From Ceraceosorus guamensis (lineage: Eukaryota > Basidiomycota > Exobasidiomycetes > Ceraceosorales > Ceraceosoraceae), in NCBI RefSeq assembly GCF_003144195.1, contig NW_020290029.1, forward strand, positions 1 through 64,000: DNA of 64,000 bases, written 5' to 3'. A program made the translations under genes and the position numbers. Positions 1 to 64,000 of this stretch are shown here, piece after piece (the stretch's first letter is position 1; each line of letters opens with the position of its first letter). The notes below the pieces were generated by a model. The model was not told the origin of the DNA. It saw only the letters and a program-made list of their open reading frames with translations, and searched no databases.

Positions 1-401
1 CCCCCCCCCACTCTTCTTCGATTTCCTCTCTTGCATTCCCTCATCGTACCACTTGGGCACACGCCTACGCACATCGCAGCTCCTCTGCTACTCGCCAACG
101 TCTTGTATTTCCACCATCAAATGGTACGCGCACGACCAAGCCTTGCGAGGTACTAGTCCCGAGCCGATGGGGGGCCGAGGTGATGCTGATACATGTCGAT
201 ATGGAAGCTCGAGGGATCAGGTTCGCGGCACATGGGCAAATGTGAGGTCCAATCCGCTGCATGCGCCAGACAAATCTCATCGCATTTCAACTCCTTTGTG
301 CATATACTGGTGTGGCTCGAAGAGGGCAGTGGATCGAGTCGCGATTGCGAACGGCGCAAGGCGATGCGCGAAAGAGGCGTGCGCCACGCCTCTCTCTACA
401 T
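1..401. other. 3' flank of velvet gene, no gene seen
   Basis: I see no supportable coding region. The stretch begins with nine C residues at the window edge and lies just downstream of the minus-strand velvet gene, so part of it is probably that gene's 3' UTR. The overlapping open frames are Arg/Ser/Pro-rich and show no motif. Confidence 0.5.
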
Positions 402-2832
402 CTACTCGTCTTCCTCCTCCTCTCCCATCTCCTCCCCTGCCGCACCCGAAGCTCCCGCGCCTTGTCCACCCGAGCGCCTGCGCTTCTTCCTATCCGATCG
501 CGTAGCAATCTTGACGCCTTGCGCTGCCAACTTCTTCGAGAGTTCCGTCGGATCGTGCATACCAGGAAATCGGCGCGGCGAATAAACGGCTGACAGGCGA
601 ATAGATGCCAACAAAGATACAGCAAAAGGTCAGCACCTAGATTGCATCCGCCATGCTCTACGAAAAGCACGCACTGAAAGGATCTGTATACACTTCTGCC
701 AAGGCAGTGGAGACACCCTCATTGGACTGCCCATCCCTGCAGCTTGCCACAAGCTCAAGCGTGAGTATCGACTAGGCGGAGCGGGCGCCGCAGAGCCTGC
801 GCTTCGTAAGGGCTGCGCACTCACCTCGAAAGATCTGCAAAGAGTAGCTTCAATCGATAGGATCCCTCTGTGCGCACGCTCAAGTCTTGGAGCACGAAAA
901 AGATGCAAGTATGATCGCGCTCGTCCTTGAGGACATTCGCACTGGCCACCGAGGCTCCGACCAGGTTGCGAGTGTACGACTCTGTCGTCAAGGTTTGAAG
1001 ACCAGCCGGCAGGATGGAAGGTGGCATTCCGGACCCGCTAGACGAGATCTCCACGCCGCTCCCCATCGCAGTGTCGTATGGACCACGCGCATCAGAGGAA
1101 GATCGAGAGCGAGAGCCGAGGTGGAGGGCTGCGAGCGAGGATAGGCTGCCTGCGCCGGGCGTCGTTGGTGTAGGAGGCCTTATGCTTGGATAGTCTGCAG
1201 AAGAGGGTCGACTGCTTGGTCCAGGGAAGGCGCCGTATTCAGATGGATTTCCTAGGCCGGGCGAAGGGACGGGCACGGTCGTTGAGTGATGATGAACCAA
1301 GACATTGCGCGGAGAGGCCATCAGCAGTTCGGGATGGCAAAGATCGCACGCTAGGTAGAACAAGGACGTGTTCACTTTCCTAATGGCGGAAGTGGAGGGC
1401 ATCAGCATTTGCATCACACGGAAGCGGGGCTCGTCCTGCCGAAGGCTCACCATGGCGACACCTCCTCTCCAGTTGCTTCCTCTGTAATCACAAGCTTGAC
1501 GATCAGAGTTGGACTCAGAGGTCGTCGATCCTTGTCTCCGAAGCCGCACATCCGCGCCCTGCTGGGATGCTGTACAACCACTAGTTGATAACGTCTGGCG
1601 TGTGGCACCGGAAGTAGCAGAGGGCATCAGTACAGGACCGCTCGCATGACTTCTCACTGCTACTCACAAGCCTGCTTTCACGCGCGAGATCCCTTCTAGC
1701 GGAGTCGTGGCGACTGCGGTGGAACTCTCGGCCCTAGGGTAGGAGCTCTGAGGCGGCTGTGCAGCTTCATGACCAGCCTCTTGTTGGCCTGGGAAAGCAC
1801 GAGTGTGAGCTTGAGTGGGAGATGACATCTCGAGGCAAGATGTGAGGGGTACAATGCAAGAAGGCGCACCTGAAGCTGACGCGCCGGGCTGATGAGGAAA
1901 TTCCGTAAACGTGTAGGGATGCGCGCTTGCCGCGCTTAGTGTTGCAGCTCGACTTCGATTTGACATCGAGGCGGTGGTAGAGTAAGGACCAGGCAGCAAA
2001 TCTGCGCGCGAGCGCCTTCTTGGCCGCTCAACACCGGATGGGCCTGCGCCAAAGCCACCGCCAACTCCTGCTGCGGGCGGCGTCTGAGGTGACCGTGCTG
2101 AGTCTGCAGACGGATTGTACGATGAGACACTGCTGCCTGAGCGAGCGCGAGAGGTCGGATCGTTCTGAAATGGGTGGGAAGGGGCGTGACAGAAATGGAA
2201 CGACAAATGTCAGTATGAGTCCCAAACACAGATACAATGGATGCGAAACATCCAGACAAGCCTGATCCCTGCAATGTCAATCTCTGCTTTATTTGCTGTG
2301 GAGAAGGGACGCACAGGAGCTGCTAGGTACGGCCCAGTCCGAGGTGCTGGCAAGCCCGAGGCTCTCGTCGAGTGCCCTTCCCTCGACAAAGAGGCTAGGT
2401 TGCTCGGCGCAGCAAAGTACTCAGGGTGTGGGTGCAACGTCCCACGATATGGTGTTGCTGGTGGGGGCAAACAAGCAATGAAGGTGAGCTGCGGGCCCGT
2501 GGTGATGATTCGCTAACCCAGCGAAAACAAGACCTACAACCTAGCGGAGGGAGCTGTTGTGCTTGGAATGTACCAGTCGAAGAGTGATCCTCTAGTTGAG
2601 GGTAAAAATTGCCTTGCCGACCCGGTACCGGGAGGTCGCCTCTCAATGACCCCGATCGCTCTCGCGTCGGAAGGATGGGTCGAGCTGCACCGAAAGCAGA
2701 GAGAGGCTGATGCTCCGGTTCTGACGGCCAAGGTTCGCCTCTAGAAGACTCGTCTCTAGCACTCAAAGGTCGGGTAGACCGGCCAACAAAGTTTGGACGT
2801 TCATCGCCCGCATCACGCGATGGGTGACTCAT
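402..2832 (-). CDS. velB: VelB-type velvet family regulator
   Basis: Fungal velvet transcriptional regulator, a nuclear factor that in other fungi couples development and secondary metabolism. Eight exons (2541..2832, 2315..2457, 1870..2164, 1668..1788, 1451..1594, 825..1379, 675..742, 402..589) give 601 aa, all phases consistent. The first ~284 residues are Ser/Pro-rich and disordered. The velvet domain starts near residue 285 with the diagnostic RARMCGFGDKDRRPLSP, continues with DLSVRTEG, then VYTDPFTVYS, RRFPGM and AAQGVKI, and ends in a basic patch and an acidic tail. About 100 Pro/Ser/Gly-rich residues (~365-465) interrupt the domain between the HHHS strand and YTRNLVG; an insertion at this place is characteristic of VelB, as opposed to VeA or VosA. 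The start is the first Met of exon 1. The 81-nt intron 1789..1869 is a multiple of three and could be retained in frame. Confidence 0.88.
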
Positions 2833-5555
2833 TCTTCCGCCGTTTTCGTCTGCTCTAAGAGTCGGCCGATCGCGCCAAGCGTTGTAGAGAGGGACTGCGA
2901 TCTGTGTGGACGGCAACAAGGTTTCATTCAGTATTCGACGAAAGTCAGCTATTATGAAGGGAGTGCGGTAACCCTTCCTAGTCGCAGGACAGAAGAAGAG
3001 CACCGATGGTCTCTGATCGAGCGCTGAGACCCCGTCCCTCGCTCGCATGTGTTAGAGACGACAGCACGACGAAAGCCTACGCTGCGGTTTCCTTCGTTCC
3101 TGCATTGTGGGCTTTCATGAGCCCACACACTATGCCGAGCTTTGGTGCTACGTAACCGCCTAGATCGAGTCCGACGTGATCTGTTCTTCTATCATAGCAC
3201 CACGCATAACCGCCCAGGTGACAAGCCACCATCAACTTGCCATCGCTCGCCAATGAACGAGATTGTGGGCTCGAATGTCGACCTCCCCTTCCTCTTGGCT
3301 CGCTTATTCCCAATATTGTGTCTACGGAAGAGACCTCCTTACGCCTAGACATCTACGTCGAGTCGCCGATCACCCTTTTGCAGATCAGAGTGAATCGCCT
3401 TGCTGCCAGTCAGGCCGCTGTCTCTGCGTAGCGCTGAAGTCTCTATGCGTGTGCGCGCGTGCACGAGATGGCTTTCAACAGTGCAGGAGCCGGCAGACTA
3501 GTCCAATTGCTTAGCCAAGCTTCATTCAACTGCTTCGTCCTCCTGCCTGTCTGACTGCCTAGCTTGCCATCGGCGCATACAGGCTGCCAGCCGGCTAAGT
3601 TGAGGTCGCATTACGGCTCCGAGAAAAGCTCGGCGCACCACAAACTCAATTTGGCATCGGAGCAGGCCTAGAATCGCCGCCCAATAACTTGTGACTGCTC
3701 ATTAGCTGCTGCACTGCAAGAAATGCAGCTGGGACGCCGGTCTTTGCGCGAGGCATGGTTCGGCTCGGCTGCTTGAAGCTCGTGAAGAGTACTTACCTCG
3801 CGAAAGTCTAAGGGCCCTGTCGGTCAGGTTGCAAAAAGTCCTCTTCCCCAGTCTTTTGGAGGAGATGTGTGTTATGCCGAGTGTCAAGCGCTGCCGCTCT
3901 TGAAGCCTGCAACTTAGGTGCTTGAGTGCTGAAGACTTCGAAAAGCGAGCGATGCTAGATGTTCAACAAGACAGTCTACCGCTTCTTGCCGAAAGCTTGG
4001 GCGGAAGCTTGCGGACCAGATATAAGTTATGTGGCGACGCGTCTGGCCAGATCGCACTTGGTCTGAAAAGATGCGACAGCCTTCCACGAGATGACTGGAC
4101 GATTGTGAAGACCTCGAATGGAAGTGAGAGCGATGCCGAAAAGATCTGGCGCACAAGTGGCGAATCTCAGATATTCAAGGCGAAGCGGCCCAGTCGTCAG
4201 GCCCCCGAGCTTTTCAAGCCCAGATGAACGGCGCCCGAGCGGATCCAGTGAGTGTCTATGCTGGTCGGTGAAGGCAATGTGTGTGCAGGGTGTGTCGGCG
4301 CTCGGAGGCCATGGATGCGATGGGCCAGTGAAGAGGAACGAGGGGATCCAGTCACAGCTGAACAAGTGCATGAATATATGCGTTTCCAGGCTCGCCCGAC
4401 GCGCAGCTTTGCGGGGAGGAGGTTGCGGTGGACGTCCTTGGCGGAGCGACGGGTAGCAAGGCTCCGTCGAGGGGCGGAGCGCAGCGTTGTAGCAGAGGGC
4501 CAGGGGCCGTGCCCTTCGGTGCTACAAATTTCGCGTCAAAGGTGGGCAGAACTCTCGTCAAGGAGCAGTGGCGACGAGACGGTGTGGTGGTTGAACGAGC
4601 AGTCTTGTGCAGCGTACATATGGCGAATGCGTCGTGCCCATTAGCAGGAGAGTCCAAAGAAGGCCGAACAAAGCAGTGATGGAGATTGGAGGAGGACTAA
4701 TCGTAGGCATGCGGTCGGTATTATCGTCGATCTGACAAGGGTGGAGATGGACGACGATCTGGGTAAGTCTTGTGGCGCTTGCTCAATTCCTATACTGCGA
4801 ACGAAGTGGCGACGTCATGTCCATAAGCCGGCCAACAAGCGGATCGCATCGTTGCATCTCTGTGGCAGACGACAACCAAGAGGCGTGAGATGGGCGAGTT
4901 CTTGGCTTGTATGGAGCGACAAAGATGCACCGTGCTGCGCTGCGCCTCGCAATCAACGCACGCAAGGAAGGGTCTCCTCGCCGAGCACTCGGCCAACGTC
5001 GTCTAGCTGCGTGCCTTTTTTTCGATCCTAGCTCTGCGTTATGCTTTGCATACGCACGCACCCTTTGCGCCGATTGCACGTACATGATTTGGTTCAACGC
5101 GCGCCGACGTACGTCACTCACCAGGGCACCTCGTGTCAAGGCAGCATCCTCCGTTCTGCGAACCTCAAGGAAAAAGAGTCTTGAGTGCGAATCGGCAAAT
5201 GAGCTGCTCGCCTGGCCGGACTCGCCGCTAGGGTGCAGTGAGTGGGTTGGTCGATCGTGTCGCTGTGCTGCGCGCCCACCCGCCCAGAAGCAGCTTCTGC
5301 TTTTCAAAAGGTGACTTTGCAGGACAAAGGAGATCCGTGCGAACCTTCACGCTCGACTCGCTCTGCGATGAGTGTGGATGTCCAGAGCCAATCCGCAAAT
5401 TGTGAATGCATGCCTACGTGGATAAATAGCCCTCGCTGACATCTGCACATGTACGCGTGTATCAATTAGCAGCACTTTAAGCAACTTTCACGAAGCGCGG
5501 GCAGAAGAGAGCAACCCCAAGAATTCCGATCAAACGCAACAAGCAAGCCATCGCG

Positions 5556-5582
5556 AATCAAGAATAATCAAGAATGTGAATG
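5556..5582. repeat. short dispersed AT-rich motif cluster
   Basis: Two tandem copies of AATCAAGAAT followed by GTGAATG. This is the reverse-complement arrangement of the TTCACGATTCTTGATT motif found at 6391 and 6905. Part of the dispersed intergenic motif family. Confidence 0.5.
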
Positions 5583-5793
5583 TTGCGGCTGTCCAGCTCT
5601 CCTCCTTCTACTTGCTCTGACCCACCTCGCTCTGCATGCATGCGCGCGTACGGAATGGCATTCATTAATGCAAGACGTGCAGTTTAGGTCCGAGTAGCAA
5701 AGTTTTCTCAAAGCTTATTTCCCAACCGCAGATCTGCCGCTGCTGTATCATGCAACAGCCTTGACCGGGATGCCGGCCGAGCAGCACACTAGA

Positions 5794-5811
5794 CTACTGC
5801 CGCTACTGCTG

Positions 5812-5850
<39 letters not shown>
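5794..5850. repeat. (CTG)n microsatellite
   Basis: An interrupted CTG tract that becomes twelve perfect CTG units at 5815..5850. Read on the minus strand it gives poly-Gln, poly-Ser or poly-Ala depending on frame. The CAG frame ends at a stop immediately after the tract, and no coherent gene can be built around it, so I treat it as a non-coding repeat. Confidence 0.9.
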
Positions 5851-5851
<1 letters not shown>

Positions 5852-6390
5852 ATATTGGCTTTGCGCCACCCGCGCTGGGGTGGAGCTTGCGTTTGGATGG
5901 CGAGGCCAAGCCATCCCGAGAATACAGTTCGACCGCGCTGGTGAATTGTGGGTTGCCTGGAACGGCTCAAATAGCTGGGTGGATCAGGCATGCGGTACCG
6001 GTATAGAGCTCTTGTGAGCGGCTGCTGACTGCGAATGATCTGCCTTTGACTTATTATCCCGTACCACTCGAGAAAGACTGCCTTTATTCGTCGACGCGCG
6101 CAACAGCTCAACATGTCACAAGGTGCCCTTCCTTCAACCTAGGCGTGCGCGAGCTGCGGTCTAGTGGGCAAGCAACGACAACAAGAAAGTCCACGAGGTG
6201 GTGCACTGTACGACGGACGCTCTGGACTTCATGTTGTTGAAACATTTGTTGTTCTTGAAAAGGATCAATCAAGCCCGCCTCTCCAAGACTGAACTGACAC
6301 TCTCTGATGGGACCGCGCGGTCTTCCTTGGGTGCGTCGTCGCGACACTCTGCTGCTGTAACCAGGGGAAGGGAAGGGATCGCCCGCCATG

Positions 6391-6406
6391 TTCACGATTC
6401 TTGATT
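6391..6406 (+). repeat. dispersed motif TTCACGATTCTTGATT, copy 1
   Basis: A 16-bp sequence identical to the one at 6905..6920, about 500 bp away, in non-coding DNA. It belongs to the family of short repeats found in intergenic gaps across the window. Confidence 0.55.
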
Positions 6407-6904
6407 ATTAGACCGGGACACAATTCGTCTTCTTTAGTGCGCGGAGCTTCGGAGATCCTTGGTAGTGCGAGAAGAGGCGTTTGCTCAGTCTAGGACCCAT
6501 CGGAAACCCACTTTCCGTTCGCCCAATGCAACAGCTCTAGCTTTGCTGCCGCGCGCTTAGCGTATAGCTGATGGCTGCAAGATGCAGGGCCAACGCGTCT
6601 CGCCAATGCATGCAGCCACGAGTCAGCAGCTAGTCGATCCATGCTGCTGGCGAGGCGATTCAACGCGGACACGGTCGCACAATGCTGATGACGATGCGTG
6701 CGCGTACGCTATACTCAGCCAAAGCTATTGGGTCATCCATCATCGCATTGCATTTGCATAGGACGAGACGCAGCGTGGGAGCGTTGCACACACCCGTCGT
6801 GGCTGCAGCGCGCTGTCGATGCCATGCTGTAAGCGCTCAACGCGCAGCGCAGGAAGCATTCAAAGCATGCGCGGCCACAGAGCTGATTGACAACATCCAT
6901 CACA

Positions 6905-6920
6905 TTCACGATTCTTGATT
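6905..6920 (+). repeat. dispersed motif TTCACGATTCTTGATT, copy 2
   Basis: Exact second copy of the 16-bp motif at 6391..6406. The flanking sequence differs, so this is not a simple local duplication. A CCACGTGA site follows about 37 bp downstream. Confidence 0.55.
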
Positions 6921-8328
6921 TCCATCGTGGAGCGCTTTGCGGACGGTCTGCACAGTCCACGTGATCGTATCAGCTCTGACTCTCGTCCAGCCAGCAGATC
7001 AAGCGGCACTTGCCTCCGCTCTGTCAGAGCCACGATGGGAGCATGCGTCATTTGGACCCTTTCCTGATGCACGAGTCGCCACGAGCGTTTCGTCTACAGC
7101 AGACCAGCGAGTCGGCAGATGGACCACCGTCTCTTCTGTAGTAATCGTGAATAGTAGTACAGTGGCAGTCGTCGTGAGTAGTATGTACTGTTGTCCGAGT
7201 CCGAGTTCGAGTCCGTGTCGCAGCTCGCAGCTTGCAGAGGCGAGCAAGAGTCCCGCGATTGGGCAGTGAAGATGTGGCTAAATCGGAGGCAAGTTGTAAG
7301 TCCGGTCAGCAAAGCTTTGGTGTCGGCCCCGTGCATGCACTCGCACTCGGGACTCAAAGGCCGTGATTCGATCAAATTCAAACGGTGGTCTAGACGCATG
7401 GGCCTGCAGAGCCCGGAGCCGCACCGCACTTGTGGAAACTGATTCCCTTTCCAACATGCCACAGTCAAAGTGACCTCCCTTTGATTGGCCCGATCACATG
7501 AGAAGCCTCGTGATCATGCGATGCGATGCTCACTGGAGAACATGCAATCACGAATGTGAATTGCAGCCTTTTCGATCCTCCAGCGTTGGATGTGCTCGTA
7601 TGGGAGGCTGGATGCGCTTGTATAGAAGGCTGAACCGCTCATGGCTACGCAGAGCCAGTAACATCCTCTTTGCGCCTCGGCTAGATAAGTACACAGGCAG
7701 ACATGCAGGCGAAAGCCGTTCGCATGGCGCTTCACCACGAGCGAACCTCGCGGTACGGCATGCTGGCGCGATCGCGCAAACAATCTGTGGCACCCTCGCA
7801 CTTCGCTGTTCCCCTCAGGGCAAGACGGGATAAGGTTCGTGCCCAGAAGAATGGAACGCTGCATTTCTGCATCGAGCTCACAAGGTTCGCAGGGTCATGC
7901 GCTTTTTTGAAAGATGATGCGATGTGGTGCTTTGTCTGCATCAGTCGTCAGACCTTTGGCGCAGGACGCTTCACGCACCCGCAGAGCATCAGAACATTGA
8001 GAGCTCGACTCTTAGGGCATCTTGCCAAGCGAGCGTATTGCCTCGACCAACTTCGTCTGCAAGCCACGATTGCGGCGGAGCCGTGAGGGAGGCAGGTCGG
8101 GATTGTACAGATTATAACGCAAGTGAGCAGGGTGCGCAAGGGGCATGAGGCTGTGACGCGACCGCGTGGGCATGGAAGAAGGGCAGTCGGAGTTCGGAGG
8201 AGTTGTGCAAGACGAAGGCCGGCTTTTAGCAGGCGCAGACGATGCTTTCACTGCTGATTCCATTCGCGACTAGAGGAGCGTGTATGATACAAAGGCGAAT
8301 CTCGAAAGTGAGAGAAACGTCATCGTGT

Positions 8329-11300
8329 TCACAATGCTTGCAGCGCAGCAGCCTCCAGTTGACGTTCCTTCTTGTCAATAGCCACGGCAGCAGCAATCTG
8401 CTGTACGAGGTTTCTCAGCTCTTGCACCAACGTGGACCTTTCCCACTCCGAGCGATGTCGCCATACAGCGTCAAAGCACGCTGCGCGAAGCTGCTCGAGC
8501 TGCTCTATCGTAAAGTCGTGCGTCAAGGCCAGCACTTGACCCGCAAGGTTGCTCATATCGTGATGCGAGATCTTGAAAGGCGGATGGGCGACTGGCGCAG
8601 GCTGAGGAGTTGGCGCTTCAAGAATCGTCAACGCGTCGCTCAGATGCTGCGCTTCGCCAGTGGCGGGCGCGCTGGGCAATGCCTGTGTGCGAGTCGGTGT
8701 GGCTATACCTGAGGAAGGGCCTGGTGAGGAGATGCTGCTGCTAATACTTGCGTGCGTAGTGGGCACAGGGCGCCCGTCAAATCCCAAAACTTGCTGCGCT
8801 TGCGCTCCGCCGGCAGCAACCAGAGTGGACTGAACGATGGGTGCATCGCTGCTCGCTTGCGACGCGGGCGCTCTCGGGTAGCCCTGCCCGGCCAGCTGCT
8901 CGTCAGCTTCCTGCTTGAGGCGCTTTCGTGCAGCTTCGTCTCCCGCACCACTCGGTACCCGACTGGAACTGCGACGCGAACGCTTGCCATCACGTTCCAA
9001 GGCGAGGACATCGACCAGTCTGATTTCGGGAGCTTTGCCTTGCTGGCGCGCGCTGGATCGCTCGCCCGACGGGCGACGAGGCGCGTCTGCTGCTGCATTG
9101 TCGGAAGCCGTCGCGGCTGCTTTGGCCGTCTGCTTTGCCTCTTCTTGCTCTCGCTTGAGAGTTCTGGCCGCCATACCTTCCACTTCCGCCTTGAATGCAG
9201 GCTCAATAATGGCGTCCAGGCGAATGATAGCTTCATTGCGGCACTGGTGTGCTCGCACGAGTCGCTCTTGATCCACTTCCTGAGCCATTTCTGCATTCCA
9301 GACAATCTTGCCGAGATCTTCTACGAATTGGTCTACTGTCAAGTAGCCGTTGTGGTAAAGCCGCTTTTGCATCTTTTCGAGCGTCAAAGTCCACAAGACA
9401 AGATCACGCTCGTAGTAGCCGGGTTGAGAGGAGTGTCGAAGGCCTGGGAGACCGGGCACATTTAGGTCATGACCCCTGTGTTTCGCTTCTTCAGGAGCGT
9501 GACCATTAGTGAGGACCGTCCCGTTGGCTTCACCCGCAGTGACTTGGACTGCGCCGGATGCTTGCATTGCTGCCTGCTCAGGCGCTGTGTTGACGTCAGA
9601 CATGGACACGTCTCCATTTGTCAGTGGCTTGGCCGCAATCTCCGCATGTGAAGTCGAAACGACGGGGTCAGAATCCTGCTGCATTTCGTCGCCTCTTGCG
9701 AGATCCTTTGCAGCCTCCCCAAATCGCTCGGCACCGGTCACGTCGACGCTTGAACGACGTCTGCGGCGAGTGCTGATGGATGTCTCATCGTACAAGATCG
9801 TGACGATCACCTTTCCTTTCTCTTTGCGGTAGTCGAATTGCTCCGTGAGCGCTCTTAGATTGTACTCGTCCTGCAGCGAAAGGGCGGCGTCAGCAGGCAT
9901 GCGACAGCAGCATCGCGAGAAGGCCGACTAACCCAGACATCTCTCGTGAATCTCTTGTGCTTCTTGCGCAAGTCCACAAGGACCAGACCCAGGCGATGCT
10001 TGAGATGCTCCAGCAATCTTTGATCGTCTGCCTTCTGCTGCTCAAGCTCAGCAACGGTAAGTTCCCGGGGCTTGCGTGGCGGAGCAATCGGAAGTTTTTC
10101 GAGCTGCCTCTTGCGGCGAGGCAACGCGTCTGGAAATTCGTTCGGAGGTCGCATAGCATGCTCGAATACATCGTTGAAGTACATCCTGCGAGCTTCGACA
10201 CCTGGCGCTTCTATCTGAACCTTGTTGTCGTCGAGATAACCGAACCAGGAGCGCACGTCGCGAGGGAGCAGCTCCACTGGCTCTTCTGCGACTGCGAGCA
10301 AGAGCACTGGATCGGCAGGGGAGAGGCCATCGAGCAGCGCTTTGACTGTTGAGCGGACAGAATCAGAGCTAGACGTAGCCCATTGCGCCAGACCCGGAAT
10401 GAAGATCACAGACGGCTTGTGGCGTTTAGCTTCCACGAAAAGCTGGACGATGGCTGCCTCTGGCGTCCTGGCAGAGTCGCCTAACAAAGAAGCGATATCC
10501 AGAGATTGGACGTGATAGCCCTCGAGATGATGCAGAAGAGCAGCGCCGGTGATTCCCTGTCCCATACCATTCTGACCGTGAATGAGCAGACGGGGACGGA
10601 AGACACGCATAGCCTCAAAGGATTGCAAGAGCATCTCCCGGCCGAAGCCTCCGTCTGGAACACTCGAACCAGACTGCACGTCGTCCTCCCAAAGCGCCTC
10701 TTCCAGCGGATTGCGCTTCGCAGCCGGTGGCAGGACCTTCTGAAGAGCACGCACAGCTCGCTGGACTGTGTGCTCCAGCAGAGGCTTGAGATGTTCGGGC
10801 AGAGGCTGAGCTGCAGATGAAGCTGACCTAGCTGAAGAGGGCACGATTTCTGCGCATGGCGAAGATGTCAGGTGAGCGACTTCGAGGACGGGCCATGATC
10901 GTCAATGAACACTCACTATTAACGCTCATCATAAAGTCCTTGGCATCGACGTGTATTGTTTGTGGATCAAGGAGAAGTCGTTCAGTGGTCTGGTAGATCT
11001 GAGGATAACGGCGCTGAATAGCATTGAGCGCAGCTTCGGTACACAAAGCCCGGAGGTCAGCACCACCGTACCCTTTGGTGACTTCGGCCAAGCGGTCCTT
11101 GAATGCGGTGTCCAAGGGTGGGTTCCATTCCTTGGTGTGAATGTCGATTATCGCGCGCCTTGCTTCTCTATTTGGCAGGCCGAAGTAAAATTCGCGGTCG
11201 AAACGGCCGGGACGGCGTAGCGCTGGGTCAACGGAATCAGGTCTATTGGTGGCTCCGATCACGACGACTTGGCCTCTGCCGTCCATACCATCCATTAATG

Positions 11301-13277
11301 CCAGTAGCGTTGAGACGATAGACGCATGAATCTGATCTTGCTTGCTGCTGCGCACTGGCGCAAGCCCATCGATTTCGTCGAAAAAGATGATGCTAGGCTG
11401 AGAGGCCCGTGCCTCCTCAAACAGCAAGCGAAGTTGCCGCTCTGCTTCTCCCACCCACTTGCTCAGGCAATCCGCACCTTTCCGCATGAAGAATGAGATA
11501 GGCTGACCGGAGCTGCTGCAGCTGGCCGCCAACGCTCGAGCGACGAGGGTCTTACCGGTGCCTGGCGGGCCGTGAAAAAGGACCCCTCGTGGCGGCGTTA
11601 CCTTGAAGCGCTGGAACACCTCAGGGTACAGGAGCGGCAAGGACACCATCTCCTTAAGTTGCTGCACGTGTGCATCGAGACCGCCAACGGCGTTGAAGTC
11701 GACTTTCATGTCTACGCCCAGCGGATCCGCATCGGCAAGCTCGGCACCGCCCTTCATCCTTCCGACAGCATCGCGGTTCGCGCCTAAAGCTCCGCCAGGG
11801 CCTCCCATGACGGCCGCAGCACTGCCAGCGCCAACACCGCCGGCCCCCAGCAAGCCGCCTCCAGCTGCGCTGCTGCCAAGTGCGCCGCCCGCCTTGCGGG
11901 CAGCTGGAATGTCGTCGTCGGACGTGTCGGGCTCCTCGCCGAACGCCCTTGCGTAATCCTTGCCGGACATCGAGTGCGGAAGAGCGTCCCAGCCAGTCTT
12001 TCCGTTCCTTCCCCTCATCGTGCCGTTGCCAAGGCCTTCGATCTCGAAAGCTCCACCACTGACACCCCCACTCTTCGAGCCTCGGGGCCCTCGCACAATG
12101 CGGCCAAATCCGTCTCGCGGAGGCGATGGCGGAGGTGCAGCAAGCGAGTAATTGACTTCCTTGCGCTGTCGGAGACGATAATTGCGCTGACTGGGTGGAA
12201 GATCCGCATCGGTGCCATCCTGATCGTGGCCTTCTTCGCCATCCTCATCAGTCTCGATTGCAGGCGCCGACTCTGCGCTTCCGCGTCTTGTCGTTTTGCG
12301 CCTTTTCGCAAGGGCGGCGACGCGGCTGCCGCTGCTGGCCCCACGTAGCTTTCGACCCTTGCCCTTAGCTCCACCATAGTCTGTCTCCGGGTCCTCATCC
12401 TCGTCATCGACTACGAACTGCGCATGGCGAAGCCGTACAAAGGCAATGGTGAGTCAATGGTCTATAGTAGAGTGTGATCAGCTGTGCTCACATCCTGCAT
12501 GACGGCGCTCGTTCTGGTCGGCCGCCCGCTGCTGCGGGTGCCTCGACCTCGCGGCTTGATGGGACCATCACTCTCTTCATCATCTTCGTACTCAGCGTAG
12601 CTCTTCGTAGGCCGGCCACTGCGCGTCAAGCGCACAGTCTTGCTCTCTTCTGCTTCTGCTTCTTCTTCTTCTTCGTGTTCTTCCTCATCTTCTTCTCCTT
12701 CAGCATCTTCATCTCCATTAGCGTCATACTCATCCTCGTCATTGTGGTTGTATGCTCGAGTAGAACGCCTTGCAGGACGCTCGCCCGGTTCGTCCTATAG
12801 AAGGTGTCGCGCATCAGTCTGCAGCAGCATGTATGCGACCAGTGTATGAGGACAACCGCGCACAAGCAAGCTACCAGGACTCACATTGTCGGCGCGCAGT
12901 TTGCGGAACCTGATTGGAGGCACACGCCTACCAGAATTGCTACCTTCACCTGCGCTGATTTCCTCTTGTGGGGAGCTGGGGGCCCCTCCTCCCGCAGAAG
13001 AGCGTGTGACACGCATCTTGTCCTGATCGGTTGTCGCGGGTACTGATTTGGCCGGTGAGAAGTAAGGCACGGCCTTTTCGTCTTCGTCGTCGTCCTCGGA
13101 GAAAGCTGGTGGCAGATAGGCGCTCCGATCTACTGGAGTAGACTGCGTGTTCAAGAACGGTATGCGATTGGGTTCTGGCCCGAAAGCTGCAGCAATCGAC
13201 GGATTGTACGACGAAGGCTGTGCGTTCGGGAAGCCTGACATGAAAGGCTTAGCCAAAGGGCGCGTAGATGCGCGCAA
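8329..13277 (-). CDS. YTA7: Yta7/ATAD2-type AAA+ ATPase with bromodomain
   Basis: Nuclear AAA+ histone chaperone/chromatin factor orthologous to S. cerevisiae Yta7, S. pombe Abo1 and human ATAD2, which form hexamers that handle histones H3-H4. Five exons (12885..13277, 12492..12794, 10917..12417, 9933..10849, 8329..9870) give 1551 aa with consistent phases. Residues 1-400 are an acidic, basic-patched disordered tail, as in Yta7. The first AAA domain has Walker A GPPGTGKT (~515) and Walker B IIFFDEID (~576). The second AAA domain is degenerate: Walker A reads GQNGMGQG and there is no canonical DE. A bromodomain-like segment lies near residues 1190-1260, after which comes a long Ala/Gln/Ser-rich stretch and a helical C-terminus. 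The start at 13277 is the first Met; Met 13 at 13241 is an alternative. The gene is head-to-head with the DExH helicase gene. Confidence 0.93.
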
Positions 13278-13950
13278 TCATCCGCATACAAGCGGAGGTA
13301 CTGATGTGTCGCAAAATCTCACGACGGCAGGCTGGAAGATTTAGCGTGCTTGGATGCCCTAGCTGCAAAAGAATGGTGAATGCTGAGTCGGGGACGTCGC
13401 AGGCGACAGTGCAAATTCTGCGCTGAAAATGATGAGAGGTGACGACGTGCTTCAACAACGGGGCAGATGTCTTCGATGTGACTCAGGCACTCAGACTGAC
13501 TGCGTGTAAAAGTCGCGATTCACTGAGTGAGAGTTGAGTGCAGGGATAATCTGAATCGTAATGGTCAGGCTGTGCGTGGTCACGCGCGCCTCTCTTAAGC
13601 GGCAAGAGGACGTGGACGCGCTCGATGCGCTTGAGTCATCTGACTCCTGCAGGGAGCTGGCGCGCGATTCGTGCGATAGATTCAACAGATGGCCTGCCTG
13701 CAGCACGTGATCTGATGCTACCTGCATGATTTGCTGGTCACAAGCGCGCGATTTTGGCTGGAAACGCATCAAAAGTCACTTTTCAAAATTCCAAAATTTC
13801 ACGCCTTCATCCCACGCGATCTGAGCGCCACCCACGTCTTGAAGTCAAATTTCGCACTCCACTCTGCTGAACTCTGAACATTCACAATCACAATCAATTC
13901 CGCCCCCAAGCACAGCTACATCTTCCAGCTGCTGGCTGTCCGCTTGGTAC
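13278..13950. promoter_or_regulatory. divergent intergenic region YTA7 / DExH helicase
   Basis: About 670 bp between the two start codons, presumably carrying both promoters. Visible elements are GCACGTGA at 13703..13710 next to a run of CTGC units, an A/T-rich patch around 13768..13800, and CATTCACAATCACAATCAA at ~13880..13899, related to the dispersed motif family. No gene is apparent. Confidence 0.45.
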
Positions 13951-16900
13951 ATGATCCCACACGGGCGTCTCGCAAGCGCGATTGCACGCGGTAATCCTCT
14001 CGCGTCGACCAGGACAACAACACCTCGCTGCCAACTGCTGACGTTTGGTCTGACAAGCGCAGCCTCGTCATCGAATCCGCGAAGCTTGTGCAAATCAGCA
14101 TTGGCCACGCATCAGTCCCGCTACACATCGCTCTTCTCCAGTCAGCGCAGGACCAATCACGCAAGTGCAGCAGAGCCACGACCGACACTATCTCAAGGGT
14201 CAAAGGACGCCCCCACTACGGCCGGCTCTATGGCCGATTCCGCAGCATCATGGAGATCTAGAGGTCCACCCGCATCCTCATCCTCCGCTCCGAGCGGTGG
14301 TGCTAGTACGTGGGGACATGGAGGAGTATTCAGCTCGAGTGCGACACGTCGGGGAGGTGAAGCAGGCCAGACACGAGGTGCCAAGCAGTCAGCCAAGTGA
14401 GATGATCAGTACGTTCGGTGCTCGATGCGCTCTGTGCTGATCCTGATTGCGCCACACCACGCAGGAGACCTAAGCCTGCTGCTACCTCCAAAATTCTCAC
14501 TGGTCCGCTGCAGACTTTTGAGGCTCTGCAAGAGACTCATGCGCACTTGATCGGTCCACATCCTAGGTGGGCAACCGATCCTAAAAGCACGCTTCAGTCG
14601 TACTGGAATGTTGTCTATGGTGTCGGCGGCAAGATCAACTTTGCACATGAAGAAGGCCACGTTGAGGGTCGCCGCGAGAAGTCTGTCAGGTGAGTTGAGT
14701 GCGCTTACTTAAGAATAAACCCGGGCTGCACCCCGCGGATGACCAACTTCCCATGACCTATTTCCACCCTTCATTCAGAGCCAAGATCTGTGTTGACCAG
14801 GATCAAGATCTTCACGCTTATGGTGACGGCGCTTCCAAAAAGATCGCAGAGCGCAGTGCCTGTCTGGCTGCTCTCGTACTGCTTCAGGAGACAGGTCTCT
14901 TCACTACCAAGCAACAGGCGGCCAAAGAAGCCCAGAAGCAAGCAAGGGCGCAAGCCAAAGCAGCTGCACCCGAGGAGCAAGTGACCCTTTCCAATGGCCA
15001 CGTGTTAAAGGCTGAGCGAGCGCGAGAATTTATGGAATTCTATTGCAAGGAATTCAAATTTGGCAAGCCCGAAGTTGCGATCTCAAGTGCGATTCGCAAG
15101 CAGGGCAAGAAGGCAGGCGGCAGCGCGTGGAAAGCGCATTTGATCGTCGGTGGTCAGGCGCTGGGCGAGACGCTTGCCAACAACAAAAAGGCGGCCACTT
15201 CGGCAGCTTACATGGAAGCGGTGAAGGAAATCGAAGCATCCGATCCACCCTTGTGGGAAAGGTTCGATCGGACTTACAAGCCGGGCGCACCCATCGGCAG
15301 CGCACCCCACGTATACGTTCGCCTTTCAGATGATCTAGACGACGACTTTCGAGATATTTCCGACAGCGCAAAGCAAAGTCTACTGTACTCGAAGAGACCC
15401 CAAGCCCACGAAGTCGCTGTTGGAGGTGGAAATGCCCAGACGGACAGACGCAAGCCGTTTGGCGCCCGTCCTGCCTCGGAAGCTGAGCTTACAGAGAAAA
15501 GCAAACAACTAAAGCAGAGACTTGACGAGTATCAAATTGACGAGCGCGTCAAAACTCTGCGCCAGCAGCGACAAAGTCTACCTGTTCAACAGAAAGCAAG
15601 CGATGTCCTCGTAAAGATCGCGATGAACCAGGTCACAATCGTCATGGCCGCGACAGGATCTGGTAAGACGACTCAAATACCTCAGATGCTATTTGACGAC
15701 TACATCCTTCAGGATCAGGGCGCGAAGTGCAACATCTTCTGCACTCAACCTCGACGTATTGCGGCGATCAGTGTCGCGCAACGTGTTGCCAAAGAGCGAG
15801 GCGAAAGACTGGGTCAAAGTGTTGGCTACCAAGTGCGCTTCGACCACAAGCTACCAGAGCCAAACGGGTCTATCACCTTTTGCACAACGGGTGTCTTCCT
15901 TCGTCGTCTTCAATCTGCGCTCGATGACACCAGCGAAGCATCAAATACTTTCTTGGATAGCTTGACCCATATTGTGGTTGATGAGGTCCACGAGCGAGAC
16001 GTTGAGACAGACTTGCTACTTGTGGTCATCAAGCGTCTTCTCGAAGAAAGAGGTCGCTTGGGCAAGAAAGAGATCAAGCTCATCCTAATGAGCGCCACAA
16101 TCGACCCTACACTCTTTACCAACTACTTCCAAGGCCCTCCGCCATTGCTAAAGCCGGCTCCGGTCGTCGAGGTGCCAGGGCGAAGTTTTCCAGTGGACAA
16201 AAACTACATGGACGACTACATCCCACGGCTGCAAAAGCTTGGCCTCGGCCATCGCGATGGAGGCTGGGTCTGGCAAGAGAAGAACGTACGAGATTATCTT
16301 GATCGCGAGCTTCGTCAAGGAGGCGGCTTTGTAAAGCCCGCAGATGAGGCCAACGGGGGCGAGAACGCGGACGCGATCGACGATTTGGAGCTACCTTACC
16401 CCCTCATCGCTCTTATGATCGCCGACGTGCTGGTCCGCTCCCAGGACGGGCATGTTTTGGTGTTCATGCCAGGCTGGGACGAGATCAAGGCCGTTAATCA
16501 GATCCTGCAGGATACGTATTCGCGACCGCTTATGGGCGTGAACTTCAATGATCGGAGCAAGGTCGAGATACACATTCTGCACTCGTCCATCCCAGTCGCG
16601 GAGCAGCAAGCTGTGTTCGATCCACCTGCTGATCCGTCAACTCGTCGGGTCATCTTAGCCACCAACATCGCGGAAACCTCGGTCACCATTCCCGACGTGG
16701 TGTACGTCATTGATAGTGGGCGCGTCAAGGAGAAGCGCTATGATCCAGAACGCCATCTCTCTAGCTTGGTTTCGGCATGGGTGGGTACTTCAAACTTGAA
16801 TCAGCGAGCAGGTCGCGCAGGTCGCCATCGTCCTGGAGAGTACTACGGAGTGCTTTCACGCGCTCGATACGATAGACTGAACGTCAATCAAACAGTCGAG

Positions 16901-18466
16901 ATGCACCGCACGGACCTCAGCAACACGGTGATGCACATCAAAGCTCTTGCCATTCCTGGCATGGAGGTGGAAGATGTATTAGATGCTGCCATTGAGCCTC
17001 CAAGCTCCGAGAGAGTGGCTGCGGCAATGTCTAAGCTGTTCATGGTAGGCGCCCTGGACCAAAATAAGCAGCTTACCGCCCTCGGCACAGTCTTATTGCA
17101 ACTGCCAGTCGATGCGCCAATGGGCAAAATGTGCCTCTACGGAGCCTTTTTCCGCTGCCTGGATCCGACGCTAAGCCTGGCGGCCATTATGACGAGTCGT
17201 GATCCCTTCATGGCGCCCATACAACTAAAAGCCGAAGCTAATGCTGCAAAAGACAGGTGGTGCCCACCAGACTTCCGCTCAGATCCCTTGACAATCCTCA
17301 ACGCGTACAACAAGTGGTGGAGCCTGCAGAGCAGCGGTGAATATCAACGAGCAAACCGCTTCTGCAGCGAGAATTTCCTCAGCAAGGTAACACTGTTGCA
17401 GATACAGCAGGTCAAGGAACACCTCTTCGAGTCTCTCGAAAAGACTGGCATTCTCGATCTCACGCTTGGACAGGAGCGCAACACCTCTGGGCAGCGGTGG
17501 CGTGGTAGCAGGCTCAGCTCTACCCAGCCAGAGCTGAATGGAAACAGCGCATCCAGCACTTTGCTGACGGGCCTGATCGCTCTTGGTTCTACGCCTAACT
17601 TTGCCATCAAGAGGAACGAAAGGACTTTGATGACGGATCAAGACAAGGTGAGCTTGACTTGAGCGTGTTGATAGTGTACCGCGCATGTCTCACCACGTGC
17701 GATTCTTGTGTCCATCTTGCAGGCGTGCTTTATCCATCCATCCAGCGTTTGCCACTCCAAGTTCACCAAAGACAACAAAACTCAGGAAGACCAGTTCGTG
17801 AGCGAGCGTGAGCTCTTTGCTTTCAGCGAGAAAGTTAGAAACGTGTCCAATGTAACAAGCAGCGGTGGAGGTGGCGGCGCGATGACGTATTTGCGAGGCG
17901 TCACTCGATTGAACGTGCTCACGTACATGCTTTTCGGAGCCAACCAAGTGCGCATGGGCGATGGAGGCATCCGGTGCGATGATTGGCTGCCGGTGAAAGG
18001 ACACTTCGACATTTTAGACGACATCGACAGACTCAAGACCGTGTTGGACGCCTGCATGTTGCGCGTCATGGAGGGCTGCATTCATCGCAAGAGACGCTCC
18101 CCCCGACATGCCGCACCTTCGCGCAATCACGACGAAGACGAGGAGGACGAGCGGGCGCCCAGTCCTGGGGTCGAGTACGGCGATCGATCAGAGCTGCATC
18201 TGGTGCCGCAGGAGATCGAGGAGTTCGAAAGACTGACAGCTGGGGTTGTGCACGTTTTGGACCGCTTCGTGGACGAGACTATGGGACCTTCGAGGAACAC
18301 CACTCGACCGCCATCTCCATCTGGATACGGCAGTGCAATCTCTTCCATGGAACACGGCGGCGCTGGCAGATATAGCGCTGCTGGCAGCCAGTACAATTCC
18401 AGAGCTCCCTCTCCACGTGGATGGGGCCCAGCCGCCATCAGCAGCGACTGGCGCCGCGGCAATTAG
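13951..18466 (+). CDS. DExH-box RNA helicase, two dsRBD-like domains, predicted mitochondrial
   Basis: Superfamily 2 DEAH/RHA-type RNA helicase of the DHX9/DHX30/DHX36 group. Four exons (13951..14396, 14465..14689, 14779..17647, 17723..18466) give 1427 aa. The N-terminus (MIPHGRLASAIARGNPL, then Arg/Ser/Thr-rich with almost no acidic residues for ~70 residues) looks like a mitochondrial presequence. Two dsRNA-binding-like domains follow: one is rebuilt across the 14690..14778 intron (residues ~175-260), the second covers residues ~300-380. The helicase core has motif I ATGSGKTTQ (~516), motif II DEVH (~623), motif III SAT and motif VI QRAGRAGR, followed by winged-helix/ratchet, an OB fold and an Arg/Ser/Gly-rich tail. 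By analogy with DHX30, mitochondrial RNA or ribosome biogenesis is a reasonable role; that is inference. Confidence 0.88.
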
Positions 18467-19637
18467 AGAAGGCGACGTCGAGCAACCACAGCGCCTCCCA
18501 ACACCACTCACCCAACCCTCGGTGCTTCGCAAGTAATACCTATAGAGCTCAGATCTTTGGCACGCTGTGACAGGTGTGATCCCTTTTGTGCTGCTCGCTC
18601 GGCTAGGAGGCGTGTCCTTGATCGTTCGATTTTGCCGGTAACGCATCGACTGGACCAGTTGCTCAATTATACAGTTGAGGCGAGGCGGCGCACCTCCCTC
18701 ATTGCAGTCCGGAGTCAAGCCTCTTATTTTGACTCAAGACTCGATACTCAATCTTGAACACTCAGAACTCAACTTGTGTCTTTTGACTCAGTCAAGTCTT
18801 GAGTCTTGGAACACACGACCGCCAATCACGTGGCGACTCTCGACGCAGCAGCGAGCTCCGCACGCTGCTGACTTTCCTCGTGCACCCGACGCGTCTCCGG
18901 CTCACTTGACCGGTGTGCCGTCGCCGAGGCCCGAGATGCAAGGCACTTCCCATGCTGTGACTTCACACACCTACATGAGGAAGAGTTCGAGAGAGTCATG
19001 AATCTTCGACCGGTGTGGTGCATGATGGGTCGAAAGCCCAGTGACAGCTAGTCTGCATGTATGTATGCATAGGTTGCTTTGTGATACGATGAAATTGTGG
19101 TCGGGCATGCGGAAACGCCGCGCTGATTCGTGACTGAACCCTTGTGTGCCTTTGTCTCGGCCATCGCGCCTTCAGCAGCAGAGCTCCTGCTGGCTACACG
19201 CTGTCTTTGATTCACACGCAAGCGCGCACCCACGCACGCGCAGGACGCCGGCCCGCTCGCTTTGGCGTGTTCGGTCTGCCTTTTGGAGTCAAGAGTCTCG
19301 CATCGCGGAGGCGACACCAAGTTGTGAGTGTGGATCAATGGTCTGACGATACTCTACGCGATCGTGACACCCCTCAAGTCCACCTACCTCGGCGCGATCC
19401 TGGTCAGTCTCAGCAGACCAAGTGCAGCTCGTCAACGGTAGGCGATCTCGACCTTCTCGCCAGCGCCATCTTCAGGCAGTCTCGCCACCTCGTAGGCAGG
19501 CGGATTGATCAAGAGCAATTCCTCTCGACTCGCTTGCCAGCTTTGGCTTCGCAATCTTGAGTCTCCTTTCATACACCACTACAAAGCACCTATACATCGA
19601 AAGCACCCACACATCAACACTCCACAAGCTTTGCAGC
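18467..19637. other. intergenic region upstream of ABCD transporter
   Basis: 1.17 kb without a supportable gene. It contains the GACTCAAGACT-type motif array (18731..18809), a TCACGTGG site at 18826..18833 and pyrimidine-rich DNA before the next gene. Open frames here (e.g. 19144..19560) are Arg/Ser/His-rich and motif-less. Confidence 0.45.
18731..18809. repeat. array of GACTCAAGA / TCTTGAGTC motifs
   Basis: About eight degenerate copies of an 8-10-bp unit (GACTCAAGAC, ACTCAATCTT, ACTCAGAACT, GACTCAGTCAAG, TCTTGAGTCTT) in both orientations within 80 bp. Inverted copies near the right end could fold into a hairpin (CAGTCAAGTCTTGAGTC). Related units occur at 22853 and 27113. Confidence 0.6.
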
Positions 19638-22599
19638 ATGGCGGTGCTCTCGCGCTTTCAGCCGCAGTATGAAGCGGCCAAGATGGAAGCTGCAAACTAC
19701 GCGATTCAGGGAGCGATGAAATATAGAGAGAACCATGCGCTGATTCAAAGGATCCTACAGATCGGCTACGGCTCCTTCATCTTGATAGGCACATGGAAGA
19801 GCCTGAATCCCAAGCCAAAAAAGAAGGACAGAGATGCTGGCAAGAAGGCCGTGGCTGCTTCGGCTGCTGGAGCTAGCTCGGCTGCAACAGATGGAAGAAA
19901 AGAAGGCACACAGCTAGAGAGGCAAACCAGAGAGGTGGAAGAGGCTGACGAGAGCGGTGGGAAACGAGGCAAAAAGGGGAAGAAGGGGAGAGGACCAAAG
20001 GTTGAGGTGGACGCCCTCTTCTTTGCTAGACTGAAAAAAGTGAGTCGAGGCTAAAGCGGTCGTGCAACAGGACCAGTAGGCGAGGGTGGTGCTTGAGGAC
20101 CGCACATGGAGAAAGCTCTGGTCGTCTGATGGTCCTTGCCACCACTAGCAACAACTCTGACTGACTTCGCGGCCTTTCTCTTTACAGCTGCTTAGGATCG
20201 TAATCCCGGGACTGCGGTCAAAGGAGTCTTTCCTGCTTTTGAGCCACACCATCTTCCTGGTCCTCCGAACCATGTTGTCTCTATACGTCGCAGACCTCGA
20301 TGGCCGCATAGTCTCCGCTTTGGTACGAGGTCAGACCAGACAATTCATCACAGGCATCATTTGGTGGATGGCAGTCGCAGTTCCTGCTACCTACACAAAT
20401 GCCATGATCGAGTTTCTGCAATCACGGATTGCATTGGCATATAGGTCCAGACTTACTCAAAAGGTGCATGACATGTACCTGTCAGATGCCACATACTACA
20501 AGCTTGGCAACTTGGACGTGAGTACAAGCCAAATCATCACTGAAGGGCCGATCTGAAAGCTTAACAGGCTACCCGCCCATTTTGCCAATGCCCTGCCTTA
20601 CTAGGATCGCGTCCGAAACGCTGATCAGCTCATCGCTGTTGACATCGCCAAATTCTCGGCTAGTCTTGCGGAATGCTACAGCAATGTGTCAAGTGAGTTG
20701 GGGTCTTCCCTCGCAGAACTTTGGAGACGCTCATTCCTTCACCTTTCCTCTGCCCTTTCCAGAGCCTATTCTGGACGTCCTCCTCTACAACTTTCAGCTG
20801 TCTCAGAATGTCGGTGCCGAGGGATTGATCTTCATCAACTTCCTCGTCCAGGGCAGCGCAGCTTTGCTTCGTGCGCTCACTCCACCTTTCGGACAGTACG
20901 CCGCTGAAGGTCAGAGGTTGGAAGGCGAGTTCAGATGGACACATTCTCGCCTCATTGAGAATAGCGAAGAGATTGCATTCTACAGAGGCCAGGCGACGGA
21001 GAAGGGCGCGATTGAGAGAGCGTACTTTAGTTTGATCAAGCATGTCAACCGAGTCTATCGCATCAGGATTGGTCACGGCATGGTGGAGGAAGGCATCATC
21101 AAATGGTTCTGGGGTGCTTTGGGTGTGAGTCTGATGAGCGACCGAACCTTGCACCCTGCTTTCTTGGCACTGACCAATCCTGACATTCCGTATGCACTCC
21201 AGCTTGTCATCTGCGCGATCCCAGCTTTTGTCAAAATCCCAGGGGTCAAGGCAGGCGACTTGGGCTCGCGAACGGAAGCCTTTGTCACGAATCGCAGACT
21301 GTTGTTGTCCAGCAGTGATGCATTTGGTCGAGTCATGTACTCGTACAAGGAAGTTGCCGAGCTTGCGGGATATACTGCTCGTGTGTCCGAGCTGCTGGGC
21401 ACAATGGAGGACGTGAAGGCGGGCAAATTCGACAAGAAGCTCGTCTCAAGCGCCAGCGATCCAGAGGTGGCACAGCTCCTGAAGACAAGAGGGAAGATCG
21501 TCGAGTCTGAAGACATCATCTTCGAGAATGTGCCCATCGTGACACCAGCTGGTGAAGTCTTGATCAAGGCCATGTCCTTCCACGTCTCGCCCGGTATGCC
21601 GACTCTGATTCTTGGCCCGAATGGTAAGTGCAATTAGGGTTGCCAACTCCTACAATCGCGCGTGTTCTGACAAGGCAAGCGCTGCTCTACGCATCAGGCT
21701 GCGGCAAGAGTTCCCTCTTCCGACTACTCGGTGAACTCTGGCCATGTTTGGGTGGAACGATCCACAAGCCAAAACCGGCAGATATTTTCTATGTTCCGCA
21801 GAGGCCTTATACCTCGTTGGGAACATTACGAGATCAGATTATCTACCCACTCACAGCAACAGAGATGAGAGCAAGGGGCGTTGCAGACGAGGCATTACTG
21901 GATTTGCTCCGCGTCGTCGAGCTCGAAGACATTGTCGGAAGGTTCGATGAAGGATTTGATGCGCAAACCGACTGGAGCTCGAGTTTGAGTGGAGGAGACA
22001 AGCAAAGATTAGCGTTGGCCAGGCTGTACTTTCACAAGCCTAAATTCGCTGGTGAGTCTCGATCAACGAGATGCATACTTAGTGCTCGTGCTGATGCTTT
22101 TATTTTCTGCCATACTTCACATAGTCTTGGACGAGTGTACTTCGAATATGAGTCTTGAGCTGGAGAAGAAACTCTACAGTCATGCCGCTTCCATCGGTAC
22201 CACCGTCTTCTCGGTCTCCCACAGATCGTCGGTGAGTGCTGCCGTGCTGCTCTTGCATCTTCAGATCGTACCTGACGCCTCGCATGGCACTCTCCAGCTC
22301 TGGAGGTATCACACTCATTGTCTGGCCTTTACTGGCGAGGGTACATACACATTTGGCCCTCTCGATGCGGAAAAGCGACTGGCGTTGCAAACGGAGAAAG
22401 AAGTGAGCCGGCCACTTGTCCGCTTCGAGCAGAGGGGCGCACGCGTTGACCTTCGATTTTCACTTTGCAGACACTGGAGCACAAGCTATTGGGCGTACCG
22501 AAGATGAAGGCGAGACTTGCGGAGCTGCAAGCTGCCCAGAAGGAGCAACACTCAAGACCTTCATCTCCCGTCAGGGACAAGAGCCAGCGCAAGTTCTAG
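19638..22599 (+). CDS. peroxisomal ABC half-transporter, ABCD/ALD family (Pxa1/Pxa2-like)
   Basis: Half-size ABC transporter importing long-chain acyl-CoA (or fatty acids) into peroxisomes for beta-oxidation; it works as a homo- or heterodimer. Nine exons (19638..20039, 20188..20517, 20605..20692, 20763..21124, 21203..21623, 21698..22051, 22125..22231, 22298..22402, 22471..22599) give 765 aa, all phases consistent. A short Lys-rich N-terminal segment precedes the membrane domain, which carries the family sequences [17 protein letters not shown] and the EAA-like [11 protein letters not shown]. The nucleotide-binding domain has Walker A GPNGCGKSS (split by an intron), signature LSGGDKQR (Asp where Glu is usual) and Walker B/D-loop VLDECTSN, then the C-terminal [10 protein letters not shown]. 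No adjacent partner subunit is visible. I cannot decide between Pxa1 and Pxa2 orthology from sequence alone. Confidence 0.92.
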
Positions 22600-23447
22600 A
22601 CGTCTTGTCACGACTTGATATCGATACCTCCCTTTCCCTCGACGCTCATAAAATGTCCACGGCGGCGGTGCGGGGAGCCTTTGACTTGAATCCAAAGTCT
22701 GGGGTAGCGATGCCCTGGAGCGCACACGCTGCATACCTAACTTGCAATGTGATCCACAATCTCTCTGGCCATAAAAGTGTTGTGGGGACTGGGCCCGCAG
22801 AGGCTTGCCTTTGAACTGTAATTGCAGGGTATCAGGGCACAACAACAGACAAGAGTTTTGAGTTTTGAGTTGAGTGCGAGTCTTGAGTGGAATCGAGCAA
22901 GGCGGTCTAAGATCACGTGATATTCGTGATCGATGGATGCCTGGGCGAAGAAGAGAGGCGGTGAGCCGGATCCTTCCGGACGCTTGCTGAATGCTGCGTC
23001 CCGAGCCATCGTGCATGCTGCAGAGATCTCCGCAACCCTTCGTGATGGATCGATCGCGTGGTGCGGGTGAATAACACTCCCTGAGCCGGTACCGGTAGGG
23101 TGACAGCAGCCAGCAGCAGCAGCAGCCGCAAAGTCTGGGGTAAGAGCGCCTCTCACTGAAGCATCGCTACTCACACCACCTCTCAACCTCGATGTCCACC
23201 TCCTGCCGCATCTCAAGCACATTCAAGATTGAGCCTGCCCTCCATCCAGCTTCCGGCACCACCTCTGGCCAGCACGCTGTATAGCTTTCACGTGTCATCG
23301 AGGCGCGTGTCATGGCGAAGATATATAGATCCAAGGAACCCGCTCACTAGAAGGCTCCCTCACACCTTCCGTGATAGCAGTAGTCCTTGATAGACAGCCT
23401 GTTGGCAGTAGTGAAGTCGCCCTGATAAAGCGCCAGAGAGTGCAAAC
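22600..23447. other. intergenic region upstream of mitochondrial carrier gene
   Basis: 850 bp with no convincing gene. It holds a TTTTGAGT/TCTTGAGT motif cluster (22853..22890), a perfect TCACGTGA palindrome at 22913..22920, and a CAG-rich stretch at about 23103..23128. Confidence 0.45.
22853..22890 (+). repeat. TTTTGAGT / TCTTGAGTG motif cluster
   Basis: Four imperfect tandem units (AGTTTTGAGTTTTGAGTTGAG and GAGTCTTGAGTGG), same family as the arrays at 18731 and 27113. A TCACGTGA palindrome sits 23 bp downstream. Confidence 0.55.
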
Positions 23448-25698
23448 ATGAGCGCGTCCAGCGCTTCCTCGACCTCGGCGTTTGGCTCGACGTCCGGCTC
23501 AAGCGCCAGCGAGTCAATTCGCCCCTCCAGCAGCAGTGAAGGTCGAAAGAGGAGCTCCTCCAAGTCTTACTCGCAAGAGGCTAGCAGTGCAGCAGCAAAT
23601 CCATTCGCTACGAGCAGCATCTCGCTCGGTGGACCTGTGGCAGATGTGACAGAATCGGACTCCTCATCTGCCAGCTCCAGCTCTGGACGTCGGGCGCAGG
23701 CGGCAACAAGGAGGTGGAGAGACAGATGGATGGGCGTGCATGAGAAGGATGCCCAAAGCCCATCGGAACAGTGTGGAGCGCTGGGTGGAAGCTTCTCGCA
23801 CAGCCCGACCACGCAAATTGAAAGCAGAGCGCAAGCATTCGTGCTCCAAAGAACGTCTGCTGTGCCTCTCACAGCACACTCAGATGAGTCGGGGCCGACA
23901 TTCGCCCCTGCATTAGAGAGCGCCGGTAGCTCGAGCAGAGCGCGGTCTGGCCTCACACCTCTGACTCCCGCCGAGGCTGCAGAGCTCGAAAGGTTACACC
24001 TTCCGAACAGCTACTCTTCCCACCTACTCTCGACCTCAAATTCCCGAGGACTTCAACCATCATCAGACCTCTCCTTGAGGCGACCAGAGCATAGCTCGCT
24101 GCGATCGTGGTTCGGCAGGCGATCAGACAGGCAAGGATCCATTATAGACGCTGCCAAGTCAAATGCCGCGCTTCAAGAAGCCAAAGTGGTGAATGGGACG
24201 CAAGAGCAAGAGGAGGAGAGCGCTGTAAGCTCGGCTTTCTTGATCAGCTACTTCCTGGCTGGTGGTGCCGCTGGAGCCACGAGCAGGACTGTTGTTAGTC
24301 CGCTGGAGAGACTCAAGATCATCATGTGAGTACGCGAGCAGGCCACTGTCGGGACTGCCAGAAGTTCATGCTATGGTATTCAGGCGCGATTATCTGAAGC
24401 AACTCACCCTGACGCGGTGAACGCACTGGCCTCCTCCGGTGACAACAGGCAAGTTCAGCCCCACCAAGCGGGGGGCTCGGCGAAAGGAGCGGGAAAGGGT
24501 GCCTACTCTGGCGTATGGGTTGGACTCAAGAAGATGTGGGTCGAGGAAGGCTTCAAAGGCTTTATGCGAGGGAACGGCATCAATTGTCTTCGGATTGCTC
24601 CGTATTCTGCTGTTCAGTTCAGCACTTACGAAGTGCTAAAGAATGTGAGTTGTATGTCAGACTTGGCAGCCGCTATGCCTACTTCTTGCAGTGCGTTGAT
24701 GCGCTTCTCGACGCCATGGTCAATTTGCAGGCAATGCGGGATGCTGAGGGCGAATTAGATGTGCCAAAACGCTTGACAGCCGGTGCTCTTGCGGGTATAG
24801 CTTCGGTCGTATCCACGTATCCTCTGGATCTCGTGCGGTCTCGGATCAGCATTGCTTCCGCTTCACTGTACAGCGAGGCCAAGCAGGACGCAGCGGCCAG
24901 CAAGGCTGCTGGTGGCGCACAATCCGTCGCGTCTACCGCTGCAGGGGGCGTTGCGAAGCAGGAGAAACCTTCAAAGCCTCTCAGCCGGGCAGAATTACGC
25001 AAGCTGATAGAAGCGAGGCAAAAGAGGGTGCCGGGCATTTGGGGCATGACTCGCAAAGTCTACGCCGAAGAGGGAGGTATACGGGCTTTGTACAGAGGTT
25101 GCGTGCCCACGAGCGTTGTGAGTGAGCTCAGCCGACCCTTTCAACCTAGCCCATGCTGATGGTCTCCTTTTGCAATGACTTGACCCGGATCGTGCTCAGG
25201 GAGTCGCTCCGTATGTAGCGATCAACTTTTTCGCGTTCGAATCTCTCAAGGCGTGGAATTTTGGTCGACCGTCGGGTCCGTCGGACGAAGTGTCGACGTT
25301 GAGCAATCTGATTTGCGGAGCCTTGGCTGGAACCATCAGCCAGACCCTGACCTATCCGCTAGACGTGCTTAGGAGGAGAATGCAGGTGGCAGGAATGAAA
25401 GATAGCAAGCTAGGCTACTCGGACAAGAACAGCTGGGCCGCAATTCGCACCATCCTTGTCAACGATGGCTTCTTTGGGCTCTATCGAGGTGAGCATGACG
25501 GCTCAATGCGGTAGTGAGACCCAGGCTAGGAATTTAGCACGTTGGCTCACCAGCGAAATACTAATTGCTGCCGCAGGTATCATACCTAATCTACTCAAGG
25601 TGGCGCCTAGCATAGCTACGAGCTTTGCGACATATCAATGGGTCAAAGAGCTTGTCCATCATCAACTACACCCAGATTCTCATCCTCACCATCATTGA
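23448..25698 (+). CDS. mitochondrial carrier family (SLC25) protein with long N-terminal extension
   Basis: Inner-membrane solute carrier. Five exons (23448..24325, 24449..24644, 24731..25117, 25200..25488, 25577..25698) give 623 aa. The three carrier signatures are present: SPLERLKIIMQVQ (joined across intron 1), YPLDLVRSR and YPLDVLRRR, each with the matching second-half motif (EEGFKGFMRGN, EEGGIRALYRG, NDGFFGLYRG). By memory of the family it is closest to the YPR011c / SLC25A23-25 / SLC25A42-like group, which moves adenine nucleotides, APS/PAPS or CoA. The substrate is not certain. Unusual points are a Ser-rich N-terminal extension of about 260 residues with no EF-hand motif, and a ~60-residue Ala/Lys-rich insert in the second repeat. 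A Met far downstream could not replace the start without losing the first helix. Confidence 0.88.
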
Positions 25699-26044
25699 AG
25701 ACTCGTATGCATCCTGAACGACTCGTCTATCCACAGGACACGCAGCTATAGACGCTTTGCTTATTTTGAGGTGCTATTCTCGCGAATGGACGAGTCGTGC
25801 GCCATCAATCTACAGACAATGATTTAAATGCATACGCGCGTTTGAGGAATAGCTCGAGGAAGATACAATACAGGATAGGGCAATGAATGTAACGTGCATT
25901 AGACACATGAAATGGATCCGAGACGCGTCGGAAGAGGCAGGGGACTGCTCGAAGTACTGATATTAGTGGCGTCCAGAAAGAGATCTGTAGACACCCGCTG
26001 CTCCCTGAGCTCGATAATCCTGGTTGTGTCGTGCGACCCCAACG
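25699..26044. other. convergent 3' region, carrier / membrane protein
   Basis: About 345 bp between two convergent genes. The minus-strand frame continues open in places, but the model for the neighbour ends at 26045. I see nothing else. Confidence 0.4.
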
Positions 26045-26813
26045 TCAGCGGGTACGCTCTCTGCACACTCGTAAAATGTTGCCCTTGCCGAGACGTGGTG
26101 TACGCACCTCTAGCCAGCGTGGTAGACGAGTACGAAGAGTTGCAAAGAGCAACAAGCCGGCGACTGTGAGGATGTACAGGGTGACGATGGATTGATCCTT
26201 GTACGAATCACGTTCTGTGGGGATAGGGTGGGTGTAAGGGTGAAGTGGGTGAGCAGCAGCAAGTTAAATGCGTGCGCGGGACGAGGACCGGAAAGAAGAA
26301 ATGGGCCACCAGGCTCGTAGCTATTTCGGGACTCGTTACACGGAGCCATCGCGATGCCCTGCACTGCACAAGCTCGCAGAGCTTTCGAAGGGAAAGTTTT
26401 CGGCAGCCTTCACGAGCATCCCTATACCAGTCCGAAGACAATTGTTAGACACGCAACTCACGGAAGCATCTAGCCCAAACCTGACCTTCCCAGCCCGTTC
26501 CTGTATCCTTATCCGGTCTTTCCAAAGTAGCCCCTTTACAGCTTTCCAGTCCTTGATCCAAACAAAACTGTCGAGTGCACATGCTGCAAGGAGAGCTCTT
26601 GGATCCTGGAGCGCCCGCAAATAGCGGCACGATGGTCGTGTTTGTGCTGAAGCAGGTACACTTGCACAAAAAGGGAGAGTCGAGAGCATTTGTGCTGGAC
26701 GAGAGTATGAGGAAGAGGCAGAGGAGCAAGGTCGGGAGGTGCGTTGCGCCCAGAGACGCACAATTCCGGACTCGTCGCAGTGCGAGCGTCGTGTTGAAGG
26801 ATCGTACGCGCAT
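26045..26813 (-). CDS. conserved small Cys-rich membrane protein, function unknown
   Basis: Two exons (26462..26813, 26045..26214) give 173 aa. The N-terminus has a basic stretch and a hydrophobic helix (LPTLLLCLFLILSSS), either a signal peptide or a signal anchor. A lumenal Cys-rich segment follows: CKCTCFSTNTTIVPL, CSMCTRQFCLDQ, CKGA and ARCFQRDS, the last joined across the intron. Next come a second hydrophobic helix (IVTLYILTVAGLLLFATL) and a short basic tail. This architecture matches, from memory, a widespread fungal family of uncharacterised proteins with CFxxN(S/T)TI, C..C.RQFCL and CFQRDS motifs; I cannot name a function. A second GTGCGT donor lies after LPRWLE, so the last few residues could differ. 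Confidence 0.7.
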
Positions 26814-27621
26814 GATGAGAAATGTGTGTCTGCAGGAATCTCCTACACAAGCTGAGATTCGAATGGTGACGCAGCGCTAAGAGGCCCGAAGCCTTCGATG
26901 ATGGTCGAGTGGAATGCTCGGGGCCTGTGTGCATGCCCAGATTGATAGGATGCCGTGGATATCCAATGCGAGTCACAGGCGCGGCGGTGGTGGACTGGTG
27001 AACAACCGTGAATATGTATGAATGCCAGTCTCGCTTCGCAAGAAGCAGTCGTGAGCCTTGTGTCCAAGTCGCAAACGTGAAAGCGTCAACTCGATCAACA
27101 GTCACGCGTCACAAGTCTTGAGTCGTGAATCTCCAATCGAGTGATTGCATCCACGTGATCCTCGACTTGCTTGCACCTGATGCGGCGCACGGACCGCGCC
27201 TGCTGCGTGGAAATCCATTTTGATTTCTGATTTGATTCTTGATTCTTGATTTGATTGCACAGACCTTCCACGTTGCCTGCAACCAGCGTGGATCACAACG
27301 GCTCACCCTGGGTATTAGCTGACACCATTGGTCGCACTCCGCACAAGCAATTCTAAACTTCCCTGTCGGCCTCGGGTGAGGTCGCAAGTCAAGAGTGCTG
27401 TCGCGCGGGTCTCTCAATCCGCAAGCGCAGCAGGGGAGTAGACAAGGGCAGGATACATATGACAAAAGGTCCGGGTCAAGCGTCCACCTCCCACCCCACA
27501 TTGCGACATGGACATGCTGCTCACGCCCTAGACGAGCTCGACTTCCAGCTCGGCACGCAAGGCTAGTGTTCCCGGCGACACATTCCGAATTCGAATTCAG
27601 GGTCCGCAAAAGCCGCTCAGC
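26814..27621. other. divergent region, membrane protein / ALG7
   Basis: 800 bp between two divergently transcribed genes. It contains dispersed motif units at 27113..27130 and 27219..27257 and a CCACGTGATC site at 27151..27160. No gene is supported. Confidence 0.45.
27113..27257. repeat. dispersed TCTTGAGTC and TGATTCTTGATT motifs
   Basis: AAGTCTTGAGTCGTGAAT at ~27114 and a run of TGATTTCTGATTTGATTCT units ending near 27257. Here both motif subtypes (TCTTGAGTC and ATTCTTGATT) occur together, which ties them into one family. Confidence 0.5.
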
Positions 27622-29621
27622 ATGCCTCGGCAGACTCAAAGCCAAGTGTTGTACTACGGAACCACTTTGGTGCCCGTCACAGCCTCCCTCTTCCTCCTCT
27701 TCCGATCCCATCCTCATCTGCTCGACATCTCCTCTTACTCTCAGGCATCCTTGCCAGGCCTATTTGCCAGCGTTCTGCTGCTGCCCATTGCAGCTTTGTT
27801 GACCAGGGCGGCTGTACTGGGTTGTGCAGATGCGTTCCTCAAGAGAGGGTTCAAAGGCAGGGATCTGCTCAAACCTTGGGATGCCACAAAGGAAATGTGA
27901 GTTTATGGGCAGGCCGCCAGGTGTTCAGGGCAAGGGAGCTGCATAGATCCGCCATGATTGTCGGAAGATGAGCGGTGCTGCTGTCCACGCGTTCAATTCG
28001 TGTGAGATGCTCGCTGAGATTCGCTGAGATTCTCAACCCTCTACGCTATGCCGCGCACATACAGTCCAGAGTCGGCGGGTTTGCCAGCGTCCATAGTCTA
28101 CGTCGGTCTGTTGTTCCTCCTAATCCCTTTCAGATACGCATCCAACACTGCTCCTTCTCCGCCAGAGAGAGCTGGAGATGGAGCGTGGATCGGCGAAATC
28201 ACTGGCATAGAAAGATTTCCTCATCACGAGCTTTCCTTGTACCTCTCCACCTTGCTTTCGCTCTTATCAGCCATCATGCTAGGTTTCTTGGACGACGTGT
28301 TCGACATTAGGTGGAGATTAAAGATGCCCATTCCGATCCTGGCCAGTCTTCCTATGCTCGTCGTCTACTTTGCAGGAGGCGGTGGGACGAGCGTGGTGGT
28401 GCCGAGCTGGCCCCCGCTGCTCAGGGCTACATTTGGAGGTGTGGTAGATCTGGGTGAGTAGTCGTGTCGATATGCTCGGACCGTAATGCTACGCTACGAA
28501 AACCAAAGCTGACTCCCTGCCTCAACCAGGGCCCTTGTATTACCTCTTCATGTCGCTGCTGTCCACCTTTAGCGTGCACAGCATCAACATTCTGGCTGGC
28601 ATCAACGGACTGGAGGTGGGCCAAGCACTCATTATAAGTCTATCTCTGTGCCTCAATTCCGCTCTATATTTGGATCCCAGAGCAGGACAAGCGGGCAGCT
28701 TTGCGAGCAGGGAGCTCAGAGATAGGCACTTGTTCAGTTTGAGTCTGCTGCTACCCTTTTCCGGCTGCTGCGTCGGACTCTTGGCTCTGAATCGGTGAGT
28801 GAATGCGTCAGCATTCAATTCAAGATCTCATCCAGAATCCGTCAAGGGGCGCTTCTGATCCGTGCTCGACGCATTTGCAGATATCCCGCCAGAGTGTTTG
28901 TTGGGGATACGTGGTGCTATTTTGCTGGCCAAGTTTTGGCTTGCGCCGCCATCTTGGGCCATTTTAGCAAGACTTTGCTACTCTTCTTCATCCCTCAAGT
29001 CTTTAATTTTCTGCTGTCGTGTCCTCAGCTTTTCGGACTAGTCCCTTGTCCCAGGCATCGGCTTCCCGTGTGCGTAGAAGTGCGCTCCCAAGGCTGAACC
29101 TGTCAGACACGTTTGGCTGATTATCGTCATCACCTCAACACAGGGCTCTTCCTGATGGTTCGCTTGCGCCTTCGGTCGCCAAATGCTACCCGGCACTCGC
29201 TCATTCAGCACCCCTAACGACCAAGGCTGGATTGTCAAGGCTCATCCTTTGCGTACTGGAGACGCTGAGATTGGTGCACTTGACTCGCGACTCTGTAGGG
29301 AACATAACCCAGACGACCAACTTGACGATCATCTGCGCCACGTTGGTCCTTTGCGGCGTCACTCCCTCGAGCATCTCATCGTCGCGCCTCGTGAGCCCTG
29401 GACAGAAATCAGGCCCGCAGCCTGATGAGAAGAGCACCGCGAGCGCACCTGAAGGTTCTAGCCGAGGGTCAGACCCAAACGAGCAGGGCGGGAGAAGCAA
29501 AGGGCCAAGGATAGACGAGCCTACTATGTGGACCCTGTTGATGCTTATACAATTGACGGGATCCGCATTCGCATTCGCCGTGCGATACTGGATAGCCAAG
29601 ATTGTATTCTCTGCGACTTGA
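27622..29621 (+). CDS. ALG7: UDP-GlcNAc:dolichyl-phosphate GlcNAc-1-phosphate transferase
   Basis: Catalyses the first committed step of N-glycosylation on the cytosolic ER face (UDP-GlcNAc + Dol-P to GlcNAc-PP-Dol); the target of tunicamycin. Five exons (27622..27896, 28065..28453, 28530..28794, 28881..29069, 29144..29621) give 531 aa. It is a multi-span membrane protein with the family sequences [14 protein letters not shown] (made by joining exons 1 and 2), [26 protein letters not shown] (catalytic Asp pair), [23 protein letters not shown] and PCPRHRLP. The C-terminal helices ([22 protein letters not shown]) are retained. It is longer than yeast Alg7 (~450 aa) because of a polar Ser/Gly-rich insert before the last helix. 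The 29070..29143 intron uses the second of two overlapping GT donors to hold frame. Confidence 0.93.
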
Positions 29622-29781
29622 CAAACCGCTCGGCTCGACTATACCAATCTTCTCACTCTAGTCATCCCTGAATGCGTCCATAATATACATGTCGTTGATG
29701 TCGTGAGACGGCAGATGTGAATAGGATTTGTGGAAAGGATTCAAACGAGCGCGCAGGTCTTGAGTGGTGGATGCGAGACTG

Positions 29782-31005
29782 TCAGATCGCCCCTTGATCA
29801 GATGAGAGCCGCGCCTCCCGCGCCATCCACCAGTCCGTGTCCCATCCATCAAAGATGAGACCCAGCTCCCTTTTTGCAGATTCGGGCGAATCTGATTCAG
29901 CAAAGGCGGGCGCAGGAGAAAGATGATGGCAGGGTCAGCGTGGCGGGCCATGCGAAGCATGTCCGACGCGCCGAGCGAAGCTGACGGTCTGACTCAGTCT
30001 GTGAAGCAGGAGCAAGCAAGCAGTTTTCTGCGAGAAGACACCCTCTTCCTCTTGCCGTCACTGCCGCCGCCGTCTTGCCAACGTGATGCGCTCGCGCTTG
30101 AACATGGGACATGGAACTCACCACTTCCGTGAAAGCCGTTCCTGGTATCCGTTATGCCGTACCTACCCCGCAAACTTTGCGGCGCCTCCCACTTTGTCCT
30201 GCAAGCTTTCGTAGCGCCCAGCATGCCTCTCCATGCCTTGATGGAGTTGGGACCGTATAGGGCCAAGCTCAATGAAGGGCCACTGTTCACGTGTCGTGTG
30301 ACACAAGCAGGAGTCATTCCCAATCGATGTGATCGCGTGAGCGAGCGAGAAAGGGGTTCGGGTGGAGAGGAGGGGGGGTGAAACGAGAAAGTGACCCAAG
30401 TGGAGAGGCTTTTGGGTGAGACTGTGATGTGAATTCAGGAATCGAGAGGAACGCACTCACGAGGACATGCCGAGGACTAGCCGATCGTAGTAGAATCTAC
30501 CTCGATGTTCCTGATAAAATTCCTCCGCCTGGGCACGCGTCCACTGCATCCTTCTGCTTCGCACGGGCTGCCATGAATGATGTGTAAGACAGCAGTGAGC
30601 GAATCATGGTCGGCTATGACGGCACAGGTGCGAAAATGGGCGCTTTCTAGAACTTCGCATGGCATCGAATGACCCCTAGAACCGGCTCCGACACGCACAT
30701 TGAGACCGCTGAATTTCAGCTCTTTCAGAACGGCTGAAACGTCCGGTTGACTATGTGGTCGATCGGTTCAATGTCGGAACAGCCATTTCATGAGACGTTA
30801 GAAATGTTCAGATCTGTAGATGGGGTATCCGACGAGGGACTCACTAGGAACAAAGAGAGGGTTTGAGGATGGCCAAAGTAAGTTCTGCAGAAGTTGGAGG
30901 CGTGTGCAACGGACGTGCTGGATTGTTCGAGTGCGTCGTCGTCGACTTGAAGGGCCTCGGAGCACTTGAAATTGAAGGGAATGGCGAGGAAGAGCAATGA
31001 TGCAT
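29782..31005 (-). CDS. nucleoside diphosphate kinase, NME6-like, possible mitochondrial leader
   Basis: Transfers gamma-phosphate between nucleoside tri- and diphosphates through a phospho-His. Five small exons (30845..31005, 30699..30750, 30461..30567, 30122..30282, 29782..29891) rebuild 196 aa with correct phases. Diagnostic pieces are LTLAILKPSL, WTRAQAEEFYQEHRGRFYY, LVLGMSSGPSL, ITDTRNGFHGSDSPESAKRE (catalytic His ~158) and a WDTDWW end. Among NDPK groups the RFYYDRL, MLGATKACR and SLRGRYGITDTRN wording and the length fit the NME6 type rather than the short cytosolic Ynk1 type. The first ~35 residues (MHHCSSSPFPSISSAPRP...) lack acids and are Ser/Pro/Arg-rich, so mitochondrial import is plausible. 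In-frame Mets at 31074 and 31116 are possible upstream starts. Divergent from URA5 and convergent with ALG7 (160 bp between stops). Confidence 0.85.
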
Positions 31006-32086
31006 GCTCCTTCGAAGCTGCTTGGGAGCGCTGATCCTGGCCCAATCCCGTGTGCCTTTGCATGTGCGCACCATTGCAGCAACCGCAGTTGATGTTGACG
31101 CTGTACTTTGTGACATCGCTTCGTATTTCGCGCGACAGGATCAGAGCTCGATGAAGCGAAGCAGAGTCAGCTATGACCTTTGCTTGGTGATCACTTGGCT
31201 GAAGCGATGCAGAAATGTCAGAATGTATGCTCCGGTCAGTTCTCCAATGTCCTGAGCAGCGCGTAGTAGGAGCGGATTTGAAAGCGCGAGGTGCCGCCTG
31301 GGCGATGCGCAAGTCTGCGTAGAAAGTTGCGGCAGGCTTTGCCCAGCGTGGCCACACACAGTCAATCGTCTTTTACGTGGCACCTCGATCGCGCCTCTCG
31401 AGCTTCAGGATGACAGAAGTGCTGATCCACCCAACGGACGAATCTGCGCTCCTCGACTGCTTCTCTTCTACCGAAATAGGGAAATGATGGTAAACCCGTG
31501 GCAACACACAGCATGGCGACCTGACTTGATATCACCTCTTGTAATCGACTTCCAATCCTCCACAGACCTGCGCTAATTGCATCACGTGAGCAACCCAAGC
31601 GCCGCCACATCAAAGATTAGGCTTTACAACACATCAAATAAATAACATTATTTATGTATAGATACCTACTCTGACTGCGTGTATCTCGATTCCAATTTCG
31701 CGCCTACGACCTTCGCTTTCAGCATCCCTGTCCGTGCTGTATCGTTCCGAATACAAATCACCATATCTGCTGCGTCCACGTCTGCAATTACAGATTGGGC
31801 GGACCGAGGTGCAATCAATTACGCACCAGTCAGAGTGCGGATTGAGGCCTACCGCACGTTGCACACGAGGTACAAAGGGCTCTTACACTCTCCGACTCGC
31901 GACCCACTTCGTGACTCTGCAGTAGCGACTGTTCAGGCGTAAAGCGGACGCAGCCTTTCTGCGGCTCCCAGCAGACCGACTCGCTTCTGTGCAGTCACCA
32001 TCATATCGCACACCATTCTACCTCAACAGGAACCAGCGATACGCCAAGCACACCCACCAATCTCTCGCTAGATCTTGCCCGCAAAT
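31006..32086. promoter_or_regulatory. divergent promoter region NME6-like / URA5
   Basis: 1.08 kb between two start codons. It contains a perfect TCACGTGA palindrome at 31582..31589 and an unusually A/T-rich hairpin, ATAAATAA-CA-TTATTTAT, around 31638..31655, followed by pyrimidine-rich DNA before URA5. No gene is apparent. Confidence 0.45.
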
Positions 32087-32922
32087 ATGTCGTCGTCGAC
32101 GCTTAAGCCTTATCAAAACTCCTACCTCTCCCTCTCCCTCTCTCGCAACATCCTCCGTTTCGACGGACCATTCACCTTGAAATCAGGAAGAAAATCGCCT
32201 TACTTTTTCAATGCTGGATTGTTTTGCGATGGAGAGAGTATCGCTCAGATTGCGAATTGTTATGCTCAGATGATCAAGGACTCGGGTTTGGAGGTGGATG
32301 TGATTCTGGGACCTGCTTACAAGGTGCGTTGGTGGTGCTTGCTTGGTCTGCAGGGAATAGCATGAAGAAGGTGGAGGTGTCGGGTATGCATAGAGCATCG
32401 TTACGGGGGGAAATGCAAGAGCGGTGCCTGATGCTCGCACCGACGAGGCTGACTTGGACTGTTCATGCTTGCGCGACCTCGCAGGGAATCCCTTTGGCTG
32501 CTACAGTGACACAAGCATTGTACGAAAAGCATAACATTCGCGTAGGATTCGCCTACAATCGCAAAGAAGTCAAAGCTCACGGCGAAGGAGGAATCCTAGT
32601 GGGCGCACCGCTCAAAGGAAACGTTTTGATCATCGACGACGTCATGACGGCAGGCACTGCTATTGGAGAGGCGATCAAGTTCATCGAAGGAGCGGGCAAA
32701 GAGGCCAACTTGGTCGGAATTGCTATTGCGCTAGATAGACAGGAGAGAGCGACGGAAGAGACGGACTTGAGCACGGCTACGGCCGTCAGTAACAAGTATC
32801 AGGTTCCCGTACTGAGCGTGGTGAATGTGGAGGATATCATGAAGTACCTGGCTAACGAAGGGGGATGGGATCAGCAAATTGAAGCGATGAAGGAGTACAG
32901 GCTCAAGTTCTTTGGAAAGTAG
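32087..32922 (+). CDS. URA5: orotate phosphoribosyltransferase
   Basis: Fifth step of de novo pyrimidine synthesis: orotate + PRPP to OMP + PPi, in the cytosol. Two exons (32087..32323, 32485..32922) give 224 aa, matching the usual ~225. Visible motifs are LKSGRKSPYFFNAG (orotate/PRPP contacts), ILGPAYKGIPLAA (formed across the intron), the flexible loop YNRKEVKAHGEGG, and the PRPP-binding VLIIDDVMTAGTA (~126-138). The start is the Met in CAAATATGTC at 32087, giving MSSSTLKPYQ. The 161-nt intron falls at a glycine in the substrate loop. Confidence 0.97.
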
Positions 32923-33841
32923 GCAAGGACACATGTAGAAGACAGTCGGGTCTCACCGATGTCAGCGCAGGGAGGGATCGTGTATGCGCCTAATTCGACA
33001 CCTCGACAAGTCGGTGCGGAGAGAACAAGCGAAGCCCTGACCAAAGCTCATTCGTGTGGTGTATGCTTTCGACGAGCGGCCACGCATTTGCCAGATACTG
33101 GCGTCTTACCTTGCATCCACACCGCACCGCACCTGTTCCTCACTCGTGACTCGTGCCAATTTGACCCAAAAAGATCACGCACCTCGCCCCGCTCTGCACG
33201 CGATCCCTATCCTCTTCATCCGTCACCTCACTTCAATTGGGGACCAAGAAACGAACATGAAACTGTCAAAAATCCTTTTGATGTCTGATGGGAGGAAGCG
33301 GTGGAGGAGCGGGGAAGGAGAAAAGCCAAGAGTCTAATGTACACTCACACTATAGCCAAACAAGCTGATGACTGTAGACAGGCATGACGCACTTTGGGGC
33401 GCAGACGCGTGCGGCAAACCAACGATCACGTGCCTGCCTGCTTGCCTGCATGCCGTCAAATTTTGAAATTTGAGCTGCGCGACGCTCATCTTGTCGTGCG
33501 CGACAACTTCCATCGGTCATGAGGGTGCGTATACTACTAGTAGCTGCCACTTTGACCGCTTTGCTCTTGCTGCACGCAAACACCTTTCATTTAATGGGTC
33601 CATCACTCGGTCTCCTGTCAGCTTCTCCCGACACACGCATCCATTCTCGGAGAGCGAGTTGCCTGTCAGCCCTTTGCACCCAGCACGAAATCTTTCACTT
33701 GTGGCAAGACTGGAGCGGAAGCATCCTTGACTCGTCCACCGACTAGCTCAATCGTCAACGAGCGTGGCGAATCTCTCGAACAAACAAGCGTTGCTCCCCG
33801 AGGCACGAGGCAAGAGCGACTCAGCCCCTCTGCTCTAGATC
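32923..33841. other. intergenic region with a possible short secreted ORF
   Basis: 920 bp. Apart from the small ORF at 33519..33746 (listed separately) I see no gene. TCACGTGC lies at 33426..33433 within a run of CTGC/TTGC units, and AAATTTTGAAATTTGA follows. Confidence 0.4.
33519..33746 (+). CDS. possible small secreted peptide (75 aa)
   Basis: An ATG-initiated frame of 75 codons begins with a textbook signal peptide (MRVRILLVAATLTALLLLHA) and continues with a short Ser/His/Cys-containing region. It has two Cys and no recognised domain. The reading frame lies 95 bp upstream of the start of the next gene, so it could equally be part of that gene's 5' leader or chance. Low confidence; mentioned because small secreted proteins are common in plant-associated smuts. 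Confidence 0.22.
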   Translation: MRVRILLVAATLTALLLLHANTFHLMGPSLGLLSASPDTRIHSRRASCLSALCTQHEIFHLWQDWSGSILDSSTD

Positions 33842-36800
33842 ATGTCGAACATGGCTTCCACTTCGCGCAGTGCTGACCAGGCAGTGTTACCCGCCAACGT
33901 CGAGGCGCCTCGACAGCTGTGCGTGCATGCGGCCCGACCGGGCCCTCCCAGCAGCAGCTTGAGCTTGGGTTTGGGAGATGCGGCCATACCTGGACAAGTA
34001 TTCAAAGCTTCGAAAGAACGAAATGTACGAAGAGTCAGAGGGGCTGCGGTCTGGTATGCTCCTTTCGAAGGAGAAGTCAGGGTAGTCGATGTGAGTCGCA
34101 CTTGGCGCGATTCGTGTTTGCTTGTTAAAAGTGAAGACTCTTGACAGCTCATGTTGAGTTGTTTAAACCTGCACACCACGCAGTCATCGACCAGCGAAGC
34201 GTTGTCCACCTATCTGCTACCTGCTCCTCACTCCGGCCACGCCTACACAAACGTCGCACCTCATCTGCCCAGCCTCATCTCCTCTCCTCTTGTCCTCTTC
34301 AACGCTCCTTCCGCTTCTCCCGACATCGATACAGATTCGAAATTGACGCACGCCTACCTACCGGCACGCAAGGGAGAAGAGTATGGTGTGATGCAGTGGA
34401 TAGAGAAGGGTGGAACAGCAGAGAGAAGCTGGATCTCGCTTCACAAACCTGCTGCTCATTTGGCCCTGCTCAGTGCCACAGTTCTACTAGCGCTGCACGC
34501 CGACGGCTCGCAATCCCTTGCAGACCTGAGCAACAAAGACATGCACTTTGTCCAGACCTTTTTGCCGTCCTTGACGAGTCCTAGTCAGACGCATTCGGTC
34601 CTCGCTGTGTTGGCGGGCAAGTCGGCGTGGGACAGATTCCCCCCGCTCAAACCTAGTGCAGGCTTGGACGAAAGCAACAGCAAGGCTTTGGTCTTTTCGC
34701 TGTGTGGAACAGCGGCACCCGAAGTGATCGGAGCGGCTTCAGCGGGAAAACGAAGAGGCAAAGGCCACAAGAGGGACAAGAGGGAAGAAGGCGCACCACA
34801 GGTACAGCAGTCGCAGCAGAGTGCAGAAAGCGCCTCGAGCAGGAAGAAATCCAAAACGCTAATTTTGCGCATACACATCGTCGATCCGACTGCTTGCAGA
34901 GCTGAATCTGAAGCGCAGGGTCCAAATGGTCTGCTGGCTGATCTACCCATCCAGTCGGCACGCGCAGACGAGCTGCTTTCGATGTCGCTGAGCAGCGACG
35001 CCAAAAGCCTGGTCACCTTGTGTAAGTGGATACGGGCACCTATGGTCAATCAGTAGAGCACTCTGACCGGCAGGAGCGCTCTGCAAACCGTTTCTGGTCG
35101 CCTCCACAGCCATTCAAGGAGTTCTTCAACAGTACACACTCAATCTCTCGACAACATCGGGCGCATCCTCGCTCGTTCAGTCGCCGACACTCACGATGAT
35201 TCGATGTCCATCGCCGCCAACAAAAATGGCCAAAGACGCTGCTTTATCTTCGACCTCTTCCAAGGTGAAGAGCCCTTCCCTACCTGCCGGCACCACCATG
35301 GTGCACCTTCCGCACGACCATGTGCTCTTCGTGCTGCCGCCCAGCGAAGGCACTTCGACTCCCCAGCCTGGAGCATACCTGATCAGCTTGGTGCTCGGCG
35401 CAGTGCTGGACTATGAGCCTACTCAGGTGCCTGGCACTTCGGGAGCCCAAGGTCAGACGTCTCTGAGCATTAGAGCTGCTCGGATTGGAGGAGGCGTCCT
35501 CCTCACTCAGACGCGCGTGCACGGAACACGAGCTTCGATGAGCAAAAAACACAAGGACTCCTCTGCCGCTGTCGGATCTGGACCTGGAGAGTGTAGAGTC
35601 GCGAGCGTGCCAGTGGACGTTCCGAATGCAGCTAGCATCAAATGGGCTATCGGACAGGAGACTAGAGCCTGGACGAACGCGTTGCTTTGGCCTCCTGGCA
35701 CGCCCATCTCAGTCAGTCTGTCGACGCTGGCTTCTGCCAAAGCATCGCATGCGCATTCATCGACGGACCCGACGGCAGAGAAGCACGAACTCGTCGTGGC
35801 TCTACGAGCTGCAGACTCTGCAAGCGCCAAGGATGACGTCTTCAAAGCATGGTATGATGTGGAAAAGGGAAAGATCGCTCAGGCGGAAGCGAAAGCTGCG
35901 CGCACTCGGACGAGCGAGCTTGCGCACGCTAGGAAAGTGGCCGCCCGCAGGAACAGGCAGGCGAATAGTGGGACGATGGGTAAGAGCGAGGATGAGGAGG
36001 AGAGGGATGTGCAGATGGAGCTGGAAAGGTTGATGCTGCAAAAAGAACGGGAAACGGATGCGAATGCGAAAGAAGGCAAGATGCAGGGAACGGATAAGCA
36101 GCAAGCGTCAAGGCCTGCCTTGCCTGGCGCAGTCGTAAGACTAGTGATAGAACAGGCTTTTGCGCATGCGCATGCGCCCAACAATCCGGCCGTCGCTTCC
36201 ACTCTGGTGCACCACTTGATGCTGTGGAGAATGCTCTCTGCGAGTCAGGTGTTGCAATTGTCGTCCACCGACGAACACGACAAGCAAGGCGAATCTAGAG
36301 GACTCATTGCTCGGCTGCTGGACCTGCAAGAATGGGACTTGGCACTTTTGGCAGCGACGAACGTGTCGGATGTTCAAGAGTTTGAGCTTGTCCTTCTCTT
36401 GCTGCGTTCTTTTAGAGCGGAGCGAGGACGAAAGCGGGGCGATGCCTCGTCTAACAAGGGAGTAGCAACAGCAGCTTCGCCCGCGCGCGTGCTGGCGGTC
36501 CTGACTAGCAGACCCGAGCTGATCGATTCGGCAGCTTTCAAACATGCTCTGCTCAAAAGTCAATTGACGGATGCGGATCGCGTAGCAGATCTGCTCGCGA
36601 GGTTGCACGATTGGCTGGCGGAAGGGTTTATAAATCAGACGAGTCACTTGGGCAAGGGAATAAAGGTCAATGTGAACTTGGTGCCGAAGCTGAAGAAGAA
36701 AAGGGGCAACAAGCTATCGCACACGGAGAGAGCGCATGATGAGAACAAGATCGTCAGACCTGGAGTGGACGAGGTGAGCATGCTTGATCGGTAAAGGGGG

Positions 36801-37379
36801 CGGGGCAGGGTTCGCAACTTTGATTCTCAATTTGCTCACGTGGACAATTTGCATCCGCTTCCTGTTCTCGAACGCGGCGGCGCTCTCACACAGTGCCTGA
36901 CAATGTTGACGGTACTATTGGACGTCTATTTCCCGCTCCTTTTGCAATCCCCAACAACTTGGAGCGTCCTCACTCGACTATCCAAGACGCTCTCTCAACT
37001 CTTACGATCTTCCAACGCCCTCAAAAACCTCTTGGGTCCTCTATCCGCTTTCCAGCGCCTCTCTTCCGACCTTTCGCACATTTCCAAATTCTCTCCCAAC
37101 CAGCACCATCCTCAGCACCATGCCGCTGCCGCAAATGCAAGCGTGACAGAGTCGGAAAGACAAACGAGCGCAAGACGTACAGCCGTCGCTGCCGTCGACC
37201 TCAGATCGGCTCCTACTGGCGTCAAGGAGACCGGAGGCGGATTGGGACACGCCAATTTGATAGCTGCAAAGACGGCGCACAGGACCGGAGAGGCTAGAAA
37301 GGGAGATTCGGTGCGCGTAAAGGCTATTCAGGAAAGCGCGCTCGTCGGTCCGTATACAGTCGAGAGATTGGCTTTCTAG
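33842..37379 (+). CDS. large protein, possibly NOL11/Utp8-like nucleolar factor
   Basis: Four exons (33842..34090, 34184..35021, 35110..36773, 36894..37379) give 1078 aa with consistent phases. Accepting the AG at 35109 removes an apparent break and joins LVTLS to IQGVLQQYTLNLS. The first half reads like beta-propeller blades (LVTLSIQGVLQQYTL, LPHDHVLFVLPP), with a Lys-rich nuclear-type patch near residues 280-300. The middle holds an acidic, Lys/Glu-rich coiled-coil-like stretch and the C-terminal third is helical. The end, CLTMLTVLLDVYFPLLL followed by a helix of Leu/Ser heptads, reminds me of the C-terminus of NOL11/Utp8 (U3 snoRNP, pre-rRNA transcription and processing). That match is by eye and uncertain; no catalytic motif is visible. 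Confidence 0.6.
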
Positions 37380-37710
37380 CTAAGCTTTCGTCGTGCGCCT
37401 TGTCCCTGCAAGACATGTACCGCCGCGTCAATCGCGCTAATGCTCAGGCCACACGGCTGAAGTCTTTGTCCGCACTTTCTGTGCACTACATTTGTTTTTC
37501 CTCATTTGTCGAGCACGCGAAAGAGCATACTGTAATACATGGCGCGAGCCTCGAGAGCACAAACACACGAAAAGAAGACGGAAATGCGGTGCCATCGGCA
37601 ACGCCGTGCGCCGAGCTGAAGCGCGCCATTAGTGTCCTACCTTTATTTCCTCTCCGCTTTCCCCCTCCTCCCCCATTCCCTTCCTCGACTGCCGCCCAAA
37701 CATTTTCGCC
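37380..37710. other. convergent 3' region
   Basis: 330 bp between the stop codons of two convergent genes; nothing recognisable beyond presumed 3' UTRs. Confidence 0.4.
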
Positions 37711-40700
37711 TCACTTGGACTTTTGTTCGTCATTGTTCGCAGCGCCCCCGCCGGCACTGGTTGCGGCGGCCATCCGCTTGCTGGAGCTCGACAGACCCAA
37801 AGAAATCTTCTTGAGACCTGGCGCGCTCGAATTAGTCGCGGAGCCGCTTTGCTTTTCGTTCGAGCTGGGCGTTGCGGAGGGCGAGGCAGTGCCGGCATTC
37901 GCAGATGGGACAGGCGTAGCAGACTTGTCTCTCAAAAAGCCGCTCTCCTCATCCTCGTCCTTGTCCTTATTCTTGAGCGCCTGCCTCTTGGCCAGCCGAC
38001 CAATGATATCCTCATCTTCGTCCGCATCGTCAAATTGCCCCGTCGATGGACCAGACAAGGATACTGCATCTGCTCCGCTTCGCCTGCGCTTCTGCCGCGG
38101 CTGCTCCTCCTTGACCTCCGACATCTTCTGAATCGGCGATTTGCGTCTCTTGAGTGTGGGCTCAGCCTTTGGTGCCAAAGAAACAGGCGCTTCTGCTACT
38201 GCCAGCTTCTTGGCAACCTCCTGCGCGTCAGCGTCTGCATCGGCCTCGACATCGTCGTCGTCCGCATACGCCACCAAGGAGCGAGACATGGGCGCAGAGG
38301 AGGGCAGTTGAGAAAAGCCTTCGTTGGCACCAACAGCGCCGGGAGGCTCGAGTATAAATCCACCACCTGTGTCGTGCGATGGCACGACAGGCTGCTGCCC
38401 TTGAGAAGCCACATTCTCGTCGTCTGAATCATCGTTGAAGTAGCTCTCTTCATCCGAATCCATCGTGGCCCGATTAGCTCCTCTTCTCGCGAGATCTCTC
38501 TGACGCCGATCCTTTTCTGCTGCCAAAGACGCCGCAGCGTCTGAGGCGCTCATGTCGCCAACCTCGGGTGCAGGGAAGAGATTTCGTTCGTGTTGATCGA
38601 GAAGAGCTTGAAAGGCGCCGCCAACAAGGGGCGCCGTAGCAAGCGCACGCAATCGATCTCCGAAGCTATCCGCAAGCTGGGCGATCAAAGGCTTGACATT
38701 TTCCTGCGGTCAGGTTGAAGACCAGTGTTAGAGCGAGCAAGCACAATGACAGAGGATGCAAATGGTAATATGTGTGACCGGTATCTGTGCCTTTCCCGCA
38801 GAGTGCTTGAGAGGATGGCTCTATATGGCGGTCGACGCCCAAAGCGATTTGCATCGCCAGCTTCAATCTTGGTCCCATCTTGCCCTCGTCAAAAGACCCA
38901 GGGTCGTGCCTCGCCGTGCACAGGTGTGACAAGCCATGTAACAGCGCGGCAACCTAACAGACCTTTGAATGCGGGAAACGCGCTCAAGACTGAACTACTC
39001 ACCCTTCTTAGATAGGCGAAAAAGTCCAAGCATGCAGACGCGACCAGGTTGTCCCTGTGCTTCTCGTGCTCCACCGCTGCCAGTACTGCTCCAACCAGCT
39101 CAACCTTGACAAAGTGCCTGTTGATGTACTGGTTATTCCTGGTGAGGCAAGCCTTCAAGAAGCGCAACGCCGCCAGTCTGATGTGCTTCTCTCTCGCATA
39201 CAGCAAGCTGACGACGTGCCGAACGATGTCGGAGGTGATGATAAAGTACTGACTCCGAAAGGTGTGGTGCACAATGACGTAGCAGAGCAGATCGCAAAGG
39301 TGCGCAAAGAGGGCTGATCGGGCCCTGGGTGACAAGTCGATGCTTGCCCCTGGGGCGATAACTTTGAAGAGCGGCAGCGAGAAGAAAGGCGAGAACAGTC
39401 GCTCAATGTCGCCCTCGTACACCAGATTCAAGAACCGGTCCGACTCGTCCTTGGGCCGAGAGCCGACGGCTGCAGCAGCTGCAGCAGCCAGGGTCTGAGC
39501 TACCGGATTAGCAGCGCCCATCTCTGCGGACGTGTCTAGTAAGACCCGTGTGGCCTCTGACATTTGAGCTTTGAGACCTAGGTCCTGCTCCGCATGCAGC
39601 GACTCTACCAGAAGAGTGGAGATGGGCTTCATGCTCGCTTCCGCTTGAGCGAGCGCGTGCGCTCTCACGCTGCTAACGTCGTACTCGATGATGGTGAGTA
39701 GCACTTCCGCAGCCGCATTGCGCAGCTTCATCTCTCCCTTGAGCTGCAAAGCCCACTCCAAAACGCTCAGTAAGCCCCAATCTACCAGGGATCGATAAAG
39801 GCCTATCCGAGCGGGTAGCTGTACCTGTTTCCCCATCGCGCACAGCTGTTGCAGGAAGATGACGCCTTCCGCCATTTGCTGCGTCCCCGGTCCGGAAGGT
39901 GGCTTCTGATAGGCTATGACGCGGTCCGGCAGGCTCGGGGCGCCTTGAGGGGGAGGTAGTCCCGCATTCTGTCCGTTAGCCGCATTGCCAATCATCATGT
40001 GCTGCGCCGCGCCGGGTGCGTCTGCCCGTCGGGGAATCGTCACCTCTCCATATACCGAAAAGAAGCGGTTCAGGAAAGAAGCATTGGCAGAGCAAAAGCC
40101 GACAATGTCTACTTGATGGAAGAAGATGAAACTGTTCAACACCGAGAACATCGCATCGTCTAGCACTCGAGCTAGGATCACGTCCCGCAGGTATTGCAAA
40201 CGATACGTCTGGTGTATCTTTGCCAGTATCACTGGGTCTTCGATGTCCACGACAGTCCGAAACTTGGTCGTGTTCTGAAGGAAGTCTCTGTAGCTAGCCT
40301 TGAGCGTGGGGAATTCGGGATCATCTGCGGACACGAAAGGCAAGCAACTTAGGCTATAGTCTCCACGAGCACTCGAGCACTGCTCAGAACTCGAACTCAC
40401 ACTCTAGCATGCCGACAACCCCCAAGAAAACGTCGTCTTGCAAAATTTGCTCCAGCAACGAGTGTTCGTTGAGCATCACTGTGAGCATTCGAAGATGAGA
40501 CGCGTTAATGCGAATTGCCGTGTAAGCATATCAAGCGCTCTGGTCCCACTTACGAGTGGTCTGCGTGATGGAGCAAAGGCGATGCAGAGCTTCCAATTGC
40601 TCTAAATCCTCCGCATCACTAAATATGGGCAATAACTTGTGCAAGAAGTTCTGTTCGCAATGCATTCGGACAGGAAGAGTCAATCGGAAGCTACGAGCGC

Positions 40701-42409
40701 GCCGATGTCGCATAATGACCTTAACTCACGCTCCGCAGCATCCATGCAGCAATTTTCTCCCTGGCATGTGGACTTCTAGCAGCAGCGTCCTTGATGCTCA
40801 TTTCGATGAGGGCCAGGTTACCAAGTGACGGGTCAGGAAGGACAAACGCAGCGCCATTCGGTCCAAAGGGATCGTGTCCCGCAGGTCCGAGCGCCGACGG
40901 GCTACTATCAGGATTTGGAGTCAAGGGGGGCGATTCGAAGCCTTCGTCGCCCATTCTTACGCCTCCTTCGACGCCTCCAGGCCCATCCAAACTTCCTGCA
41001 TTGAGATTGAAGTGCTTCTGCACCTCTTGCAAGAAGTCCCAGATCTCTTGGCACCCGTCCGCCTCCTGGAAAGAGAGGGCCATGTCTTGCCCATGCGGCT
41101 CCGTCCAGACGATCAGTGTATCTGTGCACAGGATGTACAGCACAGTCAGCATATGTTATCACGCCCTGCCACTCGTATGGTAATCACCTTGCTGTCTTTG
41201 ATACACGTCATCTCTGACTACGGTGGTCAAAAGTAGAAGGTCGTCCGCTTCTAGCGTCGGGGTGATGACGACCATGAAATTTTGCGATTCATGTGCAGTT
41301 GATGCGCCTTCTTGTCCGGCTTTCTGCGGGCTTGCAGGGTTCTCAGTAGCAGTTGCACCTGCTTGACCGCTGGACGGTCCTCCACTCATGGGCTCAGGGG
41401 AGGAGCTCTTCTCCAGCGGCAGATCTTCGCAGGCATCCTCGACTCTAGCAGCCAGCAAAGCTTCATCTCGTCCCTCATCGTACACACCAGCACAGAAACC
41501 CGTGCCTCGATCTTGCCAGCTATCGCCTTGAAGCTCGTACACCTTCACTCTTCTAGCCGTGCCGCACTGATGATAAGCCCCACGCGATACTGTACTGGAC
41601 GTCTGCAGCGGACCATCCCTATTGTCCCCAAATGACCTGTCTTCCCTGCTGATGCCCAATCCGCTCGAAGATGCAGATGACGTGCTCGTGTTGGAAAGAT
41701 CGCCTGACAAGTCACCATCCTGATTGACCCATCTAGGCATCGAATCCAAAATATTCTTCATCTCTGCTTCCTCCTCTTGCAGACCAACAGACTGAGGAGT
41801 GGGCAGCTGCGCACCAGCGCCCTGCAAATCAACCGGTGCGAGATTTGCTTGACCCAGCGCGCCTACGGCATTCGGAGTTCTATCTTGAGATCCAGCTTGG
41901 CGTCCGGCGCTCGGAGCAGGCCCTCCGCCCCTGGGTGACCTCTGCGGCGATCGCGATTTTGCCCTCTTGTCTGTCCGAGCGTTTTTGTTCGAAGGGGAAG
42001 ACGCGGAACCGGTAGCATCGTGTAACCGCTTGGAGCTCGTGCGGACGGGTGCAGTCACTACGACCGCTGTCTCCTTCTCTTTACCCTTGGGACTCGAAGA
42101 TAAAGCATTGCTCCTTGCCCTCGGTTCACGACGCGTCTCTGCTGGAGAGTCCGGTGCAGTGACGGGTACTGAGGTAGAAGAAGCAGCGCTTGCTTTGGCA
42201 CGAGAACTCGCACCAGCTGCACTCCGCGGCGGCGTCTTGGGCGGAGTCTTGGTGACCGGGGATGAGGAGGAGGAGGAAGAGGAGGAGGATGTCGGAGCGC
42301 TGGAAGCAGAAGTTGCGCTCTGTGCAGGCATGACCGAGATGGGAGCAGGTGCAGGTGCGGAAGTAGACGAGGAAGAAGACGATGAGGATGAGGATGCCTT
42401 ATTTTGCAT
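37711..42409 (-). CDS. PSY2: PP4 regulatory subunit 3 (Psy2/SMEK/Falafel)
   Basis: Regulatory/targeting subunit of protein phosphatase 4, acting in the nucleus in DNA-damage recovery and related signalling. Six exons (41188..42409, 40730..41121, 40554..40650, 40401..40478, 39003..40324, 37711..38703) give 1367 aa with all phases consistent. Residues 1-280 are Ser/Pro/Lys-rich, include an NLS-like [14 protein letters not shown] and are much longer than in yeast Psy2. A PH/EVH1-like domain follows ([19 protein letters not shown]), then the conserved SMEK armadillo region with [31 protein letters not shown] and [21 protein letters not shown] disordered acidic C-terminus with KR-rich motifs completes it. 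Confidence 0.93.
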
Positions 42410-43723
42410 TGCAAGGAGGAGTCTGGGTGTTTGTTTGTTGTGGACTCGATTGCTTGGAAGTGCAGTGGCTTCTAGCTGCTGGTGCTCTTCCGCTCGACTG
42501 CTGATGGCCGCAGATCGCAGGTGTCTATCGACGCGTCGGCAGTTGGATCATGATGTGATAGTACCTTGACGCAAGGTCTGTGGGACTCGTGCCTTTTGTG
42601 ATATTGCGCCAACTTCGCTCGGATCGCTTCACCTTTGCTGGATCAGCAAGCCGTGTTCGCAGAATCTTTGGCGGCAAGGCGTCAATTCCGCCTACTCGGG
42701 TGGAGTCGTGTGTCCCGTTTCGTGGTGAGTAGTCCCAAGTGCACCTGCGGTACGACGCGATTCGTGATTCGTGATTGTGTGATGAAAGTGGAGAGACGAG
42801 GCGTGGGCGGACGGGTCACGCGCGTGTCATGTGCGCTTCGTCTGGCGCGTTGTGCTGCTGCTGCTGCTGCTCCTTGCTTGCTTGCTTGGCTTTGTTTTTG
42901 CTGCTCGTGATAGAATCAAATCGTGAATACGAATCGCGAATATCACGAATGTACGCGTGTGTGTCACGACCGCGCGCGCGTGACCAAATCGCTGATGCGC
43001 ATGCGCTCAACTCTGACTCTAATGCTGCTTTGGCTGGGTGGCGAATATATTGAATTGAAGCCGCGTCGCGCCTTCTGATGCTGCAGCATCATCATCATCA
43101 TCCAGCGGACAATTCGAAATTGAATTGAGATGTCGATGCACGATGCAGAAATTTGCGGGCGTCGCTGCACCGATGCTCGCGCGACTTGCAGCAGCCGTTG
43201 CGGCTTGATTTGCGCCCAGCCAGCATCATGCGCGACGCGGCCTTCAAGATGTGCGAGCTGAGAGGCGCGCGCGCGCTGTTGCCCAAACTCAACAGGATCG
43301 ATCGCTTTGCACCTTCTTGCCGAGCCACGTGATACGAAAGCGAGCGGGAATACCACGCTTGCCCAAAAGGCACACACATACCGGTACACATCAAGTCGAG
43401 CGTCACGCGTGCAGCGGTGCAGAGCACAACTTCTATCAAAATCATGAATTTGCTTAGTAATCAGATATACCCAACTCACGACTGTACGGTCTTCATGAAG
43501 AACACGGCCGAAGCCCTCCAGAAGACGCGAATAGCGACCACAGACGGTTGGAAGAGTACGGTCATTGACGCCCTTGCCGACCAAGCGTCCAAGATCCGAC
43601 TCGATAAAGCGCGGGGGACAAGTTGCGCAAGACTTCCATCAACGAGCTTGCTTCGGGTGCAGAAGATCGCGAATCCGAACATCTCGAGATCAACTCGAGC
43701 AGACTGTAAAGTTGCTTGCAAAT
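42410..43723. promoter_or_regulatory. divergent region PSY2 / mitochondrial-type unknown gene
   Basis: 1.3 kb. It contains short tandem repeats (GCT)n and (CTTG)n at 42853..42889, (ATC)n at 43086..43102, the GATTCGTGATTCGTGATT motif at 42758, a GTGAATACGAAT... cluster at 42906..42950, and CCACGTGA at 43325..43332. Open frames here are motif-less. Confidence 0.45.
42758..42950. repeat. dispersed ATTCGTGATT motif clusters and tandem repeats
   Basis: GCGATTCGTGATTCGTGATT at 42757..42776 is the cleanest tandem copy of the motif in the window. Degenerate units recur at 42906..42950 in both orientations. Between them lie (GCT)6 and (CTTG)4 runs. Confidence 0.6.
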
Positions 43724-44495
43724 ATGTTGTCAAGAAGCGGACTATTCCAAGCAGGATGTTTGCTGAGGGCGACTTCCTCGCGGACAAGCGCCTGCCTTCC
43801 TGATGCCTGGCCCAAGCATGCAGCCCACAAGCGCGCACAATCAACCACTTCCTCCCCGCCATTCCACGACGATGTGCACGCTAATGGCATTTTCTACCAC
43901 GCGCTGAGCTCCTTGGGCGATCGGTATGCACTGAGCTACTCCTCCAAGGTGCCGAGCTCAGCCGAACAACCCTCTGTACTGGGCATCCTCTCCCTCCCAT
44001 CCTCGGCACAAATCACAGCCCAAGATGGATCGCGCTTGGCTCCTTCCCAACTAGCTCAATCACATGCCGAAGACTTTGTCACCAATCCTAATTTTCACAT
44101 CTTTTTGCATAGGGTCCTCAAGCTCGCCGCACTGGACGACGGCATGATTCAATACGAAGCGTTTTTGCGCAAGAGCGGCTTTGCGCACGTGGCAGGTGGG
44201 TCGAATGCGCTTCGCCTGATCTTGCTTTGGAGTGCAGCGCCCCAATACTTGTGTACTGAGTTGCGTTCGCTCCCCATCCTTGCATCTCGACTTAGATCAA
44301 AGAGAACAGCTAATGCCAGGTCGCATTCCGTACCCCGAGAACATTCTCGCTTCCATAGGTTTCGACAATCAAGAGTTGGTTGGGGAGACGTACTCGCCCA
44401 ACGAGGTGCACAGGATCATCACGAAGGAGTTGGGCGTCATGGTTCTCAGACCTGCGTGGCACGCCAGATTGATGGAGGAGCTGGACAAAGCTTGA
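43724..44495 (+). CDS. conserved hypothetical protein, predicted mitochondrial
   Basis: Two exons (43724..44195, 44320..44495) give 215 aa. The N-terminus (MLSRSGLFQAGCLLRATSSR, rich in Arg/Ser/Ala and acid-free for ~30 residues) is a good mitochondrial presequence. The mature part has a helical central section (NPNFHIFLHRVLKLAALDDG) and a C-terminal GRIPYPENILASI...ETYSPNEVHRIIT motif formed across the intron. I have a general memory of fungal mitochondrial proteins of unknown function sharing a GR(I/V)PDPEDI(L/F)GS signature, and this appears to be a member. No catalytic residues are evident. Confidence 0.68.
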
Positions 44496-44843
44496 GCCAG
44501 CGCATTGCGCGAGCACGATGCAAGCGTGTGCGCCACCTCAACAAGAAGCCGTGGGCTTGTCAAAGCGTTGCCCGACGGGCCGCTCCAGCAACCAAATGTA
44601 GTGCTTACGTGTTGTAAATGGTGCAAACGTCGCCACTACTCCGACTCAAACGCCAGTGGGCCTATCGAGGGTGCAAGTCTTATGTAGTGCCTTTAGAAAG
44701 AGCGGGCGCGACCTTGAGAGCGTACGGCCTCACTCAGATCTCAGGCGAACGAGCAAACGTGAACTGTCATAGTCGCGAGTAGTCTCACGATCAGTATTTC
44801 GATCTCCGAACTTTAACATTGCGCAAAGCTGCTTGGAACAAGC
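44496..44843. other. convergent 3' region
   Basis: About 350 bp between two convergent stop codons. No gene or repeat is recognised. Confidence 0.4.
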
Positions 44844-48340
<3,497 letters not shown>

Positions 48341-49262
48341 TCAAGGCGAGTACGAAAGTGCGTCGTTGTCAGCACCAGTCTCAACCTTGCTTTCCCCTCC
48401 ACAGTCAGAGCATCGTGCCCAAAGCTCGAAGCAACCAGCTTGAGCATCAACGAGGCGCTTGACGAAGAGTTGAGGGATCGCGCGGCAATGCGCACTGCGA
48501 CGAGCGAGGACTGAGGTCAGCTGATGCGAGTTCTTCAAATCGTAGACCTCGAGATGTTGACTCACCCATGGGAGTTGGCAGCACCATCGACAGCCATGCC
48601 GGTGTCACTACCCATTACCGGGCCCATCACCCCCGGCGAGAAGTTCGGGTAGGGGTTCACGTTGGGATACCCAGTGAAGCTGCCAACAGACGAGTCGTGG
48701 CACGGTTGCTGGTTGTGAGGCGCATTTCCGAGCCCAAAGTAGCCTTGAGATGGCGAGGTCTCCGGCGTTGGGGGCAGACGAGAGCGGTGTTGCTCAAAGA
48801 TCATGCGGACTTGCTCCTGGGCCGCAGCCAGGTGGGATGGGTCGTAGAATACAGCGGGAGAAACGTCGAGAGAAAGATTTGCGCCGGGTCCGGCACGACG
48901 AGCATATGCGATCTGTAGGCGAAATTGAATGAGGTGAGCAAAAGCGATGAAAGCGATCCGGACGCGATAGGCGGTCAGATTTGGTAGGGAGAGGAAGGGC
49001 GAAAGGGGAGGTTTGTTGCTGTTTGTGGGCTTCTCTGCAGAGATCTAGCCTTGCTCACCTTACGCGGACCAGCATTGCCCGCCACGAAAGAGTCTTCATC
49101 ACTCTCACTGTCCATGTCCTTGCGTTTGCGACTTCCGCCAGACGGCGTAGCGATAGAGCGAGGTCCAGATGGGGCGAATGCTGCACCAAGCTGGCCTTGA
49201 CTGTACGAAGGCCCAGCACCAGGGGTGTCGAACATCGGAGTGAAGAAAGACATATGGGACAA
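48341..49262 (-). CDS. hypothetical protein with NLS-like region and C-terminal CxxC
   Basis: Three exons (49059..49262, 48566..48912, 48341..48494) give 234 aa with consistent phases. I do not recognise the family. The N-terminus is disordered, with an NLS-like GGSRKRKDMDSESDED and PRK. The middle is Pro/Gly/Asn-rich after a short helix (LAAAQEQVRMIFEQHRSR). The last 50 residues look structured: AIPQLFVKRLVDAQAGCFEL then WARCSDCGG, a CxxC that could bind zinc only with partners, since just one pair is obvious nearby. Met 4 at 49253 is an alternative start. Confidence 0.55.
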
Positions 49263-51605
49263 GAAGATGGGGTGGAAACAATATGCTATACAAATTGAAC
49301 AGCGCTGAGGTCTAGGTCAATCACAGACGTGGTGCTGGCACCCGTCGGCGTCTAGGGGCGGTCCTTTGGCGAGGATGCCGTGGACGATGGTGTTGCCGAA
49401 GGGTGTAGGCGCAGCGTGTATGCGCCAGGAGTGAGCGTATATGCTCGAAAGCTGAAGTTGAAAGGACCGATCGTGCGTATGCCGAACAGAAGTGCTTGTG
49501 ACAATGCGAGCAAGTGCCGGACTGGACTTGATCAACGAGAGAGGTTGGTGGTGGAATGTAGGAAGGATGGTGATTGCTGCGAAGAAGCAACTTATTGGTT
49601 TTGAGGGCGGAGTGCTCAAGGTCGCGTGCCGCTTGCGTTGCGCACGAGAGAATTCGCTCGATCCAGCTGCCGCGACGCGACGTTTATCCAAGTCCGCACG
49701 CGGCGCGTTTGAGCCAGTAAATGCATGCTGGGAAGTACGGCGCACGGAAGCAGTCTCGAACACAAGTTCTGCAATTGCACAGTGACTGTGTCGCGCGGCG
49801 TTTGCGCAGACTGATGGCGTGCACGAAGACTCGATCTGCGCTTGCTCGCTCATCCACTTTGGCAGTGCGACTGCACTTTCCTGCTGCTACACGCATGCAG
49901 CAGCAGCAGTCTGGGATGTGAGTGCAGTATATACACATATACACGCCACATTTTCCGCGCCAGGGATAGAGTCGTCCCGTGCGCCCCGTCCGGTCGGCCC
50001 GCTACGCAAAAGCAGCGCAGTTCAGTCACGAGTCTCACCCTCTGCCGACTGGCCGCAATATGTTCTTGATTCTGATTGCGCACCCGCGCACGGATGGGTG
50101 CGGCAAAACGAGGGTGCATGCGTCTACGCTCCGCTCAATCTTGGCCGCGTTTTGAATTTTGAACGCACTCCTGCGTGTTATCGCGGTCTCACTCCGTATT
50201 GCAGTCAACTCCACCTCCGCACACGGCTAGGAGGTTGCCTCGCAGCGAACCTCGAAGTACGATGCGAACATTCGCTCGGAATAGTCTAGACTCAAGCCGC
50301 TTGCGCCCGTGGAGCCAGGCCACGGATAAGATGAAGACATCCGGGCTCTCACCAGCTCGAGGAGTTGAATCACCACAGTGCGTCTGCATCATCCTGGCAG
50401 TGCTACACACTCTGCTGAATGTCTGGGTCGATCGTGAATGTAGATGACGAGCAGGCAAAGCGCACAAGTATGTCTGCCCATCCGCCGTTCGAATTCTGAC
50501 CTAGTCGTCTAAAATTCACTGGCAGACCAGACCCTCCATCGTTCAGGTCTTGAGGTAGTGTCAAACACTTCAATCCGCACACGTGTATACAGCCACGACC
50601 ATTGAGGGATAGACCGACGCGTTGGCGGCAGAGTGTGCACATTGCCACTCGTGAATGGCACCGCACCACCGCCCTGTATTGGAAATGCCTGGTCCTTCAT
50701 ACCTACCGAAGAGTCGCAGCGAGCTAACAACTATGCCGTCCTGTCTCTTTGCATTCATCCCCTTGCGCTGTTGCGAACAAGAGAAGGAGCCAGCGCCCAG
50801 TAGGAACCACTTTTTGAGCGGCTGGTCTTGGACGATCTTTTGTCACACGACTGACCATCCACAACACCAGAACAGCCATTCCTTATCTCCCGGGAGAGTG
50901 TAGCCAAGCGGGTAGCTGCTCCTTTGCAAAAGCCGCTGCAGCGTGCTTGTTGCCCTAGATGTATGTATCTTCACTCACCCTTCTGGGACGAGACGTGACG
51001 ATGTATCGTTCACCGGTTCACGCGGCCCGAGCGGGTATGTGAAGTACACGGGCCATCTTCACCTCCGTGTTGTTTCGTGTACGCCAGTACCATGCCTCAA
51101 TACCCTGAGGTTAGTGAATGGCTGCTTGAAATCAAGTTGCGCAGCCATGCTCTGAGCGATGATGTGTCAGCGTTGCAAGGTGATCATACTCGTAGTGCGC
51201 CATGCGGTGGCGAGACGTATGAGGGGTCGAGCATGAGGAGTGCCCAAAATCAGAAATAAGCATTCGACTTCGAAGGGAGCTTCCCAGCTCATCACTATGA
51301 CAGACTTTAGTCAACTTGATGACCGAGCCAGCGTGGCGAACTTGGCGCCCCTTGTGCACGTCGGGCAACGGACTCGGAGAGCTTTCATTGGGGACATCGG
51401 CGTGACTGTTGCTGTCGAAGGCGCTCTTTCGCCAGCACATTCACTCTAGCTCGCTCCAATATTATTGATGAGCGCGGCGAGGCAGCTGGCTACCACACAT
51501 GGCCGATGCAACTTTCCTACCTCCTAAACGAACCCGATGTCTCTCGAGCCATTGAGCACCTTTTCCACTTTCAGTACTTTTCTGCTCCTCGATACGACAC
51601 CGTGC
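49263..51605. other. 2.3-kb gene-poor region
   Basis: I find no gene I can defend. Frames such as 49317..49853 minus (178 codons) and 49819..50289 plus are Ser/Cys/His/Arg-rich with no domains. There is a short inverted repeat, GTCTGCC...GGCAGAC, spanning about 50470..50526. Confidence 0.4.
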
Positions 51606-52321
51606 ATGTATCCCTTTACCATGCAGCCAGCCGTACTTCTCCTGTGGATGCTCGCACTGCCTCGGTCGCAATCCGCCCCGCTCAAAGCGACGTTTGCCGC
51701 GCATGTCGAAGGAAGTAGGAAAGATGCAGTCGATGTGAGTCGTGGTTTAGTCTCGCATTCCTCGCTCGCCTTCTCCAAAACCCAACTTCATGTTTTGACC
51801 TTCCTGCGCCTTCTTTCACCCTGCTTAGAGCGGGTCAGGCGAGTGCGACAAAAAGTGCAAGCTTCCTCACTCGAGCTCACCAGCGCCATCCCCTTTGCAG
51901 AGCTATATGAGAGCGCGTCTGAGCATCTGAGCCCCACCTCAGCAGCCAATCTGACTCCAGGAAGTTCTTTCAATCCTCGGCGGCTGCACAAGGAGTGCTG
52001 GAGATCGTCGTGTCGATGGTGGCGGGCAAAAAAGAAGTCAGACAAAGTGTTCTATGGTGTCGCCACCGGCGTTGGCGGATTGACTGTAGTTGCGAGCAGC
52101 GTAGCTGTCGGTGCGTGCTCTGTTTCGCGTGCAAAATCCGTTCGACACTGTCCTGATGCTCCACCGTCCGTAGCTAGCTGATATACTGACAGTGCAATCT
52201 CTCTCTGCGATCGGTGGCACCGTTCTCAGGTAAAATGCACGCGGATTACGAGGCGCGCGAGAAAGCGCGGAGGTTGAGAGAACAGAAGCGTCGAGGGGCT
52301 GAAATTCATCCGGTCCGTTAG
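51606..52321 (+). CDS. putative small membrane protein with signal peptide, uncertain model
   Basis: Best supported are the ends. MYPFTMQPAVLLLWMLALPR (51606; alternative start Met at 51621) is a signal peptide with an SQSAP cleavage-like site. The stretch ending near 52110 has a transmembrane-like FYGVATGVGGLTVVASSVAVG, which splices in phase (intron 52111..52229) to KMHADYEAREKARRLREQ and a basic end at the stop 52319..52321. The middle is unclear. A good GTGAGT donor after residue VD (51734) suggests an intron up to about 51831, but the acceptors there do not restore this frame cleanly, while reading through is open. If correct, it is a single-pass type I protein with a short basic cytosolic tail. 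Family unknown. Confidence 0.35.
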
Positions 52322-52840
52322 GGGCGCGAACTTCATCGACTTCGTAGGCCACTTGCCAGAGCGCCTTGACATGCACTTCCATACACCGCGTAGCCAGTGT
52401 TGACTGGGACTAGACTGACGAAAGCGCTCATGGTGGCAAAGTCAACGATTACTCTATTTGGCGGACCGCCGCGTGGCAAGAATCGCGCACGGGCGCAGGA
52501 GCCTAGACAGAAGGCGATGTTAACGACGTCCTCGTCCTCCTCCTCGCTTCTGTGTGCTCTCTTTGCTTGCGTGGAGCCAAACCTAGCCTCCGCATACGGA
52601 ATATTTGCGGCGCTTCTGGGGCGACAAAATGCGATCTGCCTGCGTCGACAGAGTGGCAAGGCTGATTTCGCACTCCGCAGTGTGACAGGCTTCCTACCTC
52701 AGAGCATGGGTGTAATAGCTGGCAACGCTTGGCCTCCTGGACATGCTCCTGAGCTTTGTTTCCTCTCATTCTTATCGCACCCACTGGTCTTGGTCTACAA
52801 CTTGATACGAACTGAGAAGCTTGGATGTCGACTCTGAGTA

Positions 52841-52907
52841 TCTTGAATCGTGAATGGATTTCGTGAATTTGTGAATAATCTTGAATCGCACATTCATGAT
52901 TCGTGAT
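52841..52907. repeat. dispersed TCGTGAAT/TCTTGAATC motif cluster
   Basis: Six degenerate units in 67 bp (TCTTGAATCGTGAATGG, TTCGTGAATTTGTGAAT, ATCTTGAATCG, ATTCATGATTCGTGATG), combining both motif subtypes. This is the densest cluster in the window and lies 420-490 bp upstream of the fusion gene start. Confidence 0.6.
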
Positions 52908-53013
52908 GAGACCTTCTGTTCTGGCTCAAATCTAAACGAGCCAGGCCACATCCAGCATGGCGTGGCGGTGCGGGCCGCCCTGCTGTGTGTGTGTGTGGGC
53001 GTGAAGATCAGCA

Positions 53014-53021
53014 TCACGTGA
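53014..53021. promoter_or_regulatory. TCACGTGA palindrome (Cbf1/bHLH-type site)
   Basis: Perfect TCACGTGA 309 bp before the start codon of the gene encoding cystathionine beta-lyase. In S. cerevisiae this is the Cbf1 core that, with Met4, drives methionine genes. Here it is inference only, since CACGTG cores also occur upstream of unrelated genes in this window. Confidence 0.35.
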
Positions 53022-53329
53022 ATTCTCAAGATCGCAATCACGCAATCTCACTTGCGTCTTCTTCCCGGAGAGCGTTGCAGAAGTCGGAAGGGCGCAAGGG
53101 CGTGATGGGCAGGCGGCGCGCGTGCGTGCGTGGATCTGGCGGCGGACGCGCAAACGAGCCCTCCTGGCGGCGTGACTCGCCAGTCTGCTGATCCGCTCAT
53201 CGTTCAAATTACACGCTAGATCAGCGTCGCAGACAATCTCGACGACCTTCCTACTTCAATAGTTTATCATTACTATCCACGCTGAGCTGTTGGACTCTGA
53301 TTCTCAGTGTTTTGTCACAGCTCGCGACC

Positions 53330-56300
53330 ATGTCGTCACCTCCCACGCCTGTGCGCACCTCTTCAGAGGCCAGCAGCGACACTATGGGCCTCAGCACCAC
53401 GATGGGCTCTGCGACAAGCTTAGCCACACCCGTCGACTCTGCACCCACGTCGCCCTCTCCATCCGTGCTAAATGTCCCCGTACAGAGCAAGAGCTCCGAA
53501 TCAACCTCAAAGCCCCGAGTTGCAGCCCAGGATCGTCGAAGTGGACCTTCAGGTCACCGCTTCGCTACCACATGCGCCACTGTGGACGACCCCAACCACA
53601 AGGACCAGTATGGCTCCTCCAGCACCCCCATTTACATGAGCGCCACTTTCAAGGGTCTCCCCGGAGCCGAGTTTGATTACTCTCGCAGTGGGAACCCCAC
53701 CCGAAGCATGCTGCAGCACCACTTGTGTCAGCTGCAAAATTGTCGATACAGCTTTGCTGTCAGTTCCGGCATGGCCTGTCTGGACGTGATCACGCGCTTG
53801 CTCAAGGCTGGAGAACGCATCATCGCAGGTGATGATCTCTATGGGGGCACGAATCGTCTGCTCACCTATCTTGCCACGCACGGGGACATCAAGACGGATC
53901 ATGTGGACACCACTGATGCGGACAAGGTGCAAGAGATTCTCGAACGACGTGCGGCCGAGTCCGCTCGCGGTGAATGCGGCAAGGTGAAGATGGTTTTGTT
54001 GGAAACGCCTACCAATCCCCTCCTCAAGATCTGCGACCTCGAGCGCTGTGCACGCGCTGCCAAACGCTTTGCTCCGGAAGCCATTGTTGTGGTGGACAAC
54101 ACCATGATGAGCCCATACCTCATGCGCCCCCTCGAGCTGGGCATCGACGTCGTCTACGACAGTGGCACCAAGTATCTTAGTGGCCACCATGATCTCATGG
54201 CTGGTGTCATTGCGTGTGATCGCGAGGATGTCGGCAAGGTGAGGGGCTGACACGCCGAGGAGGCCCGGCTATAGTCCGCTAGCTCACACCACTTTGGCAT
54301 CCTTTCGCAGCAAATCGCATTTACAGTCAACTCTATCGGCAATGCGCTCACCCCAATGGACTCTTTCCTTCTGCTGCGAGGCATCAAGACGCTCGCCGTT
54401 CGTATGGATAAGCAACAGACTTCTTCCAAACACGTCGCGCAATATTTGCACTCTCTGGGTTTCAAGGTGAATTACCCAGGTCTGGCTTCACACCCAGGCA
54501 AGGACATTCACGATCGCCAAGCATCAGGACCGGGTGCTGTGCTGAGCTTCGAGACTGGGGACAAGGAACTCTCTGAGCGTATCGTCGGTGCGACTCGATT
54601 GTGGGGCATCAGCGTCAGCTTCGGCTGTGTCAACTCGCTCATCAGCATGCCATGCCTCATGAGTCACGCCTCCATCGATCCTAAGATCCGCGCGGCTCGC
54701 CGCTTGCCCGAAGACCTCATTCGCCTGTGCGTCGGCATTGAAGATTGCAGAGACCTCATCGAGGATCTGGAAGCGGCCCTGCTCCAAGCTGGCGCTATCA
54801 AGAGGAAGTCGCAGCTGAGCAGTGCGGCTTCCACGCACACGGGTCAATCCACAGCCGAAGGGCATGTGGCTGCAGCGGCAAACTTTGAGCGGATCATCAG
54901 CAGCGAAGCCGACGAACCAGTTGCAAGTCTCAACTCAGGGTTGGCTACGGCGTCGCTCGAAACACGCGGCGGGGATCCTTTGCAAGGTCTCCCTGCAAGC
55001 TCTCCCGCAGACGCTAATTCGGCTGCCATGGCAGCAGCGGCGCCTGCCTCTTTGCTTGTCAGCGCGCCCGGAAAAGTGATCCTCTTTGGAGAACACGCTG
55101 TGGTTCACGGAGTCACGGCCATAGCTGCGAGCGTGGCGCTGAGATGCTATGCGCACGTTGCCTCACGCGCCGACGCGAAGGTGAGCCTGACCTTACCTGA
55201 TCTAGGCACCGAGCATACTTGGGCTCTCGACGAACTGCCCTGGGACCTGGCACCCAGCGTTGCGAGCTGGCGCGGCGTTCACAAGACTCCGGAGACACTC
55301 AACGAGCTGCTGCATCATGCTCTTGAGACCCTTGTTGGTGCCGTGGCGGAGGAGAGTGAGAGAAGCCATGCCGCCAGCGTTGCCTTCTTGTACTTGTACC
55401 TCTGCATTGCACCCAGAAGCAAAGCGTAAGTCCCGCAGCGGTGGCGTCAAACGACAAGCGAGCGCATGCTGAATCGATCCCACACTTCTGTTTAGTACCG
55501 GTCAAGCGTTTGTGCTTCGCTCCACTTTGCCTATTGGCGCTGGGCTAGGAAGCAGCGCTTCGCTCTCTTCCTGCATCGCATCAGCCCTGCTCGTCACGCA
55601 CGGCCGCATTGCTGCTCCCACGCCTGGTTCGGTGATTTCGCGCTCGGCATCTGACCTGATCAATAGCTACGCATTCCTCTCGGAGAAAGTGATTCATGGC
55701 AACCCTTCCGGCGTCGACAATAGCGTCGCTACTCACGGAGGAGCGCTGGCATTTGCTCGTGCGAGCTCGAGGACGGGACGCAGGCAGAATGAATTGCGAT
55801 CCTTGCACGGCTTCAAGAGCTTCAGGTTCCTTCTTACCGACACAAGGGTCGGACGTGACACGAAGAGCCTGGTTGCTGGTGTGGGCGCGAAGCTGACGGC
55901 TGACCCGCAAGGCATTGGAGCGACTTTGACAGCCATTCAGGCCATTGCGGACGATGCTGAGAACGTGCTTGGATCGTCGACCAGCCGACAGGCGCAATTG
56001 AGCTCGCTCGCCCGCCTCATCGACGAGAACCACACGCACCTGGTCAGTCTGGGCGTGAGCCATCCGGCGCTGGAAACGATCAAGCAGACCACTGCCGGTG
56101 CGGGCCTGTCGACGAAGTTGACGGGCGCGGGCGGAGGCGGATGCGCAGTCACTTTGGTACCTGACGATTTTGAAGAGATCAAGCTTCGACAATTGGTCAG
56201 CAAGCTGGAGGGCCAAGGGTTCACGTGCTACGAAACGTTGGTCGGTGGACCTGGCGTCGGTGCACTGTCCCCTCACAGCGCCGTGCAAAGCTCCAACGAC

Positions 56301-56396
56301 GGTCAAGCTGCAAGAGAGGCGCTGATCAACTCTTCGCCCGAGGCTCTGACTGCTTGGGCCGACAAGGCTGGAGCGTGGATACACTCTGACAGCTAG
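53330..56396 (+). CDS. STR3/ERG12: cystathionine beta-lyase - mevalonate kinase fusion protein
   Basis: Three exons (53330..54238, 54311..55425, 55496..56396) give one 974-aa protein. Residues ~80-463 are a PLP-dependent cystathionine beta-lyase (cystathionine to homocysteine + pyruvate + ammonia): YSRSGNPTR, LLETPTNP, VVVDNTMMSPYL, and the PLP lysine at ~281 in DSGTKYLSGHHD. After an Ala/Ser/Thr-rich linker (~464-548) comes a full mevalonate kinase (mevalonate + ATP to 5-phosphomevalonate), residues ~549-960: APGKVILFGEHAVVHG, LPIGAGLGSSASLS, HGNPSGVDNSVATHGG with the catalytic Asp, and TKLTGAGGGGCAVTL. Exon 2 alone carries the lyase C-terminus, linker and kinase N-terminus with no stop. The start is the Met in GCGACCATGTCG. 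An internal ATG at 55028 (GCCATGG context) could start a separate kinase. No PTS1 or clear presequence. Confidence 0.93.
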
Positions 56397-56609
56397 ACTG
56401 GCCTGCCTAGTACTTTTGAATGTAATCAACGACTTTGAGAGCAGGATCGATTGCCACAAATATTTGTAGCCTCGTTGTTGAACCAAGTTGAATTTGTCAA
56501 GTCCGAAGGTCCAAATAAGTTTAGCGCATGCTCCGCGGGATGTCCGGCCTGAACAATTTATCACATTGACGTGCACTCTCAAAGACGCGTACAGCTGCAG
56601 CAAAGTCAC

Positions 56610-59600
56610 TTACGCCTCGACATTGTAGATGTCGAAGGCCGGTTCAGCGGGCAAAGCGTGCTCGGCAATCTTGGCGTCGTCTCCCTGCGCATCCTTGATG
56701 AGCGCAACGTGAAGTTCTTGCAGACCCAGCGTCCTCTTGAGGTAAGCTGCGGCGGATTGCAGAGTTGCGAGCTCATCAAAGGGAAGTGCTCTGTTGAAAG
56801 CCACGCTGGGTCCAAATTCCGCCAAGCGTCTCTGCGTGAGGGTAGTGAGACCGAGTGAGCATGTCAGCAACGCTTCACGTGCGCAGGACAGCCCGCTGCA
56901 ACTTGACGCAGACCCGGACGCTCTGGTCGACGCTCACCTTGAAGTTCATGACGAAAGGCATGACGCGCTTGTCCTTGACGATGCCTGCCTCAGCTAGCGC
57001 TTGCCTCACACCCTTATCGTCCACCGCACCCGTCTTTTCGTCCAAATGACTCTTGATGGCCTGCACACATGCATTTTGCCAATTGGGAAATTCCGTTGCG
57101 ACGAACACCTTGACGGCTTTAGGCTTCTTGGGGTCAAAGCCTGAGCTGTCCTTGCCCTTCGACTTGCGCTTGAGAATCGTCGCCTCTCCATCTCGGATCG
57201 TCTTTGTCGTTGCTCGGACGTACGTTGCCGCATCTGACAGTCCCTTGTCGATGGGCTTGGATAGAGCAGGCCATCTTTGAACTTGCACACTTTGCTTCTC
57301 GTTGCCCAGTGTCTTCTTCCAAAGGTGCTCTGCAAAGTGAGGTGCGATAGGAGTCATGATGAGAGCTTGAACCCTGATCCATTGTTCGATCAGCTCCACA
57401 TGCATGCCGATGTCCGCCGTCGCTTCTCTGTACAGATCTCTTGCGGTTAGCAGCTCGTACCATCCGAACTTGAGCGCTTCTCGATACAGCGACTCTTCGT
57501 AAGCGGCGGCTGCTTGCTCCACGAGCAGATTCATATCGTTTTCGAAAGCTGCGTCCCAGAAGGAGTCTTTGGGCCCGCTCCTGAGTTTCGATCGATCAGA
57601 CATTTGAGCATCGCACCAGTCCAGCAGAGTGTGGATACGAAGGATGTTGGCGTTGGCAGTCTTTTCTTCAAAGTTGGCATCCTCGATACCATCTCCAGCA
57701 TCAGCGAGACTGATACGCGTCGCATCGGCTCCGAATTTGTCGACAGCTTGACGCAACGTCAAGACATTCCCTGTGCTCTTACTCATCTTCTTTCCGTTGA
57801 GCATCAGATGACCGTTTATGCGCATTGCTTGGGGCCAGTGCTCCTCGGGAAATAGAGCAGCGTGGACGTACACGCAGAAGGTCAAGTGATTCGGTATGAG
57901 GTCCTTACCACTTGATCGTAGATCCATGGGGTAGAAGTACCTGAACTCGCGCCTCAGCTTGGTCAAGACCTCTTTAGAAATTGCAGAATCCTGGGGATAA
58001 GCGGTGTCGCTGAGAATGTAATCCCAGACGTCGTCTGTCAGATCCTTCGCTTGGATGCCGAGCGGCCCGACTTTGGAACCATCCACGACGCCGTCTTGCA
58101 GGAAGTGAGAGACAGTGTAGTACGCCATGTAGATAGTAGAGTCGCTGAGCGATTCCACGAGGAATTGCTCGTCCCAAGGGAGCTTGGAACCAAGACCGTA
58201 GCTCCTAGCACAGGCCCATTGATGAAGCCAGCCGAGAACTCCTTCGAAACCGTTCCTCGTCTCATCGTTGAACGTCTGCATCTGAGCGACGAGTCTGCAC
58301 AAGCGAAACATCCCAAGGCACGTCAGCACCGCGTTCGCCGGGCGCATCTGGTTTCTTGATTCACACTACTCACTTTTCGGCCTGCATCTTCCACTTGTCC
58401 TCTCCGTAGTCAATGTACCACTGATCGCACAATGCGACAACACAATCGTCCGCACTTCTACTGACCACCTTGCCCTCGGGTTCTGCGTAAGCAAAAGCGA
58501 GTCCGGCATCAATCATGTCCTGTCTAACTTTGGGCTTGGCATCCTGCACCGCTTCGCCCTTGTACTGTCCCGTGACCATTTTGCCAGAGTAGAAGCCTTC
58601 CTTGTATGCAAGCTCCTTGGCCTCTGCCAACTGCTTTGCGTCTTTCGGAGACTGGATCTTGAGCTGCTTGCACAGCGTCTCGGCCGTCAGATCGCCATAC
58701 GTGGGCGTCGTGATCACAGGGAACGGGTCGTAAGAGACCCACTGAGGGTCCACCTTGTAGTACTCCGCTTTCTTGCGCAGCTCCATCAAGTTCGCGTAGT
58801 CGTCCGGAGAATCGCTTGGCACGGAAGTCACGACGCCTGTTCCCTTTGTGGGCAGGACCGAGTCCATAGGCAGAATGTAGACCTCTGGGTAGTGTCCAAA
58901 GGGAGCCTTGATGCGGGTTCCAACAAGCTTGGATCCTGCAATCGAGGCAAGTTTCTTGACCTCTCCCCGTTCAGATGTGACACCTTGGAAAGCCATGTTT
59001 CTGGCAGCGCGTTCAGTGCACAGGTAGACGTCCTTGTCATTGATGGCAAAGAGGCCATAGTTGATGCTCGGGCCCACGTAACAATTAGTTTGTCCATACC
59101 TATGCTCTCGGAAACAGTCGATGATGAGCGATCCCTGAGTGACACTCAAGTGTAGCCGGGCGAGCACATGCACTCACATTGTCTCGGGTCTCAGCGTGGC
59201 AGCGACGAAATAGACATTCTTGCCCTGCAGCTTGGCGTCCAATTCCGGCGCAGCGTTCGCACTCCACTGCACCACCTCCATCTTGAGACCTGTGTATTCT
59301 TGGGGGCCCAACGCCTCGCCCTCAGCTCTGTCGTGGTCCATGCACGGTTGACCATCTTTTGGACTGTAAATTGTGTATCTCTCTCCGAATTTGATCTTGT
59401 CCATCGCTCGCAGCTTGTTGATCTGCCACCTTACGAAAGAGTCAAAGTACGGATTGATGTCTGTGGTCAAGAATGCACGTCGCCAATCAATACGGGCTCC
59501 GATGGCTGTGCAGTCGGCCTGGGAGCAGAATTTCAAAAGGGTCAATTGGTGCGCTCTACATCACATGCCTCTAATGGAAAGTGGTGCACAATGCTCACCT

Positions 59601-60895
59601 TGGAGATCGGAGGGTAATAATGCAGCCAATACTGGGCATCCGCAAACTTGTGTATCTCTTCCCTGGGAACTCCAGTAGCCTCCATGATCTGGAACTGATA
59701 TTTCAGTCCAGTGCTCTTAGCAGCCACCTTGCCCTTTGTGGCTTTTCCCACATTGGCTGCCTCTCCGCCACCAGCTGCAGCTGCCGTCGCCTCCACTGCA
59801 GCTGCTTCGTTCTCAGTTTCAGGGTCAAAGCCAGAGAAGTCAGGCCCGAAAAGCTCGATTTCACGTTGAAGTTTGTCGGCACAAGCCTGATGATTCAATA
59901 AGGTCAAATGTTAGGTTGGGCTTTCATATCACTCCTTCTGCAAGGCTGAGCACGATGACAGAGATGACTTACGCGGATCGGCATGCCGGTGCAGTGAAAA
60001 GCCCAGGGAAAAAGAGCTCTTTTGCCCTTCATGCGCTCATAACCAGTAGCGAACTCGATTTTGGAGAGCGAGAATGCGTGTCCTGAAGACGAGAGGTGGT
60101 GCGGCCGCGCCATTATAATCTTAGCATCTTGAACTTCAGTACGGGTACTAAGCAGACTCACCCAAATGCAGGCTTCCGTTAGCGTATGCGAATGGGAAAG
60201 TAAAGAGGGTTTTGGGGTACTTCTTTCGGATCTCTTCCGGCGACATGGTCTCCAAACCCGCGTCCTTCTCTGAGACCATTGGACTGTCCACCTCGAAATA
60301 CTTTGCGGTACCCCATTCGGATTGGTACTGCTTCTCTAGCGATTGCAGGTAATCTCTTTTGGACGTCTACGAGGCATCAGAAGGGTCAGCATACAGAGCA
60401 GCATGCGCACTACCTCAACGGCAGGAAAGCAGTGCGCGTAACACTGCGGCCACTCTACTCGACTCGAAATTGAGCACAAGGCAGGCCACAGCCACGAACA
60501 AATGACCGGTCGCACCTCGGAGGTCGCCGCCTGCTGGATGTCCTACAGCCTAATTCTCTCTTCGCCCTGCATGCCTCTGCTATTCTGACACTCACATTCT
60601 CCAGCTGGATAGGCCCACCCGGTCTGCTCTCAGCCGGGTGACCCGGCTCCGCATGAGGCGCATCAGAGATCTGCGTCGGCATTTCTGAGGTGGAGAACTT
60701 TCTCGTCCGAGGTGAGGCTGGGGTGTCTGCAGCTCGAGCGATGGATTGGGGAGCGATGCAAAGATGCCGCAACACGGAGCCGACCAGGTTCGAGTGTCGT
60801 CCGCGCACGACAATCGATGGGAACGACGTCTTGGAGAACGAGAGAGCCTCGAATGGACCGAGGTCACGCTTCGCTTTATTTTTTCTTGGTGCCAA
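56610..60895 (-). CDS. CDC60: leucyl-tRNA synthetase, cytosolic type, with leader-like N-terminus
   Basis: Class I synthetase charging tRNA-Leu. Eight exons (60596..60895, 60162..60366, 59973..60082, 59599..59886, 59178..59518, 58374..59099, 56938..58294, 56610..56831) give 1182 aa. HIGH motif NGSLHLGHAFS (joined across intron 2), the archaeal/eukaryotic-type editing domain ([20 protein letters not shown]), KMSKS motif [10 protein letters not shown] and the eukaryotic C-terminal extension are all present. The Met at 60682 ([10 protein letters not shown]) would start a 1111-aa cytosolic enzyme. The 71 residues upstream from 60895 are basic, with [19 protein letters not shown] and an RKFSTSE processing-like site, so they resemble a mitochondrial presequence. 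The stop lies 213 bp from the convergent fusion gene. Confidence 0.95.
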
Positions 60896-61540
60896 TTGCT
60901 GCTTAGTCAGGAATGCAAATGGAAGAATAGGTGTTGATGCAGCCGATCAAAGGCGGCGCGATCGCGTACTTGAGCAGAATGCGAGGTAGTCGGAGTGCAC
61001 AAATGGGCAGTGAGTGAGGTGTTCTTCTCGCCAAAAAGTGTGTGGTTGGGTGCGCTATGCTGCATGACTCCCGCATGTGCGTTGCAAAGCTCGATCGACG
61101 CTCGGCGCCGGGCCCAAACCACGTGGGCGGCATTGAGGCCCTAGCGCGGGTGAGGCTGTATAGGTACGCGCTCCACATTCGTGATTCTGGATGGATTGTG
61201 ATTCGTGATTCTGATCTGGTCCAAGCACTTGACTAGAGAACACTGTCCGCGTATAGCGATCACATCCGCATCCTTTGGACCAGCTCGAAACGCTACAATC
61301 ACGAATACAGCAGCGATACTCGAGAGAAGGTAAGGCCAGCCAAGCAGGCGGCCCACGACTGATTTGCAGGCGAGCCAGTGCTACGGCCTGGCCAAGACAG
61401 ACCAACAAATACGACTTACGACTCTCTATCCAAAGCTGTGTTTTGGCAGCTTCGGAGCCTTCATTAGATCTTCACATCTCTCGAACATCACGCTCTGTGG
61501 ACAGGTGTACAACACAGTGCCCTGTGAGGTCCGACTCGAG
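60896..61540. promoter_or_regulatory. divergent region LeuRS / MFAP1
   Basis: 645 bp between start codons. CCACGTGG lies at 61119..61126, and a dispersed-motif cluster at 61176..61214 has a further copy (AATCACGAATAC) near 61298. No gene is seen. Confidence 0.45.
61176..61214 (+). repeat. dispersed ATTCGTGATTCT motif cluster
   Basis: ACATTCGTGATTCTGGATGG followed by ATTGTGATTCGTGATTCTG; two near-identical ATTCGTGATTCTG units 22 bp apart, same family as at 42758 and 52841. Confidence 0.6.
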
Positions 61541-63479
61541 ATGCAGCCCAGAGCAGGTCAATCCCGGACACAAGTAGCTCGACCTGCCGCTCGGTACAGG
61601 CCGGGCAAAAGCCTAGCGGGCCAGACAGGCGAGCGCTACTCTTCCGACGAGGGGTCTTCGGGTGACGAAGCGCCAGGAAGAGCATCAAATTCCGCTCAAA
61701 ATGACACAGGCTTGACCTACTTTCAAGTCGGGCCCAGTTCGGGAATTGGATCGGCCAAAAAGGACATCACGCTAGATCTGAAAGATGTCAGAGTGGGAGG
61801 GGAGCAAGCAGAAGAGGAGAGCGAGTACGAGACGGACACGGATGAGGAACAAGGAGTCAAGGCTCCTGGCTTGCCGCCTTCGAGAGCAGGGATCGGGAGA
61901 ATGCCGCCAACGAAGAAGGGGAGCAGCGAGGAGTACGAGACGGACACGGGCTCGGACGAGGAGGAGTCTTCTGAAGAAGAAGAAGAAGAGAAGAGACCAA
62001 TGATGGTCAAACCCATCTTTGTCCCAAAGTAAGCGATTCTGCGTCAGTCTCTTTCGCGTTCCCTTTGATAATGTCATTGACAAGCGTCCGTCTGCGTCTC
62101 TCACAGGAGCAAACGAACCACTACTGCGATGCCTCCAGACATGCCCAGCAGTGATCAGGCTCATGCAGTGCCACAAAAGACGGAGGAATCACTAGCGCCT
62201 TTACAAACGCTCGACGTAGATGCTCTGGCGGAATTGAAAGAGGCAGAAAAGCAGAAGCAACGGAAGTTGCAAAGTCAGCAGCTGGCGGCGCAGAGCATTG
62301 GGAGACAGCTTCTGGAAAGTAAGTTGGACAAAAGTGGCACGACAGCACACAAGATATTCCTTCAAGAGACTCATGCTCATGACTTTCTAATGATTTTATT
62401 TGTCAATGTGCGCAGAAGCAGCAGCTGAAGCCGTGCCGGATCTGGACGACACTGATGGGCTGGAACCCGAAGAAGAGTTTCAATCCTGGAGGTTACGAGA
62501 GCTGGAGCGTCTAGCTCGCGAGCGATCTAAAGCTGACGCTGCCCAAGCCGAAAAGGCCGAAATTGAGCGTCGTAGAGCGATGCCTTCCGCTCAAAGAGAT
62601 GCGGAGGACATAGCGCATGCAGAAAAGACTCGGCAAGAGAAACTGGAGAGGAGGAGGGAAGCTTTAGCCCTTGCTTCGGCCGACGGAGGGGGCGAATCTT
62701 CTTCTGCTGTCGGCGCGGGTGGCAAGTATTACCACAAGGGTGCATTCTATCAGGGCGGTCCCAATGAAGACGATGAGATTTTCAAGAGAGATTATCAAGG
62801 ACTTACGGAAGGACAAGTGGATATGAAGCTGTTACCAAAGGTGATGCAGGTCAAAGACTATGGCAAAAAGGGAAGGAGCAAATATACCAACTTGAAAGAT
62901 CAAGACACGAGCAGATCAGGCAAAGATCCCAGATTCGAGCAAAGGCGCAACGGCGAAGCTGGGCAAGGCTGCTTTCGATGCGGCGGAGATCACCTGAAGA
63001 AGGATTGTCCAGACACTCGGCCGGATTCCCACGAAAGAGGACCTGCAAGTAGAACCTCGACAGGCGCCAACTCATACCGAGCAGACGGCAGGCGGAGAGA
63101 GTGGGGCGGTGAAGTTAGAGACGGAGAGGGCATGGTCGCACGCTTAGAAGGACGAAGAGAAGACTTAGACCGGCATAGCCGCGACGACAGGTACCGCAGC
63201 ACACCGACTGAGCGAGAACGGCAAGACGATAGACGGCATCGACCTCAAGATGAAGATCGAGAAAGGGACTATGGAAGTAGACGAGACCGTTCAAGAGAGC
63301 GTTCCAAGTCGGACAGACATGGTTCGCGCTATGATGACCGATCGCGCGACGCTTACGATTCGCGGTACCACGGGTCGGACCGCCGAGAATCTCGAAGACA
63401 CCGCGATAGCCGCGACGAACCCTACGAGGACGCCCATGCTCGGAAGCGCAGACGAAGCAGAAGTCGGAGTCCGCGATAA
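61541..63479 (+). CDS. MFAP1: MFAP1-like spliceosome factor with zinc knuckle and RS tail
   Basis: Component of the spliceosomal B complex in other eukaryotes. Three exons (61541..62028, 62107..62318, 62416..63479) give 587 aa. The MFAP1 hallmarks are the acidic repeats EYETDTDEE and EYETDTGSDEEESSEEEEEE, KPIFVPKSKRTT (joined across intron 1), EEEFQSWRLRELERLARER, then YYHKGAFYQ, LLPKVMQVKDYGKKGRSKYT and LKDQDTS. Where animal MFAP1 ends, this protein adds a CX2CX3HX4C knuckle (CFRCGGDHLKKDC, from ~419) and about 140 residues rich in RD, RS, RE and DR dipeptides, ending SRSRSPR. The first ATG (61541) fits the conserved start; the Arg-rich first 20 residues are typical. Confidence 0.9.
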
Positions 63480-63695
63480 TTTCAGGCTTCCGTGGGCCTG
63501 TGCCGCTACTTGTAGTTCATACATCCCCTACGAAACGCACGTATTTGTATTGTATTCGCCTAGGCCTATGAAAGTTGTCGAGGCTCGCATGTTGCTGCGT
63601 GTTCTCAACACCTTGGACATGTGAGATCACAGAAAGAGTGGGCTTTTTGCATGTTCTGGTGTGGAGGGCGCCGACGAAAGAATGCACTTTCGAAG

Positions 63696-64000
63696 TCAAC
63701 GTAGTCCAGCGAACCGAGCTCTGATGCCGCTCTTGAGCAGGTCAAAAGTCTCTCGTCTTGCCGCTTTGCCTGCTGTGTCACGCGCAACCGATGCGCTTGG
63801 CTTCCCATAGGCCCGTGCTTCGGGCACTGTGCTAGAAGAGGCAGCGCTCACGTTGTTCTTATTGAAACGGCCAGACAAAGCTGACGTGCTCTCTGGTCTT
63901 GCGTTCTCTTTGCCCAGCTGCTGACAAGGGCGACTCTTGCGACGCGACGGTAAGGCTTCTGATAGTGGTCGAACAGGCTTTTTGCCTTTCAGCCGAGCCG
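63696..64000 (-). CDS. C-terminal end of an unidentified protein (cut by window edge)
   Basis: About 100 residues are visible in one open frame from the window edge to the stop at 63696..63698. They are basic and disordered-looking (GKKPVRPLSEALPSRRKSRP, then Ser/Ala-rich), ending in a more ordered RRETFDLLKSGIRARFAGLR. No domain is recognisable. The gene is convergent with MFAP1 (216 bp between stops). Confidence 0.5.
   Translation of the reverse strand, partial: ARLKGKKPVRPLSEALPSRRKSRPCQQLGKENARPESTSALSGRFNKNNVSAASSSTVPEARAYGKPSASVARDTAGKAARRETFDLLKSGIRARFAGLR

Follow-up and report, generated by a model that had tools for sequence, protein, structure and literature searches.

Previously Described Fusions

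A gene that joins cystathionine beta-lyase (CBL) and mevalonate kinase (MVK) is already known from Basidiomycota; it has been in print since 2012, and transcript evidence dates from 2013. According to the relevant passages of the Ganoderma lucidum genome paper, this gene, termed 'metC-MVK', is found in 12 basidiomycetes, with Laccaria bicolor as the exception, is the sole MVK homologue in the basidiomycetes analysed there, was inferred to result from one fusion event and has a 16-residue insertion in its MVK in 7 of the 12 species, that is, in part of the family only (PMC3342255). The passages of a paper on Magnaporthe STR3 that treat the same architecture report that every basidiomycete examined, Postia placenta excepted, has an MVK domain at the C-terminus of the protein, and that no stand-alone MVK was found in these fungi (PMC3468542). 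The same kind of gene is described in an excerpt of the Lignosus genome paper (PMC4129116), a fusion unigene is recorded for the mycelium of Pleurocybella in the passage on that transcript (PMC3720577) and an EST entry for the fusion appears in the corresponding part of a Ganoderma EST paper (PMC3642047). For Ustilago maydis, the relevant passages list Mvk1 (05496) and state that MVK was not predicted by KEGG (PMC7396576); the word 'cystathionine' is absent from the text of that paper. No mention of the fusion was found in the available portions of two other papers (PMC4393869, PMC9925542), and no published experiment on the reason for the retention of the fusion was found in the literature covered, which was mainly open-access and available in part. 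A basidiomycete protein with a comparable organization is FfSPDS-SR, a spermidine synthase-saccharopine reductase, which, as described in the passages available, also joins enzymes of different pathways that are bridged within a long exon, although its enzymes are unrelated to CBL and MVK (PMC10051792).

The gene described here lies in a window of 64 kb, i.e., the whole stretch of Ceraceosorus guamensis DNA that was analysed. Like metC-MVK, it has an N-terminal CBL and a C-terminal MVK and is the sole MVK homologue; unlike it, the Ceraceosorus copy has 974 residues vs. an average of ~886, and judged from the passages available the two differ in nothing of kind (PMC3342255). Its N-terminal extension is long, and its junction between the domains has 88 residues, while the median is 48 residues in the 120 fusions listed from the search described below. 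The architecture is identical to that of the basidiomycete STR3 with a C-terminal MVK, as given in the relevant passages; both are without a stand-alone MVK, and the two are alike in kind (PMC3468542). The stand-alone STR3/CBL and ERG12/MVK of Ascomycota, Mucoromycota and other fungi are the same enzymes, which are encoded there by two genes; their identity to the respective halves of the fusion is 57-63% for CBL and 39-46% for MVK in the species-labelled rows among the matches listed.

Gene Structure, Domains and Structure Model

The fusion gene is on the + strand and consists of three exons of 909, 1115 and 901 nt, as computed from the sequence. They sum to 2925 nt, or exactly the 975 codons counted in the initial annotation. 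Exon 1 (53330..54238), which contains the start of the gene, is followed by intron 1 (54239..54310; 72 nt, GT..AG, GTGAGG..TTCGCAG). Exon 2 (54311..55425) holds the C-terminal part of CBL, the junction and the N-terminal part of MVK in a single frame, and intron 2 (55426..55495; 70 nt, GT..AG, GTAAGT..GTTTAG) separates it from exon 3 (55496..56396), which encodes the remainder of MVK and the stop codon. The initial reading of exon 2 as one uninterrupted frame across both halves was borne out: from stop to stop, the middle frame spans 54275..55429 (stop codon counted), and at the local stop frequency the chance that its 384 codons would all be open is ~1.4e-5. The deduced product has 974 residues, over all of which (974/974) the spliced product is identical to a public C. 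guamensis protein (P0001). A single protein of ~105 kDa had been anticipated, which is close in size to the computed mass of 102.2 kDa.

The CBL domain (53585..54781, +), split by intron 1, is matched by Cys_Met_Meta_PP (PF01053) at residues 86-460 with an E-value of 4e-122, above the Pfam cut-off. The MVK domain (residues 554-974 plus stop; 55061..56396, +), split by intron 2, is matched by GHMP_kinases_N (PF00288) at residues 676-757 and GHMP_kinases_C (PF08544) at residues 843-902, both also above cut-off. The N-terminal half scores 521.5 bits against TIGR01329 for eukaryotic CBL (cut-off 487.5) and the C-terminal half 216.1 bits against TIGR00549 for mevalonate kinase (cut-off 163.05), in agreement with the initial description of both domains as complete. 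K281 of the fusion is aligned with K278 of Arabidopsis CBL (1ibj), while K558, E738 and D749 are aligned with K13, E193 and D204 of mammalian MVK (1kvk); the PLP lysine had been placed near residue 281 on first inspection, which was right. K281, which we take to be the PLP lysine, and K558, E738 and D749, presumably the MVK catalytic residues, are invariant in 120/120 aligned fusions among the listed matches. The existence of one gene in which a complete CBL is followed by a junction of 88 residues and a complete MVK is confirmed.

In the structure model, both domains are mostly confident, with weak stretches at CBL residues 80-88 and 91-111 and in the linker at residues 503-544, and the best Foldseek matches are MVK 1kvk and cystathionine lyases. 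The pTM of 0.52 gives no confidence to the arrangement of the two domains relative to each other. To our knowledge, no metabolite is common to the CBL and MVK pathways. Because the domains are not confidently placed against each other and no shared metabolite is known, flexible tethering is favoured over channelling.

Copy Number in the Ceraceosorus Genome

When the C. guamensis assembly (23.8 Mb, 199 contigs) was searched with the MVK protein, the fusion locus was the sole match. It is also the only locus in the genome that exceeds the TIGR00549 cut-off, one other locus reaching 27.7 bits (cut-off 163.05), and the only one that exceeds the TIGR01329 cut-off when scored exon by exon. PF00288 matches three other loci, one of them more strongly than it matches the fusion gene, and further PF01053 genes are sited elsewhere in the genome. 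As the only gene above the cut-off for either enzyme, the fusion gene probably serves both pathways.

Distribution Among Fungi

A search of fungal proteins for both domains in one protein had been proposed in the initial annotation. The whole-protein search, which admits only proteins of 0.55-1.75 times 974 aa and favours fusions, scored 8000 candidates and gave 703 matches at an E-value of 1e-3 or below, and PF01053 and PF00288 are both present in 120/120 of those listed, where P0001 is the query itself. The listed fusions come from three basidiomycete subphyla. We take Meira, Exobasidium, Ustilago, Tilletia and Malassezia to represent Ustilaginomycotina, Rhodotorula, Sporobolomyces, Microbotryum, Mixia and Atractiella to represent Pucciniomycotina, and Pleurotus, Armillaria, Calocera, Tulasnella and Wolfiporia to represent Agaricomycotina; taxonomy records place Bartheletia in Agaricomycotina and C. 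guamensis in Ustilaginomycotina, Exobasidiomycetes. Cryptococcus, Puccinia and Wallemia have no row among the 120 listed of the 703 whole-protein matches; Vanrija and Austropuccinia are present as shortened rows in the search with the CBL half.

Because the length filter of the whole-protein search is biased toward fusions, each half was searched alone. CBL is carried by 4/4 species-labelled basidiomycete rows of the MVK-half search (120 listed of 7287 matches), and MVK sequence, shortened, is contained in 8/8 such rows of the CBL-half search (120 listed of 7996). A stand-alone MVK or CBL of Basidiomycota was found in none of these 12 species-labelled rows among the matches listed, in a tally of stand-alone and fused proteins that leaves out rows P0137, P0148, P0251, P0259 and P0272. 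The remaining species-labelled rows of both searches are from Ascomycota, Mucoromycota and other fungi, in which the enzymes are stand-alone. CBL remnants lie upstream of the kinase in 17/120 listed MVK-half rows, and another count, in which truncated frames and motif variants are pooled, gives 18/120 listed rows without the N-terminal kinase motif; by eye, the leaders of P0127, P0132 and P0135 resemble pieces of the junction. Thirteen of the 120 listed CBL-half rows continue into the kinase start, a further row (P0254) has a later kinase motif, and 8 of the 13 depart from the kinase sequence just past HAVVHGV, as at an intron. Rows P0137 (MVK) and P0251 (CBL), which come from contigs of equal length (27861), may stem from a fusion that was later split in two, or a gene caller may have gone wrong at an intron.

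The fusion is old and is common to mushrooms, rust relatives and smuts, and the Ceraceosorus copy is an ordinary member of the family. The initial statement that the two enzymes are separate genes in fungi is true for Ascomycota and false for Basidiomycota, in which all 120 listed proteins are fused, and the accompanying view of the fusion as unexpected has to be abandoned: with 120/120 listed of 703 matches fused and descriptions in print since 2012, it is ordinary for Basidiomycota.

Phylogeny and Origin

Quick maximum likelihood trees with midpoint rooting were built from hand-chosen rows. In the MVK tree, a branch with an SH-aLRT of 99 divides 21 fusions, taken from the 120 listed, from 21 stand-alone MVKs. 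In the CBL tree, which contains the same 21 fusions and two rows of the CBL-half search, a branch likewise divides the 23 fusions from 16 stand-alone CBLs, again with an SH-aLRT of 99; four rows of this tree are long-branched. Because the fusions group together in both trees, a single fusion event most likely preceded the divergence of the basidiomycete lineages sampled.

The Junction Between the Domains

The junction (residues 466-553, 88 aa; 54797..55060, +) separates the last conserved CBL residue (A465) from the kinase start (S554). Among the 120 listed fusions its length ranges from 38 to 131 residues with a median of 48, and most of it is unconserved in their alignment. At the local stop frequency, the 88 codons of the junction by themselves have P ~0.08 of being free of stops by chance, so that its openness proves little. 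With regard to codon usage, 127 of 2000 synonymous randomisations score equally high, and the true frame (-0.024) is outscored by a wrong frame on the forward strand (0.027) and by a frame on the reverse strand (0.164).

The first part of the junction, residues 466-497 (54797..54892, +), is predicted to contain a strand (466-468), a low-confidence stretch (473-487), a helix (487-492) and a second strand (495-497). In the alignment column of R497 (54890-54892), 114/120 listed fusions have Arg, an assignment that is sensitive to gap placement. An aromatic/Leu-x-Arg motif, [YFLI]xR[VAITN], is found in 111/120 fusion junctions vs. 1/105 stand-alone-looking CBL tails, the latter number resulting from 106 such rows of which P0259, without the GIED motif, was dropped. 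In 110/120 fusions this motif lies within residues 21-65 after GIED, in a comparison in which the fusion junctions exceed the stand-alone tails in length; these tails are short, with a median of 42 residues past GIED (n=105). Based on the model, we read the residues up to the R497 strand as a putative small extension at the C-terminal end of the CBL domain.

Further along is a putative disordered linker (residues 503-544; 54908..55033, +) with pLDDT <50 in the structure model, and the motif ETRGGD (residues 520-525; 54959..54976, +) falls inside this stretch. In its general form, [EQ]TRG[GE][DE], the motif is present in 31/31 top-ranked fusions (P0001-P0031) and in 0/89 of the remaining listed ones, and it arises 6 times in 31,000 shuffles of those 31 junctions. 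The species labels among the 31 carriers are those of smut lineages, and the group of 89 includes Malassezia and Jaminaea, which are Ustilaginomycotina too. Both junction motifs were defined post hoc, and the sequences are related, so that the counts are not independent. Translation in this frame is better supported by a motif common to 30 other proteins than by codon usage. Together, the two motifs point to translation of the junction and to a degree of constraint on it, and they do not indicate the purpose of that constraint. Neither is mentioned in the published accounts of the fusion that were found, mainly in the open-access literature and as far as these accounts were available.

Proposed Explanation and Alternatives

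The structure of the gene, its domains and active-site residues, its place as the one gene above the cut-offs, the distribution of the listed proteins and the tree grouping were observed as described, and we consider it highly probable that this is a basidiomycete fusion gene of single origin that encodes one bifunctional tethered polypeptide and is retained by need. Most likely, one mRNA has given one bifunctional polypeptide, tethered and not channelled, since the basidiomycete stem. In the cell, this mRNA would encode a single polypeptide of 974 residues. Its N-terminal PLP-dependent CBL would convert cystathionine to homocysteine for methionine, and its C-terminal ATP-dependent MVK would phosphorylate mevalonate to 5-phosphomevalonate, which feeds isoprenoid and ergosterol synthesis. 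The halves would be joined by the short C-terminal extension of CBL and the flexible linker, and the domains are most likely spatially independent, with MVK riding on a presumed CBL oligomer. Wide conservation and a single copy show long retention, which does not by itself show a benefit. The simplest reason for retention is probably a ratchet, in which neither activity can be spared and no separate copies are left; the fixed one-to-one synthesis would then be a side effect or a modest benefit. The exceptions in print, Postia placenta (PMC3468542) and Laccaria bicolor (PMC3342255), as reported in the passages available, are counted against this explanation, together with the possible split in rows P0137 and P0251, the indistinct codon usage of the junction and Met543, from which a shorter kinase might be made in Ceraceosorus.

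An artefact in which two adjacent genes were joined by read-through of the junction would agree with an Ala/Ser-rich, poorly conserved stretch of 88 codons that has a chance of ~0.08 of being open and no distinctive codon usage. However, 120/120 listed matches from many sources are fused, the linker motif occurs in 31/31 top-ranked fusions vs. 6 times in 31,000 shuffles (for a motif defined post hoc in related rows), and transcripts are reported in the relevant passages on Pleurocybella (PMC3720577) and Ganoderma (PMC3642047). Such joining is extremely improbable and was rejected because of the fused proteins listed, the shared junction motif and the published transcripts. It is also quite improbable that the one gene yields two working proteins, either by cleavage of the linker or through an internal start or promoter that gives a separate kinase. 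The pLDDT <50 of residues 503-544 and Met543, which has a GCCATGG context and precedes the start of the kinase by 11 residues, are consistent with two products, but a Met <=20 residues before the kinase is found in 25/120 listed fusions and in 3/31 of P0001-P0031, and 62/120 listed junctions are without any Met, so that an internal kinase start is not conserved.

The fusion may link sulfur metabolism with sterol metabolism. Sterol C-methylation consumes SAM, and the fusion might be an adaptation that ties the supply of methionine and SAM to isoprenoid and sterol synthesis by stoichiometry, allostery or localisation. Its presence across the listed basidiomycetes, the Arg of the R497 column (114/120 listed fusions), the enrichment of [YFLI]xR[VAITN] in fusion junctions (111/120 vs. 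1/105 stand-alone CBL tails) and the lineage-specific linker motif [EQ]TRG[GE][DE] all point in this direction. On the other side, the two pathways are not known to share a metabolite, the domain arrangement is not confident at a pTM of 0.52, and a junction of 38-131 mostly unconserved residues is unlike a rigid interface; on balance we regard an adaptive fusion as unlikely. The specific proposal that the junction is more than a spacer, and that the fusion-specific R497 in its predicted strand and lineage-specific motifs such as ETRGGD couple homocysteine/methionine synthesis with mevalonate phosphorylation, in a regulatory or physical manner, is in our view unlikely. If true, it would explain why the fusion is rarely undone.

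Under the tethered, ratchet-retained explanation that we prefer, two biosynthetic pathways depend on a single transcript and a single polypeptide in the basidiomycetes sampled. Because both enzymes are on one polypeptide, a change in MVK in such fungi may also affect methionine synthesis. KEGG did not predict MVK in U. maydis, according to the passages available (PMC7396576). We infer that the fusion may help to explain why a pathway database can miss basidiomycete MVK; it could also be useful as a rare-event marker for basidiomycete ancestry. The interest now lies in the so far unexplained retention and in the constraint on the junction, and the question of retention is testable.

Surroundings of the Gene

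The palindrome TCACGTGA (53014..53021, +) lies ~310 bases upstream of the ATG of the fusion gene, and we take it to be a possible bHLH/Cbf1-type site. It occurs 3 times in the 64-kb window vs. 1.42 expected, and 18 of 100 shuffles reach 3; CACGTG occurs 21 times vs. 18.84 expected. Because the enrichment is not significant, a role of TCACGTGA in sulfur- or sterol-type regulation is a weak lead only.

Two long open frames in the window, 8332-9924 (- strand, 531 aa) and 35067-36791 (+ strand, 575 aa), have no Pfam match at an E-value of 0.001. On the - strand, 41162-42547 and 38892-40403 match PP4R3 (EVH1-like, then PP4R3 core) and are probably one intron-containing gene. The downstream neighbour of the fusion gene, at 56878-58365 on the - strand and perhaps extending to 56610, is a putative leucine--tRNA ligase with Anticodon_1, tRNA-synt_1 and RBD_LARS1 domains. 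The two genes are arranged tail-to-tail and, judged by eye, would be ~210 bases apart if the frame at 56610-56933 is the last exon of the ligase gene.
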